From: Oceaniferula flava
GTDB taxonomy: Bacteria; Verrucomicrobiota; Verrucomicrobiia; Verrucomicrobiales; Akkermansiaceae
Direction of reading: 5' to 3'
DNA length: 64,000 nt
Assembly: GCF_016811075.1 (NCBI RefSeq)
Contig: NZ_JAFBGL010000001.1
Location: 248,001-312,000, forward strand
Under the pieces are notes generated by a model. The model saw only the letters and a program-made list of their open reading frames with translations. It was not told the DNA's origin and did not search any database. Position 1 is the first letter of the stretch, and each line of letters opens with the position of its first letter. The translations under genes and the position numbers were made by a program. Shown in pieces: positions 1 through 64,000 of the stretch.

Positions 1-582
1 GACGTAGCCCAGCACGTGGGATGCGAGTGAGCCGTAGAGATACTCGCGGCGCGGGCGCACCCGGACGTCCACGCCAGGGAGTTCCAGATTGTGTTCGGCG
101 AAGTAGGCGAACTGATCGTAGGTGAGATCGTTGCGGAAGGTGAAGGGGACGAGACCGGTGTGGGTGATGTAATGCGTATCCAGGGCGCTGGCGCGGTATT
201 TCTTATCCAGCTTGTGCAGCGCAAGTTTGGGTCGAACCCACTCGTTGACGATCCATGAGGTCTTGATCTTGCGGAAGTCCTTCACGGCATCTTTGCCCTC
301 GGTCTCGATCAGGTGACGTTTGTAATCGGCGCGAATTTCATCGAGGTTGAACACCACTTCATAGTTGCGTTTGTTCTCGGCGAGAATGACGCCATTGCGA
401 TCGGTAATATCACCGCGGATACCGGGCTCGCGTATGGTCACGGTGTAGTTCGAGGGCACCTGCTTGAGGAACTTCGAGCGATCTTCAATCTGATAATGGT
501 ATAACCGCGACAACAACGACCCAAACCCAACAAGGATGAGGGCAGTTAGAAGATAGAGTCTGAGGCGGTAGCGTGGTTCCAT
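1..582 (-). CDS. mrdA: Penicillin-binding protein 2 (partial, N-terminal 194 residues)
   Basis: Elongation-specific peptidoglycan DD-transpeptidase of the rod complex, anchored in the inner membrane. The frame is open from ATG at 582 to the window edge, so only the N-terminus is present. It shows a short basic start, one membrane segment at about residues 6-25, then the class B PBP motif RGDITDRNGVILAENK near residue 54, which is typical of PBP2/FtsI pedestal domains. The catalytic domain lies outside the window. It is last in mreB-mreC-mreD-mrdA, 27 nt after mreD, which favours PBP2 over FtsI; a separate FtsI is encoded at 18147. Confidence 0.9.
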   Translation of the reverse strand, partial: MEPRYRLRLYLLTALILVGFGSLLSRLYHYQIEDRSKFLKQVPSNYTVTIREPGIRGDITDRNGVILAENKRNYEVVFNLDEIRADYKRHLIETEGKDAVKDFRKIKTSWIVNEWVRPKLALHKLDKKYRASALDTHYITHTGLVPFTFRNDLTYDQFAYFAEHNLELPGVDVRVRPRREYLYGSLASHVLGYV

Positions 583-609
583 TGGATGAAGATGATACGT
601 GATCGGTGG

Positions 610-1230
610 TTAGTCAATATAGCGTGGGCCTCGTTTGAGGCCATCGTAGCGGATGGTGTGGCGACTGATGGCAGCGAGTTGGAAAATCAGCCAGAAGACC
701 ACCGGGGAGAAAAGCATGGTCAGGGCGCTGGTTAGATAGATCCGGTAGAAGGCTGTCATGGGGAAAACAAAGTCGCCACGCACGAAGTTGATGAGAAGAT
801 ACTCGGAAAACAGATAAAGGAAAATGGCGATGCCGGAGAGCAGCGAGGACAGGTGCCACTTGCCCTTGCGGAACAGTGGCTGGATGCCCTGCATCAGCAG
901 GCCCATCATGGCGTAGAGGATGATGCTGTAGCCAAAGTGCAGGGATTCGATCTGCTCCTTGTAGATGGCGGGGTCTCCACCCTGCGGGCCGAGTGTGTGC
1001 TGGGCGTCCCAAAGGAAGCCGCAGAGGTAGGCAAGCAGTAACATGGTGGCAAAGTCCACAGTCACCGCGGCGCAGAGAAACACCAAGGGGAGAATCAAGA
1101 CTCTGGCACCGTGCAGGCCACCAATGGCCGGCAAGAACTGCTGCAGCATACAAGCGGCAAGAGTCAGGAGGATGATGCTGATGGTGTACTTGATCACGGT
1201 TTCGTTCAGGCTAGCGGGCTGACTCCTCAT
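610..1230 (-). CDS. mreD: Rod shape-determining protein MreD
   Basis: Integral membrane component of the elongasome that works with MreC and RodA/PBP2. The 206-residue product has about five hydrophobic segments and little soluble sequence. MreD is poorly conserved, so the call rests on size, topology and position between mreC and the PBP2 gene. Its start at 1230 overlaps the end of mreC by 20 nt, suggesting translational coupling. Confidence 0.8.
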   Translation of the reverse strand: MRSQPASLNETVIKYTISIILLTLAACMLQQFLPAIGGLHGARVLILPLVFLCAAVTVDFATMLLLAYLCGFLWDAQHTLGPQGGDPAIYKEQIESLHFGYSIILYAMMGLLMQGIQPLFRKGKWHLSSLLSGIAIFLYLFSEYLLINFVRGDFVFPMTAFYRIYLTSALTMLFSPVVFWLIFQLAAISRHTIRYDGLKRGPRYID

Positions 1231-2032
1231 GGGAGTCCTGGGTTTTTACAAACACGGTATGTAGTGTTGCAAAGTCCACCGCTGGCTTGACGAGAGCTTC
1301 TCCATACAAAGGTCCGGATTCAAATGACTGGACTGTACCGAGAAGAATGTCAGGCGGAAAGAGGCCGCCGCGGCCGGTGGTAAAAACCAGCATGCCGTCG
1401 GAGATTTTGGCGTCTTTCGACAGAAAGCTGAGCCGGAGCAAGGGTGCTTGTCCGGTCTCACCTCTCTGCCCACTCAGGATGCCAAGTTCAGGGGTGCCGT
1501 CCACTTTGGCGGACACCTTGCACTTTTCATCAGTGAGTAGGATTACGGTGGAAGTATCTTCAGAGGGGGCGTCGACCTTGCCCACCAGTCCCTCCGGGGA
1601 GAGAACCGGCAGCTGCACGCCGACACCTTGTTTCTCGCCACGGTTGATCGTGACGGTGTGCCACCAGGTGGAAGGCTGGCGGCGAATGATTTTGGCTGCG
1701 AGGACGTGGAAGGGGGCCTCCTGCTTGAACTTGAGCGCCTGGCTCAGGCGGGCATTTTCCAGCTCCAGCTTTCTGAGGTGGGCGACCTCCATGCGCTTTT
1801 TATCCAGCTCCTCCTTGGCCAAGTGGTATTTGGCTTTCCATTCCTCCGAATGTTCCGCTTCTTTGATGAACTCGGAGGCGGTGGTTTCGAGCGAGGAGCC
1901 CCCCTTGAGGAAGGGGCTGATGGCGCTGTAGTAGGTCTTCTGGATGCTGCGGACTGATTGCTCGCTGCGCGTGAGTGCCCAAATGGCACCCGCGATAAAT
2001 AGCAGGAGAGCAATCAGATTCTGCGGCTTCAT
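1211..2032 (-). CDS. mreC: Rod shape-determining protein MreC
   Basis: Periplasmic scaffold that joins MreB to PBP2. The 273-residue protein has one N-terminal membrane helix (about residues 4-20), a charged coiled coil (about 57-105) and a beta-rich C-terminal domain with the glycine-rich segments usual for MreC, for example GEKQGVGVQLPVLSPEGLVG near residues 132-151. Length matches the family. It starts 18 nt after the mreB stop and overlaps mreD, so the operon is tightly packed. Confidence 0.9.
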   Translation of the reverse strand: MKPQNLIALLLFIAGAIWALTRSEQSVRSIQKTYYSAISPFLKGGSSLETTASEFIKEAEHSEEWKAKYHLAKEELDKKRMEVAHLRKLELENARLSQALKFKQEAPFHVLAAKIIRRQPSTWWHTVTINRGEKQGVGVQLPVLSPEGLVGKVDAPSEDTSTVILLTDEKCKVSAKVDGTPELGILSGQRGETGQAPLLRLSFLSKDAKISDGMLVFTTGRGGLFPPDILLGTVQSFESGPLYGEALVKPAVDFATLHTVFVKTQDSHEESAR

Positions 2033-2050
2033 AGTAGCACCAAGAAGTGA

Positions 2051-3127
<1,077 letters not shown>

Positions 3128-3255
3128 TCAAATAGATGAGAGTAGTGCCGAGTCGGCGCTGTGAGGCTTTGCATGAGTGGCTGGCGCGCGGTAGAGGCGT
3201 GGCCAAGAGTGCCAGCGACAGGTGCCGCCCAGAAGGTTTCCCTAAAAGGTGCGTG

Positions 3256-3284
3256 ACTATTCAGTCTTAGCCCTTTGAGGTCAA
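3256..3284 (-). promoter_or_regulatory. Predicted sigma70-type promoter for the mre operon
   Basis: On the minus strand TTGACC (3284-3279) is followed after exactly 17 nt by AATAGT (3261-3256). The -35 is identical to that of the proposed mraZ promoter at 15985. It would give a leader of about 165 nt before mreB. Predicted by eye only. Confidence 0.4.
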
Positions 3285-3332
3285 GCGGTAAGACGGGGAA
3301 ATGCTTGAAAGATCGGGCTTTTCCGAGTCATG

Positions 3333-3348
3333 CCCGCTGCGCAGCGGG
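3333..3348. repeat. Perfect 16-bp GC-rich palindrome
   Basis: CCCGCTGCGCAGCGGG is its own reverse complement and lies 7 nt beyond the stop codon of the minus-strand gene at 3356-3856. It has no following T-run on that strand, so it may be a mRNA 3' stabiliser or a weak terminator rather than a classical intrinsic terminator. The rest of 3086-3355 shows only the mre leader and promoter. Confidence 0.5.
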
Positions 3349-3355
3349 GCGTTCA

Positions 3356-3856
3356 TTAAGCGAGCTTCAAGCGATCGTCTTCAGCGAGCGTTTTGCTGAG
3401 CTCTTCCCAGCCGTCCGGTGTCTGGATGTTGAAGGTGTACAGGTAGAGTGCCACCAAGGCGGGATCGTATTTCTCCAGCAGGGCATCGACAGCGGTTTTA
3501 AGCTTATCGGCATCCAGGGTCTCCGGCAGTTCTCCCTCGACCTGGCCGTTGCCGTCGTGGGGGATTTCTAGGCCGTCGCAGAAGGTGGCGAGCATTTCTT
3601 CCTGCCCCTTCATGAAGTAGACCTGGAGTAGATGCTCACCGATCATGTCGCTGGACTTCAGCATCAGGGTTTTGTGCATCCATGCGATTTGCTCGGTGGC
3701 GGGTTTCTTTTGCAGGAAAGCGAGGCGGAGCTTGCGGTTGGTGGCGAGGCTGCCCAAGGCGGTTTTGTAGAGGTTGCGATCCGTCTCGCGCATCCACATG
3801 AACATGTCGTTGACGATGGCGGGTTTGACGGCGGTGAAAAGTTCGTATGCGTGCAT
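3356..3856 (-). CDS. Conserved hypothetical protein, 166 aa, helical and soluble
   Basis: No family recognised. The product is predominantly alpha-helical by sequence character, with no signal peptide or membrane segment, suggesting a cytoplasmic protein. It is rich in Leu, Lys and Asp/Glu. It lies 54 nt after tyrS on the same strand, so co-transcription with tyrS is possible. Coding is supported by its clean frame, ATG start and codon usage like its neighbours. No function is proposed. Confidence 0.75.
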   Translation of the reverse strand: MHAYELFTAVKPAIVNDMFMWMRETDRNLYKTALGSLATNRKLRLAFLQKKPATEQIAWMHKTLMLKSSDMIGEHLLQVYFMKGQEEMLATFCDGLEIPHDGNGQVEGELPETLDADKLKTAVDALLEKYDPALVALYLYTFNIQTPDGWEELSKTLAEDDRLKLA

Positions 3857-3910
3857 AGTAATGGTTGGAAATTGGGATTGGAAAGGAAGAGGGCCTCCGG
3901 GGAGGTGAGG

Positions 3911-5125
3911 TTAGATAAATTTGACGGAATGTTTTTTACTGAGGCGGAGAATATCATCGGCCTTCAGGCTGACAGCAGCCATGGGATCGGTCAGCTTGTC
4001 TCCATTGAGTTGAACGGCACCGGTGGTGATGAATTGTTTACGCAATTCGCCGTTGGACTTTTTCAGGCCGAAGGTGTCCTGGAAAATGGTCGATGCCAGG
4101 GTGATGACGTTGATCTCGGCAGGGAGTTCACTGAGCTTGACCTCGGTGGCACCCGCTCCGGTGTCGCGCTGGGAAAAGCGGGCTTCCCAAGTGGCACGAG
4201 CGTCCTTGGCGGCCTCCTCGCTGTGGTATCGAGCGGTGAGGCTGGCGGCAAGTTGTTTTTTCGCTTCCATCGGGTGCAGCGAGCTATCGCGCGCATCGCC
4301 CAACAATAAGGTGTAGTAACGATCCATCAGGTCGTCTGAGATACTCATGAGCTTACCAAACATTTCGACAGGCTCTTCGCTAACGCCGACGTAGTTGTGT
4401 GAGGATTTGGACATCTTTTTGACTCCGTCGAGGCCCTCGAGCAGAGGCATGAGTATGACCACCTGCTGGTCCATGTTCTCCTCTTTCTGAAGATCGCGAC
4501 CGACGAGGATGTTGAACAGCTGGTCGGTGCCGCCGATTTCGACATCTGCCTTTACCACCACGGAGTCCCAGCCTTGGAGGATGGGGTATTGAGTTTCGTG
4601 CAGGCGGACTTCCTTGCCTTCCGCGATTCGGCTTTTGAAGTCCTCGCGCTGGAGCATCTGCTGCATGGTGACCCGGGCATTGAGCTTGAGCACGGTGTCG
4701 TAGGTCATCTTATTGAACCAGTCGCCATTGTAAACGATCTCGGTTTTTTCCGGATCGAGGATCTTGAATGCCTGGGTGGTGTAGGTTTCCGCGTTCACCA
4801 GGACCTCGTCGCGAGTGATCGGCGGACGGGCGGTGGAGCGGCCCGTGGGGTCTCCCACGGTGGCGGTGAAATCGCCGATGATGAGCACGGCGGTGTGGCC
4901 CAGTTCTTGAAATTGGCGCAGTTTCTCAATTGCCACGGTGTGGCCGAGGTGAATGTCCGGGGCAGTGGGGTCGACACCGAGTTTGATTCTCAGTGGGCGG
5001 CCCAGTTCCAGTTTTTCCTTCAGCTCTTTCTCGCTGAGGACTTTGGCGGTTCCGGCGGTCAGGATGTTCAGGGCATCATCGACAGTATGGCTCATGGCGC
5101 GCGGAGAGTGGATGGAAGCAGCCAT
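3911..5125 (-). CDS. tyrS: Tyrosine--tRNA ligase
   Basis: Class I aminoacyl-tRNA synthetase that charges tRNA-Tyr. The 404 residues carry the HIGH-type motif HLGH (59-62), the KMSKS loop (237-241), the tyrosine pocket region EIGGTDQLFNILVGRD (about 196-211) and a C-terminal S4 RNA-binding domain (about 340-404). Length fits the TyrZ-like bacterial subfamily. An in-frame ATG at 5095 (MSHTVDD) is an alternative start that would remove ten residues. Confidence 0.96.
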   Translation of the reverse strand: MAASIHSPRAMSHTVDDALNILTAGTAKVLSEKELKEKLELGRPLRIKLGVDPTAPDIHLGHTVAIEKLRQFQELGHTAVLIIGDFTATVGDPTGRSTARPPITRDEVLVNAETYTTQAFKILDPEKTEIVYNGDWFNKMTYDTVLKLNARVTMQQMLQREDFKSRIAEGKEVRLHETQYPILQGWDSVVVKADVEIGGTDQLFNILVGRDLQKEENMDQQVVILMPLLEGLDGVKKMSKSSHNYVGVSEEPVEMFGKLMSISDDLMDRYYTLLLGDARDSSLHPMEAKKQLAASLTARYHSEEAAKDARATWEARFSQRDTGAGATEVKLSELPAEINVITLASTIFQDTFGLKKSNGELRKQFITTGAVQLNGDKLTDPMAAVSLKADDILRLSKKHSVKFI

Positions 5126-5186
5126 TGTGTCGAGTCGGAAGATTGGGGCTTTACTAGAATTAATCGGGAGGATTAGCTTGGCGAAG

Positions 5187-5795
5187 ATGAATGATGGAAA
5201 TTCCCCCTATGAAGTCTCCCAGAGCGGCATGACTCCACCGCCGGCTCCCGAAGCCATGGCGGTCAATCCGACGCCTGTTCCCAAGGTCTTTGGCGTCATT
5301 CACATCGTCTACGCCTGTTTGGGTGGGATCGGGGCCCTAGTTGCCGTGGGCAGCGTGGTGATGATCAAAACGCTGATGGCGAAAGTCGGTGGGGAAACCG
5401 AGGAGGTGGATGTCTTTCTCGAGGCCTACCAGCAGATGGAGGTTTATACCTACATTGATGCCGGCTTGAAGCTGGTTCTGGCGCTGTTGTTGCTGGTGGC
5501 CGGTATCGGCTTGTTGAAGAAGCGACTGTGGGCGCAGAAGTTATCGGTGACCTGGGCGGTGCTGCGGATTGTCTCGGCGATTGTGATGACGATTGTCATG
5601 ATGGGGCCGAGTCGCGAGTTTCAGGAGAAAATGGGTCAGGTGACCGAGAATCAGCCGGGGGCGATTGATCAATCGCAGCTTCAGGGCACCATGCAAGGTG
5701 TCAGTAGCGTGGTGGGAATTATTTTCCTCTGTATCTATCCGATTTTAACCTTGGTCTTTCTGAGCCGGAAATCGGTCAAAGATGTCTTGAGATAG
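5187..5795 (+). CDS. Small multi-pass membrane protein, 202 aa, unknown function
   Basis: After a Pro-rich N-terminus of about 35 residues there are four hydrophobic segments (near residues 36-58, 90-112, 118-138 and 172-194) and a basic C-terminal tail. The pattern resembles generic DUF-type four-helix membrane proteins but no specific family is recognised. ATG 5187 is chosen because sequence upstream of it in the same frame lies inside the tyrS 5' region. It is divergent from tyrS with a 61-nt gap, so the two promoters must overlap. Confidence 0.75.
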   Translation: MNDGNSPYEVSQSGMTPPPAPEAMAVNPTPVPKVFGVIHIVYACLGGIGALVAVGSVVMIKTLMAKVGGETEEVDVFLEAYQQMEVYTYIDAGLKLVLALLLLVAGIGLLKKRLWAQKLSVTWAVLRIVSAIVMTIVMMGPSREFQEKMGQVTENQPGAIDQSQLQGTMQGVSSVVGIIFLCIYPILTLVFLSRKSVKDVLR

Positions 5796-5959
5796 CTTGT
5801 TTTCGAAGCATTTGAGACCATCTTAAGTGAAGTCTCGGAGGTGGTGGGTGAGAATATTTTGGCATCTCATTCATTTTTCGCTTTGCAAGATCGGGCGATT
5901 GCATTATTTCGCTGCCGCGCCTTTTTCAGTTGGGCTTTCCACTGAAGGCACAGAATGAT

Positions 5960-6035
5960 GGTGACTGTAGCTCAGTGGTAGAGCCCCGGATTGTGATTCC
6001 GGTTGTCGCGGGTTCGATCCCCGTCAGTCACCCCA
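5960..6035 (+). tRNA. tRNA-His(GTG)
   Basis: Complete cloverleaf. The acceptor stem runs from G5961 to C6031 and is extended by the G5960-C6032 pair, the G-1 identity element of bacterial tRNA-His. The D arm is GCTC...GAGC, the anticodon arm CCGGA-TTGTGAT-TCCGG with anticodon GTG, and the T arm GCGGG-TTCGATC-CCCGT. CCA is encoded at 6033-6035, unlike the tRNA-Ala gene in this window. Confidence 0.97.
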
Positions 6036-6179
6036 TTTTTCTCCTCTGTGTCATTTGAACCGCTTAGCGCGAAAAAAACAGATAACTGCCGCAGTTACTG
6101 CTTTGCACCCAGAGGTTTTTACTTCTAAGTTAGAGCGTTGCGGGTGCTTAGCTATCCGAATCAAATTAATCGTCTGCCT

Positions 6180-6872
6180 ATGTTGTCGCTGGAAGAAGTC
6201 ATTGGATATAAGTTTAGGAACTCCCTGTTATTGGCAGAAGCTCTAACTCATCCGAGCATGGCATATGAGACGCAGAAGCCTCATTTTGACAATCAACGAT
6301 TGGAGTTCCTAGGTGATGCTGTGATTCAGCTAGTTCTCACGGAGAAACTTTATCAGCTTTTCCCAGGCTTCTCCGAAGGCCGTCTTACCAAGCTGCGTGC
6401 GCGACTGGTCTCACGTGAGGCCTTGCACTGCTTTGCCAATGAAATGAACCTCGGTTCTTATATCATGATGGGCAAAGGTGAGGAATCGACAGGAGGTAGA
6501 AGTCGCGCGTCGACTCTAGCAGATGCTTTTGAGTCGGTGTTAGGTGCGGTGTATCTGGATGGCGGCTTGGAAAATGCTCGAGCGACCTTGGATAGAATCT
6601 GCAGTGATGCGGTCAAATTAGTGGCTGAATCTCCTGAGGAAAAAAACCCCAAGGGGCAATTGCAAGAGGTGCTGCAGGCGATTTCTCCCGAAGGCCCGCA
6701 GTATCAGGTTATCCGCGAAGAGGGGCCTGATCATCAAAAATCATTTACCGTCGAGGTGCATTGGAAGCAAATGCCGATGGGCGAAGGGATAGGCAATTCC
6801 AAAAAGAATGCAGAGATCAATGCGGCGCGGAATGCGCTTAAGAAAGAGCTCTGGAAGGAATTATCGAAATGA
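6180..6872 (+). CDS. rnc: Ribonuclease III
   Basis: Double-strand-specific endoribonuclease for rRNA and mRNA processing. The signature NQRLEFLGDAV and a second acidic cluster (TLADAFESVLGAVYLDGG) give the catalytic Glu/Asp residues; a double-stranded RNA-binding domain occupies the last 75 residues (GNSKKNAEINAARNAL). The ATG at 6180 (MLSLEEV) gives the usual N-terminus and 230 residues; earlier TTG 6138 and GTG 6144 are possible but unlikely. The stop overlaps the ROK kinase start as ATGA. Confidence 0.95.
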   Translation: MLSLEEVIGYKFRNSLLLAEALTHPSMAYETQKPHFDNQRLEFLGDAVIQLVLTEKLYQLFPGFSEGRLTKLRARLVSREALHCFANEMNLGSYIMMGKGEESTGGRSRASTLADAFESVLGAVYLDGGLENARATLDRICSDAVKLVAESPEEKNPKGQLQEVLQAISPEGPQYQVIREEGPDHQKSFTVEVHWKQMPMGEGIGNSKKNAEINAARNALKKELWKELSK

Positions 6873-7750
6873 GCAATCGCTTGTTAGGAGCTGTGGAAGC
6901 CGGTGGCACCAAGATGGCGTGTGCCGTGGCTCGCGAGCCTGACAAGATTCTTGAGGAAACGCGTTTCCCTACCTCGGAACCCGAGGGAACCTTTGCGCAA
7001 GTGGATGCATTTTTCACCCAAGCGGAGGCGAAACACGGAAGAGTGGACGCGCTGGGATACGGAACTTTCGGTCCGGCAGGTGTGAATCCTGCAGAGTCTA
7101 CATATGGTCAAATCCTGAAAACGCCCAAGGACGGGTGGGAGGGGGTAGATGTGTTGGGCTTTCTCCGTGAAAAATTTCCAAAGACCAAGCTGGCTTTCGA
7201 TACTGACGTTAATGCTGCGGCGCTTGGCGAAGGTCGATACGGTGCAGCGCAAGGGTTGCAGGATTTCATCTACATCACCGTGGGCACCGGTATTGGTGGT
7301 GGCGTGGTGATCGATGGTAAGCCATTGCACGCGCAACCGCACGCGGAAATCGGTCATATGCGAGTTCCCTTGTTAGAAGGGGAGCTCGATGATTTTCCCG
7401 GCAGCTGCCAGTTTCACGGTCGATGTCTCGAGGGGTTGGCCAGTGGCACTGCCATCGGAGCTCGTTGGGGTATTCCAGCCACTGAACTGCCCAAAGACCA
7501 TCCGGCTTGGGACCTGGAAGCAGGTTACCTCGCTGCCATGGTGCAGAATTTGGTGGCATGTTTCGCACCGCAAAAAATCATTCTTGGTGGTGGGGTGATG
7601 AATCAGAAGTTTTTGTTAGGAAAAGTCAAAGCTCGCTACCTGGCCGAGATGGCGGGGTATTGGTCGGGCCATGAAGATTTGTTGGTTCTGCCGGAATTGG
7701 GCAATCAGGCTGGCATCACAGGTGCGCTGATCATGGCCTCATCCGCGTAA
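6869..7750 (+). CDS. ROK-family sugar kinase, probable fructokinase
   Basis: ATP-dependent phosphorylation of a hexose, most likely fructose to fructose-6-phosphate. The 293-residue protein has the N-terminal phosphate loop GAVEAGGTK, the ROK segment AFDTDVNAAALGEGRYG, the catalytic region VGTGIGGG and a zinc-binding stretch HAEIGH...GSCQFHGRCLEGLASG. That last motif matches the zinc site and substrate signature of Bacillus YdhR-type fructokinases. It overlaps rnc by 4 nt (ATGA) and comF convergently by 12 nt. Confidence 0.85.
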   Translation: MSNRLLGAVEAGGTKMACAVAREPDKILEETRFPTSEPEGTFAQVDAFFTQAEAKHGRVDALGYGTFGPAGVNPAESTYGQILKTPKDGWEGVDVLGFLREKFPKTKLAFDTDVNAAALGEGRYGAAQGLQDFIYITVGTGIGGGVVIDGKPLHAQPHAEIGHMRVPLLEGELDDFPGSCQFHGRCLEGLASGTAIGARWGIPATELPKDHPAWDLEAGYLAAMVQNLVACFAPQKIILGGGVMNQKFLLGKVKARYLAEMAGYWSGHEDLLVLPELGNQAGITGALIMASSA

Positions 7751-8461
7751 CACGGTCAGCACCGCGACCCGTTCAGCTCCGGCTCGCATCAAGACCTCGG
7801 CACATTCATTGGCGGTGGATCCCGTGGTGAATACGTCATCGAGTAGGATCACCGGTTTGCCCGCGATTTTCTTTCTGCCTCCTGCCCTCACCGCGAAGGC
7901 GTCGTTGAGGTTTTCGAGTCGCTTCTTCCGGCTGAAGCGCGTTTGGGTTTCGGTGTTGCGCCGACGTTTGAGGATTTTCATCCATGGCACATCGATGAGA
8001 GGGGAGAGTTTTTTGCCAATTTCTTCGGCTTGATTGAAGCGGCGTTTTTTCTGGCGCATCCAATGGAGGGGCACTGGCACGATGATGCCGTGTTCAAGAT
8101 AGGGGGTAAAGCGAGTGTCATGGGTTGCTCGCTGCGCCAGCTGGGCTAATTCGGTGGCGAGCTGGATTTGACGCATGTATTTGAAATCATGCACCAGTTG
8201 GCGGGCACCTCCGTCACTGTGCAGAGCCGCGAGAGCAAATTCGAAATGAAGATGAAGTTGGTGGCAGTTCGGGCAGATGAACTCCGAACTGATCGCGCCA
8301 TCGTAGCTCTCACCGCAGCGGGTGCAGAACGGGGCTTCGATGAAATGCATGTCCTCGGCGCAGGTGGAGCATAAGTGGCTACCGTGTGTGAGGGGAATTT
8401 CACACAGGTGGCAGGTAGCTGGATAGAGGAAGTCCAAAAATCTGTCAGCCAGCGGATGCAT
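7739..8461 (-). CDS. ComF family phosphoribosyltransferase-like protein
   Basis: The 240 residues carry an N-terminal zinc finger built from two CxxC pairs (CHLCEI, CSTCAED, CTRCGE, CPNC) and a C-terminal type I PRTase fold with the PRPP-binding motif VILLDDVFTTGSTA. ComF proteins take part in DNA uptake in competent species; elsewhere their substrate is unknown. The 3' end overlaps the ROK kinase by 12 nt in convergent orientation. Confidence 0.88.
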   Translation of the reverse strand: MHPLADRFLDFLYPATCHLCEIPLTHGSHLCSTCAEDMHFIEAPFCTRCGESYDGAISSEFICPNCHQLHLHFEFALAALHSDGGARQLVHDFKYMRQIQLATELAQLAQRATHDTRFTPYLEHGIIVPVPLHWMRQKKRRFNQAEEIGKKLSPLIDVPWMKILKRRRNTETQTRFSRKKRLENLNDAFAVRAGGRKKIAGKPVILLDDVFTTGSTANECAEVLMRAGAERVAVLTVLRG

Positions 8462-8480
8462 TAAACGGACTATGCCGAAA

Positions 8481-9590
8481 TTATCCGACCGGAGCCATGT
8501 TTTTTTCTTCCCGTGTAGAACGTGCTTCGGTGGATATTCTGGTGAAAACGTGCACCAGAATGCCGGTGGCCAGTAGCACGCTCAGCGGGAGGATGCCGGT
8601 TTTTCGATCGGGGCTGATGAATAGGTCGGCCATCGCTGGGTGCCGATCGCTGAGCTCGACAATTGGTTCGAAGGTGCGGTGGATCAGCGTCCATCCAAGA
8701 TGTAGCCCAATGGGTAGCCAGAGTGAGGCGCTGCGATAGCGGGCGTAAGCGAGGATGAGGCCGATACCAAAGAGGGTGAGCCACGGGAGGAAAAAGGTGT
8801 GGAGCTGCAGAAACCGCTGACCAATGAGCCCCAGCATCTGAAATCCGGCGTCCAAATTTCCAGGATGGCTAAGGTGCACCCCATCAAGCGGCGAGAGGAA
8901 GTGGACGGAGGCATAACCGATTGAAACCACGGTGATGGCGGCCGCAGGGCGCATGGAGCGCAGGCAAATCCCCAAGAGGACGCCACGAAACAAGCACTCT
9001 TCAATCAGCGCGACTGGAAGAGCTGTAATTAGGGCCACTTTAACGGCATCCCACCACAGCACGGGCTCTTCTAACACAAACCATCCGGACAGAAGAAGGA
9101 TCCACATCATCATGAGCATCAGTCCACTGGCGAGAAAGACTCCGGTGCCGAGGTGGAGTAGAAAGCGGTCGTTCGCTCTCAGTGGCTGACCACTGACGGG
9201 AGGTAAGCTGCTGGTGGGAAGCCTAAAGGTCCACGGGTTCTGGCCTCTGAAGGTTGGTGGTTTCCCGATCCGCATCCACATGATAAAGGGGCCAGCTAAT
9301 AACAAGGCGCTGATTAAAAGGGATCGATTGAAATAGCGGGGGAATTCCGCATTATCGCACTTTTGGGCAAACCAAAGCAGCAGCGAGTGATGGCTGCGTG
9401 CAGGCACAACCTCGGCAATCATCTTGCCCGCATTGAATAACCAGGGGGAGAGGATCGCAGCCGAGACAGTGGTAAGGATGAGGAAGATGAGAACCTTGGT
9501 GAGGTCACTCTGGAGGAGTCGGTTCACGGCTTGCATTGTCGGCGATGCGCTGCGATCCGTCAATGTCTGGCATGGGCTAAAAATTTTCAT
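8481..9590 (-). CDS. CPBP (CAAX prenyl protease-like) intramembrane metalloprotease
   Basis: A polytopic membrane protein of 369 residues with roughly eight hydrophobic segments. The ABI/CPBP signature EECLFRG (EExxxR motif) is followed later by SVHFLSP and GLHLGWTLIH, which supply the conserved histidines for metal binding. Family members act as membrane proteases or accessory factors with few known substrates. ATG 9536 (MQAVNRLL) is an alternative start that removes an 18-residue polar leader. It is divergent from the gene at 9624. Confidence 0.85.
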   Translation of the reverse strand: MKIFSPCQTLTDRSASPTMQAVNRLLQSDLTKVLIFLILTTVSAAILSPWLFNAGKMIAEVVPARSHHSLLLWFAQKCDNAEFPRYFNRSLLISALLLAGPFIMWMRIGKPPTFRGQNPWTFRLPTSSLPPVSGQPLRANDRFLLHLGTGVFLASGLMLMMMWILLLSGWFVLEEPVLWWDAVKVALITALPVALIEECLFRGVLLGICLRSMRPAAAITVVSIGYASVHFLSPLDGVHLSHPGNLDAGFQMLGLIGQRFLQLHTFFLPWLTLFGIGLILAYARYRSASLWLPIGLHLGWTLIHRTFEPIVELSDRHPAMADLFISPDRKTGILPLSVLLATGILVHVFTRISTEARSTREEKNMAPVG

Positions 9591-9623
9591 TCAAATAGCC
9601 GAGATTCCCGCTATATCACCCGC

Positions 9624-9866
9624 ATGCAGAAGCACCAGTGGAGAGAGGAAGTCGAGGAGGGCACCATGATGTATCGGGCGACCTACCATGCCGGCGTGTG
9701 GAAACTATACTCCCAGCTCAAGGGTGATGAAGAGTGGGATCACCACGATCCAATCGAGGTGGAACTGCTCGAAAAGTTACGCGAGGTGATGTGGAACAAG
9801 TATCAGCGCGGGCGCTGTCCGCACAAGTTGGTGACCAAAATCGATAAGATGTTAGGTAAGGACTAA
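9624..9866 (+). CDS. Small conserved hypothetical protein, 80 aa
   Basis: The small soluble protein starts MQKHQWREEVEEG and contains many Trp, Tyr and charged residues, with no signal peptide. No family is recognised. The ATG at 9624 is preferred over upstream in-frame codons because the upstream part overlaps the start of the CPBP gene and has poor coding character. It lies between divergent and convergent minus-strand genes, so it is probably monocistronic. Confidence 0.6.
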   Translation: MQKHQWREEVEEGTMMYRATYHAGVWKLYSQLKGDEEWDHHDPIEVELLEKLREVMWNKYQRGRCPHKLVTKIDKMLGKD

Positions 9867-9876
9867 GCGTTCTTTT

Positions 9877-10548
9877 TTAATCTAGCAGATCCGGCCGATT
9901 CTTACGAGTCCGCTGCAGGGCCTTGTTTTTTTTCCAAGCGGCGATCTTGCCGTGGTCCCCGCTGAGCAAGACATCGGGCACCTTCATGCCTCGGAAGTCG
10001 TTGGGCTTGGTGTAAGCGGGAGCTTCTAACATGTTGGGATCGGTGAACGATTCGTCTTCCGGTGAGCGGGCGTCACCCAATGCTCCGGGAATGAGGCGGA
10101 CAATGGCATCGGTGACCACCGCCGCCGCGATGGCGCCATTGGTCAGCACGTAGTCGCCGATGGAGATTTCGCGATCGACGAGTTCCTCGATCACTCGGTG
10201 ATCGACTCCTTCGTAATGACCGCAGAGGATGATGAGGTGGGCGCTGTCGGCCAGCTCTTGGGCGTGTTGTTGTTTGAAGGGAATTCCTTGGGGGGTCATC
10301 AACAGCACCTGGGTGTCGTCGCCGCGTAGTTCTTCCACGGCGGCAAAAATGGGTTCCGGTTTCAGCAGCATGCCTTGGCCGCCGCCGCAGAGGTATTCAT
10401 CGGTCTTGCGGTGTTTGCCCGTGGCCCAGTCGCGCAGTTGATGGGCGTGGACTTCGACCAGTCCGGCTTCCCGAGCGCGGCGCATGATGCTTTCGCTGAG
10501 GGGAGCCAGGGCGATTTCGGGGAACAGGGTGATGATGTCAATGCGCAC
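9877..10548 (-). CDS. trmD: tRNA (guanine37-N1)-methyltransferase
   Basis: SAM-dependent enzyme that makes m1G37 in tRNAs and prevents frameshifting. The 223-residue SPOUT protein has the N-terminal MRIDIITLFPE, the trefoil-knot segments LLMTPQGIPF, LIILCGHYEGVDHRV and EISIGDYVLTNGAIAAAVV, and the C-terminal HGKIAAWKKN helix. The usual YVLTGGE of many TrmD proteins reads YVLTNGA here. It is not beside rpsP, rimM or rplS, the common partners. Confidence 0.95.
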   Translation of the reverse strand: MRIDIITLFPEIALAPLSESIMRRAREAGLVEVHAHQLRDWATGKHRKTDEYLCGGGQGMLLKPEPIFAAVEELRGDDTQVLLMTPQGIPFKQQHAQELADSAHLIILCGHYEGVDHRVIEELVDREISIGDYVLTNGAIAAAVVTDAIVRLIPGALGDARSPEDESFTDPNMLEAPAYTKPNDFRGMKVPDVLLSGDHGKIAAWKKNKALQRTRKNRPDLLD

Positions 10549-10630
10549 GGTGGGAGAGGTAGGATGAAAGAAGTAAGAAGCAAGACGTATTGGGTTTGAA
10601 GTTTTTTCTCAAGTCGCTACTTCTGCCTCG

Positions 10631-11758
10631 GTGAGCCAGTCCATCTATATTGTTGCCGGAGAGGTTAGTGGGGACACCCATGGAGCCTGCTTGATGTCGG
10701 CGCTGCAAGAGCAGCTGCCGGAGGTGGTGTTTCACGGTGCCGGCGGGCCGGAAATGCAAGCTGTCAGCGAGCATGTGACCAATTGGGTCGAGGATGCTGC
10801 TGTCATGGGGATCGTGGAGGTGCTGAAGCATTACAAGTGGTTCAAGCAGCGTTTCGATGAGATGCTGCGCGAATTGGTGGCGCTGAAACCTGATGTGCTG
10901 GTGCTGATCGATTACCCAGGTTTCAACCTTCGTTTTGCCACGGCGGTGCGCGAGCAGCTGCCTGACACCAAGATCGTTTATTACATCAGCCCGCAGGTTT
11001 GGGCTTGGAACAAGGGGCGCATCCCCAAGATGGCGGCAACCCTCGACCTGATGCTGTGCATTTTCCCCTTCGAGCAGGAGATTTTCCAATCGGCGGGACT
11101 GAAAACCGTCTTCACCGGTCACCCCTTGGTGGATGAGCTGGAGGAGAAAAAAATCGATGTGCCTCGCGAGGATGGGCTGGTGGGCCTCTTTCCCGGCAGC
11201 CGTGAGCGTGAGGTCGCGCGACTGTTCCCGCTGATGGTGGAGACGGCGCGCCGGATGCATGTGCATCATCCGGAGTGGACCTATGAGGCCGCAGCGGCAT
11301 CGGAAAAGCTGGCTGCAAGCATGCGCGAGATTGTGCAGAAGTCAGGTCTCGCCGACACAGGGGTGATCAAGATTGGCACTGGAACCAGCCACGCCCTGAT
11401 GCAGCGCGCTACCTGTGGGGTGGTGGCTAGCGGCACCGCGACACTCGAGGCGGCCGCGCTGGGACTACCGTATTGTCTGGTTTATAAAGTCGCCTGGCCG
11501 ACCTGGGTTATGGGCAAGCTGTTAGTCAAAGTTGATTTCATTGGTCTGGTCAACATACTCGCCGGTGAAAAGGTGGTTGATGAGCTGATCCAGACCGAAG
11601 CGGAGCCCCATAATCTCGAGCTCTGCCTCACCACCCTGCTCAAGGATGAGTCGGCGCGGGAGACGCTGCGCGCGCGCCTGCTCGATACCGCATCCCGCCT
11701 GGGCGAACCGGGAGCTCACGACCGCGCTGCCGCTGAAATTGCCAAGTTATTCGTCTAA
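10631..11758 (+). CDS. lpxB: Lipid-A-disaccharide synthase
   Basis: GT19 enzyme of the Raetz pathway that joins UDP-diacylglucosamine and lipid X to give the lipid A disaccharide. The 375 residues include the N-terminal SIYIVAGEVSGDTHGA, the segment YYISPQVWAWNKGRI and the C-terminal donor-site stretch VASGTATLEAAALGLPYCLVYK. GTG 10631 is taken as start because the family motif begins a few residues later. Its presence shows that the organism makes lipid A. Confidence 0.95.
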   Translation: MSQSIYIVAGEVSGDTHGACLMSALQEQLPEVVFHGAGGPEMQAVSEHVTNWVEDAAVMGIVEVLKHYKWFKQRFDEMLRELVALKPDVLVLIDYPGFNLRFATAVREQLPDTKIVYYISPQVWAWNKGRIPKMAATLDLMLCIFPFEQEIFQSAGLKTVFTGHPLVDELEEKKIDVPREDGLVGLFPGSREREVARLFPLMVETARRMHVHHPEWTYEAAAASEKLAASMREIVQKSGLADTGVIKIGTGTSHALMQRATCGVVASGTATLEAAALGLPYCLVYKVAWPTWVMGKLLVKVDFIGLVNILAGEKVVDELIQTEAEPHNLELCLTTLLKDESARETLRARLLDTASRLGEPGAHDRAAAEIAKLFV

Positions 11759-11786
11759 GCCTCTGTTCCCCAAATTTTCTACCATC

Positions 11787-12638
11787 ATGTCTGAATCCAA
11801 TCCGCGCATTTACAAAGTTATCCTGATGATCCTTCCCGTGGGGGTGGTGATCGGCACCATCATCTTCATGTATATGTATTTTCACAACGAACGCCGCGAT
11901 GAGCAAAATCATGCGGTGATCGCCTCCCATGGTCTGCGCGTCGATGATTTGCAGGATATGGTGGGGAAATTTAGCAATCGGATCGGTGTTAGGGCGGTGG
12001 ACTCCGAAGAGGGGCGCCGTGGTTTGGTCGCCGCGGCCTCCATGATCGAGGGCCGCCTGGGACCGCAGAACGTTGGTTTTCCCGTGAAAAAGAGCGAAGG
12101 GCAGGCCTCGCATGGTCGACTCTGGAAGGCGCTCTGGGTGGATATTCGCGGTAGTGAAGATCCGGAGAGCATTATCTTCGCCGCAGTGTCCTTCTCGGGT
12201 GCCGGTGAGATGGCGGATGCCAATACCGTGAGCAGCATGGTCATGCTGGCCTCCACCATGGCACGTGAGGTGCCGGAGCGGACGATCCGCTTTGTCTTTC
12301 TCCCGCTCGACCTGTCACCCTCCGAGCAGAACCGCTGGCTGCTGGAGCGTTGTCTCAACGATGGCGAGCGCTGCGATGGCATTGTGGGGCTGAAAGAAAT
12401 GCAGGGCGAACTCGCCGTGGGCGACGGTGCTTGGCAGGCTGAGGCCGGATCGGACTCGCAGTGGTGGCAATATTTGCAAGACCAGAGCTCCCGTCCGGAG
12501 ACCGAAGCACCGGCCGTCTGGCTGAGTCACCCGGTTTTTTCACCCGACACGTGGAAGGGGCAGGATGACAAGCGCCTGCAAAAAACCATCGAAGCAGCAG
12601 GCAGCATGAAAGAATGGCTGAAAAGAGCGGCCAAATAG
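11787..12638 (+). CDS. Membrane-anchored M28-like protein without metal ligands
   Basis: The 283-residue protein has one N-terminal helix (about residues 9-27) and then a soluble domain. The stretch SIIFAAVSFSGAGEMADANT, the following helix and PERTIRFVFLPLDL follow the layout of M28 zinc aminopeptidases (HxD strand, GADDN loop, RTxRFVFxxxEE strand), but the ligand positions are not His, Asp or Glu. It therefore looks like a pseudoenzyme; this fold assignment is by eye. It starts 28 nt after lpxB, so the two may be co-transcribed. Confidence 0.65.
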   Translation: MSESNPRIYKVILMILPVGVVIGTIIFMYMYFHNERRDEQNHAVIASHGLRVDDLQDMVGKFSNRIGVRAVDSEEGRRGLVAAASMIEGRLGPQNVGFPVKKSEGQASHGRLWKALWVDIRGSEDPESIIFAAVSFSGAGEMADANTVSSMVMLASTMAREVPERTIRFVFLPLDLSPSEQNRWLLERCLNDGERCDGIVGLKEMQGELAVGDGAWQAEAGSDSQWWQYLQDQSSRPETEAPAVWLSHPVFSPDTWKGQDDKRLQKTIEAAGSMKEWLKRAAK

Positions 12639-12782
12639 CGCGATTTCAGACTAAATTGGCAAGAGATGTGATTCTTTTGAAAAAACATCTTGTCAGAAAG
12701 GCTGAGCTGGGATAATTCCCCTGCGCGCTCCTCGCCTCACTTTGGCAACCGTCAAAATGACCGGGGAGAAAGGAATCAAAAA

Positions 12783-12855
12783 GGGGCATTAGCTCAGTTG
12801 GTAGAGCACCTGCATGGCATGCAGGGGGTCAGCGGTTCGAATCCGCTATGCTCCA
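12783..12855 (+). tRNA. tRNA-Ala(GGC)
   Basis: Acceptor GGGGCAT (12783-12789) pairs with ATGCTCC (12848-12854) with one G-T pair; discriminator A12855. The D arm is GCTC...GAGC, the anticodon arm CCTGC-ATGGCAT-GCAGG with anticodon GGC, and the T arm contains GGTTCGAATCC. CCA is not encoded. Confidence 0.97.
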
Positions 12856-12944
12856 TTTCCCTTTTTAAAACATCCAAAAGACCGATCTCCCGCCGCATGT
12901 TTGCATTAAACAGGCGGCTTTTTTATCGGCAAACCCACCACATT

Positions 12945-13307
12945 ATGGCAATTGAAGGCAAAGAACTCGCCATCGCATGCGCTCGCGCTGCGGAGGAAAT
13001 CCAGGCTGAGGACATCCGTGTTCTCGACCTCACCGGTGTGTCTTCGCTGACCGATTTCATGGTCGTCTGCTCCGGCACCTCACTGCCGCACTTGAAGGCC
13101 GTGATGCGTGATGTGGAAAAGGAAATCATCGAGAAGTATGGCTCGTCACCGCACCAGGCCGAGGGCGGCTCTGATTCGCGCTGGATGGTGCTCGATTACA
13201 TCGATGTCATGGTGCACGTCATGCACCAGGAGCTCCGTGACCTCTATGGCCTGGAAGACCTCTGGGGCGAAGGCAAGGAGGTTGAGTGGCAGGACGCCGC
13301 CGAGTAA
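12945..13307 (+). CDS. rsfS: Ribosomal silencing factor RsfS
   Basis: Binds protein L14 on the 50S subunit and blocks subunit joining in stationary phase or starvation. The 120 residues contain the family core DIRVLDLTGVSSLTDFMVVC, then GSDSRWMVLDYIDVMVHVM and the C-terminal YGLEDLWGE. ATG 12945 gives the normal family length. It lies 89 nt downstream of tRNA-Ala on the same strand. Confidence 0.95.
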   Translation: MAIEGKELAIACARAAEEIQAEDIRVLDLTGVSSLTDFMVVCSGTSLPHLKAVMRDVEKEIIEKYGSSPHQAEGGSDSRWMVLDYIDVMVHVMHQELRDLYGLEDLWGEGKEVEWQDAAE

Positions 13308-13352
13308 TTGCTTTTCGGGTGAATAATTCTCCCTACCTTGCGTCTACTTGAT

Positions 13353-13601
13353 ATGGCGCGCAAGAAGATTGATCTCTCGAAAATCCACGGACGGATTCAG
13401 TTCGTGCGTAGTTTTCCCGACTACAAAGTCAAAGTAGTCGATTCGTTTCCCGACCTCAAGGTGCAGCTGGTGAAGAGCTTTCCCAACAAAGCGGGGCAGT
13501 GGAAAATCGTCAATTCGTTCCCCGATTACAAAATCCAGATCGTTAATTCCTTTCCGGATTTCAAAATCAAATACGTCAAAAGTTTCCCTGGTGTTAGGTA
13601 G
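13353..13601 (+). CDS. Small basic protein of six 11-residue SFPD repeats
   Basis: The 82-residue product has a 14-residue basic leader (MARKKIDLSKIHGR) and then six consecutive units of the form x-x-x-V-x-S-F-P-D-x-K: IQFVRSFPDYK, VKVVDSFPDLK, VQLVKSFPNKAGQ (two extra residues), WKIVNSFPDYK, IQIVNSFPDFK and IKYVKSFPGVR. Alternating hydrophobic residues before each SFPD turn suggest short beta strands joined by turns. No signal peptide. I do not recognise an experimentally characterised family. It lies 45 nt after rsfS and just before the candidate origin. Confidence 0.75.
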   Translation: MARKKIDLSKIHGRIQFVRSFPDYKVKVVDSFPDLKVQLVKSFPNKAGQWKIVNSFPDYKIQIVNSFPDFKIKYVKSFPGVR

Positions 13602-14170
13602 CTGCCACCCAATGTGAATAACTTGGGTATAAGGTGTAAGAAAGTGGATTGTAGCCGTTAAGGTCGAGCCGGGTTTCAGGTGACGAAGCTTGGTGTGAAT
13701 GGGGTGATCAAATGGCACTGGTTGTGAGTTTCAGATGTTACTCACTGAGTTATTCACATTTGAATATCCTGCTGGCTAACAGGTAATCTATCAGGAAAAT
13801 GCGGATTTTTTCACGATGTGTAAATGACTTGTCGACTTGTGAACAAGTTATTCACAATTTGAAAAGGGGCTTATGAACAGGATGATGTGAATAAATGAGG
13901 ATGACACTGCCTGGTCGGAAACGCCTGCAGGGCTGATCAAAAACAGTGCAGAAAAGTAATGTGAATAACTTGGCAATAAGTGGGGAAAAGATCACATGAG
14001 CAGCTAGAATCTTTAGCTGCGAGCTCTGTGGGGTTGGTGGTGTTGGTAGGCGTCTGTCCAGCCAATCATCCATGGGTCACGCAGCTGCCCTTTATTTGGA
14101 TGAGTTCCACCTTGCTCTATACGTTAGGTTTTCTATGGTCTGCGAAATATTAGCACTGCACATAAAACTA
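13602..14170. other. Non-coding region with DnaA-box cluster; candidate oriC
   Basis: No convincing gene occurs in these 569 nt. Five exact copies of TTATTCACA, which fits the DnaA-box consensus TTWTNCACA, are present: plus strand at 13750-13758 and 13848-13856, minus strand at 13613-13621, 13886-13894 and 13960-13968. The outer two share a 16-nt extended form, AATGTGAATAACTTGG. An inverted repeat ACTTGT-GA-ACAAGT lies at 13835-13848, directly before one box. Degenerate boxes occur at 13693 and 13871. Function as origin is inferred. Confidence 0.6.
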
Positions 14171-15811
14171 ATGAATTTAACTATCGGATCGTTTCTTGTT
14201 TTTACCGCCTTGGTCGGACTTCTCACTTGGTTCCTGACGCGCAAGGATGACCATGGAAGTTCGGTGGGTTATTTCCTGGGCGGGCGTAGTTTGGCCTTTC
14301 CCTTCATTGCCGGCTCACTGTTGCTGACCAATCTTTCCACTGAGCAGTTGGTGGGCTTGAACGGCGCGGCCTTTAAACATGGTCTGCATGTGATGGTCTG
14401 GGAGGTCGGGGCGGTGATTACCCTGGTGATGATGGCGCTGTATTTCCTGCCAAAGTTTTTGCGCAGTGGGGTCGCCACGGTGCCTCAGTATCTGGGGATT
14501 CGCTACGATGGTCAGGTGCGTGCGATTGTCGATGCGGTGTTCCTGTTAGCATACGCGCTGATCCTGTTACCCATCGTGCTCTACTCGGGTGCCAAAGGGT
14601 TGGCGAGCATGCTCGATCTCAGTGCTCTTACGGGGATCGAAAGTGAGTCCGGGGTGATCTGGTTTGTGGTCATTCTGATCGGGGTGATCGGTTCGGTTTA
14701 TGCGCTGTTCGGTGGACTGCGCACGGTGGCGGTGTCCGATACTCTCAATGGTGCCGGGTTATTGGTCGGCGGTATGCTGATCACGTATTTTGGTCTTCAG
14801 GCGGTGGGCGATGGTGCCGGGGTGATGAAGGGGGTGGAGATTCTCAAGTCGGCCGATCCGGAACGCTTCAATTCCATCGGAGGCCCCAAGGCCGAGGTTC
14901 CATTCAGCACCATCTTTACCGGGGTGATGCTGCTCAATCTTTTCTACTGGTGTACCAACCAGCAAATCATTCAGCGGACTTTTGGGGCCAGTAGTTTGAG
15001 CGAGGGGCAAAAAGGTGTGCTGCTCACAGGCGGGCTGAAATTGTTGGGGCCGCTCTACCTGGTGATCCCCGGGATGATTGCTTATCACCTCTACGCCAGC
15101 AGTGGAGTGAAGGCGGATGATGCCTATGGCCATCTGGTGAAGTCCGTGCTGCCGCCCCACCTCACCGGCTTCTTCGCCGCGGTCATGGTGGGTGCGATTC
15201 TGAGTTCGTTCAACTCCGCGCTGAACTCGACCTGTACCATTTTCAGTCTCGGCTTTTACAAGGGGATGATCAACAAGGAGGCTTCGGAGCGCCAGGTGGT
15301 GGCTTCCGGGCGTTGGTTCGGATTGGGGATTGCCGTCGTCAGTGTGCTCATTGCGCCTCAACTGTTAGGCCAGGACAGCTTGTTTGGCTACCTGCAGAAA
15401 ATGAACGCAATCTACTTCATCCCACTCTTCGCGGTGATCATTGTGGGCATGACCACCAAGCGGGTGCCGGCTCTGGCAGCCAAGGTGGGCATGGCGGTTG
15501 GTTTTGCGCTGTTTTTCATCGGCTACTTTGTGCCGGTGGGCACCAAACTCAACGATTCCGGCGAGGAAGTGGCTCGCTACATGTCCGGCGACTGGATGAA
15601 TGGCTTCCACTTCATCGGTTTGGTCTTTGCCATCATCGTGGTCATCATGCTGGTGATCAGCCTGTTCAAAGGACGTGATACCGACTTCGTGCAAGAAGAT
15701 GTCAAGGCAGTCGATATGACGCCATGGAAACACGGCAAATTGGTCGGTGCAATTCTCACAGTCATTGTGGTGATCATCTACGGCGTCTTTGCCGACTTCA
15801 GTGTATTGTAG
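14171..15811 (+). CDS. Sodium:solute symporter (SSS/SGLT-type)
   Basis: Inner-membrane secondary transporter of 546 residues with about 14 membrane segments. The sequence begins TIGSFLVFTALVGLLTWFLT and contains the SSS features GYFLGGRSLAFPFIAGSLL, SNLS-like LTNLSTEQLVGLNG, YALFGGLRTVAVSDT and the sodium-site region GAILSSFNSALNSTCTIFSL, closest in style to the vSGLT sugar transporters. ATG 14171 is chosen because membrane segment 1 starts just after it and upstream sequence is polar and non-conserved. The solute cannot be fixed from sequence. Confidence 0.88.
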   Translation: MNLTIGSFLVFTALVGLLTWFLTRKDDHGSSVGYFLGGRSLAFPFIAGSLLLTNLSTEQLVGLNGAAFKHGLHVMVWEVGAVITLVMMALYFLPKFLRSGVATVPQYLGIRYDGQVRAIVDAVFLLAYALILLPIVLYSGAKGLASMLDLSALTGIESESGVIWFVVILIGVIGSVYALFGGLRTVAVSDTLNGAGLLVGGMLITYFGLQAVGDGAGVMKGVEILKSADPERFNSIGGPKAEVPFSTIFTGVMLLNLFYWCTNQQIIQRTFGASSLSEGQKGVLLTGGLKLLGPLYLVIPGMIAYHLYASSGVKADDAYGHLVKSVLPPHLTGFFAAVMVGAILSSFNSALNSTCTIFSLGFYKGMINKEASERQVVASGRWFGLGIAVVSVLIAPQLLGQDSLFGYLQKMNAIYFIPLFAVIIVGMTTKRVPALAAKVGMAVGFALFFIGYFVPVGTKLNDSGEEVARYMSGDWMNGFHFIGLVFAIIVVIMLVISLFKGRDTDFVQEDVKAVDMTPWKHGKLVGAILTVIVVIIYGVFADFSVL

Positions 15812-15839
15812 AAAAAGCGCCCTGGAGTGCGGGCGAGAG

Positions 15840-15860
15840 GGCTGCCTGATTTGGGCAGCC
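15840..15860 (+). terminator. Hairpin after the symporter gene
   Basis: GGCTGCC (15840-15846) and GGCAGCC (15854-15860) form a 7-bp stem with a 7-nt loop, 29 nt after the symporter stop. No T-run follows, so this is a weak or Rho-assisted end, or an mRNA 3' stabiliser. Confidence 0.4.
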
Positions 15861-15984
15861 GGTGGATTGGTGTTGGCGTATCGCCTTGTTGCTGATACAT
15901 CTGTGCGGGTCGTTAGTTAGGCGATCTAAGATTTTTAAAACCCTTGAGTTTTTGAAATTATTTATAAAAGCCACCAATTAAGCG

Positions 15985-16013
15985 TTGACCTACGGTGCAC
16001 TATTGTGTACTAA
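15985..16013 (+). promoter_or_regulatory. Predicted sigma70-type promoter for the dcw cluster
   Basis: TTGACC (15985-15990), a 17-nt spacer and TACTAA (16008-16013) stand 30 nt before the mraZ start codon. The leader would be only about 20-25 nt. The -35 is the same as in the predicted mre promoter at 3279-3284. Confidence 0.5.
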
Positions 16014-16043
16014 CTTGCTCCATCAGGAAGACCCTGTGCACCA

Positions 16044-16505
16044 ATGGAGACGAAAAGTTACAAGCTCGGCGGGTTTTACCCCTACAAAATGGACGCGAAA
16101 TGTCGCGTTTCCATGCCGGCGGACTGGCGTGCTCAAATTGGCAATGGCGAGCTGCAGCTGCTGCAGTCCTCAAACGAAAAGCTGCCCACACTGCGTGTGC
16201 TGACGGCAAACGAGTTTGAGAAGATGCAAAAAGAGGTGGAGGACAGCGATCTGAAGCCGGCGCAGAAGCGAGCCTACTTGGGGGCGTTCTTTGAACGTTG
16301 CACCAAGACCTACATCAACGATCAAGGGAAGCTGAGTATTCCCAAAGCCCTGCTCGACCACCCAGGTCTGGTAGCAGGGGAGTCGCTCGTCCTCTGCGGA
16401 CGTGGCGGATACATCGAAATTTTGAACGAAGACAATTACCAGAAACTCTGCGCTGCTCGCGAAGCAACCATCGAAGAGCTCGATGCCGACTTCGGTTTCT
16501 TTTAA
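16044..16505 (+). CDS. mraZ: Transcriptional regulator / division protein MraZ
   Basis: DNA-binding repressor usually encoded first in dcw clusters and autoregulating them. The 153-residue protein has two SpoVT/AbrB-type halves: first KMDAKCRVSMPADWR (residues about 15-29) and second INDQGKLSIPKALLDH (about 92-107). The usual DxKGRxxxP motif has Cys in place of Gly in the first half. It is followed by a 332-nt gap before rsmH, unusually long for this gene pair. Confidence 0.93.
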   Translation: METKSYKLGGFYPYKMDAKCRVSMPADWRAQIGNGELQLLQSSNEKLPTLRVLTANEFEKMQKEVEDSDLKPAQKRAYLGAFFERCTKTYINDQGKLSIPKALLDHPGLVAGESLVLCGRGGYIEILNEDNYQKLCAAREATIEELDADFGFF

Positions 16506-16591
16506 TTGCCGAACCCACCAACCACTTTTTTCTGTGATACACGCTGATACGCAACTGACAACACCGCTGTTCACCCAGCGCAATGGTGCTT

Positions 16592-16634
16592 GTGCAGAGG
16601 CCGGGATGACTTGGAGGGAGTCCCGCCTCTGCAC
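16592..16634 (+). repeat. Bulged hairpin element, copy A
   Basis: GTGCAGAGG (16592-16600) pairs with CCTCTGCAC (16626-16634); a single C (16601) bulges; CGGGA (16602-16606) pairs with TCCCG (16621-16625). The 14-nt purine-rich loop reads TGACTTGGAGGGAG. Loop, inner stem and bulge position are shared with copy B, while three outer pairs differ and still pair. Confidence 0.75.
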
Positions 16635-16770
16635 GGCATCTCTACTTGCCGCCTAATCACTGATCACCCTTAGCCACTTTAATACGAAACACTTTCCTGG
16701 ATACACGCTGATACATCAATGCAGTTCACCCTTACGCGTTCATGTTGTTTAAACACACAGAGTTGGTAGT

Positions 16771-16811
16771 CGCTGGGGTCGGGATGACTTGGAGGGAGTC
16801 CCGCCCCGGCG
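16771..16811 (+). repeat. Bulged hairpin element, copy B
   Basis: CGCTGGGG (16771-16778) pairs with CCCCGGCG (16804-16811) including one T-G wobble; T16779 bulges; CGGGA (16780-16784) pairs with TCCCG (16799-16803). The loop at 16785-16798 is identical to that of copy A. It ends 27 nt before the rsmH start codon, so in RNA it would lie in the rsmH leader. Confidence 0.75.
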
Positions 16812-16837
16812 ATTGTTCTGTGTTCACCCCTAGTAGT

Positions 16838-17791
16838 ATGTCTTCCAATCAATCATCTGAAAGTGAGTATCACGTGCCGGTTCTGCTTCCGGAGGTGCTG
16901 CATTTCATGGCGCCGGAGCCAGGCAAGGTTCTTGTCGATGGCACGCTCGGCGGTGGTGGCCACACCGAGGCGATGCTGAAAGCCGGAGCTTCCGTGATTG
17001 GGATTGATCAGGACGATCAGGCGTTGAGCTTTGCCCGCCAGCGCTTGCAGGACTTTTCCGATCACTTCACCGCTTTAAAAGGAAACTTTTCCACCATGCC
17101 CCAGCTGTTGGCCGAGGCCGGTCACCAACAGGTCGACGGAATCCTCGTCGATATTGGCGTGTCGTCGTGGCAGCTGGATGAAGCCGACCGCGGGTTCTCC
17201 TTCGCCAAAGACGGTCCGCTCGACATGCGGATGAACCGCTCGACAGGTGAGACCGCTGCCGATCTGGTGAATACCGCTTCCGCAGAGGACTTGAAAAAGA
17301 TCTTTTTCGAATACGGCGAGGAACGGGCATCGAATAAAATCGTCCGTCGCATCGTCGAGCGCCGTAGCCAGAAGCCATTTGAGACCACTCTGGATCTCGC
17401 CGATTGCATTGCCTCGGTGGTGCCGCGTGGCGGTCGTTCCCATCCAGCCACCCGCGTGTTCCAAGCACTCCGCATTGCCGTCAACGATGAGCTCGGGGTG
17501 CTGAGAGAGCTGCTGGAAAAATCCGCCGACATGCTGAAACCCGGTGGCCGTCTGGCGGTGATCACCTTCCACAGTCTCGAAGACCGGATTGTGAAGCAGT
17601 TTTTCAAAAACGCATCGCAATCGCACATCGATCGCAAAGAGTGGCCGGAGCCACGCCCGAATCCCGATTATCATTACAAACTTCTCACCCGCCGCCCCGT
17701 GGTTGCCGGTGAGGATGAACTGAAACTGAACCGACGTTCGCGCAGTGCCAAGTTGCGCGTCGTGGAAAAAATTCCATCCCCCCAGGCATGA
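16838..17791 (+). CDS. rsmH: 16S rRNA (cytosine1402-N4)-methyltransferase
   Basis: SAM-dependent methylation of C1402 in the 16S rRNA decoding centre; formerly mraW. The 317 residues start MSSNQSSESEYHVPVLLPE and show the SAM loop VDGTLGGGGHTEAML, the family stretch GILVDIGVSSWQLDEADRGF and the C-terminal SLEDRIVKQFF. ATG 16838 is selected because the family's conserved HVPVLL begins about ten residues later. The stop overlaps the ftsL-like start as ATGA. Confidence 0.95.
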   Translation: MSSNQSSESEYHVPVLLPEVLHFMAPEPGKVLVDGTLGGGGHTEAMLKAGASVIGIDQDDQALSFARQRLQDFSDHFTALKGNFSTMPQLLAEAGHQQVDGILVDIGVSSWQLDEADRGFSFAKDGPLDMRMNRSTGETAADLVNTASAEDLKKIFFEYGEERASNKIVRRIVERRSQKPFETTLDLADCIASVVPRGGRSHPATRVFQALRIAVNDELGVLRELLEKSADMLKPGGRLAVITFHSLEDRIVKQFFKNASQSHIDRKEWPEPRPNPDYHYKLLTRRPVVAGEDELKLNRRSRSAKLRVVEKIPSPQA

Positions 17792-18147
17792 ACAAAGCAA
17801 GAAAATCACACCGCAGCTTAAGCTTCGCAGAAATCACGCTGTTGATTCTGGCCGCCATCGTGTTGATGACCGCCGGTGTCACCCACGCTTGGTTGAAAAA
17901 TAGCCAGGTCGAGGTGGTTCGCGAAGTGGACAAAACCCAGCGCCGAATCAGTGATCACGGCGATTCGATCAATAGTTTGCAAGTAAAGATTGATAAAAAG
18001 CTCAACATCTACCAACTCCGTGACGACCTCGAGCGCGGCCAGTCGGAGCTGGTGGTGGTGCCGGTCAGTGCCATCGAAAAAATTCAACCTTACACCCGCC
18101 CGCGGTCGCCTGATCTTCCGACCGCTGTCGCCCAAAGACGCCCCTAA
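17788..18147 (+). CDS. FtsL-like bitopic division protein
   Basis: The 119-residue protein has a short basic cytoplasmic end, one membrane helix (about residues 14-36) and a periplasmic heptad-rich helix, which is the FtsL/DivIC plan. Sequence conservation in this family is too low to be decisive; the position between rsmH and ftsI, with a 4-nt overlap to the first and a 1-nt overlap to the second (TAATG), makes the call. It is expected to join FtsI/FtsW in the divisome. Confidence 0.75.
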   Translation: MNKARKSHRSLSFAEITLLILAAIVLMTAGVTHAWLKNSQVEVVREVDKTQRRISDHGDSINSLQVKIDKKLNIYQLRDDLERGQSELVVVPVSAIEKIQPYTRPRSPDLPTAVAQRRP

Positions 18148-20048
18148 TGAATCCCGCCGTTTCACGCCGCCGTTGTCTCTTGCTCTGCCTGGTCTTTGTG
18201 ACCGGGCTTAGTGGCTTATCGGCGAGACTGATTTACCTTCAGGTGGTGAAGTCCTCGGACTTTGCCAAGAAGTCAGATCGGGTGTCGATTCGCAAGGAGA
18301 CCCTCAAGGCCAACCGCGGCTGCATCGTGGATGCCAATAACCAGTTGGTAGCCAGAAACATTCCTCGGGCACGACTGGGCTTGGATAAAAAGCTGCTGCA
18401 CGACGTCGGTCCGGCCACGCTCGCCTTGGCGAACAAAGAACTGCGCCAGACCTACGAGTGGAGCACCTGGGACGAACGCACTCGCAAAAGTAAAATTAAA
18501 TCGCGTGCGTCCAAGATGGTCGACAGCATGCCGGCCGATGAGATCATCAATCAGTACATCGACCACGTCATCGACATTTTTGCCCGACCTCTCGGCTTCA
18601 AAAACGAGCAGCTGCGCGAGCGGATGAATCTCGAGAACAAGCGGCAGAAATACGTGGTGCTCAAAAAGGACATCTCGGAGGACGACGCGGAAAAGCTCAA
18701 ACAGCTCACCGTCGATCACAGCATCCTGCACGCCTTCGTTTTCGAAGAAACCCAGAAGCGCTGGTATGTGATGCCTGAGATGGCATCGCACATCATTGGT
18801 TATGTGAACCACGAGGCCAAAGGCATGGCGGGGATCGAGAGTCAGATGGATCAATACATGTCCGGCAAGGACGGCTATGTGAGAAACCACCGCGATAAGT
18901 TTGACCTTCTGGCCGTGGCCAAGCCTCAAGAAATCCTTCCTCCTATCCATGGATTGAACGTGCAGCTGACCATCGACATGGGGCTGCAAGCGATCTTGGA
19001 AGAGGAACTGGATGCGGGGCTGCAAGAGTTCGAGGCGGAGAAGGGGACCATCATCCTGATGAACCCTCAGACCGGAGCCATCATGGCAATGGCAAGCCGC
19101 CCCACCTTCAACCTGAACACCCGGGAGAATATTGCTGAAAATGGTTATGACTTCGCCACCCAGGCGCTCTACGAGCCGGGTTCGACGTTCAAAATCATCG
19201 CCACAGCGGGTGCGATCGACCTTGGCCTGGTGGAGCCCAGCACGCTGGTGAACTGCCACTACGGCATCTATCGCCAAGGCTCCGTGAGAGTTCCTGATCA
19301 CCATCCATACGGAATGTTGAGCGTGGCTCAGGTGCTTGCCAAGTCGAGCAACATCGGTGCTTACAAGGTGGCGCTGCAGCTCGGACGACAAGAGTTTTTC
19401 AACTACTTGGACGCCTTTGGTTTCGGCCATAAAACGGGCATTCGCATGGCGGGTGAAAGTGCCGGGGTGACCAATGACACCGGCAACCCCACCGATTTTT
19501 CCAGAAATTCATATGGCTACGCTGTCAGTGTCACTCCCTTGCAAGTGGCCTGCGCATACTCGGCCATCGCGAATGGTGGCACGTTGATGAAGCCGTTGTT
19601 AGTCAAATCGATCATGGCCAACAATGGTTCCACGGTGATGAACTACAAACCAATCCCAGTGCGTCAGGTGGTGAAGGAAAGCACCGCGCGCAAGATGCGT
19701 CACGCGCTGGCGACGGTGGTCGATATCAAAGGCACCGCCAGCCGCGCCAAGGTGGAAGGATACCAGGTGGCCGGCAAAACCGGAACCACCGTGAAAATCA
19801 ACCCGAAGGGCGGCTACCTCCACGGGCGCTACACCGTGTCGTTTGCCGGCATGATGCCCGCCGAGAACCCGGCATTCGTCTGTGTGGTCGTGGTGGATGA
19901 CCCCCAGACCACGGAGGTTAAACGCTACGGCGGAACCATCGCCGCTCCCATTTTCGCCAAGGTGGCCAAACGTGTCGCCAACACCATGGGGCTCGAACCC
20001 ACCGAGCCCATCGAATCTACCGAGCCACTGGCTCAAGCTAACCACTAA
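18147..20048 (+). CDS. ftsI: Septal peptidoglycan transpeptidase FtsI (PBP3)
   Basis: Class B PBP that cross-links septal murein. The 633 residues have an N-terminal membrane helix (about 9-30), a pedestal domain, and the three penicillin-binding motifs S346-T-F-K, S400-S-N and K544-T-G-T. No PASTA domains follow, as in Gram-negative FtsI. It lies between the ftsL-like gene and murE with 1-nt and 12-nt spacing. Confidence 0.95.
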   Translation: MNPAVSRRRCLLLCLVFVTGLSGLSARLIYLQVVKSSDFAKKSDRVSIRKETLKANRGCIVDANNQLVARNIPRARLGLDKKLLHDVGPATLALANKELRQTYEWSTWDERTRKSKIKSRASKMVDSMPADEIINQYIDHVIDIFARPLGFKNEQLRERMNLENKRQKYVVLKKDISEDDAEKLKQLTVDHSILHAFVFEETQKRWYVMPEMASHIIGYVNHEAKGMAGIESQMDQYMSGKDGYVRNHRDKFDLLAVAKPQEILPPIHGLNVQLTIDMGLQAILEEELDAGLQEFEAEKGTIILMNPQTGAIMAMASRPTFNLNTRENIAENGYDFATQALYEPGSTFKIIATAGAIDLGLVEPSTLVNCHYGIYRQGSVRVPDHHPYGMLSVAQVLAKSSNIGAYKVALQLGRQEFFNYLDAFGFGHKTGIRMAGESAGVTNDTGNPTDFSRNSYGYAVSVTPLQVACAYSAIANGGTLMKPLLVKSIMANNGSTVMNYKPIPVRQVVKESTARKMRHALATVVDIKGTASRAKVEGYQVAGKTGTTVKINPKGGYLHGRYTVSFAGMMPAENPAFVCVVVVDDPQTTEVKRYGGTIAAPIFAKVAKRVANTMGLEPTEPIESTEPLAQANH

Positions 20049-20060
20049 TTTTTATATCCC

Positions 20061-21551
20061 ATGCAACTACGCACACTCATTCACAACCTCCCCAAAGCCA
20101 CCGTCTCCGGCAATCTCGATCAGCAGGTGACAGGCGTCACTACCGACTCCCGCGAGGTGGTTGCCGGCTCGATCTTCATTGCCGTCCGTGGCACCGATGG
20201 CGATGGCCAGGACTACTTGCCACAAGCGCTTGAAAAGGGTGCCTGTGCCATTGTTTCCGAAGTGGCTCCCGCTGAAGACTGGGACGAAAAAATCTGTTGG
20301 GCCCACGTGCCGGATGCGCGTGCCGCTGCGGCTAGCTTGGCCTGCGATTGGAACGATCATCCGTCGAAGGATCTGAAAGTGGTCGGCATCACCGGCACCA
20401 ATGGCAAGACCACCACCGCCTTCATCACCCACGCCGTGATGCAGTCGGTCTGGACGCGTGCCGGCTTGTTAGGAACCGTTGAAATCAACGATGGTGAGCA
20501 GTCGGTTCCAGCCACACAAACGACACCTGGCCCGATTCAACTTCAAGGTCTACTGCGCCAGATGGCCGATAACGCCTGCCGCGGTGTGGCGATGGAAATT
20601 TCCTCCCACGCGCTGGAGCAAAAACGCACCGACGGGCTGCTGCTCGATGTCGCGGTGTTCACCAACCTGAGCCAGGATCATCTCGATTACCACGGCACCA
20701 TGGCCAGCTACTTTGCTGCTAAGAAACGCCTCTTTGAACTGTTGGAAACACAGCAGGGAAATAAGAAACCGACCGCGGTGGTCAACATCGACGATCCATA
20801 CGGCCAGCGTCTGGTGGAAGAGTTCAAGGATCGCCTGTATTTCATCACCTACGGCCACGGGGTGCACGCCAACATGCGCATCGGTCGCGAGACGCAGAAT
20901 GTCCGCGGCACCGAGTTCGAGATTTCCTACAAAGAACGCGAGTATCTGGTGCGCACACCTTATATTGGTCGTTTCAACGTCTTCAATTGCACCGCCGCTC
21001 TGGCTGCCTGTGTGGCGGCGGGGATCAAACCACGCGATGCCGTCCGTGCCTTTGCCGATGCCCCACAGGTTCCGGGTCGGATGGAATGTGTCGGTCGTCG
21101 CGACGGAGCTTCCTTATTTGTCGATTACGCCCACACGCCGGATGCCTTGGAAAATGCCTGCGCCGCCATCCGCGACCTGCGTCCCAAGCGCCTGATCACG
21201 GTCTTTGGCTGCGGTGGAGATCGCGATCAGACCAAGCGCCCATTGATGGGGAAAGCTGCGGCGGAAGGAAGCGATCTGTGCATCGTGACCTCCGACAACC
21301 CACGCTCGGAAGATCCGGAAGCGATCATCGCTGACATCGAAAAAGGCATGCGTGGAGCTCGTTACGAAAGCATCCCCGATCGCATGACCGCCATCCAGAC
21401 TGCGGTGAATATTTCCGAAGAAGGTGACGTCATATTAGTTGCTGGAAAAGGACACGAAACTTATCAGGAAATCGCGGGCGACCGGACTGATTTCGACGAC
21501 CGCCGCGCCGCATACAAGGCACTCAACCTCAAAGCAAAATCTGAAGAATGA
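20061..21551 (+). CDS. murE: UDP-MurNAc-tripeptide synthetase, meso-DAP type
   Basis: Adds meso-diaminopimelate to UDP-MurNAc-L-Ala-D-Glu in the cytoplasm. The 496-residue ligase shows the ATP loop GITGTNGKTTT (about 109-119) and the DAP-selecting motif D412-N-P-R (Lys-adding enzymes have a different motif here). This supports a Gram-negative-type peptidoglycan. Its stop overlaps murF as ATGA. Confidence 0.96.
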   Translation: MQLRTLIHNLPKATVSGNLDQQVTGVTTDSREVVAGSIFIAVRGTDGDGQDYLPQALEKGACAIVSEVAPAEDWDEKICWAHVPDARAAAASLACDWNDHPSKDLKVVGITGTNGKTTTAFITHAVMQSVWTRAGLLGTVEINDGEQSVPATQTTPGPIQLQGLLRQMADNACRGVAMEISSHALEQKRTDGLLLDVAVFTNLSQDHLDYHGTMASYFAAKKRLFELLETQQGNKKPTAVVNIDDPYGQRLVEEFKDRLYFITYGHGVHANMRIGRETQNVRGTEFEISYKEREYLVRTPYIGRFNVFNCTAALAACVAAGIKPRDAVRAFADAPQVPGRMECVGRRDGASLFVDYAHTPDALENACAAIRDLRPKRLITVFGCGGDRDQTKRPLMGKAAAEGSDLCIVTSDNPRSEDPEAIIADIEKGMRGARYESIPDRMTAIQTAVNISEEGDVILVAGKGHETYQEIAGDRTDFDDRRAAYKALNLKAKSEE

Positions 21552-22924
21552 AACCCCTCTCCATCACAGATATCGCCAGCGCCATCGGTGCTGAACTGGT
21601 CGGAACAGACACAGGTCGATTGATTCGAGCGGTATCCACAGACACGCGAAGCCTCGGTGAGGGTTCGCTATTTGTGGCTTTGCGTGGAGATAATTTTGAT
21701 GGCCATCACTTCGTTTCGAAAGCGGTGGAAAATGGGGCGGAGTGTTTGTTGTTAGATGCGCTTCCGGAGGAGGTCGAGGACTTGAAAGTTCCTGTCCTGT
21801 TAGTGAAAAATTCACTCTACGGTCTGCAGCGTCTGGCGAAGTGGTATCGAGACCTGCTCGATATCAATGTCATTGGCATCACCGGTTCGAACGGCAAAAC
21901 ATCGACCAAGGACTTCACTTCTTCGGTTCTGCGCCAGAAGTTTCAGGTGAATGCGACCAAGGGAAATCTGAACAACCACATCGGTCTTCCGCTGAGTGTG
22001 CTTGCCACCAAGGAGACCGACCAAGTGTGTGTCTGGGAAATGGGCATGAATCACGCTGGGGAAATTGCACCGCTCTGTGATATCGCCAGCCCGGACATCG
22101 GTATCATCACCAATGTGGGCACTGCTCACATTGAGCACCTCGGATCGCGTGAGGGGATTGCCGAAGAAAAGGCATCGCTGGCACGCGCACTTCCGGAGAA
22201 CGGCACGCTGATCGTCACCGCCAGCTGTGACTTTGTCGATTACCTGATCGAACGCACCACTGCCAAGGTCGTGGTCACGGGGAATTGTCGCGGCTCCGTG
22301 CGGGCTGAAAATTTACAAATCAACGAGTCAGGGTCATCCTTTGATTTATGCATCGAAGGCGAAGTGCCTGCTCGCGTCGAACTGAATGTGAGTGGTCGAC
22401 ACATGGTGAACAATTCACTGCTCGCCGCGGCCGCAGGTTTCACCCTCGGCATGACGGTGGAGGAAATTGCCGCAGGATTGAATGCGACACAGCTGACCAC
22501 GGGCCGCTTACGTCGTTTTGTTAGCAATGGCATCACCGTCATTGATGACACCTACAATGCCAATCCTGATTCAGTAGCCGCCGCGATCGAAACGCTCACC
22601 GACTTGCCGGTCCACAATGGCAATCGCCGCATCGTTGTGCTGGGCATGATGGCCGAGCTCGGCGTGCATGCTGATGCCGAACACCTGCGCGTGGGTCAGC
22701 TTGCCGCGGAGAAGGATCTGCAAGTGGTCGCCGTGGGCGCCAAAGCTGCGAAAATTTACGAGGGAGCAAGTGCCGTCACCGACAAGGCAGTCAGCTTCGA
22801 TGAACCTGTCGCTGCGGCGGAGTGGCTGAAAAGCTTTTGCAAAGAAGGGGACCGTGTCCTTTTCAAAGGCAGTCGTATGGCCGCCATGGAGAACGTGATG
22901 AACGAAGCGTTCCCTCAAACCTAA
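21548..22924 (+). CDS. murF: UDP-MurNAc-tripeptide--D-Ala-D-Ala ligase
   Basis: Last cytoplasmic step of Park nucleotide synthesis. The 458 residues contain the ATP loop GITGSNGKTSTKD near 110, the Mur ligase segment EMGMNHAGEIAPLCDIASP, and the C-terminal VIDDTYNANPDSVAAAIETL. Overlaps murE by 4 nt and precedes mraY by 19 nt. Confidence 0.96.
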   Translation: MKPLSITDIASAIGAELVGTDTGRLIRAVSTDTRSLGEGSLFVALRGDNFDGHHFVSKAVENGAECLLLDALPEEVEDLKVPVLLVKNSLYGLQRLAKWYRDLLDINVIGITGSNGKTSTKDFTSSVLRQKFQVNATKGNLNNHIGLPLSVLATKETDQVCVWEMGMNHAGEIAPLCDIASPDIGIITNVGTAHIEHLGSREGIAEEKASLARALPENGTLIVTASCDFVDYLIERTTAKVVVTGNCRGSVRAENLQINESGSSFDLCIEGEVPARVELNVSGRHMVNNSLLAAAAGFTLGMTVEEIAAGLNATQLTTGRLRRFVSNGITVIDDTYNANPDSVAAAIETLTDLPVHNGNRRIVVLGMMAELGVHADAEHLRVGQLAAEKDLQVVAVGAKAAKIYEGASAVTDKAVSFDEPVAAAEWLKSFCKEGDRVLFKGSRMAAMENVMNEAFPQT

Positions 22925-22943
22925 TCATACCTATTTACTACCG

Positions 22944-24101
22944 ATGTTATACTGGATCTACGAAATTTGGGAAAAGGCGAACAGCCAGAATGCTGACTGG
23001 GCGCACACCATGCGCTTTCTCAATCTGCTACAATATATCACCATCCGGGCCGGACTGGCGTGTGTGATGACCTTTCTTCTCAGCGTCTGTTATGGACCAT
23101 GGGTGATCCGCAAATTGATCTCCCTGAAAGTGGGGCAACCCATCCGCAGTGCCGAAGAAGTTCACAAGTTGAACGAACTTCACGGTGGCAAAGCAGGCAC
23201 TCCCACCATGGGCGGTGTGATGATCTTGGGATCCGTGCTGCTCGCCGTGCTGATCTGTGGTCGGGCACTCAATCCCTTCGTTGCTGTGACCACCTGTGTG
23301 ATGCTGGCTTTGGGGATGTTAGGATTCATCGATGACTATACCAAGGTGAAGCTGAAGAGCTCCGATGGTGTGAGCGGCAAAACCAAGCTGTTCTGGCAGT
23401 TCACCATCGGTCTGATTGCCGGTGCCTTTCTCTATTACAAAACACAGGGTATGGGATACACTCTGGTGAACCAACCGCTGAGCATCAGCGAGCTGACCTT
23501 TCCTTTGTTCAAGACTCCCATCATTGATCTGGGAATCCTCTGTATCCCATTCTTCGCCGTGATCATCGTCGGTTGCTCGAATGCGGTGAACCTGACCGAT
23601 GGGCTCGATGGACTGGCCACCGGCTGCACCATCACCGTGGCTCTGGCCTATGCGGTGATTGCTTATCTTTGCGGGCATTTCTACATGGCCAACGAATATC
23701 TCTTCATCCCTTTCAATCCACATGCCCAAGAGCTGGGTGTGTTCCTCATGGCTCTGGTCGGTGCTGGCTTTGGTTTCCTGTGGCACAACTGCCACCCGGC
23801 CAAGGTCTTCATGGGCGACACCGGTTCCTTGGCCATTGGTGGCGCACTTGCCACTGCCGCCATCTGCACCAAGCAGGAGCTGCTGCTGGTCGTGATCGGT
23901 TGGGTCTTTGTCATGGAGGCGCTCTCCGTGATCCTTCAGGTGGGAAGTTTCAAGCTGACTGGAAAACGCATCTTCGCGATGTCGCCGATCCACCACCACT
24001 TCGAGTTACGCGGTTGGCACGAAAGCCAGGTGATCATTCGCTTCTGGATCATCTCCATCTTCAGCGGATTGATCGGCATTGCGCTGCTCAAAATTGTCTA
24101 A
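22944..24101 (+). CDS. mraY: Phospho-MurNAc-pentapeptide translocase
   Basis: Transfers phospho-MurNAc-pentapeptide to undecaprenyl phosphate, forming lipid I. The 385-residue polytopic protein has about ten membrane segments, the motifs GTPTMGGVMIL, IDDYTKV, NLTDGLDGLATG and the C-terminal MSPIHHHFELRGW. All MraY landmark Asp and His residues are present. ATG 22944 gives a normal N-terminus. Confidence 0.96.
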   Translation: MLYWIYEIWEKANSQNADWAHTMRFLNLLQYITIRAGLACVMTFLLSVCYGPWVIRKLISLKVGQPIRSAEEVHKLNELHGGKAGTPTMGGVMILGSVLLAVLICGRALNPFVAVTTCVMLALGMLGFIDDYTKVKLKSSDGVSGKTKLFWQFTIGLIAGAFLYYKTQGMGYTLVNQPLSISELTFPLFKTPIIDLGILCIPFFAVIIVGCSNAVNLTDGLDGLATGCTITVALAYAVIAYLCGHFYMANEYLFIPFNPHAQELGVFLMALVGAGFGFLWHNCHPAKVFMGDTGSLAIGGALATAAICTKQELLLVVIGWVFVMEALSVILQVGSFKLTGKRIFAMSPIHHHFELRGWHESQVIIRFWIISIFSGLIGIALLKIV

Positions 24102-24102
24102 C

Positions 24103-25410
24103 ATGAATTTAAAAAACAAACAGATCATCGTTCTCGGTGCTGGCCGTTCAGGTCGGGCAGCCGCTGCGCTTGCGCTGCGGGATGGGGCGGATGTGTCTGT
24201 GCACGACGCCTCAGCTGAGATCACGGGGCTGCCGGAAGGCATCACGGCGGTGCCGAATGCTTCTGTCTCGACCGGTGAGGCCAGTCGTTGCGACCTCTTG
24301 GTTCTGTCGCCGGGCATCGATGGTGAGACCGAATTTGTCAAAGCCTACGCCGCCAATGCCGGGGAAATGATTGGTGAGATCGAGTTGGCTTACCGTTTTT
24401 ACCAGGGGCGCATTGTGGCCATCACCGGCACCAATGGTAAGACGACTACCACCGAGCTGGTGCAGCGGATGCTGTCGTTTTCCGGGATCAGCTGTCTGGC
24501 ATGTGGCAACTACGGTGTGCCCTTTGCCGAGGTGGTGATGCTGGACGAAGCACCTTCAGCGGTCGCCTTGGAAGTCAGTTCCTTCCAGCTGGAAACTATC
24601 GCCGAGTTCCATCCGGATGTGGTGATCTGGCTGAATTTTTCCGCCGACCACATGGACCGCTACCCCACCTTGGAGGCCTATAAAAATGCCAAGCTCCGCG
24701 TGTTTGAGAATCTTATTGCGGACGATCGCATTGTGGTTCGGGCCGGCGAAGACATCGGCGATCGCTGTGCGGAGACGCTAACCTTTTCCACCGAAGCATC
24801 GGCCGATTACCATCTGGACGAGCAGTGGATCTGTCGCGATGGGGAACGGCTCATCGACCTCAGCAGCACTCGACTGCGGGGGCTGCACAATGCGGAGAAT
24901 GTGATGGCGGCCTTCGCGGCCTGTGAGCCGCTCGGGCTGGATGCTGCGACAGCCAACGAAGCCCTCTGCGGCTTCGCTCCACCCTTGCACCGCTGCGAAC
25001 TGATTCGCACGCTCGACGGGGTGGAATACATCAACGATTCCAAAGCCACCAACCTGCATGCACTCGATAGCGCCCTTCGCTCGCAGGGGCGCAAGATCGT
25101 ATTGATCGCTGGTGGTAAACAAAAAGGCCTCGATTACACCGAGCTGCTGCCACGCCTGCGCGAAACCACCAAGGCGGTGCTGGTGTTCGGTGAGATTGCC
25201 TCCCAGCTGAGTGAGACCTTTGCCCCCATTTCCCCTGACGTGCCCACGGTCCAAGTGACGAACTTGGAGCAGGCTGTGGAGCAGGCCAGTGAGTTCGCCG
25301 AGCATGGCGATACCATTCTTTTCTCTCCGGGCACATCATCCTTCGATATGTTTTCCGGATATGAAGAACGCGGTGATTGCTTCCGCCGCATTGTCAAAGA
25401 ACTGAAGTAA
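24103..25410 (+). CDS. murD: UDP-MurNAc-L-alanine--D-glutamate ligase
   Basis: Adds D-Glu to UDP-MurNAc-L-Ala. The 435-residue protein starts MNLKNKQIIVLGAGRSGRAA with a Rossmann-like UDP-binding loop, then the ATP loop ITGTNGKTTTTEL near 105-118, the segment WLNFSADHMDRY, and the C-terminal NDSKATNLHALDSAL. ATG 24103 lies 1 nt after the mraY stop. Confidence 0.95.
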   Translation: MNLKNKQIIVLGAGRSGRAAAALALRDGADVSVHDASAEITGLPEGITAVPNASVSTGEASRCDLLVLSPGIDGETEFVKAYAANAGEMIGEIELAYRFYQGRIVAITGTNGKTTTTELVQRMLSFSGISCLACGNYGVPFAEVVMLDEAPSAVALEVSSFQLETIAEFHPDVVIWLNFSADHMDRYPTLEAYKNAKLRVFENLIADDRIVVRAGEDIGDRCAETLTFSTEASADYHLDEQWICRDGERLIDLSSTRLRGLHNAENVMAAFAACEPLGLDAATANEALCGFAPPLHRCELIRTLDGVEYINDSKATNLHALDSALRSQGRKIVLIAGGKQKGLDYTELLPRLRETTKAVLVFGEIASQLSETFAPISPDVPTVQVTNLEQAVEQASEFAEHGDTILFSPGTSSFDMFSGYEERGDCFRRIVKELK

Positions 25411-25459
25411 ACCCATCCCACCCTAATAACCTAGCCCTAACATCGAACCCACAAACGTT

Positions 25460-26350
25460 ATGAACAAAACCATCCAAACCAAAAGAACCCGCACATCCGG
25501 TCCTAGTTATCGTGTGCTCTATGCGAAGACAGGTCGCAGCCGCCGCCTGAGTGCCGCCACTGCCACTGTCGATCCTCACGTCGATCTGGAATCGGACGTG
25601 GCAAACGTTGGCATTGGCAAAGCCTTGTTAGTGATCCTGGTGCTGCACGTCTGCGCCATCGCCGCGATCTATGCGCACAGTAAGTTTTTCAGTAATGACT
25701 CAGATGGCAGCGAAGCGAGTGCGCCATTGGCAGTCACTGCTCCCAGCGAAGTGCAAGCTCCTGTTGTTGAACAGCCCAAGCCACAAGTTCAACCGGCTGC
25801 CGCCGCGGTGACTCCAGCTCCTGCTGAAGCCACCCCCGTCGATCGCTCCATGAGCCGCTACATCGTGGTCACTGGCGATACCTATAACCGCATTGCCAGC
25901 GTGCGCAACGTCGATGAGTCGGCTCTGAGAGCGCTGAACGATAACCGTCCGCTCCGTGCCGGTGTCGTGCTCGATCTCCCCGCCGTGCTATCCAGTCGCC
26001 CAGTGGCGATCAATCCAACGCCAAGCGTAGCTGAGCAACCAGAAGTTCACGCACCAAGAGTGCCTGAGGTGGCCGTTCGCGACACAGAGAAAAAATATGC
26101 TCGCGCCGTGGAGGTGGAGGAAGACAGCGCGCCACAAGCCGTGGTGGTGAAACCCAAAATCAAGCGCAGCGTCGCTGAAGCCAGCACGCTTTCCGACAGT
26201 GGCCAACGCTACAAAGTTCAGAGCGGTGACACCGTTTGGCGCATTGCCAACCGCTACAAAGTCTCCCGCGCGAATTTGCTGAAAATCAATGGTCTCACCG
26301 ACCCTCGCAAGCTGCGCGTGGGCGTGGAGATCAAGATTCCAGCCAACTAA
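25460..26350 (+). CDS. Membrane-anchored protein with two LysM domains
   Basis: The 296-residue protein has a basic cytoplasmic part (1-50), one membrane helix (about 53-73), a Pro/Ala/Val-rich linker and two LysM modules: RYIVVTGDTYNRIASVRNVD (about 133-180) and RYKVQSGDTVWRIANRYKV (about 250-295). LysM binds N-acetylglucosamine in peptidoglycan, so the protein should tether membrane and wall. Its place between murD and ftsW, where murG or other mur genes often sit, suggests a division role. No catalytic domain is seen. Confidence 0.85.
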   Translation: MNKTIQTKRTRTSGPSYRVLYAKTGRSRRLSAATATVDPHVDLESDVANVGIGKALLVILVLHVCAIAAIYAHSKFFSNDSDGSEASAPLAVTAPSEVQAPVVEQPKPQVQPAAAAVTPAPAEATPVDRSMSRYIVVTGDTYNRIASVRNVDESALRALNDNRPLRAGVVLDLPAVLSSRPVAINPTPSVAEQPEVHAPRVPEVAVRDTEKKYARAVEVEEDSAPQAVVVKPKIKRSVAEASTLSDSGQRYKVQSGDTVWRIANRYKVSRANLLKINGLTDPRKLRVGVEIKIPAN

Positions 26351-26386
26351 GCTAAACGACAAAACCCCGCACTTACTGATTTTATC

Positions 26387-27532
26387 ATGGGACGTAAAAA
26401 TGCCGTTTTCCTATGCCTGGCCGTCACGGCTTTGGTGACATTGGGGCTGGTGATGCTCACCAGCACCAGCGTCTGGGATGACGAGGTGAACGGCTACGCC
26501 CTGGTGAAAAAACAGGCACTCTGGATCGCTGTGGGCGTGATTGGTGCTGCGGTGATTGCGGGGATGGATTATCGCAAGTTCCGCCCCTACTGGGTGTGGA
26601 TGCTTGTGGGATCCTGCGTCTTACTTACATTCTGTTATGTTCCTGGTATTGCCCAGGATATTAAAGGCGAGGCTCGTTGGATTAAATTGCCAGGGATGCC
26701 TCAGTTCCAGCCATCTGAGCTTGCCAAGATTTTCGTGATTTTGGGGCTGGCGGCGTGGTACACGCATTTTCAAACGGAGACTCGCACCTTTTTCAAAGGT
26801 TTTGTCGCTCCCGGAATTTTGTTAGGGATTCCGGTGCTGCTGATTTTCTTTGAAAAAGACATGGGCACGGCCATGGCACTGGGTGGTGCCGGGGTGGTGG
26901 TGATGTATGTTGCGGGTGCCCGCTTGCCTTATCTGGCCGTTTCTGGCGTCACGGCATTGGCCGGCATGGCTTTTGTAGTATGGAAAAACCCGGAGCGGAT
27001 GGGACGGGTCATGGCTTTGTTTGATTTGGAGTCTGATAAGTATCGCTTGGGCGATGGTTACCAGCAGCTGCATGGTTTGTATGCTTTTGCCAATGGCGGT
27101 GTGGATGGCACCGGCCTGGGCAATGGCGTTGAGAAACTAGGTTATCTGCCGGAGGCTCACACCGATTTCATTCTACCTTCGATTGGGGAAGAGCTGGGCC
27201 TGTGGTTCACCCTCGGGAGTGTCTTCTGCTTTGTCGTGATTGTGGTCTACGGCATTGCGATTGCGATGAATGCGAAGGACGACTTCGGGCGACTGTTAGC
27301 CGTCGGTCTCACCAGCGTCATCGTCATCCCTGCGATGATGAACATCGGCGTTTGCACCGCTGTGCTGCCCAACACCGGTCTGCCACTGCCCTTCATCAGC
27401 TACGGGGGAACGAACTTGGTCTTTACCCTTCTGGCCGTAGGAGGCCTCATTTCGGTGCACCGTCAGACGAGCTTTGTCAATCGGGCGGAAATGCCGGTGA
27501 TCAACGAAAAGAAACAGTGTGTCCGAATCTGA
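26387..27532 (+). CDS. ftsW: SEDS peptidoglycan glycosyltransferase FtsW
   Basis: Polymerises lipid II with FtsI at the septum. The 381-residue protein has about ten membrane segments and the SEDS landmarks GEARWIKLPGMPQFQPSELAK, FFEKDMGTAMAL, AHTDFILPSIGEELG and LPFISYGGTNL. RodA is the close alternative; dcw location and partnership with ftsI favour FtsW. It is the last wall gene of the cluster: murG, murC, ftsQ, ftsA and ftsZ do not follow. Confidence 0.9.
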   Translation: MGRKNAVFLCLAVTALVTLGLVMLTSTSVWDDEVNGYALVKKQALWIAVGVIGAAVIAGMDYRKFRPYWVWMLVGSCVLLTFCYVPGIAQDIKGEARWIKLPGMPQFQPSELAKIFVILGLAAWYTHFQTETRTFFKGFVAPGILLGIPVLLIFFEKDMGTAMALGGAGVVVMYVAGARLPYLAVSGVTALAGMAFVVWKNPERMGRVMALFDLESDKYRLGDGYQQLHGLYAFANGGVDGTGLGNGVEKLGYLPEAHTDFILPSIGEELGLWFTLGSVFCFVVIVVYGIAIAMNAKDDFGRLLAVGLTSVIVIPAMMNIGVCTAVLPNTGLPLPFISYGGTNLVFTLLAVGGLISVHRQTSFVNRAEMPVINEKKQCVRI

Positions 27533-27593
27533 TCGGGCGGCAATGATCTGATTTTTGCTTTTGGCTACAGGGTGGTCTGCTTAGACTTGTCCC

Positions 27594-27920
27594 ATGATTG
27601 AAATCTATCGGGCCAAGGACTTTTCTATCGTTGCCTATTATCGATCGATTCTTGAGGCTGAGGGGATTCCTGTGATGCTCAGGAATGAACATCTGACGGG
27701 CTCTGGACTGACGGAAATCCCGATCCCTGAGTTTTATCCGAACATCTGCGTGATGCACGATGAAGATTATCCCCGAGCGCGAGAGATCCTGCAGCGCACG
27801 ATGGTGGCAAATGCCGAAAACTCCGAAAAGGAAGTCTCTTGCCCGTCTTGTGGTGAAAGTAATCCGGGGAACTTTGAGTTCTGTTTCAGCTGCGGGGAAG
27901 ATTTGACGGCGTCGAGTTGA
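27594..27920 (+). CDS. DUF2007 domain protein with C-terminal zinc ribbon
   Basis: The 108-residue soluble protein begins with a DUF2007-type alpha/beta domain (AKDFSIVAYYRSILEAEGIP, ending near residue 75), related in fold to PII-like signal proteins, and ends with a zinc ribbon CPSCGESNPGNFEFCFSCGE built from two CxxC knuckles. No enzyme motif is present. It follows ftsW by 61 nt but is probably functionally unrelated. Confidence 0.8.
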   Translation: MIEIYRAKDFSIVAYYRSILEAEGIPVMLRNEHLTGSGLTEIPIPEFYPNICVMHDEDYPRAREILQRTMVANAENSEKEVSCPSCGESNPGNFEFCFSCGEDLTASS

Positions 27921-27973
27921 TGGATAGCCCACATCTATGAGCTCGGTTGACGGCAGACCGTAGACGCAAAAAA

Positions 27974-27992
27974 GCACTCCATGGTGGAGTGC
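27974..27992 (-). terminator. Intrinsic terminator downstream of rpsU
   Basis: GCACTCCA (27974-27981) pairs perfectly with TGGAGTGC (27985-27992) around a 3-nt loop. Read on the minus strand it is followed by TTTTTT, and it lies 68 nt beyond the rpsU stop. On the plus strand it is followed by CCTTTT, so it may also end leftover dcw transcripts. A second small hairpin, GATCATC/GATGATC (28004-28021), sits between it and rpsU. Confidence 0.8.
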
Positions 27993-28060
27993 CTTTTAAA
28001 AAGGATCATCCGGAGATGATCGGAGTGATTCCCGTCAAGGAACCTGAAAAGAGTAATCGC

Positions 28061-28282
28061 TTACTTGGCTTCAGTGTCTTCAGCTTTGTCGCGTTGGAAG
28101 CGCCAGCGGATGGAGTGACGTTTAGCGGCAGTGCGCTCTTTACGTTGCTTGCGCTGAGTGACGGTTTCGAAGGAGCGACGGCGGCGCATTTCTTCGAGGA
28201 TGCCTTCGCCATCAAGCATCGACTTGAGACGTTTCAGAGCGCGGTCTACTGGCTCGTTCTTTTGGATTTCAATGCCTCTCAT
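28061..28282 (-). CDS. rpsU: Small ribosomal subunit protein bS21
   Basis: Component of the 30S subunit near the anti-Shine-Dalgarno helix. The 73-residue basic protein starts MRGIEIQKNEPVDRALKRLK and contains the typical arginine-rich middle (MRRRRSFETVTQRKQRKER). ATG 28282 is chosen because family homologues begin there; the same frame runs upstream without coding character. Monocistronic with its own terminator. Confidence 0.95.
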   Translation of the reverse strand: MRGIEIQKNEPVDRALKRLKSMLDGEGILEEMRRRRSFETVTQRKQRKERTAAKRHSIRWRFQRDKAEDTEAK

Positions 28283-28507
28283 GAGATAAATAGATTGTTG
28301 AGTTACGGTGGATTCGTTTGCGGGTTCCGGAAGGGACAGCGTGGCTGATTTCCAGAGCGGGTTCCTGACTGAAGTGGCTAGCACTCGTGACGGGACGCGG
28401 AAACTAGGAGTGGATGCGCCAGTGGTCAAGCACGAAAGATGGTTTAATGCAGGAAATATGCAGGGAATTCCAGCGCTGGATAGCAGGGCTGGCTGCGGAG
28501 GAAGCCC

Positions 28508-29878
28508 TTATTCTCCAGCAGGTAGCAGCTTTTTCAGGCTTTGGTAGATCGGTCTTCCGGTCAGTCGCCGGTTGAAGAGGTAAAGCGCGATCAGAGCGAA
28601 CAGAATATTCGTGGACCATGCAGCTAATGCTGGCGGCAAGTGGCCGGCTTCGCCAAAAGTGAGGAAGAAGCTGGAGGAGAATAACATGCCAGCGCAGAGG
28701 AAGAGGGCAATGGAAACCCCACCGCCAATGCCTCGGCGGCTAAACACAATCCCTAGCGGTGCGGCGATAAGAATGGTGATTAAGCAGATCACAGGCTGGG
28801 CGAAACGGTAGTGCCACTGCGTCAGGTAGGGGCGGCGGTTGACCCACTCGACACCTTCGTTGGCCTTCAGCCAGCTGTTGAGTTCGGGGATGCCGAGGTG
28901 GCTTTGGTCGAGGCCAGGTTTGACGATTTGCCACGGCGTTTCCTGCCAGGTTCTGACGATGGTGTCGTCGGTTTTGACTCGGATTGGCACCGGGCTGGCT
29001 TGCAGGTCGATCAATTGGACACCGGAGAATGTCCAGTTCTTGTGGATGCGTGACCAAGTGGCTACATCGGCCTCGAGCTTTTTGGTAGGGTGGCCGCCGC
29101 TGTTGAACTGGCGCACGGTGACATTACGCAGTTCTCCGGTTTTTTCAAATTGGTAGGGAAAAGCTCCAACAAGCCAGACACGGCGTGAGTTGTCATCGCG
29201 GTAGAGCACGGACCTTGCGCGGTCGGCCTGGCCGTCCTTGGCAACATCAATGATCATGTCTTTGTGACCTTCCGCCCACGGTCCCCAGTGGTAATTGAAG
29301 ATCAGGCAGACGAGGGAGCAGAAGACGCCGGTGACGAGAAGTGGCACGACGATGCGGAACACCCCGCGGCCGGTTTGAATCATGGCGACGATTTCCTGGT
29401 GCCGCGACATCTTGCCCAGACAGTAGAGCAGCGCCAGTAAGAGCACGTAGGGTAGCAGAAAGACAAAGATGGCAGGAATATGGATGCTGTAATAGCTGGT
29501 GATCACCGCCATGGGGTTTTCTGTTTCTTGGAAATCCGAAAGGTTATTCTGAAAATCCGTGAGCAACATCACCGCCAGCAGAGCTCCCATGCAGAGAGCG
29601 AAGGACGATAGAAATTGGCGCGCCATGTAGCGATCCAAGGTGCCGGAAAAGCGATATAGCCATGCTGCGGATGCAGGGAGTAAACAGAGAACCGCCAGCA
29701 GATAAGGCCGTAGCTGGTGTCCGGGGATGTCAGTATCTGGGAATCCAAGGATGTGCTCATTCACCGCGACCATTTCACGAGGCACAATATAAGTACAAAG
29801 AACGCCACCTAACACCGTCAGCAAGACGGGCCAGAGAAAGGTCCTGATGGAGGATGTGCCAGCCATGCGGCGGAGCAT
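28508..29878 (-). CDS. LptF/LptG family LPS export permease
   Basis: Inner-membrane permease of the LptB2FGC complex that extracts LPS. The 456 residues include the canonical LptF/G start near residue 77 (LDRYMARQFLSSFALCMGAL), membrane helices 2-3, a beta-jellyroll periplasmic domain (about 200-340) and three C-terminal helices with AAPLGIVFSRRGIGGGV. About 75 residues with two extra hydrophobic segments precede the canonical start, making it longer than the roughly 360 residues usual for the family. No second LptF/G gene is adjacent. Confidence 0.85.
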   Translation of the reverse strand: MLRRMAGTSSIRTFLWPVLLTVLGGVLCTYIVPREMVAVNEHILGFPDTDIPGHQLRPYLLAVLCLLPASAAWLYRFSGTLDRYMARQFLSSFALCMGALLAVMLLTDFQNNLSDFQETENPMAVITSYYSIHIPAIFVFLLPYVLLLALLYCLGKMSRHQEIVAMIQTGRGVFRIVVPLLVTGVFCSLVCLIFNYHWGPWAEGHKDMIIDVAKDGQADRARSVLYRDDNSRRVWLVGAFPYQFEKTGELRNVTVRQFNSGGHPTKKLEADVATWSRIHKNWTFSGVQLIDLQASPVPIRVKTDDTIVRTWQETPWQIVKPGLDQSHLGIPELNSWLKANEGVEWVNRRPYLTQWHYRFAQPVICLITILIAAPLGIVFSRRGIGGGVSIALFLCAGMLFSSSFFLTFGEAGHLPPALAAWSTNILFALIALYLFNRRLTGRPIYQSLKKLLPAGE

Positions 29879-29959
29879 GAATCATCGGAATTGAGCTGTC
29901 GAGACATCAGTGGTCCTACTTGCGACAACTTGATGTCCGTGTTATATCTAACCAACATT

Positions 29960-30874
29960 ATGGGTATCGCAGATCGAGACTATCACCAAGTTCCCACCGG
30001 AAATCGGCCCGGTATCCCCGGCGCGCCATCGCGCCTAGCTGGTTGTCCCGTCGTTAAGTGGCTCTTAATCATCAATATCGCTATTTACTTCTTGGATATT
30101 CTTTTCTTCGGTGGTGGGCGTGGGCAGTGGGGGAAGTTGTCGGAATGGGGGCATTTCAGTGTTGAGTTGGGGATCAAACAGTTCCAGATTTGGCGGCTGA
30201 TCACATTTCAGTTTCTCCACGCCGATGGTATGCACCTGTTTGGAAACATGCTGGGCATTTTCTTTTTTGGGCATTTTGCCGAGCGTTGGTGGGGGAGTGC
30301 CAAGTTTTTGATTTTCTACCTCGCAAGTGGCGTCGCAGGAGCTCTGCTTTATGTGATGCTCTTCTATGTCGGCTGGTTTGGGACGGAATTCATTCCCGGC
30401 ACCATGATTCCATCATCATACATCCCTTTGGTCGGGGCTTCTGCCGGGATTTTTGCGGTATTGGTCTGTGTGGCTTTTATCGCTCCTAACTTACGCGTGC
30501 TCTTGTTTTTCGTGATCCCGATGAGCATGCGCACCTTTGCCATCGGCGCTCTGGCCTTCGCCACTTTGATGATTCTAACTAACGGCAACAATGCCGGGGG
30601 CGAGGCTGGTCACTTGGGTGGGGCGATTTTGGGATTTATTTTGATGAAAAACCCGAGGATCCTGAACTTCGTCGACCGTTGGAGGTCGGGCAGAAAGTCG
30701 GGGCGTCGGGTGGTCGATGCCAAAGTGGTGCGCGAGCGGAAAATTCGGCCGCGGGTGAATATCAATCTGGGCGACTCGGAAATCGATCGCATCCTTGATA
30801 AGGTCTCGCGCGAGGGTATCCAGAGCCTGACTCCCGAGGAAAAAGAAACGTTGCTCAAAGCGAGCCACGAATAG
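29960..30874 (+). CDS. Rhomboid family intramembrane serine protease
   Basis: Cleaves membrane proteins inside the bilayer. The 304 residues show the fold's landmarks: HLFGNMLGI (Asn96), catalytic Ser161 in GASAGIFA and catalytic His218 in AGHLGGA. A basic C-terminal tail of about 70 residues with a short acidic helical end (SEIDRILDKVSREGIQSLTP) resembles the DUF6576-type tail often seen in PVC and Bacteroidetes rhomboids. ATG 29960 places the polar N-terminus before membrane helix 1. Confidence 0.9.
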   Translation: MGIADRDYHQVPTGNRPGIPGAPSRLAGCPVVKWLLIINIAIYFLDILFFGGGRGQWGKLSEWGHFSVELGIKQFQIWRLITFQFLHADGMHLFGNMLGIFFFGHFAERWWGSAKFLIFYLASGVAGALLYVMLFYVGWFGTEFIPGTMIPSSYIPLVGASAGIFAVLVCVAFIAPNLRVLLFFVIPMSMRTFAIGALAFATLMILTNGNNAGGEAGHLGGAILGFILMKNPRILNFVDRWRSGRKSGRRVVDAKVVRERKIRPRVNINLGDSEIDRILDKVSREGIQSLTPEEKETLLKASHE

Positions 30875-30936
30875 ATTGCTGGGGTCTGCGCGCTCTGGTC
30901 TTGCTTCTTTTTCCCGATCTTTTAGTTCTTTGATCC

Positions 30937-31734
30937 ATGAACGACGAGCAAATGATCGACTGCCCAGAGGACTCCCAACAGTTGACCCGTCTGCGGGCGA
31001 TCATGCACCGACTGCGTGCTCCCGGCGGATGCCCGTGGGATGCCGAGCAGACGCACGAAAGTTTGCTGCCGAACCTCATTGAGGAGGCTTACGAAACGGT
31101 GGACACCATCCGCCGTGGCGATTGGGAGCATCTCAAGGAGGAGCTTGGCGACTTGCTCTTGCAGGTGGTTTTCCACAGCGAGCTGGCCGAGGAGGCCGGA
31201 CGCTATAACTTTGATGATGTGGCGCGCATCGTCAGTGACAAGTTAGTGCGCCGTCACCCCCATGTGTATGGCGACAGTGCCGTGACCGATACCGATGGCG
31301 TTCTGAGCCAGTGGGATGCCATCAAACGCCAAGAAAAAGGCGATGAGGAAGAGCCCTACCTTCACAACACCGGCAAGGGACTTCCGGCGATGCTCCGGGC
31401 GTCCAAGCTACAGAAAAAGGCCGCCAAGGTGGGCTTCGACTGGCCGGATGATGCCGGAGTGATCGATAAAATTCGCGAGGAACTCAGCGAGGTGGAAGAA
31501 GAACTCGAGTCCGGCGATCGCGAGCGCTTGGGTTCAGAAATTGGCGACCTGCTTTTCTCCGTGGTGAATCTTGCGCGCCGGCATAAGCTGGATCCTGAGA
31601 TCCTGCTGGAATCGACCAATGTGAAATTCGAGACCCGCTTCCACGCCGTCGATCAATCTCTGCAGGCCGAGGGCAAGGACCTCAGCTCTGCCACGCTGGA
31701 CGAAATGGAACAGCGGTGGCAGCAGGCGAAGTGA
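30937..31734 (+). CDS. mazG: Nucleoside triphosphate pyrophosphohydrolase MazG
   Basis: Hydrolyses NTPs and dNTPs to NMPs and PPi as housecleaning or in stringent-response modulation. The 265-residue protein has tandem MazG domains: PWDAEQTHESLLPNLIEEAY with EELGDLL in the first half and EELSEVEEELESGD with EIGDLLFSVV in the second. The EExxE/ExxD acidic metal ligands are intact in both. It starts 62 nt after the rhomboid gene. Confidence 0.92.
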   Translation: MNDEQMIDCPEDSQQLTRLRAIMHRLRAPGGCPWDAEQTHESLLPNLIEEAYETVDTIRRGDWEHLKEELGDLLLQVVFHSELAEEAGRYNFDDVARIVSDKLVRRHPHVYGDSAVTDTDGVLSQWDAIKRQEKGDEEEPYLHNTGKGLPAMLRASKLQKKAAKVGFDWPDDAGVIDKIREELSEVEEELESGDRERLGSEIGDLLFSVVNLARRHKLDPEILLESTNVKFETRFHAVDQSLQAEGKDLSSATLDEMEQRWQQAK

Positions 31735-31750
31735 GCCTGAAAGATCGGGA

Positions 31751-32017
31751 CTAACCGAGGTCTTCGACGTTCGCGTAGAGTGCGCGAATGTTGAGTAAGG
31801 CCTTTTCTAACAATGATGCTTCCTCGGCAGTGAGGTTGCCCCGCGTTTTGACGGCGAGCATTTCCAAGGAATCCAGCACGGTCGCGGCAGCCTTGAGGTT
31901 GACGCTGGTTTCACCGGTCGCAGGGTTCGGCAGCTGACCGAGGAAAAGCCCGGCGTTCTGCGCTTGGAGGAATACAAAATCGTTGAAGCGGCTATCGGCT
32001 TTGGGTGTATCAGACAT
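31751..32017 (-). CDS. DUF1844 domain-containing protein
   Basis: The 88-residue soluble helical protein matches DUF1844 in the stretch FNDFVFLQAQNAGLFLGQLP and in the helical remainder that ends with a pattern of Leu and Ala. Function is unknown for the family. It lies 34 nt upstream of the M16 peptidase gene region's end on the same strand, with the peptidase gene preceding it in transcription. Confidence 0.75.
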   Translation of the reverse strand: MSDTPKADSRFNDFVFLQAQNAGLFLGQLPNPATGETSVNLKAAATVLDSLEMLAVKTRGNLTAEEASLLEKALLNIRALYANVEDLG

Positions 32018-32051
32018 GAGGTGGTTGGTTGATGTTCGTAAAAACTGGGGA

Positions 32052-34562
32052 CTAGGGAGTGACGGTCACAATCACAGGTTCGTGGCTGCCAAGGTATTTT
32101 TGTGCAGCGGCCCGAATTTGATCGGAGCTCAGTGACTTGATTTCTTCAGGGGCCTTGAGGTGGTGGTCGGCTGGGAATCCGAGCAGGGTATCGATGGCAC
32201 TTAGCCGGGCCAGAGAGCCGAGCTTTTGGTTAGATAGTGCGTGGGACGCCAGCCAAGTGGTCTTGACGCTTTCCAAGGTGTCCTCGGGGATGCCGTGCTC
32301 GGCGATGGTTTTAATCTCGTCTAACAAGATGGCTCGAGCGGTTTCTAACTGGTCAGGAGAGGTGCCCAAGTAAAAGGCAAACATCCCCGTATTGATCCCG
32401 TGGAATTGTGTAGCCGAGACATAGTAAGCCAGCCCCATGTCCTCACGGATCTTGGTAAAGAGGGGGCCTGCCATGTCGGTGCAGTAGTCGTGAATTAGTT
32501 CGAGGGCGTAGTTGTCTTCATCGGCGGCACTGGCGCCGCGGAATCCCACGGTGAGCACTGCCTGTTGCTTGTCGAGATGCAGCTCATGAGTGCTGGGCTC
32601 TGGGAGCTCCTGGGCGGGTGTCTGCACACGTTCGCCCACCGGCATGTTGGCAAACAACGATTCCGCCATTTCCGCGCAGCGGTCAGGATCGATATCACCG
32701 AAGATGGCGAGCACCGAGTTCTTGGCGGTGAAGTATTGTTGGTGATGGGCCACCAAATCTTCCCGCTTCAGGCTGGTCAGCGATTCTTCGGTGCCGATGC
32801 TGTTCAAGCCATAACTTTTGGCTCCGAACAAGGATGGGCGGAGGGTCTTGAATGCTACCGAGAGCGGGTCTTCCGCTTGTTCTTGAATCGCAGCGATTTG
32901 GGCGCCGCGTTCGCGATCGATGGAATCAGGTGGTAGCACCGGGTTGAGGGCGATGTCGGCGAGGATTTCCAAGGTGATGGGTAAATCGGGCTGCAGGCAA
33001 GATGCCGAGGTAAGGGTGGTGTTATTGCCGCAGCTAACACCAAAGCTGGCGCCCATGGAGTCCATGGTTACGGCAATCTCTTCAGCCGTGCGACTGATCG
33101 TGCCCTTGGTCATCAGGCTGGCTAACAGGGTGTTGATGCCGCTTTTTTCCACTGTCTCGGAGGGTAGTCCAGTGAGGGTTGCGAGGGTGGTGGAGACGGT
33201 GGGGAGTCGGGCATCGCGCTGCATCACCAGAGTCAGCCCATTGCTAAGAACCCGAGTTTCCATGGCTCCGCGTTGCACGGAGAGGTCCTGCCCCTGATCT
33301 GCTTCCGCTGCGTCTTCGGGGTCCAGTGAGGTGATGGTCAGGTTTTGCGGGATTAAATACGTGCGTGCCACACGCTGCAGATCGTCCGGGGTGACACGAC
33401 TGGTGAGATCGAGGAAGTCGCGGGTGAAATCCAGGTTGCGGGTGTCGTGCCAGTTCGAGGCGAGGTCTGACGCTCTGCCGGAGGCTGTGGTGAGTGTGCG
33501 GAACTGACTGACCAAGGTCATCCGGTTGGCCTTTTTCAACTCTTCGAAAAAGTCGCTGTTGGAGAGCTTGGCAATCTCTTCTAACACGGCCTGCTGTAGG
33601 GCCCCGCGCTGGGGGTAATCGACGATGGCGGAGACGGCAAACAGTCCGGTCACTCCGGGGGAAATAGAACTCCATCCGGCGATGTGGTGACACAGCCCCT
33701 GCTGCTCACGGATGTGCTGATAGAGCCGGCTGGAGCGACCCGATCCCAAGATCGTGGAGAGCAATTCCAAGGCCGGGGCATCAGGATGTTCCAAGCCGGG
33801 GACCTGCCAGGCCATAGTGAGTTTGCTGGCGGGGATGGCAAAGGTGTCGTGCATTTCTCTCGTTCCCATTTGCGGTGGCTCGATAGCTGGACTGACAGGC
33901 TGGGTGAAACTGCGTGGGATGCTGCTGCAGATGTCATCGAGAAAATAGATCATCTCAGAAACCTCGAAATCGCCGGAGATACTGAGGAAGGTATTTTCCG
34001 TGGTGTAGCGCTGGCGATGATACTCCACCATCTGTTCGTGGGTGATTTGGTCGAATAACTCCATGTGACCAATGATCGGGTGGCGTCTAGGATCGTAGGC
34101 ATAAGCGGTGGAGTAGAGGAGCTGGCTATTGCGGTCGTCCGGATCGTCCAGGCCCATATCGATCTCACGGCGAATCACATCCTTTTCCTTTTCATATTCG
34201 TGGGCAGGAAAACTTGGCTTGAAGACCATCTCGGTGAGCACCTTCAAGAAGGTTTGGGCGCTATCGGCCGGTCCATCGATGTAGTAGACGGTGCGGTCAA
34301 AAGTGGTGTAGGCATTCCATTCTCCACCCGCCGCCTGCACCATGTCGGCGATTTCCTTGCCGGAATAGTTTTCCGTGCCCTTGAACACCATGTGCTCCAG
34401 CAAGTGCGAAAGCCCGGCGCCAAGAAAGTCGCCCTCGTGCATGCTGCCGGTGGCAACCCATGCCTGGGCGCTGATCACTGGGGCTGAGCGATCAGAATCT
34501 AAGATGACGGTGAGGCCATTTTCCAGCTGATGGGTGCTGGCGGTGGTGGAAGGAAATTGCAT
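32052..34562 (-). CDS. M16 family zinc peptidase, fused two-half form
   Basis: The 836-residue protein joins two M16 halves in one chain. The N-terminal half has the inverted zinc motif H53-L-L-E-H57 and the downstream Glu helix (KDVIRREIDMGLDD); the C-terminal half begins near residue 430 with SNGLTLVMQRDARLPTVS and lacks HxxEH, as usual for the structural partner. No signal peptide is apparent, suggesting a cytoplasmic or unconventionally exported enzyme that digests peptides. The gene shares no operon with other proteases. Confidence 0.9.
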   Translation of the reverse strand: MQFPSTTASTHQLENGLTVILDSDRSAPVISAQAWVATGSMHEGDFLGAGLSHLLEHMVFKGTENYSGKEIADMVQAAGGEWNAYTTFDRTVYYIDGPADSAQTFLKVLTEMVFKPSFPAHEYEKEKDVIRREIDMGLDDPDDRNSQLLYSTAYAYDPRRHPIIGHMELFDQITHEQMVEYHRQRYTTENTFLSISGDFEVSEMIYFLDDICSSIPRSFTQPVSPAIEPPQMGTREMHDTFAIPASKLTMAWQVPGLEHPDAPALELLSTILGSGRSSRLYQHIREQQGLCHHIAGWSSISPGVTGLFAVSAIVDYPQRGALQQAVLEEIAKLSNSDFFEELKKANRMTLVSQFRTLTTASGRASDLASNWHDTRNLDFTRDFLDLTSRVTPDDLQRVARTYLIPQNLTITSLDPEDAAEADQGQDLSVQRGAMETRVLSNGLTLVMQRDARLPTVSTTLATLTGLPSETVEKSGINTLLASLMTKGTISRTAEEIAVTMDSMGASFGVSCGNNTTLTSASCLQPDLPITLEILADIALNPVLPPDSIDRERGAQIAAIQEQAEDPLSVAFKTLRPSLFGAKSYGLNSIGTEESLTSLKREDLVAHHQQYFTAKNSVLAIFGDIDPDRCAEMAESLFANMPVGERVQTPAQELPEPSTHELHLDKQQAVLTVGFRGASAADEDNYALELIHDYCTDMAGPLFTKIREDMGLAYYVSATQFHGINTGMFAFYLGTSPDQLETARAILLDEIKTIAEHGIPEDTLESVKTTWLASHALSNQKLGSLARLSAIDTLLGFPADHHLKAPEEIKSLSSDQIRAAAQKYLGSHEPVIVTVTP

Positions 34563-34662
34563 GGCGGAACTTGGCCGTAGATTGGCCTGATGAGCAAGTG
34601 CCGATTACAACGATGTCAACGGAGATTTTAAAGATTAGTTTTTAATTTGAATCAATATCCTG

Positions 34663-34689
34663 TTGCAAGATTCCGACTGCGACGATAAC
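34663..34689 (+). promoter_or_regulatory. Possible promoter of the RNA candidate
   Basis: TTGCAA (34663-34668) and GATAAC (34684-34689) are separated by 15 nt, shorter than ideal. Initiation about 7 nt later falls at 34696-34697, exactly where the closing stem of the predicted RNA begins. Confidence 0.3.
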
Positions 34690-34696
34690 TAGTGGC

Positions 34697-34878
34697 AGGC
34701 TGCTGTGTGCGACCACATATGGAAGCATGCCCGAACCGATAGACTATAAATGGGGGCGGCCCCTTTGAGTTGATGTCATGCCTTTTCAGGAAGACAGATA
34801 CATGAAGGATGTCCCCAACCTGTTGAGCAACGGGAACGTGGCTCTAGCTCCATGGACGGCACAGCGGCTTAACTTTTT
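34697..34878 (+). ncRNA. Putative structured RNA, about 180 nt, unassigned
   Basis: AGGCTGCTGTG (34697-34707) pairs with CACAGCGGCTT (34860-34870), an 11-bp closing stem with two wobble pairs, followed by AAC and TTTTT (34874-34878). Inside, ATGGA-A-GC (34719-34726) pairs with GCTCCAT (34847-34853). Local hairpins are AAA-T-GGGG/CCCC-TTT (34748-34766) and CCTGTT/AACGGG around GAGC (34819-34834). The size and end-to-end closing recall 6S RNA, but the interior looks branched. It is not tmRNA, RNase P RNA or SRP RNA by motif. Confidence 0.45.
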
Positions 34879-34981
34879 ATAATACGAACGACTGATTCAA
34901 TAGTTGAGTTTATATAATTCGACCATGATATCATAATTATTCTTGTATATGGACAAGGAAGTCGATTGTATCCACGACGTT

Positions 34982-35566
34982 ATGCCTAAACCAGCAAAGA
35001 AAAAGACCGTTGCAAAAGCACCGGCGAGCAAACCAGCGGCACCTAAAGCCAACACTCCGGCGAAAAGTCCTGCCAAAACTTCTCCTAAAGCACCGGCAAA
35101 GGCGGCAACCAAGGCTCCAGCAAAACCTGCAGCCAAGGCACCTACAGCCAAGGCCCCCGCAAAAAGCTCAGCGAAGGCTCCCGCTAAGAGCCCAGCCAAA
35201 GCAGCCGTTAAGAAGTCCAAGGGCGCAGGGCGAGGCACTCGCTACTCGAACGCTGAAAAAGCCAAAGTTCTCGAATACGTTGATTCCGTGAATGCCGCCA
35301 AAGGCCGTGGTGGAGCTGCTGCTGCATCACGTAAGTTCAATATCAGCCAAATCACCATTGGCCAATGGGTGAAGAAAGCCGGCACGCCAACCAGCACTAA
35401 GAAGTCCACCGCCAAGGGGGCTAGCAAAGCAGCCAGCAAGTCCGCAAGCAAAGGTTTCGCCGCCAAGCTGCGTCGTTTGGCCGATGTGCATGAAGCTATC
35501 AGCCAGAAAGAAGCTGAACTGCAAGCGCTCCAACAGGAATACGCGCAGCTCAAGAAAGCTCTCTAA
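34982..35566 (+). CDS. Histone H1-like DNA-binding protein with HTH domain
   Basis: The 194-residue protein has three parts: a Lys/Ala/Pro tail (residues 1-80) built of PAKxPAKA-like units as in histone H1 and AlgP, a helix-turn-helix segment (about 85-135, RYSNAEKAKVLEYVDSVNA and ASRKFNISQITIGQWVKKAG) of the kind seen in transposase N-termini, and a second Lys/Ser linker leading to a short C-terminal coiled coil (about 160-194). It is probably a nucleoid protein. ATG 34982 is chosen over 34943 because the composition becomes histone-like from there. Confidence 0.8.
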   Translation: MPKPAKKKTVAKAPASKPAAPKANTPAKSPAKTSPKAPAKAATKAPAKPAAKAPTAKAPAKSSAKAPAKSPAKAAVKKSKGAGRGTRYSNAEKAKVLEYVDSVNAAKGRGGAAAASRKFNISQITIGQWVKKAGTPTSTKKSTAKGASKAASKSASKGFAAKLRRLADVHEAISQKEAELQALQQEYAQLKKAL

Positions 35567-35595
35567 TATAAATTTATTCACACACACAACACATT

Positions 35596-35630
35596 ACCGG
35601 TATCCTACTCGTGAGGATGCCGGTTTTTTT
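35596..35630 (+). terminator. Intrinsic terminator of the histone-like gene
   Basis: ACCGGTATCCT (35596-35606) pairs with AGGATGCCGGT (35614-35624), one wobble, 7-nt loop, followed by TTTTTT. It lies 30 nt after the stop and 34 nt before the metX start codon. Confidence 0.9.
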
Positions 35631-35663
35631 ATGTGAAAAAACGGTGTAATTAACTCCGAATCT

Positions 35664-36854
35664 GTGGAGAATCCCCCCGTGTCTGAAGGATCCCATACCA
35701 CCCCAAAGTCCACAGAAACCCACCTGCTGAGATTGGACGAGCAGCCGTTCGTTCTGGCAAGTGGAGCTGAGCTTCCCTACGTCGATGTCGCCTACGAAAG
35801 TTGGGGCGAACTGAATGCCGATAAGTCGAATGCCATCCTATTGAGTCACGCACTCTCTGGTTCGCACCACGCCTGCGGTCATAATCCGGAGCTGCCAGAG
35901 GCCACGGTGCGCTGGAGCGATGAACTGCACGACGGCTGGTGGGAGGAATTTATCGGGCCAGGCAAGGCGCTGGATACCGACAAGTTTTGCGTTATCAGCG
36001 CGAACTACTTGGGTGGCTGCTACGGCAGCACTGGTCCGGCATCGATCAACCCGGAGACGGGAAAAGAATTCGGGTCAACCTTTCCCCAACTTTCCGTGTG
36101 CGACCAGGTGAAGATGCAGGCAAGTTTGCTCGATCACTTTGGCATCGATGTCCTGCACGCAGCGATCGGCCCCTCGGTGGGGGGCTTGATTACGCTCACA
36201 TTCGCTACGGTGTATCCCGAGCGAGTGAAGACGGTGATCCCGATTGCCAGCGGCATGAAGACCACGGTGTTGAATCGATTGATCCTGTTTGAGCAAATTC
36301 TGGCGATTGAGAACGATCGGCATTTCAACGGTGGAGATTACTATGATGGCAGCCGGCCCGACTACGGTCTCGCTCTTGCCCGTATGATTTCTCACAAGAC
36401 CTTTGTGCACCTCGATGCGATCGAGCGCCGAGCACGGTCCGAGGTACGTCAGGATAAGGAAACTTTGGCCTGGTATCAGGTGCAGGACACCTTCCAGAGC
36501 TACATGCTGCATCAGGGGAAGAAGTTTGTGAAACGCTTCGATGCCAATACCTACTTGCGGATCATTGATATGTGGTCGCGCTATGATGCCTGCCGTGAGG
36601 CGGGAGTGGATTCAGTGAAGGAGCTCTTTGACCGCTGTGCAGCGCATCAGCAGAAGTTCCTCGTGTTCAGCATTGATTCGGATTTCTGTTTCTATCCGGA
36701 AGAGCAGGCTGAAATTGTCAGCGGTTTGGAGGGAAGTGGTGTCGAGACCATGCATATCACCGTGCACTCCGACAAGGGGCACGATTCGTTTTTGCTAGAG
36801 CCCGCCCTGTATACGCCACACATTGCCTACGCTCTCTCATCTTCATTGACTTAG
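35664..36854 (+). CDS. metX: Homoserine O-acetyltransferase
   Basis: Activates homoserine with acetyl-CoA (or succinyl-CoA in some members) for methionine synthesis. The 396-residue alpha/beta hydrolase has the oxyanion segment LSHALSGSHHA, nucleophile Ser171 in GPSVGGL, acid Asp in SIDSDFCFYPEEQ and base His in SDKGHDSFL. The nucleophile elbow commonly reads GGSMGG in MetX, so GPSVGG is a mild variant. GTG 35664 is the start; no other Met-biosynthesis gene is adjacent. Confidence 0.92.
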   Translation: MENPPVSEGSHTTPKSTETHLLRLDEQPFVLASGAELPYVDVAYESWGELNADKSNAILLSHALSGSHHACGHNPELPEATVRWSDELHDGWWEEFIGPGKALDTDKFCVISANYLGGCYGSTGPASINPETGKEFGSTFPQLSVCDQVKMQASLLDHFGIDVLHAAIGPSVGGLITLTFATVYPERVKTVIPIASGMKTTVLNRLILFEQILAIENDRHFNGGDYYDGSRPDYGLALARMISHKTFVHLDAIERRARSEVRQDKETLAWYQVQDTFQSYMLHQGKKFVKRFDANTYLRIIDMWSRYDACREAGVDSVKELFDRCAAHQQKFLVFSIDSDFCFYPEEQAEIVSGLEGSGVETMHITVHSDKGHDSFLLEPALYTPHIAYALSSSLT

Positions 36855-36909
36855 GCTGGATAAAGGTCTGCTGATGTTATATCTAGAGAGTAAATCTAAC
36901 GATAGAGAA

Positions 36910-38019
36910 ATGAAACAACCCAGACCGATGACTTTCAATAATCTAAGCCACTGCCGTGTGGCACTGGTATTAATGACCGTGGCCCTCTTGGCATGCCTGC
37001 CAATGGAAGCCGCTGAGCTGAGTGCCGCGTTTAAGGCGAATGCCTTGGCTGCGATGAAACATTCGTCGCCAAACAAGCGCAAAGCGGCCTACCGCACCTT
37101 CCAACATCTGGGCAACGAGGTGATGGAAGATTACCTGACTCTCCTACAGCAGGCACAACTGCACCACCAGGGAGCCATGCGCCGCGCCATGAGTGTGCGG
37201 GCCAATCCTTATATCGAACACGCCACGGCAATGGACCAGCTCACAGCCGAGCGCGAACGTGTGATGGAACTGATTCACACCGATTGGAAAAAGGCACCGG
37301 GGAAAATCCGGATGTTAGAAAATGAGGTCGAGGGGATTGAGCGGAAATACAAGCAGCTAGTGAAGCTGGCGCAAGCGCGGACAGAATCGATCGATAAAAA
37401 CATGACCACCGCGATGGATGCTCTGGTGGAAATCCAATGGGAGCTGACTAGTCTGGAACGTCTCGCCGACGGAGACACCGCGTCTGATTTACCCAAACGG
37501 GAGGAAATCAGAGAGCTGGTGCTGGAGAATTCCTTTGAAGCCGAAGAATGGCAGGAACAACGTGAAAAAAGAAAGCTCACGCTGAAATCGGTGACGGATG
37601 AAAAGGCAGCACGTGAACACAATGCTGCCTGTAAATGGGCGAATAATGCGCAGCGCGATTTCTCTGATCACCTGAACCACGCCCGAATTATTATGGGGCT
37701 TAATCCCATGTTGTTAGAAGAGAAGCTCAGCGAGGCCGCTTGGGGGCATTCCAATGACATGCGCACGGGTGGCTTTTTCTCCCACACCTCACCGATCGAT
37801 GGTAAGACTACGCCTGCCCAACGAGCCAAGAAAGCTCAGTTCGCAGGTAATTGGACGGGGGAGAATATCTTCATGGGATCGCCATCCTACAGCGCGGCCT
37901 ACAATGGCTGGTTCGGCTCTGATGGTCACCGTTTCATCATGTTCTCCCGCGGTGGATCCAATGTCATTGGTGTGGGCGTAGATGGCGGCCACTGGACGAT
38001 GATGACAGGGCGACAGTAA
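36910..38019 (+). CDS. Exported CAP-domain protein with long helical region
   Basis: ATG 36910 gives 369 residues with a signal peptide (hydrophobic core VALVLMTVALLACL, likely cleaved near MEAA), a long charged helical region (about 30-245) and a C-terminal CAP/SCP-like domain (about 250-369). The CAP part shows LNHARIIMGLNPMLLEEKLS, WGHSNDMRTGGFFSHTSPID and GENIFMG, including the conserved His and Glu pair. Bacterial CAP proteins are secreted and often wall-associated; their activity is uncertain. ATG 36874 is a possible upstream start. Confidence 0.82.
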   Translation: MKQPRPMTFNNLSHCRVALVLMTVALLACLPMEAAELSAAFKANALAAMKHSSPNKRKAAYRTFQHLGNEVMEDYLTLLQQAQLHHQGAMRRAMSVRANPYIEHATAMDQLTAERERVMELIHTDWKKAPGKIRMLENEVEGIERKYKQLVKLAQARTESIDKNMTTAMDALVEIQWELTSLERLADGDTASDLPKREEIRELVLENSFEAEEWQEQREKRKLTLKSVTDEKAAREHNAACKWANNAQRDFSDHLNHARIIMGLNPMLLEEKLSEAAWGHSNDMRTGGFFSHTSPIDGKTTPAQRAKKAQFAGNWTGENIFMGSPSYSAAYNGWFGSDGHRFIMFSRGGSNVIGVGVDGGHWTMMTGRQ

Positions 38020-38091
38020 TATTTGTGTTTAATACTTTTTTTGAAGCAACTCCAAGGTTAGTGTTGGGATGCTCAAAATCAACGTATTACC

Positions 38092-39009
38092 ATGCAAGCC
38101 ACGCTCCACGATCCACACAATGCAAAGACCTGCACTCCGGTGACGGACAGGCGCACCTTGGGGGAATGCCTCATTGCCAATCACAAACTCAAGGACCTGA
38201 TCGCGACGGAACTTCGGGCGGTCGGTTTCGATGTCGTTGCTAACCAAGACGCTTGCGCCCGCACCGTGCACTTACCGGTCGATCACTGGGTGGACGTCGG
38301 TGCTTTATGCCTACTGGCCCGCTCTGATGAGCCTGCCTGCCTGAAGGATAAAAGTGGCGATTTGGTAGCCTGGGTCGGTGCTCGCTCTCCGGAAGATTGT
38401 TCGCGGTCGATGGTGACCGAGGCGGACTGTTTCCGCATCCATTACCCGTGGAACCTGCTGGAACTGAACGAGGAGGTGCTCGAAATGATGGAGGAATCAA
38501 ATATCATGGGCGAAGTCAGCCCCCTGGCGGAGATTAATGGAGTTCTTCACTTGGGCAAGGGCTCCCGGATCTTGCCGGGCGTCGTGATCGAGGGGAATGT
38601 GATCATTGGTGAAGACTGCAAAATTGGGCCGAACGCATACATCCGCGGCAAGACTTCCATCGGTAACCACTGTGAGATTGGCAATGCCGTGGAAATTAAG
38701 AACTCCATTATCTATTCCCATACCAAGGTGAAGCACCTCAGTTATGTGGGGGACTCGATTCTTGGCTCCCACGTGATGGTGGGGGCGGGCACCATCTTAG
38801 CCAATTACCGTCACGATGGCACCAACCACCGCTCGAGAGTGAACGGACAGCTGATCGATACCGGTCGGGTCAAATTAGGTGCTGTGTTAGGCGATGGCGT
38901 GCGCACCGGGGTGAACACCTGCGTCTATCCGGCACGCAAAATTGGGCCTGGCCGCATGACCAGACCCAATGAAATTGTGGATCACGATTTATTGAACGGA
39001 GTGTCCTGA
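38092..39009 (+). CDS. Left-handed beta-helix acetyltransferase, archaeal-GlmU-like C-terminal half
   Basis: The 305 residues have an N-terminal domain of about 125 residues without an NTP-transferase signature and a hexapeptide-repeat beta helix (about 140-290). The run ILANYRHDGTNHRSRVNGQL and VKLGAVLGDGVRTGVNTCVY follow the acetyltransferase half of archaeal-type bifunctional sugar nucleotidyltransferases such as ST0452/MJ1101. It probably acetylates an amino sugar phosphate. The nucleotidyltransferase half is missing here. It is convergent with phoU. Confidence 0.8.
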   Translation: MQATLHDPHNAKTCTPVTDRRTLGECLIANHKLKDLIATELRAVGFDVVANQDACARTVHLPVDHWVDVGALCLLARSDEPACLKDKSGDLVAWVGARSPEDCSRSMVTEADCFRIHYPWNLLELNEEVLEMMEESNIMGEVSPLAEINGVLHLGKGSRILPGVVIEGNVIIGEDCKIGPNAYIRGKTSIGNHCEIGNAVEIKNSIIYSHTKVKHLSYVGDSILGSHVMVGAGTILANYRHDGTNHRSRVNGQLIDTGRVKLGAVLGDGVRTGVNTCVYPARKIGPGRMTRPNEIVDHDLLNGVS

Positions 39010-39027
39010 ACCAGCTGGCTCGCCGCC

Positions 39028-39723
39028 CTAGTCCTGGAGTTCGGCCGGAAGTTCGCCTCCGTGACGGATGTCCGTGGAGGTTTCCTCGAAGATCACGTCT
39101 TCGGCGATGTTGGTGGCAAGATCGCCGACGCGTTCGAGCCAGCGACAAATGAAGACCAAATCGAGGTAGTCACGGTATTGTTCGGACTCACCTTCGAGGG
39201 AGCTGGAGAAGTGACGTGTGGTGGATTTGTGGCACTTTTTGAGCTCTTTCTCGCGTTCGATTACCTGTAGCGCGAGCTGGGTATCGGTGTCGGTGTAAGC
39301 GGTCATGGCATCGGCCAGCATCGAAGCGGAAACGTTGTAGAGTCCTTCGATATTGCGCGTCTCGGGGATCTCGGCATTTTTGATCAGTTTGCGCGAACGT
39401 TTGGCCACGCTCACAGCTTGATCGGAGATGCGCTCCAGGTGGCTGGCTATTTTCATCGATGCAATGACCAGACGTAGGTCACTGGCGAGTGGGCGAAACT
39501 TGGTGATGATACTCATGCCCAGACGATCGATTTCGACCTCCAAGCGGTCTTCATCGTCGTCATCCGCGATGGCTGTGTTGCAAAGTTCCTTGTTGCGCTC
39601 GAGCAGTCCGCGCACCGCATTCTGAATGTTGCGTTGGGTGCCGGCCCCCATGGTGATGGTGGTTTCACGAAGTTGTCTGAGGGTTTCGTCAAAGGTGCTG
39701 AGAATATGTCCTTGGTTTGGCAT
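39028..39723 (-). CDS. phoU: Phosphate signalling protein PhoU
   Basis: Negative modulator that links the Pst transporter to PhoR and represses the Pho response when phosphate is plentiful. The 231 residues form two PhoU three-helix repeats with the ExxxD metal-binding acidic motifs DDDDEDRLEVEIDRLG and AERISDQAVSVA-like HLERISDQAVSVA, and RWLERVGDLATNIAEDV in the second half. Last gene of pst-phoU, 44 nt after pstB. Confidence 0.95.
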   Translation of the reverse strand: MPNQGHILSTFDETLRQLRETTITMGAGTQRNIQNAVRGLLERNKELCNTAIADDDDEDRLEVEIDRLGMSIITKFRPLASDLRLVIASMKIASHLERISDQAVSVAKRSRKLIKNAEIPETRNIEGLYNVSASMLADAMTAYTDTDTQLALQVIEREKELKKCHKSTTRHFSSSLEGESEQYRDYLDLVFICRWLERVGDLATNIAEDVIFEETSTDIRHGGELPAELQD

Positions 39724-39767
39724 AGTGGTAGAATGGATAGGGGTTGGTTAATAATAAGAGCCGAGGC

Positions 39768-40589
39768 TTAGCCGAAACGGCCGCTGATGTAGTCCTCGGT
39801 GCGTTTTTGTGATGGGTTGGAGAAGATTTTCGCGGTGTCGTCGAATTCGATCAGCTCACCGAGATAGAAGAAGGCGGTGCGGTCTGAAATCCGGGTCGCT
39901 TGCTGCATGGAGTGGGTCACGATGACGATGGTGTAGTCTTTGCGCAGCTCATTCATCAACTCCTCTACCTTGGCGGTGGCGATGGGGTCGAGCGCCGAGC
40001 AGGGTTCGTCCATCAGGAGAACTTTCGGCTGCACGGCGATGGAGCGCGCGATGCAGAGACGCTGCTGCTGACCTCCGGAGAGTCCCAGTGCACTGTCCTT
40101 GAGGCGATCCTTCACCTCGTCCCAGAGCGCTGCTCCTTTAAGGCTGCGTTCCACGGCTTCATCGAGTGTGGACTTGCTCTTGATCCCTTGAATTCTCAGG
40201 CCATAAGCCACGTTGTCGTAGATGCTCTTGGGGAAGGGGTTGTATTTCTGGAACACCATACCGACGTTTTTACGGAGTTCGATGGGATCGACATCGCGGC
40301 CGTTGATGTTCTGGCCCATGATGCGGATTTCGCCTTCGGTGACCGCGGAGGTTTCCACCAGATCGTTCATCCGGTTGAGGCAGCGGAGCAAAGTGGATTT
40401 ACCACAACCTGATGGTCCGATAAAGGCGGTGACACGTTTCTCAAGGCATCCCAGGCTAATGTTTTTCAGCGTGTTGGTTTTACCGTTATCGTAACTGAAG
40501 GAAACATTATCGATCTCGATCATGTTTTTCAGCTCAGGAGGTGAGACGGGCTCATCGAGGATGCTGGCTGGTGCTATTTGTGTGGACAT
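39768..40589 (-). CDS. pstB: Phosphate ABC transporter ATP-binding protein
   Basis: Energises phosphate import. The 273 residues contain Walker [13 protein letters not shown]-loop [19 protein letters not shown] signature LSGGQQQR, Walker B VLLMDEP and the switch His in VIVTHSM. The stretch [16 protein letters not shown] is characteristic of PstB. Spacing is 37 nt after pstA. Confidence 0.97.
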
Positions 40590-40626
40590 GGATATAATAA
40601 GTTAGAGTTAATGGGGGGGCGTGGGA

Positions 40627-42774
40627 TTACCATTTGAGTTTCTTGCGCATGCGGGCGCGGAGCCAAATGGAGAGGCCGGCGAACATCATGACCACCATCA
40701 TGAAGACCAGAACGGAACCGTATTGCATCGGCTCGGTATATTCGGATTGTGGGATTCTTCCGGAGACGGTGTAGATGTGATAGGGGAGGGCCTGGACGTT
40801 CTGTGAGATGAACTCGAGGAACTTGTCGAAGCCGGTGGATTGCAGTCCTTCGAAGGGAAGTCCTGATTTCTCAGCCACGGCGGCGGTGAACATGATGGGT
40901 GCGGTTTCACCGGCCACCCGAGTGATTCCCAGCACGGAGGCAGTGAGGATACCGGGCATGGCGTAGGGAAGCACCGCCGTTCGGATCGATTGCCACTTCG
41001 AGGCTCCCAGGGCCAAAGAAGCTTCACGGAACCCTTGAGGCACCGCTCGTAGCGATTCCTCACAGGACGTGATGATCACGGGGAGCACCATGATCGCGAG
41101 GGTGAATGCACCGGCGATGATTGAGCTGCCCCAACCTTCGAAGCTGAGGTAATACCAGCCATCGTAGTATTTGCTGTAGCCTGTGCGGCTGGCCAAGGTT
41201 TTTGCCGACGCGGCTTCCTCGCTGCTCTCGGTTTTTTCCAGCATGACGATTTTTTCCCGTTCTTGTTCGCGCAGTTCAGGTTCGAAAAGTGAAGGTGTGA
41301 TGGGCAGGCGGACTTTGTCGTGCAACGATGGTGTGTTAGTGAACTTTGGTGCCAGCACCACGAACAGGCCGAGACCGAACAGGCCGAACACGATGGAGGG
41401 CACACCCGCCAGGTTCATCATCGCCAGACGGATGGAGTTGATCATTTTTCCCTTGCGAGAGTATTCGCTGAGATAGACGGAGGATGCGACACCGACGGCG
41501 AGCGCGATGATCATGCAGAAGAATACTAACAAGGCAGTTCCGATCAGTGGGCCTGCGACACCTCCACCGGAGTAAGAGTGGGTGTATTCCTTGAGGATCT
41601 TGATGACGTTGGAATCTTGGTTCGCCAGCTTGAAGGCCTGCATTTCAGTGGTTGGGAGCTGGATTTCAACGGCCTTGGTAAGGTCAAAGCGCATGAAATC
41701 TTCCTCGATCACCTTGTCATTCACGTCGGTGAGTTTCAGGCCTGGGTTGGCTTCGACGATCATTTGAAACTCGTCGGCACTGACCAGAAGCTCTTGCGTG
41801 TTGCCATCGATCTGCAGTTCGATGCTTCCACGATCGATGTTGTGCTGGTGCTTAACCTGGAGCGACGGGTTTTCCTCCAGGATCTTTTTAAACATGTCGA
41901 AGGGAACGGTGTAGTTCCGGACCTGGAGATCGATGGCCCACTTCGGCGTGACGGTTTTATTGACGGTGGGTTCACCGGCTTTGAAGTCGCCGGGGGCGGC
42001 TTGCAGGTCGCTGTATTGCGCCTTGCTGAGGAGCACCGACTGCGTCTCGGGGATGTCGAGAGGCATCAGACTTTCCAGCTCGTCGTCGCCCTTTTCCGTG
42101 AGGTTGCCGTAGAGGATGTAGATCAGGTTTGATGACTTCAGTGATTTCACCGTTTTTACCGGAATGTTGTAAAACCCTTTGGTGAAACTCACGGTGAATG
42201 TTTCCGTGGTGCTCTGCGTTTCGCGAGCCTCGGCCACGGGCAGAGTGGTGGTGCTGGCCTTGAGCTCTTCAAAGGTGGCAGTGCCGAGGGTGATGGTTGC
42301 TTCCTTGGCAACGGGGAACCCGATCTGTCGGTCGGTGTGACGTTCGGCAAAGCCCGGGCGGAAACCATCATTTTGCTGCTCGATGATGGCGAGGTAGCCG
42401 TCGCCAATCAGGCTGCCTTCCTCGATCTTGAAGGTTTTGTATTTGAACGGCTGACTGACTGCCTCCTCGGATTCGACAGGGAGGTCGTCGTTGTAGCGGC
42501 GCATCGTCTTGAGCACTTCGGTGGGGGCGAGGAAGCCCTTGCCCTTATCGAAGCTGGCGACTTCCAAGGTTTCAGGTTTTCTGCTGAAGAAATCCCAGCC
42601 CTTGTCCATCAATACCGGGGCACCACGGAAAATGATGATGCCAAAGATGATCAGGGCGAAGAAGACAATCGCGTAGGTGCTGATAAACAAGACGCCTCGC
42701 TGGATTTTTTCGAATAAGCCAGCTCGGGATTTTTTGCCCGTGAATGGGCCTGATGGTTGTTCGGGTGCGCTCAT
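40627..42774 (-). CDS. pstA: Phosphate permease PstA with large periplasmic insertion
   Basis: Inner-membrane permease of the Pst importer. The C-terminal third is a standard PstA: helices from [20 protein letters not shown] onward and the cytoplasmic EAA loop [20 protein letters not shown]. At 715 residues it is more than twice the usual 290-300. The extra sequence lies between helix 1 (about 30-50) and helix 2 (about 410), so it should be periplasmic; it is polar and beta-rich. A second, smaller insertion of about 60 residues precedes the fourth helix. It starts 36 nt after pstC. Confidence 0.92.
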
Positions 42775-42810
42775 AGCTGCAAAGTTGGGTAAGGAAAAAA
42801 GGAAGGTGTG

Positions 42811-44811
42811 TTATTTGTGGCCGAATTTCTTAACGATTTTCTGAGCCAGTGAGTTGAGAAGGAGAGAGATGGTGAACAGCACGAGGCCCACCATGAACAG
42901 CGCCCGGTAGTGGATGCTGCCGGCGGTGACTTCGCCCGTTTCTTGGGCAATGATGCCGGTCATCGTGTGCACCGGATCGGTCCATGTCTCTGGCAGCGCA
43001 ATGCGGCCACCGGCCACAAGAAGCACCACCATGGTCTCACCGATGATCCGACCAAATCCTAACAAGATGGCAGCAATGATGCCGGAGATCGCGCAGGGAA
43101 CTACCACACGGAAGATGGTTTTCAGCTTGCTGGCTCCAAGAGCGAGGGAGGCTTCGGTGTAGGATTTGGGCACGTTGTTGAGGGCATCCTCGGCCAGGGT
43201 GAACATGGTGGGGATGGCCATGAATCCTAACAAAACCCCGGCGTTCAGCATGTTCAGTCCTTGGTCCATGGGGAAACCGGGGAGCCAGGAGAAGATCGCG
43301 AGGTTCGACCAATCGACCAGGTATTTCCCAAGCACCACCACGCCGAAGAAAGCTAACACAATCGACGGAATGGCCTGGATGAACTCGATGATCGGTTTCA
43401 CCAGGTTCTGCTCGGTGGGGGAGGCGACGCGGTTGACGTAGATCGCTCCACCAATCGAGAATGGCAGAGCCACCGCAATGGCAATCAGGGTGATCCCCAG
43501 CGAGCCTCCGAAGAGAGGCATCAGACCGTAGAAATCGTTCCACGAGCTGTTCGTGACCCACTTTTTTCCGAAGAAGAAACCGAAGAACGATTTGCCGGCG
43601 GCAAGTTTTTTGTCGTGTGCCCAGCTGTGCATCCGCTCGGTTTTCTGCGCCATGAACTGATCGTAATCTTCGATGTTTTCGTGGAGCTCTTTGTTCAGGC
43701 GAATGGATTTCTTGTTGCTCAGTTCACTGCCGTCGGGGAGCTTGGAGAAGCCGGCCTTGGCGTGGGTCATCATGGCGTCGAGCTTCTCCTGGTGCTCCGG
43801 AAGAGCCGCGTAGAGGCGCTGGTTTAACTTAGTAAAATCAGGGGCTTCGGTAGGGATGCGCTGGAATTCCACTTCCATGCTGCGCTTGCGCTCAGGTCCG
43901 GCGTGTTTCATGCCTTCTTCGAGCGCCACACGACGGGCGGCGGCTGTTTTAAAACTTTCGGCCCGTTGTTTGGTGACCAGGGCGTGGGTGCGGAGTTCGT
44001 TGACCAAGTTTTCAAACTCTCTGAGGCCTTCGTTGTTGGAAGCTTCCACGGCGGCGTATTCTTTGAATAGCTCGTTCTCGAGCAGCTCGGAGCGCTTGGC
44101 TTCACCTTCCTCGACCTTGGTTTTGACGTAGCTGGGGCTGACGTCCTTACCGTCGAAATCGGTGTAATACTCGACCAGTGCTTGCTGTAAATTCGGGTAA
44201 ATACCCTCCTCGAGCACGCCTTGGTATTCTTTTTTAAGGTCGCTTTCTACAATCAACGGAGCCACCTCGACAACCCGTTCGTTCAATACCGTTTGGGCTT
44301 TTTTCAAGCTCTCCACGGCGGCGGATTTCATTTTGTCCTGCGTTTCTTGGTCGTCAGGGAATAGCAGGGTCCACATTTCCTTTTCGAGACGATCGGATGC
44401 GATGCCTACTTCCTTCATCTCATCTTTCATGAGTGAGTTGGCAATGCGTTTCATGTCGTTAAACACACCTGGGATTTCTGCATCCTTGCCGGCACGTTCG
44501 TAGAGCTCGTAGGATTTGACTTGGGTGGTCAGCGATTTGATCCGCTTTTGGTATTCCAGTTGATCATCGGCGAAATCGACAAATTCTTGGCCGGACTTGC
44601 GATAGAGTTCCAGGTTCGCTTTGTAGTCTGGGAAGAATAAGACCGCTTCCTTGGCGAGGAAAAAGCAAATCAGAATAAGCACGATGATGGAGACCATCGC
44701 GTTACCTCCGAAGAAGTATTTCACGCATTCTTGCGGTCCGATACCGAGAATTCTCCAGCCTTTGTTTTTAGAGAACGGAGTGGTGGTCTTGTTGTTTTTC
44801 CTCTTGGCCAT
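42811..44811 (-). CDS. pstC: Phosphate permease PstC with large coiled-coil insertion
   Basis: Partner permease of PstA. The C-terminal 240 residues are a standard PstC with helix GSLGITLIAIAVALPFSIGG and EAA loop [20 protein letters not shown]. The protein is 666 residues, about twice normal. Between helix 1 (about 39-60) and helix 2 (about 430) lies a roughly 360-residue segment rich in Glu, Lys and Leu with strong alpha-helical and coiled-coil character, expected in the periplasm. Confidence 0.92.
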   Translation of the reverse strand: MAKRKNNKTTTPFSKNKGWRILGIGPQECVKYFFGGNAMVSIIVLILICFFLAKEAVLFFPDYKANLELYRKSGQEFVDFADDQLEYQKRIKSLTTQVKSYELYERAGKDAEIPGVFNDMKRIANSLMKDEMKEVGIASDRLEKEMWTLLFPDDQETQDKMKSAAVESLKKAQTVLNERVVEVAPLIVESDLKKEYQGVLEEGIYPNLQQALVEYYTDFDGKDVSPSYVKTKVEEGEAKRSELLENELFKEYAAVEASNNEGLREFENLVNELRTHALVTKQRAESFKTAAARRVALEEGMKHAGPERKRSMEVEFQRIPTEAPDFTKLNQRLYAALPEHQEKLDAMMTHAKAGFSKLPDGSELSNKKSIRLNKELHENIEDYDQFMAQKTERMHSWAHDKKLAAGKSFFGFFFGKKWVTNSSWNDFYGLMPLFGGSLGITLIAIAVALPFSIGGAIYVNRVASPTEQNLVKPIIEFIQAIPSIVLAFFGVVVLGKYLVDWSNLAIFSWLPGFPMDQGLNMLNAGVLLGFMAIPTMFTLAEDALNNVPKSYTEASLALGASKLKTIFRVVVPCAISGIIAAILLGFGRIIGETMVVLLVAGGRIALPETWTDPVHTMTGIIAQETGEVTAGSIHYRALFMVGLVLFTISLLLNSLAQKIVKKFGHK

Positions 44812-44937
44812 AGTGGTGATCGTTGGAGGGAGATGTGGGAAAGAAAAAGGATCCGGAGGTAGGGGGCGACTGGCCCGGTGGGGAGTCGCGATGAAGTGAT
44901 GGTCGCCTCCGGGCGATCCAATCGATGTGGGAAGTAA

Positions 44938-44970
44938 AACTCCGCACCTGGCGTCTCCAGGCGCGGAGTT
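44938..44970 (-). terminator. Strong hairpin between pstS and pstC
   Basis: AACTCCGC (44938-44945) pairs with GCGGAGTT (44963-44970) and CCTGG (44947-44951) with CCAGG (44957-44961), separated by an A/C mismatch, loop CGTCT. It lies 25 nt past the pstS stop. On the minus strand it is followed by TTACTTCC rather than a T-run, so it likely stabilises pstS mRNA or partly attenuates read-through, giving more binding protein than permease. Confidence 0.75.
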
Positions 44971-44994
44971 GGTTCGAATAAGTTCGGGTATTGA

Positions 44995-45816
44995 TTACTT
45001 GGAGGAAGGAGCGATGAAGCCGACTTTCTCGATGACCTTGCCAGCGGTGGCATTGGTGGTGGCCCAAGTGATGAACTTGGCAACTTCACCGGTAGGCTCG
45101 CCTACGGTGTAGTAGTAAAGGTTGCGAGACAGAGCGTAGTTTGCTTTGTTGGCAGGCTCAGGAAGCACACCGTCCACAGCTGCGGCAGCCACACCTGGCT
45201 TGCCAACGTAGGCCAGACCAACGTAACCGATGCCGGCTGCGTTATCGGCGACAGCTTGAGCGATCTGCTCGTTGCCGGCCATCTTCTGGGAGTTGGTGCC
45301 GTAGTCCTTCTTGCTCATGGCGAGCTTCTGGAAGGTTTTGTAGGTGCCGGAAGTGGTGTTGCGGGTGTAGACGAGGATTTTACCTGGCTTGCCGCCAACT
45401 TCAGACCAGTCGGTGATGGCGCCGGTGAAGATGCCTTCGACCTGAGCTTTGGTCAGTTTTTTCACACCGTTGGCTTTGTTAACGATCACAGCGATCATAT
45501 CGACGCCGGCCACGTGCTCGACGAGCTTCTTGCCTTTTTCGGAGAACTTGTTGATTTCGCTGTCCTTAACGGAACGTGAGCTCATGCCGATTGCGGCAGT
45601 GCCTTCGTCCAGTGCGGTGAATGCCTGGGAAGAACCTTCAGCGGCGATGTCGAAAGCGACGTTGTTGCCAAGTGCTTTGTAGACTTCGGAAAGTTGAGGG
45701 ACCATTTTGGCACCGAGGGTGTCGGAACCTTTAATAGCGATTTTGGTTTGGGCTTGGGCGGAAACGCTCAGGGCGATGCCTGCGAAAGCTGCGGTAGCTG
45801 TTTGGATCAATTTCAT
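44995..45816 (-). CDS. pstS: Phosphate-binding protein PstS
   Basis: Periplasmic high-affinity phosphate receptor. The 273 residues start with a signal peptide (MKLIQTATAAFAGIALSVSA, cleavage near SAQA), then KGSDTLGAKMVPQLSEVYK, the Pi-site loop SSRSVKDSE, TRNTTSGTYKTFQ and GYVGLAYV. Size and motifs fit the small PstS type. First gene of pstS-pstC-pstA-pstB-phoU and divergent from phoB. Confidence 0.95.
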   Translation of the reverse strand: MKLIQTATAAFAGIALSVSAQAQTKIAIKGSDTLGAKMVPQLSEVYKALGNNVAFDIAAEGSSQAFTALDEGTAAIGMSSRSVKDSEINKFSEKGKKLVEHVAGVDMIAVIVNKANGVKKLTKAQVEGIFTGAITDWSEVGGKPGKILVYTRNTTSGTYKTFQKLAMSKKDYGTNSQKMAGNEQIAQAVADNAAGIGYVGLAYVGKPGVAAAAVDGVLPEPANKANYALSRNLYYYTVGEPTGEVAKFITWATTNATAGKVIEKVGFIAPSSK

Positions 45817-46008
45817 GATGTTGGTTTGTGTTGGTTTTGCTGGCAGGGGTATTTCCTGCGACGCGCATTTAATCGCACTGAGTCAAGTTTTCGGCAAAAG
45901 ATTCTAAGTTACAAAAGCGCCACATTGGGGTCGCTATCTCCCTTGTTTGCTTTAGTTTGTGTCTGTTCCGTCACAATGTTCGATGTCGCTCAATAGTCCA
46001 AACAAGGT

Positions 46009-46026
46009 ATGACAAACCCGTAACAA
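46009..46026 (-). promoter_or_regulatory. Pho-box-like direct repeat
   Basis: Read on the minus strand this is TTGTTAC-GGGT-TTGTCAT, two 7-mers in 11-nt register that resemble the PhoB repeat CTGTCAT. It lies 10 nt upstream of the phoB start and about 190 nt upstream of pstS, oriented toward pstS. A third weaker repeat, TTGTTTG, follows in near register. It would bind the PhoB encoded next to it, activating pst and possibly repressing or autoregulating phoB. Confidence 0.5.
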
Positions 46027-46035
46027 CTTAATTAC

Positions 46036-46737
46036 ATGCAAACTATATTGGTCATCGAAGATGAGGCAGACATTGCTGATCTCATCGCATTCAATCTCAG
46101 AAGGAATAACTTCAATGTGGAGATGTCTCCGGACGGCCTGCACGGTCTTGCCGCTGCCAGGTCTCTGCTTCCTGATCTCATCGTCCTGGATCTTATGATG
46201 CCGGGCATGGATGGGGTCAGCTTGTTCAAGGAACTTCAGCGCGAAGCCACCACACGGAAGATTCCGGTGATCATGCTCACCGCCCGCGGGCAGACTGAGG
46301 ACAAGATTGCGGGGCTGGAAATTGGTGCCGATGACTATATGACCAAGCCGTTTAGTCCGAAGGAACTGATGCTGCGGATTAAAAACTTGCTGAAAAGAAG
46401 TGTGCCCGCCAGCAGTGGTGCAGAGCTGAAATGCGGACCGTTCCGTTTTATCAAGAACTCACTGAAGTTCTATGTCGATGGCGAGGAAGTCGATCTAACG
46501 GCTACCGAATTTAAACTGATGCTCTACCTCAGTGAGCGCCGTAATGTGCCACAGGACCGACACGATTTACTGATGGAGGTGATGGGCTACAGCAGCGATG
46601 TTCACAGCCGCACCTTGGATACCCATATGAAACGCTTGCGGAGAAAGCTCGGAGATCGGGTAGATCTGCTAGAAACAGTGCGCGGTGTGGGTTACAAGCT
46701 GAATGTGCCCGATGAAGAGGGCTCGTCCCTGACTTAG
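46036..46737 (+). CDS. phoB: Phosphate response regulator PhoB
   Basis: OmpR/PhoB-class transcription activator. The 233 residues have a receiver domain with acceptor Asp52 (LIVLDLMMPGMDG), the switch Thr in MLTARG and Lys in YMTKPFSPKEL, and a C-terminal winged helix (about 130-228) with LTATEFKLMLYL and SRTLDTHMKRLRRKLG. ATG 46036. Followed after 19 nt by phoR. Confidence 0.92.
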   Translation: MQTILVIEDEADIADLIAFNLRRNNFNVEMSPDGLHGLAAARSLLPDLIVLDLMMPGMDGVSLFKELQREATTRKIPVIMLTARGQTEDKIAGLEIGADDYMTKPFSPKELMLRIKNLLKRSVPASSGAELKCGPFRFIKNSLKFYVDGEEVDLTATEFKLMLYLSERRNVPQDRHDLLMEVMGYSSDVHSRTLDTHMKRLRRKLGDRVDLLETVRGVGYKLNVPDEEGSSLT

Positions 46738-46756
46738 AGTCCTTGTCTGTGTCCTT

Positions 46757-47962
46757 ATGACCGTTTATTTATTGATCGCTGTCGTGGTTGCGTTGAGCGC
46801 TTGGATTTTCTGGCAGCAACGACAGAACAGTGCCAAATTCCAGGTGCAAGAGCTCAGGGGCAGAGAGCTCCGCAAGGAAGCTCTGTCCGAGCGTGACCAG
46901 CTGCTCGATGCGCTGGGCGATGCCTTCTTACTGGTGAATGAAACCAGCCACATCACCTTCGCCAATGCCAGCGCGCGCAATCTGGTGAAAGGCCGAAAAC
47001 TGATGGGCCGGAGTATCATGGAGGCTTTCCTCGACGATCGCCTGTCGGTCGCAGTGATGAAGTGCATTCGCACGGGGAAACCGATGCAGGAACTGGTGGT
47101 GCTGCACTCGTCCCACACGCCTTTGGGATCGGCTGGCGAAGAAGGTGGTAGCGCGTGGGTGATCGATGCCGCACCGTTATCGTCCTCCGATGACTCGGCG
47201 TTAACCCGCATTGTCATCCGTGATGTTACCGCGGAGCATCAAGCCGAGCAGGTGAGACGTGACTTTGTGGCGAATGCCTCCCACGAACTGCGGACACCGA
47301 TGGCAATCATCAACGGTTACTTGGAAAACCTGATCGATGATGACGTGGTGGAAGACCCGGTGACTTCGCGCAAATTCCTCAAAACCATGCGCAAACATGG
47401 TGCCCGGATCTCACGTCTGGTCGAGGACATGCTGGTGATTTCCAAAATGGAATCCGGCGAAGCGATGACGCTTAACAAGAACTCTTTCTCTCTCCGTGCC
47501 TGTGCCATGGATGTGGTCGAGCGGCTGGAGCACATGACCAGCAAGCAGGAGGCGGAAATCATCTTGGACATGGAGCCATCGGACCTCCGCGTCACCGGGG
47601 ATCGCTTCTACTGGACTCAAATTATTTTCAACTTGGTGGAGAATGCACTCAAGCAAAACCCGGCACCGGGCTTGAAGATCACCGTCAAGGGCACGCTCAA
47701 TGAGGATGAGAGCATTTGCATCGCGATATGCGACGATGGCATCGGCATTCCATCGGCTGACCTGCCCTTCATTTTCAGACGATTTTATCGTGTCGACAAA
47801 CATCACACGCAGAGCGAGGTGAAAGGGACCGGTCTTGGGTTGTCGATTGTGCGTCGGGCAGTCGAAGCGCACGGTGGGGAAATCAAAGCCACCTCCACCC
47901 CCGGCTCGCTCACCTGCTTCACCATCAGTCTGCCTCCCGAACCGGAGGAGACCGAAGACTAG
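46757..47962 (+). CDS. phoR: Phosphate regulon sensor kinase PhoR
   Basis: Histidine kinase partner of PhoB. The 401 residues have a single N-terminal membrane helix (about 2-20), a PAS-like domain (about 45-160), HisKA with His176 in ANASHELRTPMAIINGY, and a HATPase with N box NLVENALKQN, G1 DDGIGIP, F box FRRFYRVD and G2 GTGLGLSIVRRAVEAHGG. There is no sizeable periplasmic domain, as in PhoR proteins that sense via Pst/PhoU. Confidence 0.92.
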   Translation: MTVYLLIAVVVALSAWIFWQQRQNSAKFQVQELRGRELRKEALSERDQLLDALGDAFLLVNETSHITFANASARNLVKGRKLMGRSIMEAFLDDRLSVAVMKCIRTGKPMQELVVLHSSHTPLGSAGEEGGSAWVIDAAPLSSSDDSALTRIVIRDVTAEHQAEQVRRDFVANASHELRTPMAIINGYLENLIDDDVVEDPVTSRKFLKTMRKHGARISRLVEDMLVISKMESGEAMTLNKNSFSLRACAMDVVERLEHMTSKQEAEIILDMEPSDLRVTGDRFYWTQIIFNLVENALKQNPAPGLKITVKGTLNEDESICIAICDDGIGIPSADLPFIFRRFYRVDKHHTQSEVKGTGLGLSIVRRAVEAHGGEIKATSTPGSLTCFTISLPPEPEETED

Positions 47963-48062
47963 TTTGTTCTTTTTTCCAGCGGACGAGATCCTCTGGAGTC
48001 GTAAAATTCTCGACTTGCGCTGAGCGACCACCGACCTTGTGGCCAGCTCAGCCCATAGGAGA

Positions 48063-49451
48063 ATGTCATCATCGAATCATCAAGAATCATCCGGCTCACG
48101 CTCGTGGCTGGGTGAAGCACGTGCCACCATTCTGTTAGCCTTGCCCTTGATGGCTGGGCAGGTAGGGCAGATGCTGATGGCGCTGGCCGATACGGTGATG
48201 ATTGGTCGAGTGGGGGTGGTGCCGCTGGCCGCTTCTACCTTTGCCAACACGCTGTTGATGGTGCCGTTCATGTTTGGCATTGGTCTGCTTGCCTGCGTTT
48301 CCATCCGGGTCTCGCAGGGGCGGGGCGGCAAGCGGCATGAGGATGTCAAAAATGTCCTGCGTCACGGAACTTGGCTCTCGCTGGCATACGGCATCTGCAC
48401 CATGCTGCTGATCTTGGCTTTGCTTCCGTTCTTGGATCGTTTTGGCCAGGCCCCGGAGGTGGTAGCTGAGGCACCGGCATATCTGATCTTATGTGCGATC
48501 TCGATGGTTCCGGTGATGGTGTCGATCGGTTGGAAAAACTTCGGCAATGCCCTGAACCAACCGTGGCCGCCATTTTACATCCAGCTGTCCGGTGTGCTGT
48601 GTAACATCGGGCTGAACTGGTTGTTGATTTATGGCCATTGGGGATTTCCAGAGCTCGGATTGGCTGGCGCTGGCTGGGCCACCTTGATCTCGCGCTGTTT
48701 GGTGATGCTGGCTTTGTTGCTGTGGTTGAAACGGGCACGATCGGTGAAGGAGTGGTGCCCGCATCATTGGTGGATCCGGCTGAGTGGTGGGGAGTTGAAA
48801 AAATTGTTAGTTCTCGGTGTGCCCGTGGCTTTTCAGATGGTGTGCGAAGTGGGGGCCTTTGCTGCGGCCTCGCTGATGGCCGGGCGCATTGGTGTGGAGG
48901 CTCTGGCTGCGCATCAGGTGGCGCTCACCTGTGCCTCCACCTCATTTATGATCCCGCTGGGAGTGGCCATGGCGATCACTGTGAGAATGGGAGAGGCGTT
49001 CGGAGAGGGGCAGGATCCTAAAAAGCTGCATCGGATCCTTACCGGTGGCTGGTTTTACGGCGTGGTTTTTACCGGTGCTTCCATGATGGTGTTCATCCTC
49101 TGCGGGCACTGGTTGGCGGGGAAAATTGTCTTGGAACCTGAAGTCATTGATCTCGCGGCGAAGCTCTTGGTCATCGCTGGCCTCTTCCAGCTGGGAGATG
49201 GCCTGCAGGTGATCTCTTCCTCGGCCTTACGGGGCATGGGGGATGTTAAGCTGCCGGCTTGGCTGGGTGTGTTTTCCTACTGGCTGGTGGCCGTTCCGCT
49301 GGGCGCTTGGCTGGCATTCGGTCGGGACCTCGGAGCTCAAGGGATTTGGTGGGGGCTGGCCGGTGGACTGAGCACCGCCGGGGGCCTGCTGTGCGTGCGG
49401 GCGTGGCGACTGGCCTCTGCCGGACCGGCCGCTGATGCTCAGTCTGCTTGA
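48063..49451 (+). CDS. MATE family efflux transporter
   Basis: Cation-coupled exporter of organic cations or other small molecules. The 462 residues form about twelve membrane segments in two similar bundles, beginning ILLALPLMAGQVGQMLMALA, with DTVMIGRVGVVPLAASTFAN in the first half and GRIGVEALAAHQVALTCASTS in the second, as in NorM-type MATE proteins. ATG 48063 follows a polar N-terminus. Its 3' end overlaps the next gene by 13 nt convergently. Substrate unknown. Confidence 0.9.
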   Translation: MSSSNHQESSGSRSWLGEARATILLALPLMAGQVGQMLMALADTVMIGRVGVVPLAASTFANTLLMVPFMFGIGLLACVSIRVSQGRGGKRHEDVKNVLRHGTWLSLAYGICTMLLILALLPFLDRFGQAPEVVAEAPAYLILCAISMVPVMVSIGWKNFGNALNQPWPPFYIQLSGVLCNIGLNWLLIYGHWGFPELGLAGAGWATLISRCLVMLALLLWLKRARSVKEWCPHHWWIRLSGGELKKLLVLGVPVAFQMVCEVGAFAAASLMAGRIGVEALAAHQVALTCASTSFMIPLGVAMAITVRMGEAFGEGQDPKKLHRILTGGWFYGVVFTGASMMVFILCGHWLAGKIVLEPEVIDLAAKLLVIAGLFQLGDGLQVISSSALRGMGDVKLPAWLGVFSYWLVAVPLGAWLAFGRDLGAQGIWWGLAGGLSTAGGLLCVRAWRLASAGPAADAQSA

Positions 49452-50962
49452 GCCATGATGCGAGTGATTTCCTCGCAGTCGATCTCACACGGTGCCTGCT
49501 TCACCCGCTCGTAACCAAAGGTTTTTTTGAAGGAGGTGCTGCCCAACTGGCCGTCGAGGATTTCAAAATGATCGGTGGTGACCAGCGCCGGGTGACTGTG
49601 ACCGGCGGCATGGCATAGGCGAAGGATCTCGTAGCGCAGGGTGACCACATAGTTCGCCAGACGCGCCGCTTTGAGCGTGGGATCGAGCCCCTGCATCAGC
49701 CACTCGTTGTGGGTGGCAACGCCTGCCGGACAGTGGCCGGTGTGGCAGTTCTGCGCTTGGATACAACCGATGGAAAGCATCGCCTCACGCGCTACGGAGA
49801 TCATATCGCAGCCCAGACCGAAGGCAAAGAGGGCATCCATGGGGAAGCCAAGCTTTGCCGATCCGATAAAGACGATCTTGTCGGCGAGATTGGCATGTGA
49901 GAAAATCGAATAAACGCGTGCAAAAGCGATCTTGAAGGGCAGGGCCACGTGGTCCGAGAACACCAGCGGCGCGGCTCCGGTGCCTCCTTCGCCACCATCA
50001 ATGGTGATGAAATCGACGCCGCGCTGGCCATCGGCCATGTGTTCCGCCAGATCGTGCCAGAAGTCCAGCTGACCGACGGCGGATTTGATGCCGACCGGCA
50101 GGCCGGTGACGCTGGCGATATGTTCGACAAAATCGAGCATAGAGTCGGCACTGTCGAACGCCTTGTGGCTGGCAGGGCTGGCGCAGTCGACTCCCATAGG
50201 GATGCCCCTTGCCTCTGAAATTTCGTGGGTGATCTTCTCCTTCGGTAGCAGCCCGCCGAGCCCCGGCTTAGCCCCTTGGCTGAGTTTGATTTCGATGGCC
50301 TTGACGTGAGGCGCTCCTGCCAAGGTTTCCAACAAGACATCCATGGAGAAATTCCCCTCCTCATCGCGACAGCCAAAGTAGCCGGTGCCGATCTGCAGCA
50401 TCAGATCGCTGCCGTGTTTATGGTGAATGGATACGCCGCCTTCACCGGTGTTGTGCATACAGCCGGCGATGGCGCAGCCACGGTTCATCGCCTCCACTGC
50501 GGCCCGTCCCAGCGAGCCAAAACTCATGGCCGAGACATTGACGACCGAGGCCGGGCGGAAGGCTTTTTTGCGCTCACGTGCCGCCCCGATCACCTTGGCA
50601 CAGGGCAGCGGGTGACTGGGGTTCGGGAGTTTGGCGGAATGGGGGAAGGTGGATTGTTTTAAAATCAGATAGTTCGGCGTCAGCTCGAGGTCGTTGTCGG
50701 TGCCAAAGCCGAAGTAGTTGTTTTCCTTTTTGGACGAGGCGTAAACCCAGCGGCGCTGGTCGCGTGAAAAGGGACGTTCTTCATCGTTGTCGGTGACGAT
50801 ATACTGACGCAGCTCAGGACCGATCTTTTCTAACAAATAACGGAAGTGCCCAATGATAGGGAAGTTATGAAGAATGGCATGCCGCTTCTGCAGCAGGTCA
50901 TAGATGAGCACCGCTGTGACGAGAGCGGCAAGAATGAGAAGGACAATCAGGGACCAGTGCAT
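49439..50962 (-). CDS. FMN-binding glutamate synthase family protein, membrane-anchored
   Basis: The 507 residues have an N-terminal membrane helix (about 2-20) and then a GltB-central-domain TIM barrel with FMN and a 3Fe-4S cluster (CHTGHCPAGVATH with an upstream Cys). Segments NVSAMSFGSLGRAAVEAMNR and DFITIDGGEGGTGAAPLVFS match the family. It lacks the glutamine amidotransferase domain, so it is not classical glutamate synthase. ATG 50962 (MHWSLIVLLIL) is preferred over an upstream ATG because it begins at the helix. Confidence 0.88.
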   Translation of the reverse strand: MHWSLIVLLILAALVTAVLIYDLLQKRHAILHNFPIIGHFRYLLEKIGPELRQYIVTDNDEERPFSRDQRRWVYASSKKENNYFGFGTDNDLELTPNYLILKQSTFPHSAKLPNPSHPLPCAKVIGAARERKKAFRPASVVNVSAMSFGSLGRAAVEAMNRGCAIAGCMHNTGEGGVSIHHKHGSDLMLQIGTGYFGCRDEEGNFSMDVLLETLAGAPHVKAIEIKLSQGAKPGLGGLLPKEKITHEISEARGIPMGVDCASPASHKAFDSADSMLDFVEHIASVTGLPVGIKSAVGQLDFWHDLAEHMADGQRGVDFITIDGGEGGTGAAPLVFSDHVALPFKIAFARVYSIFSHANLADKIVFIGSAKLGFPMDALFAFGLGCDMISVAREAMLSIGCIQAQNCHTGHCPAGVATHNEWLMQGLDPTLKAARLANYVVTLRYEILRLCHAAGHSHPALVTTDHFEILDGQLGSTSFKKTFGYERVKQAPCEIDCEEITRIMAQAD

Positions 50963-50967
50963 AACAG

Positions 50968-52191
50968 TTAGGCTGAAGAGTTGAGAAAACGGAGTGCTGC
51001 GCGGGCTGCGTGATCGCCAGTGGCAAAGCATGCTTGCAGCAGATAGCCGCCGGTGGGAGCGTCCCAGTCGATCATCTCACCTGCGGCGAAGACACCCGGC
51101 ATTTTCTGCAGCATCAGGTTTTCATCAAGTTCATTCCAGCGGATTCCACCGGCAGACGAGATTGCTTCCTCGATTGGACGAGGCCCTGTTAGTGGAATCC
51201 GGCAGTGCTTTACCTCCCCGGCAAGCTGCTCGGCCGATTTCCATGGTCCGCGGTCCGGCAGGTGCTTGAGCAGGGCGCAGGTGGCGGCATCGAGTTTCCA
51301 ACGACGGCGGGCTTCACGGACGAAGTTCCTGCGCACAGATCCCATCTTCGCCACCAGTTCCTCCCTGGAGGTATTCGGTTTGAAATCGATATGGAGCTCG
51401 GGCGAAGTTTGAGCGCGCAGAGCGGGTCCGAGACGGTAAATCGGTCCTCCTTCCAAGCCGTAGCGGGTCAACACCAACTCGCCGCGTCGGGTCATCGTGC
51501 CCGCGCTAAGTTCCAGATTCTTCATCGGCAGGCCTTCTGCGACCTCCAAGATTTCGGCTGGCCAATCGACCTCCCAGCCGCAGTTGGCCGAGGTAAATTT
51601 TTCGCTGTGAATGCCCTGAGCCGCCAGCAATTGCTGCCAGCGGCCGTCCGAACCTGTGCGCGGCCAAGACGCACCGCCGAGGGCCAGAATCGTGGCATCT
51701 GCGGTGACCTCGATCTCGCTCCCCTGATGGTGAAAATGCAAGTGGCCGGCGGGCGTGAAGCCGATCCAGCGGTGGCGAGTTTTGAAAACGACTCCCCGAG
51801 CTCGGAGTTTCTCGATCCAACGGCGTAGCAGCGGCGCGGCGCGGATGGTGCCATCGACCGGGCAGGGAAACACCTTGCCACTGCTGGCCACAAAGGTCTC
51901 GATTCCCAGGTCCAGCGCCCACTGACGCAGCGCGAGATGATCGAAGTCGGTGAGGATCTTCCGCCACGAGCTTTCCGGCAGTGAGCGACCGCTGTATTTT
52001 TCCAGAAAGTCCGACCACGCTTCGCCATTGGTTAGATTGAGTCCACTTTTCCCGGCGATCAGGAACTTACGGCCAACCGATGGCATGGCATCGTAGACCG
52101 TCACCCGGGCACCTAGCTCAGCGGCTACTTCGGCAGCGCGCAGTCCGGCCGGGCCGCCGCCGATGATGGCGATATGGTGACTTGTGTTCAG
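50968..52191 (-). CDS. BaiN/HI0933-type FAD flavoprotein, CTG start proposed
   Basis: NAD(P)/FAD-dependent oxidoreductase of the HI0933/YhiN/TIGR03862-like group, substrate unknown. The dinucleotide loop AIIGGGPAGLRAAEVAAELG is encoded before the first ATG of this frame (52104). No ATG, GTG or TTG lies between the upstream stop and that loop, but CTG at 52191 gives NTSHHIAIIGGG and a 407-residue protein of normal length. Other landmarks are GRKFLIAGKSGLNLTNGE, ATILALGGASWPRTGSDG and the C-terminal GGYLLQACFATGDHAARAA. It lies 5 nt upstream of the glutamate-synthase-like gene. Confidence 0.82.
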   Translation of the reverse strand: MNTSHHIAIIGGGPAGLRAAEVAAELGARVTVYDAMPSVGRKFLIAGKSGLNLTNGEAWSDFLEKYSGRSLPESSWRKILTDFDHLALRQWALDLGIETFVASSGKVFPCPVDGTIRAAPLLRRWIEKLRARGVVFKTRHRWIGFTPAGHLHFHHQGSEIEVTADATILALGGASWPRTGSDGRWQQLLAAQGIHSEKFTSANCGWEVDWPAEILEVAEGLPMKNLELSAGTMTRRGELVLTRYGLEGGPIYRLGPALRAQTSPELHIDFKPNTSREELVAKMGSVRRNFVREARRRWKLDAATCALLKHLPDRGPWKSAEQLAGEVKHCRIPLTGPRPIEEAISSAGGIRWNELDENLMLQKMPGVFAAGEMIDWDAPTGGYLLQACFATGDHAARAALRFLNSSA

Positions 52192-52268
52192 CTTGAGAGA
52201 TCAGGTGGGAGTTGAAGAAATAGGGATTTATCTTCCCTCGGCACGAGGGAGCGATTAGAAATCAGCGC

Positions 52269-52784
52269 ATGGAGGATTGCAGCGTGGATTGGAGTGTCTG
52301 GCAAGGTGAGATGCCCGCAACCTTAATGTTTATTGTGCGTGACGGTGAAGTTTTACTCATCGAGAAGCTGCGTGGAATTGGTATGGGGAAGATCAATGGC
52401 CCCGGTGGCAAAATCGACCCCGGTGAGACGCCGCTGGAATGTGTCATCAGAGAGTGCCAAGAAGAACTGCACATCACCCCGATCAAGCCGGTGAAGATGG
52501 GGGAACTGTGGTTTGCCATGTCCGATATTCCGGATATTCACTGCCATGTGTTCACCGCCACCGAATTTGAAGGAACACCCACCGCCACGGAAGAGGCGGT
52601 GCCGATTTGGACCAAGATCGAAGACATCCCCTGGGACAAAATGTGGGAAGACGATGCCCACTGGCTACCTCAGATGTTAGAAGGTCAGAAGTTTCTCGGT
52701 CGTTTCCTCTTTGAGGGCGAAAGGATGCAGTGGCGAGACGTCCAGCTCGAAGACGCCGGTGTCTCCGGCTGGCTGATTAGTTAG
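52269..52784 (+). CDS. MTH1-like Nudix hydrolase
   Basis: Hydrolyses oxidised purine nucleoside triphosphates (inferred). The 171-residue protein has a complete Nudix box GGKIDPGETPLECVIRECQEELHI split at 20 as G-x5-E-x7-REC-x-EEL. Its C-terminal half, MWEDDAHWLPQMLEGQKFLG, parallels human MTH1 MWPDDSYWFP with the Trp and paired Asp that read the oxidised base. It is divergent from the flavoprotein gene. Confidence 0.88.
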   Translation: MEDCSVDWSVWQGEMPATLMFIVRDGEVLLIEKLRGIGMGKINGPGGKIDPGETPLECVIRECQEELHITPIKPVKMGELWFAMSDIPDIHCHVFTATEFEGTPTATEEAVPIWTKIEDIPWDKMWEDDAHWLPQMLEGQKFLGRFLFEGERMQWRDVQLEDAGVSGWLIS

Positions 52785-52817
52785 GTGGCGCGGCCACGGA
52801 TTTGTCCGCGCACAGGT

Positions 52818-53420
52818 CTATTCGTCTTCGTTTTCCTCCACCGGCTCAGCCTTGGGGGCATCCTTGTTGAGTAATTTGAGAATCTCATCGGTGACCACCG
52901 TGGGGTTCCTGGCATAAACGAGGGGAGAGATCTGCGTATTGCTCAGGCCGGACGAGTCGATGATCCAGACGTAATGGTTTTGTTTGGCGTAGGATTTGAT
53001 CACAGACTGGATCTCATCGAGCAGCTGACGGGTGGCGTCGGCCATTTTCTTTTTGATCGCCTGAACCTGTTCTTGGTCAGACTCCTGAAGGTCTTTATTG
53101 AGTGCATTGTGCTGACTTACCAGATCTTGATACTCCTCCATCAGGGTGTTGCGCTCGCTCTTGGGCATCGCTTTTTCCCGTAATTTCGTGATCAGATCTT
53201 TGAGCTTGGTCTCTACCTCCGTGAGTGACTCCATTCGCTTGCTGCGCTCGGCATCGTAGTTCGCCCGTTCGCTTTTGATGCGTTCCAGTTCTGTGTTTGC
53301 TACGTGATAATCGGTGAGTAGCTTGTTGACGTCTACGATAGCGCATTTGAACTCCTGCGCCTGGAGTCCACTGATCACCAAGAGGTTTGAAAAAAGAAAC
53401 AGAAGCAGGCGCGTTTTCAT
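52818..53420 (-). CDS. OmpH/Skp family periplasmic chaperone
   Basis: Holds unfolded outer-membrane proteins in the periplasm. The 200 residues start with a signal peptide (LLLFLFSNLLVISGLQAQ) and continue as FKCAIVDVNKLLTDYHVANT with a long coiled coil (about 40-140), then a short beta-rich end and an acidic tail. Shape and size fit Skp/OmpH. It is not next to bamA or lpx genes here. Confidence 0.88.
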   Translation of the reverse strand: MKTRLLLFLFSNLLVISGLQAQEFKCAIVDVNKLLTDYHVANTELERIKSERANYDAERSKRMESLTEVETKLKDLITKLREKAMPKSERNTLMEEYQDLVSQHNALNKDLQESDQEQVQAIKKKMADATRQLLDEIQSVIKSYAKQNHYVWIIDSSGLSNTQISPLVYARNPTVVTDEILKLLNKDAPKAEPVEENEDE

Positions 53421-53483
53421 GCAGAGGGTGTAGCAAGTGGACGGTGAGATGTCGAGTCGATGGTTCGGAGAGACTGCTCTGTC

Positions 53484-54290
53484 TTAGCGTCTGCTCCCTG
53501 TCTTGGGATGCTTGCGATAATACTGCATCGCGGTCGGAATAAAGGCTTCAAGAGCGTTAATTCTAGCTGCGTCGTGCGGGTGGGTCCGCAGGAATTCAGG
53601 TCGGGGCTCACCTTGCAGTCGATGGTATTCGTCGAGCTTTCGCCAGAGTTTCACGGCTGCCCGGGGATCGTAACCAGCTTTGGCCATGTAGATGGCTCCG
53701 ATGCGGTCGCTCTCATACTCTTGCCGGCGCGACAGAGGGAGTGCATCCAATAGGTAAAGGGCCAGGGCGTAGGCTGCTGTGGCCTCACCAGCGTGGTCTA
53801 TTTCGTTGTGATCCATCGCTTGATAAATGATCGCTCCAGCAATGATCGCTACAATGGCGTGAGTCATCCGTTTTTGCGCGTGGCCTGCGGTGGCGTGGGA
53901 AATTTCATGACCTAACACAGCGGCTAACAATTCATCGCTATCCACCACTTTAAAGAGCCCTGTATTGATTCCCACCTTGCCTCCCGGAAGAGCAAATGCA
54001 TTGGCTGAGCGGTCTTTGAAGACGACGAATTCCCAATCGGCATCGGGCATATCGATGACTTTCTTCAGGCGCTCGGCCACTCGTTGGACTGGCTCAGTGA
54101 ATTTGGGGTCGTGACTGACTTGTTTCTCAGCCTTGATCTTCTCGAAGGCCTTGACCCCATGACTGCGCATCAGCTGGCTGGACGGCTGCATGATCACGTT
54201 CCCCTGCGCATCAATCGCGGAATGAAACGAGCAGGAGGCCAGGCCACAGGCGAGGATGAGTGCTACTAGGATGGAAAGTGGGCGGGTCAC
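53484..54290 (-). CDS. M48 family metalloprotease, lipoprotein
   Basis: Resembles LoiP/YfgC-type periplasmic zinc proteases that control outer-membrane quality. The 268 residues show a lipoprotein signal with lipobox LASC (Cys20), the zinc motif H128-E-I-S-H132 and a later helix RRQEYESDRIGAIYMAKAGY supplying the third ligand and conserved Asp. It runs parallel to and upstream of ompH in transcription, 63 nt apart, a sensible pairing. Confidence 0.92.
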   Translation of the reverse strand: MTRPLSILVALILACGLASCSFHSAIDAQGNVIMQPSSQLMRSHGVKAFEKIKAEKQVSHDPKFTEPVQRVAERLKKVIDMPDADWEFVVFKDRSANAFALPGGKVGINTGLFKVVDSDELLAAVLGHEISHATAGHAQKRMTHAIVAIIAGAIIYQAMDHNEIDHAGEATAAYALALYLLDALPLSRRQEYESDRIGAIYMAKAGYDPRAAVKLWRKLDEYHRLQGEPRPEFLRTHPHDAARINALEAFIPTAMQYYRKHPKTGSRR

Positions 54291-54353
54291 GATACGATAT
54301 TCGATGTTAGCGTAAGGTGCTGGTGGCGCAAGTTGAAAGCTTGTGCTGAAGGA

Positions 54354-55196
54354 ATGAATCGTCCTAAGCTGAGGTTCGTGCGAGAGTCATTACATATAGA
54401 ACCGTCCTTCGAAGACTGGATGCCCTTTGTGGATCCACAACATCCCTTTGAGAGTGTGAGTCGGTTTTTTGGTTTTGAACTTGGAAGGCATCAGCGGCGG
54501 AGGTCGAAGTTTGTTAGGAAAGAGCTGACCAAGCCGGACGGAAGCCAGGTGGTCGTGTATTTCAAACTTTACGGTTACCGCCGATTGCGCCGGGCTTTTT
54601 CACGGATTCTGAAACCGACCCGCTCCAAAAACGAATTTGCCAACCTGAAGTTCTTCCAGAAATTGGGGATTCCTGTATGTGTGCCGATGGTGCAGGGCGA
54701 GTATCGAAATGCTTTCGGAATCCCCAGGAACTGCATGATCATCACGCTTGAGGTGACCGGTGCCAGCCAGCTCGATCACTTCATCGCCAGCTTGGAGGAA
54801 AGTGATGAGCCGTCGGAGGTAAAAGCGGACCTCCGACGCCAGATTATCGAATCGATTGCCACGAATCTCCGCAAAATCCATGACGAACATTTTTACCACG
54901 ACGACTTAAAATGGCGTAATGTCCTAGTCCGAAGAGTGGGGGAGCAGGGCGAGAAGGTGGAAGTTTTTTGGATCGATTGCCCGAACGGCTACTTTGATAA
55001 AACCGGGGGGATGCGCAGCCAGCATGGCATCGTCAAGGACGTGGCGACCCTCGACCACCTGGCGTGGCGGAATTGTTCGTTGGAGGAGCGACTGTATTTT
55101 CTTTCCTGCTATCTCGGACTGGAAATCGACGACCCGAAACTGCGCGACTTCGCCGATGAGGTGGTGGAATACCGGAAGAAGAAACTGGATGACTAA
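54354..55196 (+). CDS. Lipopolysaccharide kinase (WaaP/Kdo kinase-like)
   Basis: Likely phosphorylates a sugar of the LPS core or another envelope glycan. The 280-residue kinase-like fold has the Lys strand RRSKFVRKELTK, a regulatory helix FANLKFFQKLGIPVC, catalytic loop HDEHFYHDDLKWRNVLV and the metal-binding FWIDCPNG in place of DFG. It is preceded by GAAGGA 6-7 nt before ATG 54354, one of the better Shine-Dalgarno sites in the window. It begins the glycan region. Confidence 0.85.
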   Translation: MNRPKLRFVRESLHIEPSFEDWMPFVDPQHPFESVSRFFGFELGRHQRRRSKFVRKELTKPDGSQVVVYFKLYGYRRLRRAFSRILKPTRSKNEFANLKFFQKLGIPVCVPMVQGEYRNAFGIPRNCMIITLEVTGASQLDHFIASLEESDEPSEVKADLRRQIIESIATNLRKIHDEHFYHDDLKWRNVLVRRVGEQGEKVEVFWIDCPNGYFDKTGGMRSQHGIVKDVATLDHLAWRNCSLEERLYFLSCYLGLEIDDPKLRDFADEVVEYRKKKLDD

Positions 55197-55230
55197 GAAC
55201 GCGGTGCTTGCCCGCGCGGATTGCGTTCGG

Positions 55231-56292
55231 TCACAGCGATTTTAAAAAGCGGCAGATCTCGGAGGCTTCACGCTCCAGCGTGTAATGTTGCTCCACCCGC
55301 TGTCTGCCATGCTGCCCCATGGGTTCTAACATCGCTGGATCGGACATCAACTGCGCCAGTTTCTTCGAGGTGCTGCTAACATCATCGCAGGGCACGATGA
55401 AGCCGTCGGTGCCGTCGCGGATGACATCTTTCCACGCCCCTGCCTCACTGGCAATGACGGCGGTGCCGCTGGCCATGGCTTCCAGAACCGTTAGTCCAAA
55501 GCCTTCGTTCCGACTGAGTGCCGCGACGATGCTCATCGATCTGAAAAGCTTCGGCAGCGCTTCGAACGGCTGCTTGCCGATGAACTGAAACTGCTCGCTC
55601 AAGCCGGCAGCTTCGATCTCTTGCTTCAGTTCGGTTTCAAAGGTTTTCTGATCGGGAGTGGTCTCCCCGCAGATCACGGCGGTGAAATCCGGGTGTTTTT
55701 TCATCAGCGGAATCAATGCCCGGACAAAAACATCCACGCCCTTTTGGTGACGGACCCGACCAAAGATGCCGATGCCGAATTTCCCGGGATACCCGAGTTC
55801 TCGCCACGCCTGATCGCGGTCGGCTGCCGGTTGGTAGGTGCTGAGATCGATACCGTGGGGGATGATGACATCGGCCCCACCCTCGATATACTGATTGGCG
55901 GCGGAGCTGGTGGTGATGACTCCGTCTGCTTGGCGGGTCAGCCAGCGGGTGATCCAGCTCGGCGGACGCTGGGCGGTGGCGGTGAAGGCGATCCGGATCT
56001 TGGCGCGGAAGACCTTCTTGAGCAAGAGCGCCTGCAGCATCTCGTCGTTTCTGCGGGCATGGAAAATGCGTGGGCGACCATCCGGGAGTGGTGTCCGACA
56101 GAGTTTGGCGGTTTCTAACAATGTCAAGGTGTGGCAGTCGTCCGGCACGTGATGCGATCCCATCACTGCGACCTTCATCATCGATTGCTGGTGCCGCAGC
56201 ACTTGCAACATTGTAGACGTGACTCCGGAGAATCTCGGGTTCGAATTTCCCAAGATCAGTTCCACGTCATCATGGTTCGTTGTGGCCGGCAT
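55231..56292 (-). CDS. Glycosyltransferase family 4 (GT-B)
   Basis: Retaining sugar transferase, nucleotide-sugar donor unknown. The 353 residues have the C-terminal GT4 domain with IGIFGRVRHQKGVDVFVRAL and the EGFGLTVLEAMASGTAVIAS (E-x7-E donor motif), and the N-terminal acceptor domain. It is the last gene of a minus-strand run 59119 to 55231 of four glycosyltransferase-type genes spaced 2-50 nt. Confidence 0.9.
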   Translation of the reverse strand: MPATTNHDDVELILGNSNPRFSGVTSTMLQVLRHQQSMMKVAVMGSHHVPDDCHTLTLLETAKLCRTPLPDGRPRIFHARRNDEMLQALLLKKVFRAKIRIAFTATAQRPPSWITRWLTRQADGVITTSSAANQYIEGGADVIIPHGIDLSTYQPAADRDQAWRELGYPGKFGIGIFGRVRHQKGVDVFVRALIPLMKKHPDFTAVICGETTPDQKTFETELKQEIEAAGLSEQFQFIGKQPFEALPKLFRSMSIVAALSRNEGFGLTVLEAMASGTAVIASEAGAWKDVIRDGTDGFIVPCDDVSSTSKKLAQLMSDPAMLEPMGQHGRQRVEQHYTLEREASEICRFLKSL

Positions 56293-56295
56293 GTT

Positions 56296-57246
56296 TCAGG
56301 CGTTGAGGAGGCTGCTGATGGTGGCGGGGAGGCGCGACTGCAGGGTGGCGTCGTTGCTTTCAAACCAAGCGCGCGCGTTGTTGCCAAAGGATTGTTTTTG
56401 CTCGGTGGTTTTGAGCAAGAGTTCGCTGATCATGGTTTCCAGTTTGTCGGGGTCGACGTAGTAGTTAATGCCCAAGTGGCGAGCTTCTTCGCGCTGTGCG
56501 GGGACCAGGATACCGCGATCGGGAGCGACGATTTCATTCATCGGTGGTCCATCGGTGGTGACCACCACGGCCCGGCAGCTCATCGCCTCGACAATGTAGT
56601 GCCCCCATCCCTCGGATAGCGAAGTGCAGAGGTGCACACCGTGGCTGTTCAGGTGAGTGATGATGTCTTCGTGGGGAATGTATTCGCTGATCAGGCGGAC
56701 GTTGTCCGGGACCTGCTCCGGTGCGTTTTCTTTGCACTGGATCAGAGTTAGCTGCGGCCACTCGGGGTGCTTTTTCCAGAGTGTGAGAATGGTTTCCGTT
56801 CCTTTGAGCGTGCTGCGGCCGGCGAGGTGGAGGAAGGATTGGTAATCGGGCTCGACCTTGGGGTCTAACATGTCCGACGAGGTGAAGCCGATGAAGCTGC
56901 AGTCGCTGCCGCGCTTCGTGAAGATATCCTCGGCATGGCGGCTTTTGCACAGCACTTGGTCGATCTTTTTCAGATGCCCGAGGTGGCGTTCTGGAAAGCG
57001 TTCCTGATTGGGGATGAGGAAGTTTTTCTTAGCGGATCCAAACCAGCGGGGGAACACGCGCTCGAGAAAGATATTGGCGTCAAACTGTGGTTTCGACGGG
57101 AAGAATCTGCGTAGCGGCGAGATGCTGCGGCAGTGGGAAACGGTGACATTGAAACCCGCGGCCGACAGCGCATGGTGGATCAAGTCGACATCGCGATCCA
57201 GTCCGACTCCGTTGGTGCGAGCGATGATGTTAATGGATGGAGGCAT
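56296..57246 (-). CDS. GT4-like glycosyltransferase
   Basis: The 316 residues show the GT-B pattern: N-terminal INIIARTNGVGLDRDVDLIH, middle LHLAGRSTLKGTETILTLWK, donor site SLSEGWGHYIVEAMSCRAVV with E-x7-E. It lies 3 nt upstream of the previous gene. Donor and acceptor are unknown; a role in LPS or capsule glycan assembly is inferred from neighbours. Confidence 0.85.
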   Translation of the reverse strand: MPPSINIIARTNGVGLDRDVDLIHHALSAAGFNVTVSHCRSISPLRRFFPSKPQFDANIFLERVFPRWFGSAKKNFLIPNQERFPERHLGHLKKIDQVLCKSRHAEDIFTKRGSDCSFIGFTSSDMLDPKVEPDYQSFLHLAGRSTLKGTETILTLWKKHPEWPQLTLIQCKENAPEQVPDNVRLISEYIPHEDIITHLNSHGVHLCTSLSEGWGHYIVEAMSCRAVVVTTDGPPMNEIVAPDRGILVPAQREEARHLGINYYVDPDKLETMISELLLKTTEQKQSFGNNARAWFESNDATLQSRLPATISSLLNA

Positions 57247-57296
57247 GGTGTTAGGGGCAAGGGATAGCCGTCGAGTTCAAGAAATCGGGGCGATGA

Positions 57297-58070
57297 TTAT
57301 TTCTTGTTTAGACGTTTTTTGACTTTGTTGACCAGCTTGCGAAACAGCGATGGGTGGGACGCTCGTGTGGAATGGATCACGCTGGGGTAGGGGGAGTTCG
57401 GATAGAGATCACGCACGTCATCGCCCCACTGCGAGGGATCCCGGTGGGCTTCAATGCCGTGTTTTTTAGACAGTAAGCTGAAAATCGATTGATCGTGGCG
57501 GTGGTTTTTGAATTCCGGATCATTCGGCTGACCGCATTGGTTTTCCAGGTCGGTGATCAGCCTCTCGTCCTGGGCGAGTTCCAAATACTCTTCGATCAGA
57601 TCCATGGTGAACTTGGATTTTCGCCAGATGCTGAAGGTGGCGAGGCGTTGCTTGGAATCGGTGAATTCGGGGGTGTCGCAATCCATCAGAATAAACGCGT
57701 CACGCTTGGTCCAATGTTTTTCGATTTGCTGCAGTTCGAAGACCACCAAATCCCGGCCACTACGATCGAGCAGGTCCGTGAGGGGGGCGACATCTGCGGA
57801 GAAATAGGCCCCCGAATCGCTGTAAAAAAGGATGTCTCCGTCGCGCAGTTGCTGCAGCGCACGGTGGATGAAATACGGCTTCCACAACCAGTAGCCATTG
57901 CCTTTGACCTGCTTGAGGATGTGTTTGTTCCGCTCGCGAAATTCCGTGTCGATGTCTTGCGGCGAGTAAGAAATCACCTCGTCAAACTTGCCCACATCGC
58001 GCCCTGTTTGGCTGTTCAGCTGCTGGCTTTTCCGGAACTCAGCATTGGCATAATTGATTAACAAGGTCAT
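57297..58070 (-). CDS. Putative GT-A-type sugar transferase, 257 aa
   Basis: No well-known family is certain. The 257-residue cytoplasmic protein has a region GNGYWLWKPYFIHRALQQLR and a possible metal-binding DxD-like YSDSGAYF near residue 84, with the basic tail LVNKVKKRLNKK at the end. Similar proteins appear in glycan clusters as uncharacterised nucleotide-diphospho-sugar transferases. It is flanked at 2 nt and 50 nt by glycosyltransferase genes. Confidence 0.7.
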   Translation of the reverse strand: MTLLINYANAEFRKSQQLNSQTGRDVGKFDEVISYSPQDIDTEFRERNKHILKQVKGNGYWLWKPYFIHRALQQLRDGDILFYSDSGAYFSADVAPLTDLLDRSGRDLVVFELQQIEKHWTKRDAFILMDCDTPEFTDSKQRLATFSIWRKSKFTMDLIEEYLELAQDERLITDLENQCGQPNDPEFKNHRHDQSIFSLLSKKHGIEAHRDPSQWGDDVRDLYPNSPYPSVIHSTRASHPSLFRKLVNKVKKRLNKK

Positions 58071-58072
58071 GG

Positions 58073-59119
58073 CTACTTGGCTGGGGGCGTGAGAAAGACT
58101 TCGGAAAATAGCTGCATCACAGGGGCTGGACCGTAGCCGCTGCTGTAGGCGTCCCAGTCCTGATAGTTCTGCTGCCAGAGCGAGGGGTTAGCCAGGATGG
58201 GATAGAGTTCTTTGGCGGTGTGATAGACGATCGCGCGGTCGCCCAGAATATCGAGATGGGCGCGTGGCATGCGATGGGGGATACGGGTGCCGGTGCCGGT
58301 GAGTTTGACGTAGAAATTGCGCAGGTGCTGCTTGATGCCGTCGATTCCGGTCGGAGGTGCCCAGGTGATCACCGGCTTGTTGAGCACGGAGAATTCACCG
58401 CAGGCCAGACCGAAGGTTTCTCCGCCACGGCGGGCGTGCAGCATGGCATCGCAGCTGTTGATAAAGCGGGCCACTTCTTTGCGGTCCGCGGTGCTTGGCA
58501 GGTGGATGCAGCGCTCGCGTCCCGCTGCGCCCTCGGGCAGGAAGGGATCGGTGTTGAGGAAAAGGAACCAGGTGTTGGGCTGCTCGGCGAGGATTCGGGC
58601 GACGGTTTCCTGGACAAAGACGAGGTTGAAGTTCTCCGCGCCGCCGTGCCTTCCGTAGACGATGGCGTCCGCCGGAATCCCCAGCTCGGCTCGCATGTCA
58701 CCGGCATCGGCGGGCATATCGATCATGTGAGGGACCACCGGGCACTGAGTTTTGAAGCGCTCATTGAGGTATTCGGAAATGCAGGCGTAGACATCGCCGT
58801 GCGGCTGGGTGGTCTTGAACACGCAGTGGATGCCGCAGCGGCAGACAGAGGTATCGGCCCCGTCGTTTTTGCCATGTTTGAGGAAATAGGCGAAGTCCAC
58901 CTGGTGTTCAGCGAGCAGGCGATCGAGCTCTTCCCGATCCGAGTAGTAGTGGTGATCGAAGCGCGATTCAAACCGAGCCTCGGCATTGCCATCCCCTCCG
59001 GGAATGGAGAAGGTGAGCGAGGTGTTGCCGAGGATTTCCTCGTTGTGGCGAGCGTAATCATAGACGGCAACCGACGTTCCACGGTCGCTGATTTTCTGCT
59101 CGATGAATGCGATTTTCAT
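58073..59119 (-). CDS. GT-B-fold glycosyltransferase
   Basis: The 348 residues start MKIAFIEQKISDRGTSVAVY and contain AIVYGRHGGAENFNLVFV and the donor motif HARRGGETFGLACGEFSVLN, with Glu residues spaced as in GT4. First gene of the four-gene minus-strand run. The stop of this gene is 2 nt before the next start. It is divergent, across 174 nt, from the GT2 gene at 59294. Confidence 0.85.
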   Translation of the reverse strand: MKIAFIEQKISDRGTSVAVYDYARHNEEILGNTSLTFSIPGGDGNAEARFESRFDHHYYSDREELDRLLAEHQVDFAYFLKHGKNDGADTSVCRCGIHCVFKTTQPHGDVYACISEYLNERFKTQCPVVPHMIDMPADAGDMRAELGIPADAIVYGRHGGAENFNLVFVQETVARILAEQPNTWFLFLNTDPFLPEGAAGRERCIHLPSTADRKEVARFINSCDAMLHARRGGETFGLACGEFSVLNKPVITWAPPTGIDGIKQHLRNFYVKLTGTGTRIPHRMPRAHLDILGDRAIVYHTAKELYPILANPSLWQQNYQDWDAYSSGYGPAPVMQLFSEVFLTPPAK

Positions 59120-59293
59120 GTGTCTCAGGTCTTTCGGGCATCCTGTGATAGCAGGCCGGCAAGATCAAGAGAATAGAGGTCGCGGTCAGGGGCGTGGCCC
59201 GAGGGCGCTGGGCCGGATCGCCCGGTGTCAGGAATCGAGGCATCGACGATATTGGAATTGCCACCCGTGGTGACGTCATGTTTGATGACCGCC

Positions 59294-60064
59294 ATGTCAG
59301 CCAAACCGCGCATCTCATGTATCATCAGCACCTATCAGGATGCGGATCTGATCGAGAAAAAAATCAGCGAGATCCAGCAACAGACGATTTTCGATCAGGC
59401 GGAATTCATCTTTGTCGAAACCGGATCGCCGGCCCGCGAGCGCGAGTTGATTCAACCTTACACCGAACAATTTTCCAACGTCCGCCTGGTCACCACCGAT
59501 GACCGACGCACCCTCTACGAAGCCTGGAATCTCGGCTGGGAAGCGGCTCAGGCGGACATCGTGTGCTACAGTAACATGGACGATGCCCTGCACCCGCAAT
59601 GTCTGCAGCAGGTGGTGGAAACCATGGAGGCTGATACGGGCATCGAGCTTTGCTCTGTGATGATTGGCTATCAGCACGAGGAGTCACCCGGGGAGATGGA
59701 TAGCTTTGATGTGGATCGATTGAAAAAGCTCAAGATCGGTCGCCGCGCCGGACCGTTCTCGGCATGGCGGAAGAATTTGAGCGAAAAGATGGGCATGTTC
59801 GATGGCAAATACCGCATCATCGGCGACCTCGATTTCTGGTCGCGCGCGGCTGCGGCTAACACCCGCGCTGTGTTGATCAAGAAGGTGCTCTATCTCTACA
59901 CCATCGCTCCCAGCCAGCTGTCCAAACGGATGGACAAGAGCCCGGAGCGGAAATACGCAGCGGATAAGGGGGTGAAGCTGCAGTGGCATCCCGCCTTGGA
60001 GAGAACCAGCCTGCTGCATCGCAAGATTTACCGGATGTTCCCATCGCCCTACCTGGTGAAGTAG
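59294..60064 (+). CDS. Glycosyltransferase family 2 (GT-A)
   Basis: Inverting transferase with the start RISCIISTYQDADLIEKKIS, the nucleotide-binding FVETGS and NMDD metal site in CYSNMDDALHP, and FSAWRKNLSEKMGMFDGKYR before the acceptor part. The 256 residues begin at ATG 59294; ATG 59285 three codons earlier is equally possible. It converges with the next gene at a 7-nt gap. Confidence 0.88.
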   Translation: MSAKPRISCIISTYQDADLIEKKISEIQQQTIFDQAEFIFVETGSPARERELIQPYTEQFSNVRLVTTDDRRTLYEAWNLGWEAAQADIVCYSNMDDALHPQCLQQVVETMEADTGIELCSVMIGYQHEESPGEMDSFDVDRLKKLKIGRRAGPFSAWRKNLSEKMGMFDGKYRIIGDLDFWSRAAAANTRAVLIKKVLYLYTIAPSQLSKRMDKSPERKYAADKGVKLQWHPALERTSLLHRKIYRMFPSPYLVK

Positions 60065-60071
60065 GTGGTGC

Positions 60072-60986
60072 TCAAGATGCCTGATTGAGACTCAGGCCGG
60101 CGAAGTAATCCTCGCCATATTCTTCTAACCACTCGTCCATTTGCTCCTGTCTCCAGAAGTCAGGTTCATCGAAGGCGGCGGGGTCAAAGTAGGGGTAGGA
60201 GGCGAACCATTTGTCGGGAACCGGTTCACAGCGCAAGCCGGATTCATCGACTGATTTGCAGTAGCGCTGAAGAATTTCCTCCACCGGCTTGTCAGGCATT
60301 CCGACCCGTTCCAGCCAGCAATACCATTGTTGCTTGAGGTAAAGGTTATCCCAATTGACAAACTGGAAGTGCATCAGCCCGTGTTGGGTCTTCAGCTTGA
60401 GCCGGCGCCTTTTGGGGAAAGGCGGCACCAGGGAGAAGTGGGCGAAGCCCGGTTTGTAGTCGGTCTTGCCATCGTCGCAGAAAATCATCCGTTTGGTGGT
60501 GCGGTCCCACCTGGATTTGTCGCCGTGGCGGTATTGCTCGGTGCTGCGCCATAGCTGGATCCACCAGAGGGCGAGTGAATCGCCAGGGCGGAGCTTGAGG
60601 ATTTCATGTCTGAGAAAGTCGTTCTCGTAGCAGTCCGAGGTGAATGCTTCGTCGGCATCGATCACGATGAAGTGCGTGCCGCCAATCTCGCGACCGGTTT
60701 TCAGCATTTGAGAACGATTGCCGAACTCGTTGTAGGACTCGCCGTCGATGTCTCGGGAAATGATCTTTTCGATGTTGCAGGACTCCTGCAGCGAGCGGGC
60801 AATCTCCAAGGTGTTATCGGTGGAGGCGTCATCGAGGAACACCAAGGCATCGGTAACTTCCGCTGCGGCGCGGATGGCAAATGCGATTCGGCTACCTTCG
60901 TTGCGTGCCAAAATCAGCCCGACAATCTTCGGGTTCTTGTGCGCAGGTGGAGGGTTGTAAAATAGCTTCTTGAAAATGTTGGCCAT
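60072..60986 (-). CDS. Glycosyltransferase family 2, WaaE/KdtX-like
   Basis: The 304 residues begin with KIVGLILARNEGSRIAFAIR, then VFLDDASTDNTLEIARSL and the metal site FIVIDADEAFTSD, all standard for GT2. The later part WDNLYLKQQWYCWLERVGMP resembles LPS-core beta-glucosyltransferases of the WaaE group. Substrate not fixed. Confidence 0.87.
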   Translation of the reverse strand: MANIFKKLFYNPPPAHKNPKIVGLILARNEGSRIAFAIRAAAEVTDALVFLDDASTDNTLEIARSLQESCNIEKIISRDIDGESYNEFGNRSQMLKTGREIGGTHFIVIDADEAFTSDCYENDFLRHEILKLRPGDSLALWWIQLWRSTEQYRHGDKSRWDRTTKRMIFCDDGKTDYKPGFAHFSLVPPFPKRRRLKLKTQHGLMHFQFVNWDNLYLKQQWYCWLERVGMPDKPVEEILQRYCKSVDESGLRCEPVPDKWFASYPYFDPAAFDEPDFWRQEQMDEWLEEYGEDYFAGLSLNQAS

Positions 60987-61149
60987 ATTTTTAAACCCTC
61001 ATGTCAGGGGTGGGGATTATTGTGGCATAGCGGGTATGCTGGGGCAATGGGAAATCGGTTGGGCTAGGTCATTGGCCTTGTTGTGTATGGCGGAGAGTGT
61101 TTTCTGTTTGTTAGGAAGGGGGCTGGGTGTCATGTATTCTACGCCTCGG

Positions 61150-61965
61150 TTAGTTGGAATAGTTCATCGTTTTCTTGAAAACGTCAGCTAGCTGGTAACG
61201 GCGAATTTGAGCATCCCTTCTGAGGCTCTCACGAATCGATTTTACCATGCGAATGCATGGGTGTAGGTCATGCTTTTCGACTATGCGAGTCAACACCGCC
61301 TCTTGTCCTGAATATGCCGCTACGAGCAATTCAGTCAGCGATGGCATCGATTCCTTCCCCATCACTCGGAGAAGTTGAATCATGAACCTTTCCACCTCGA
61401 GGGAAACGAGTTCAAGCACTGATTTATCCTTATGCGGAGTTGCAAAATCGATATAATAAAAGCTCTCAGCATCGATCAATATATTATCAGGGTGGAGGTC
61501 GGAGTGAATGAGCGAAGCGTCGGATCTTTGCAAAGACAGGCGGTGGCGTGCCGCATTACTTTGCAGGATCTGTCTAATTCGAGGATAAATCTCAGCCTTG
61601 GAAGTATGTCTGCTTATGAAATCTGCTAGGGTCTCGGTCTGAATGTAATCCATCACTACATGAGGATTCTTTAACTGTGGCAAGACACGGTGATACACGC
61701 CCGGCACAAAAAAACCATGAGCCCTCCAGTGCAATAGTCCAAGCTTCTCTCTGAGAGATGCTTCGTCACCATGTTCATGAAGATACAGCTTCACCAAGTA
61801 TGTGGTGTCCTTTTCCTCAAAGAGATAGAATGCAGTATCAGAGTGCTGCGCTGGTGAGAGCCGAGCCAGCTGGATGCTGTGATTCGTTCTGTTAGTTGGT
61901 TCAGTAATTGCATCCATGGGTGGAGGCTGGAGTGCTCGTTTCTTGGTATCCAGTAAAAAAGTCAT
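61150..61965 (-). CDS. APH/WaaP-fold small-molecule kinase, 271 aa
   Basis: The 271 residues have a catalytic loop HSDLHPDNILID and YYIDFATPHKD, where the usual DFG/DFE is DFA, and the Lys strand TTYLVKLYLHEHG. The fold is shared by aminoglycoside phosphotransferases and LPS heptose kinases; the glycan context favours the latter. Its base composition looks AT-richer than neighbouring genes, hinting at separate ancestry. ATG at residue 17 (MDAITEP) is an alternative start. Confidence 0.75.
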   Translation of the reverse strand: MTFLLDTKKRALQPPPMDAITEPTNRTNHSIQLARLSPAQHSDTAFYLFEEKDTTYLVKLYLHEHGDEASLREKLGLLHWRAHGFFVPGVYHRVLPQLKNPHVVMDYIQTETLADFISRHTSKAEIYPRIRQILQSNAARHRLSLQRSDASLIHSDLHPDNILIDAESFYYIDFATPHKDKSVLELVSLEVERFMIQLLRVMGKESMPSLTELLVAAYSGQEAVLTRIVEKHDLHPCIRMVKSIRESLRRDAQIRRYQLADVFKKTMNYSN

Positions 61966-62184
61966 CGAGATGATATGCTGGTCTCGTCGATGAGCAGTTG
62001 CAGTCCCATCTGGGATGGATGGTTCGAATTGGTAAAGGCCTGATCAACAGTTCCTTGGCTTCGCATAGTGAAGGCTTTTAGCTAGTTGTTGGTTCGAAGG
62101 TGTCACGGGTATGGGCTTGACAAATTCTTGCGGTTGGCTTTTTTCAAATGTCCCGTTTTGGGAAACCAGACTACATCCACTATT

Positions 62185-63087
62185 ATGAAACTACCCGTCA
62201 TCAGTGCCACAGTGATCAGCTGTGCCAGCGTGTTCACCACTCCTGCGCAGGCAGGGGAGAGTTCATCCAAGACTGTCATCGTCACGCCTCCGGCTCCTGA
62301 GTGCTCCACGCGCCAGATTCAGCCGCTATTTTCCCGCTACGCCCAGACTTCCAAAACGTGGACTCTGCGTGCCAGCCATCGTTCCTTTGAGGACGCCAAG
62401 CTGCAGGAAGTGGATGAATTCGATGGCTCACTGAGCGACGTCGAACTCACCGTGCCTCTGAGCGAGAGCTTGCAACTGCGTGTTTACTACCCGTTCAACA
62501 CCAACGGCGATGCCCGTGAGGTGAGCAGCGGCCAAGAAGTCGAGATTGATGGCAACGGCGGTCTGTTGGATTTCCCCAGCCTGACTCTCGATTGGCAATT
62601 CAAACACGCCAGCTCTCCCAGCGACAGCAACATGGCAGTTTACTTCGGTCTGGGCAACGTGCGCCAGAACCTGGAGGGCGAAAACCAGGTGACCAACCGG
62701 GTCGACCGCATCAACCACCGTGGCTCCATGGCGAGCTTCGGCTTCAAGATGGACCAACAGCTGAACAACTGCTGGACCTTCGTGGGCAACGTCGGTGGTC
62801 GTTACTACTGGGATTCTGACGACATCCACCCAGACGGTGGCAGCGACAAGTTTTTCCTCATCGACGCCTCCGCCGCTTTCATCTACGCCCCACAAGACGC
62901 GTGGATTTACCCGATGGTTGAGCTCGTTTACCAAGGCAGCTTCGATAGCTACAGCAGCCTCCAGGTGGTGCCTCAGGTGATCATTCCGGTGTGCGACCAT
63001 CTCGATGTGAACTTGGGCGTGGCCCTTGGATTGCTAGACGACAGCCCAAGCACCGACGCCCGTGCGCAGGTGACCTTGCGCTTCTAG
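62185..63087 (+). CDS. Outer-membrane beta-barrel protein
   Basis: The 300 residues carry a signal peptide (KLPVISATVISCASVFTTPAQA), followed by alternating amphipathic strands such as SKTWTLRASHRSF and LQLRVYYPF, and end in ARAQVTLRF, the aromatic C-terminal signature for BAM assembly. No porin subfamily is assigned. ATG 62185 is chosen for the signal peptide. It stands between kinase genes of the glycan region and is probably autonomous. Confidence 0.8.
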   Translation: MKLPVISATVISCASVFTTPAQAGESSSKTVIVTPPAPECSTRQIQPLFSRYAQTSKTWTLRASHRSFEDAKLQEVDEFDGSLSDVELTVPLSESLQLRVYYPFNTNGDAREVSSGQEVEIDGNGGLLDFPSLTLDWQFKHASSPSDSNMAVYFGLGNVRQNLEGENQVTNRVDRINHRGSMASFGFKMDQQLNNCWTFVGNVGGRYYWDSDDIHPDGGSDKFFLIDASAAFIYAPQDAWIYPMVELVYQGSFDSYSSLQVVPQVIIPVCDHLDVNLGVALGLLDDSPSTDARAQVTLRF

Positions 63088-63139
63088 TTCTTCGTGCATT
63101 TCCGCCTTCGATTGGTTACGAATCGCGGCTCATTCGAAG

Positions 63140-64000
63140 ATGAACCAGCGAACCGACAACACATTGGAGCGAGGTGACACCATGCATTTACAGGTCTTGG
63201 AATCGGAATCGTCCGATTTCAAGACCTCTTGCGTTGTAGACTGTGGTAAAAACCTGAGGCATCTTCCCGGACGCCGAAACGTCTGGCAGGCGGTCAGTGA
63301 GGATCGCGAGATCTTGGTCAAAGTCTACGACCCGCACCCCAAGCAGCAGCGCGATGTCTCCCGCGAATGGGACAATGCCAAGCGCCTGGCCGAGGCCCAG
63401 TTAGAGGTTCCACAGCCACTGTTTCTGGTGAAATCCGAGAGCGGGCAGATTGCGGTCGGCTTCGAATGGATTCCCGATGGGGAAACGGTCGACCGCACCC
63501 TATCTCACGCCGAAGCCACGGAGCGGGCTAAGATTTTCCAGCAGTTAGTTTCTCTGCACGAGCGGCAACATGCCGCTGGTATTTTGCAAAGCGACGACCA
63601 TCTGGGTAATTACCTTTGGAGCCGTGGCCAGCTTTGGATGCTGGATGCCGGCACCTGTTTATTTTCTGACGCGCCACTCGAGGAGTCCAAACGGGTGGAA
63701 AACATGGCGGTGCTCGCGGCGAATATCCCACTCGGCCTGCGCCAGACATACGATGCTGCGGTGGCCGAGCACTATGGCCTGTCGCTCACAGGACTGGTCG
63801 ATGCCATACCGAGCTCCATCCAGAACCGCGCGCGCAAGTATTACAAGAAAACCCGGCGGTCGTGCAGTGACTTCGAGCACCACAAGGAAAACGGCAAAGA
63901 GTGGCTGGCCTGCCGTGATTTCTCCAGCAGTTTGAAATCTCGCTTGCAGGAGGACCCGGACCAATTTTTCACCGACACCTCTTGGCTCAAAGACGGCAAC
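63140..64000 (+). CDS. WaaP/Kdo kinase-like protein (partial, C-terminus cut)
   Basis: The frame stays open from ATG 63140 to the window edge (287 codons). It shows the Lys strand EILVKVYDPHPKQQ, a helix SREWDNAKRLAEAQLEVPQP, the catalytic loop AGILQSDDHLGNYLW and metal site MLDAGTCLF. These are lipopolysaccharide-kinase features. ATG 63182 (MHLQVLES) is a later possible start. It is the third kinase of this kind within 10 kb; its end lies outside the window. Confidence 0.8.
   Translation, partial: MNQRTDNTLERGDTMHLQVLESESSDFKTSCVVDCGKNLRHLPGRRNVWQAVSEDREILVKVYDPHPKQQRDVSREWDNAKRLAEAQLEVPQPLFLVKSESGQIAVGFEWIPDGETVDRTLSHAEATERAKIFQQLVSLHERQHAAGILQSDDHLGNYLWSRGQLWMLDAGTCLFSDAPLEESKRVENMAVLAANIPLGLRQTYDAAVAEHYGLSLTGLVDAIPSSIQNRARKYYKKTRRSCSDFEHHKENGKEWLACRDFSSSLKSRLQEDPDQFFTDTSWLKDGN

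Follow-up and report, generated by a model that had tools for sequence, protein, structure and literature searches.

Off-origin DnaA-box clusters are already known, and the locus that we describe here is probably a further one, in a genus of the Akkermansiaceae (Verrucomicrobiota). The datA locus of Escherichia coli lies away from oriC and, as a review of the field has it, carries five high-affinity DnaA boxes (PMC5295017); a tRNA gene adjoins it (PMC10950094). For Bacillus subtilis, the same review describes several off-origin DnaA-box clusters, the removal of all six of which leads to early initiation, and in another statement it credits the B. subtilis clusters with no significant role in initiation (PMC5295017). 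In Caulobacter crescentus, DnaA boxes have been predicted upstream of the helicase gene dnaB (PMC8203912).

The window, meaning the whole stretch of 64,000 nucleotides that was analyzed, corresponds to C1:248001-312000 in the draft genome G000, which totals 3.95 Mb over 51 contigs, and coordinates given without a contig or locus name are those of the window. An exact motif search of one gap between genes recovered five copies of TTATTCACA and one of TTGTTCACA within 356 bp (Table 1). The original prediction had described this gap accurately: all five exact copies of TTATTCACA lie at the positions and on the strands that it gave, no gene was found between the 82-aa open reading frame and the symporter that bound the gap, the two outer boxes share an identical 16-mer, AATGTGAATAACTTGG, and the inverted repeat that it saw abutting one box is the palindrome CTTGTGAACAAG. 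Six copies of TTATTCACA occur in the window, the sixth at 35574, against 0.25 expected from whole-window shuffles; when the gap alone (~570 nt) was shuffled, 0.01 copies were expected and none of 1,000 shuffles reached five. Genome-wide, TTATTCACA occurs 26 times against 8 for a reversed control pattern, and for the degenerate TTWTNCACA the count is 238, its reversed control reaching 104. A simple scan approximation puts the chance of finding five of the 26 copies of TTATTCACA in 356 bp at ~2e-11. Apart from this cluster, at most two copies lie within about 400 bp anywhere in the genome; a similar or denser cluster of TTATTCACA elsewhere, which the original prediction had listed among its refuting findings, did not turn up. 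A search of 12600-16100 against Rfam matched a tRNA-Ala gene at 12783, which precedes the first box by about 0.76 kb, and no other RNA family. The IHF consensus is WATCAANNNNTTR, and the gap holds no exact match to it, a search that would miss degenerate sites. Elsewhere in the window, TTATTCACA and TTTTTCACA occur together within 70 bp (35574-35640), shortly before the start, at 35664, of an alpha/beta hydrolase gene.

Table 1. The DnaA-box cluster and its neighboring genes, in window coordinates
Feature	Position	Strand	Remarks
rsfS (ribosomal silencing factor), left neighbor	12945..13307	+	Pfam RsfS 1.1e-28
82-aa repeat protein gene, left edge of gap	13353..13601	+	Outside the element
Gene-free gap with DnaA-box cluster	13602..14170		GC 0.439, lowest 50-nt GC 0.30
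DnaA box TTATTCACA (1)	13613..13621	-	Inside 16-mer 13611-13626
DnaA box TTATTCACA (2)	13750..13758	+	
Palindrome CTTGTGAACAAG	13836..13847		Holds weaker box TTGTTCACA (13838-13846, -); abuts box 3
DnaA box TTATTCACA (3)	13848..13856	+	
DnaA box TTATTCACA (4)	13886..13894	-	
DnaA box TTATTCACA (5)	13960..13968	-	Inside 16-mer 13958-13973
Sodium:solute symporter, right neighbor in this genome	14171..15811	+	Pfam SSF 4.1e-46
mraZ, first gene of division/cell wall cluster	16044..16505	+	Pfam MraZ

The best reading that our analysis affords is that the cluster may titrate DnaA or have a regulatory role, like datA and the DnaA-box clusters of B. subtilis. Judged by sequence comparison, it is reasonably probable that this is an off-origin DnaA-box cluster whose most likely role is that of a titration site. 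Several strong-type boxes lie together away from oriC, and relatives keep them, as would be asked of a site of the titration type. The genome encodes a DnaA with N-terminal, ATPase, and DNA-binding domains, and because boxes recur at dnaB and in the gap upstream of ribD, the motif can be linked to replication loci and hence to DnaA. We infer that DnaA binds the cluster and that titration or inactivation, over promoter control, is its function.

The original prediction had named oriC alongside a titration or regulatory site, and the first of these roles, in which DnaA would bind the boxes, open the DNA, and load DnaB, draws on real features of the gap: it is non-coding, holds the densest TTATTCACA cluster of the genome, and is kept in relatives. 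An origin at this site should, however, reverse both GC skew and the polarity of KOPS-like octamers, and neither reverses. GC skew is positive in 35 of the 36 10-kb blocks of C1:0-360 kb, both flanks of the cluster included, and no switch occurs over about 260 kb to the left of the cluster and 98 kb contiguously to the right. Skew is 0.110 and 0.076 in the left and right 50-kb flanks and 0.129 and a weakly positive 0.023 in the 10-kb flanks; it turns slightly negative in parts of window 16-26 kb, within the mraZ-led gene cluster, and rises again after. Across the rest of C1, which was sampled, 19 of 22 blocks are positive. The GC-skew check that had been proposed for oriC thus found no switch at the cluster.

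The E. coli KOPS consensus is GGGNAGGG, which the octamer GGGCAGGG fits. KOPS are oriented from origin to terminus (PMC2680272), and polarity is constant across the cluster, with GGGCAGGG at 11:0 to the left and 5:0 to the right and the looser GGGNAGGG at 25:2 and 8:0. Over the 560 kb of C1 counted, GGGCAGGG stands at 24:0, a bias that is partly selected because this octamer was taken from the ones with the strongest strand bias on that contig. The same octamer changes sign in other genomes: on C1 of G013, among the matches listed, 11 of 12 are plus up to 344 kb and 42 of 44 are minus from 390 kb, and this clean reversal between 344 and 390 kb is probably the replication terminus of G013. In the closed genome G031, GGGCAGGG stands at 1:14 when summed over ten stretches that reach to 2.4 Mb, and at 14:1 over ten between 4.14 and 5.92 Mb. 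Two clusters of G031, at 4.61 and 5.07 Mb, were also considered as origins and rejected, with skew and KOPS-like polarity of one sign there.

The gap in the window also lacks an AT-rich unwinding stretch comparable to that of the ribD gap, its lowest 50-nt GC being 0.30, whereas the value for the ribD gap of G000 is 0.20. The DnaA-trio-like repeat AGAAGAAGAAGAA occurs nowhere in the window, and there is no box-plus-repeat element; this search for AGAAGAAGAAGAA differs from the rule given in PMC8287927, under which any three N-A-N repeats would do. What the gap does share with an origin is the box cluster itself, and with neither skew nor KOPS-like polarity reversing there we rejected it as oriC and regard that role as extremely improbable. 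A sharp skew reversal of ~18 kb was seen elsewhere in this genome, beside TTATCCACA at C2:30-48 kb (L202 10195 onward); at C2:30 kb it looks like an inverted segment or an assembly joint.

The oriC of the genus is probably found upstream of ribD, on contig C6 in this genome, and this gap has features of an origin, with mixed support from skew, that count further against an origin in the window. Among the literature titles searched, none was about a verrucomicrobial or Akkermansia origin. The ribD gap of this genome, C6:4143-4400 (L217 4140-4400), holds TTGTTCACA, TTATCCACA, and TTATTCACA, along with an AT-rich stretch and the arrangement TTATTCACA-N3-AGAAGAAGAAGAA. Alignment of 13 genomes of the genus, with G001 left out for a weak ribD-like match only, places the repeat TCTTCTTCTTCT upstream of ribD in all 13; the genus genomes compared have a 50-nt stretch of 14-24% GC there, and 12 of the 13 have TT[A/G/T]TNCACA boxes near the repeat, the exception being G004. 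Of 58 genomes, 9 have the exact string TTAYTSACA-N3-AGAAGAAGAAGAA, once each; these nine belong to this genus and carry it upstream of ribD, and the 49 without it include five congeners. The basal unwinding system consists of a DnaA-box, a spacer, and a DnaA-trio, and the published rule for finding it requires an adenine at the center of each repeat (PMC8287927). The elements upstream of ribD resemble this order of box, spacer, and repeat, but their repeats differ from the 3'-GAT-5' consensus.

Skew and polarity support the ribD origin well in some relatives and in a mixed way in others. In G013, a box pair upstream of ribD sits at a local negative-to-positive skew switch (C2:26 kb), with yidC a few kilobases further on; a switch is likewise present at ribD in G008 and weak in G022, and no clean one is seen in G012 or G009. 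The ribD contig of G000 stops 4 kb away, which leaves almost only the right side readable; skew on that side is mostly positive, slightly negative at 14-18 kb. KOPS-like octamers in the first 180 kb of C2 of G013 are mixed: among the matches listed, four of five are plus at 2-11 kb and three of four are minus at 94-161 kb, after which 25 of 28 are plus. In G022, polarity changes at about 186-209 kb, with ribD at 264 kb, from 7 of 10 minus before the change to 34 of 40 plus after it (again among the matches listed). No box of the tested types was found at ribD in G031, G019, or the congener G004, and the ribD of the closed genome G031 (3.11 Mb) lies inside a broad transition zone at about 2.5-3.8 Mb.

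The surroundings of dnaA were considered as a further site for oriC and rejected, with no lasting skew switch in the surrounding 40 kb (C9:135-175 kb), where a single 2-kb block of skew -0.11 occurs at 159 kb. No TTWTNCACA lies within about 11 kb of dnaA in G000. The box group nearest to dnaA, about 13.5 kb off, is that of TTATTCACA and TTATCCACA upstream of dnaB, where four boxes of one orientation lie at C9:143453-143570 (L020 8453-8570). Matches to dnaB were found in 57 genomes, and 30 of these loci were read, two of them with upstream sequence shorter than 400 bp. In 22 of the 30, one or more TTRTNCACA precede the gene by no more than 400 bp; loci of the family with a box carry one to four, and altogether 45 boxes point toward the gene and 2 away. 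A pair of TTATTCACA, flanked on one side by an unnamed gene and on the other by a GHMP kinase gene that probably encodes homoserine kinase, was also seen (L232 8457-8789 on G000:C5; L074 10857-11191), and this pair is kept between G000 and G012.

The comparison with related genomes that the original prediction had suggested found the box cluster kept at the junction of rsfS and mraZ in 9 of the 14 genomes of the genus, with box number, spacing, and orientation varying and with inter-box sequence that can hardly be aligned. Five congeners (G001, G002, G007, G009, G011) carry two to four TTRTNCACA in the 575 nt behind the 82-aa gene, a stretch set by synteny in which 0.02-0.14 are expected and in which at most 1 of 1,000 shuffles reached the observed number in each genome. 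The junction is broken in G012, which retains five boxes beside rsfS, and likewise in G013 and G005, where three and two boxes, respectively, lie on the mraZ side; in these three genomes, the stretch that was shuffled was chosen because boxes had been seen in it. The cluster of G001 and G002 is without TTATTCACA and consists only of the types TTATACACA, TTATGCACA, TTATCCACA, and TTGTCCACA. No cluster was seen in the other five genomes of the genus, and in four of these the mraZ side could not be assessed: G003, G008, and G010 have none on the rsfS side and no mraZ was found, G006 gave no rsfS match and has mraZ at a contig edge, and G004 has none within reach on either the rsfS or the mraZ side. 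Because the genomes with a cluster are spread over different subclades in a phylogeny of DnaB, a single-gene tree with several open forks from which G001 was left out, we consider the cluster probably ancestral to the genus. Outside the genus, none of the 19 mraZ loci has TTRTNCACA within 1.5 kb on either side, which again speaks against oriC at this junction. In G019, a member of another genus, four TTATTCACA and two TTGTTCACA are clustered between rsfS and dnaB, a cluster that may belong to dnaB.

The genes that flank the cluster differ in how closely they accompany it. The nearest named records to rsfS are Akkermansiaceae and Verrucomicrobiales MAGs, with identity of at most 84%. The 82-aa gene has repeats centered on 'V-x-x-FPD-x-K' and differs from its congeneric counterparts by mostly silent codon changes; its product has no Pfam match at E 0.001, no NCBIfam model above cut-off, and no usable predicted fold (mean pLDDT 35). 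Matches to it occur in 13 of 58 genomes and stand beside the box cluster in 6, this genome included in both counts. A tie between this gene and the boxes was rejected, with all four homologous loci read in more distant genomes lacking TTRTNCACA. The symporter was not found between cluster and mraZ in 14 rsfS/mraZ loci of relatives (tblastn), viral contigs queried with it returned no relative, and in G007 a different open reading frame of about 450 codons takes its place. A second symporter gene adjoins dnaA (L021 125-1696). Synteny in G001, G002, G009, and G011 suggests that mraZ was probably the ancestral right neighbor of the cluster.

With mraZ as a neighbor, the boxes could serve as an operator through which DnaA regulates the mraZ-led operon, or rsfS, the 82-aa gene, or the symporter, and so links replication to division. 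In five congeners (G009, G011, G001, G002, G005), the distance from mraZ to the nearest upstream box is about 0.2 to 0.45 kb, and sources on other bacteria offer precedents: B. subtilis DnaA is reported to bind the ftsL promoter region and to regulate yqeG-M, and dnaB belongs to the DnaA regulon of C. crescentus (PMC8203912). Against this, a gene separates the cluster from mraZ in G000, G007, and G013, in all of which the cluster persists beside inserted genes, and the cluster of G012 is not with mraZ at all. The distance from boxes to mraZ is not constant: it varies between about 0.2 and 2 kb, or the two lie on separate contigs, and box orientation is not kept either, whereas 45 of 47 boxes at dnaB point the same way; the boxes of the window cluster are themselves of mixed orientation. 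Direct promoter control is disfavored in G000 because ~2 kb and a whole gene separate cluster and mraZ, and promoter control of the mraZ operon is possible in those genomes in which the cluster lies near mraZ. A promoter-independent function fits best because distance, orientation, and neighbors change while the box-rich stretch persists, and we judge an operator role to be doubtful.

Some protein other than DnaA could conceivably bind the boxes, or the cluster could be the remnant of a lost or former origin. The favored fifth base, T, differs from that of TTATCCACA, given as the E. coli high-affinity box (PMC8287927), and several boxes of G001 and G002 have yet another fifth base. The variants nevertheless keep the TTRTNCACA frame, the same motif occurs at the origin candidate and at dnaB, and a decaying element would not be expected to retain an excess of boxes in lineages throughout the genus. 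We consider either of these explanations very unlikely.

Under the titration reading, this non-coding gap would, judging from the motif, bind several DnaA molecules through its five strong boxes and one or more weaker ones and hold them away from the true origin, which is probably the ribD-linked region. Replication of the site would double its DnaA-binding capacity and could thereby help to set the timing of initiation. Alternatively, a nucleoprotein complex might form here and alter the nucleotide state of DnaA, as is described for datA (PMC5295017; see also PMC12371093). Points that weigh against the titration reading are the variation of the boxes between relatives, the five congeners in which no cluster was seen, the lack of an exact IHF consensus, the closeness of boxes to mraZ in some genomes, the weak skew just right of the cluster, and the minor part in initiation that the review assigns to the B. 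subtilis clusters. A more ambitious scenario, which we offer tentatively and hold to be possible rather than probable, combines a titration or inactivation locus that is ancestral to the genus, datA-like but independent, with an oriC at ribD and a DnaA-controlled dnaB. If true, this would describe an initiation circuit in the Akkermansiaceae in which the helicase gene, and not dnaA, carries the boxes. Between the two roles named in the original prediction, oriC gives way to the skew, the KOPS-like polarity, and the better candidate at ribD, and a titration or regulatory site is, on the evidence of boxes that are non-random, kept, and recurrent at dnaB, what may best be retained. In this genome, the densest TTATTCACA cluster is most probably not at the origin, which corrects a tempting assignment of oriC by box density alone. 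If our reading is right, the cluster is a testable off-origin DnaA site in the Verrucomicrobiota and points to a ribD-linked oriC.

The yqeG-M genes of B. subtilis include yqeL, a homologue of rsfS, and the likeness of the cluster site to yqeG-M is probably due to chance. B. subtilis has several off-origin clusters, whereas this genome has a single large one together with small groups at dnaB, at the GHMP kinase gene, and at the origin candidate. The boxes predicted at dnaB in C. crescentus are a precedent for those upstream of dnaB here. The datA locus of E. coli needs an IHF site, and the gap in the window has no exact match to the IHF consensus; we claim no homology between the two. They are nevertheless alike in having a tRNA gene nearby, here tRNA-Ala, and both, on the present reading, are off-origin sites of five boxes, which here are of a predicted strong type.
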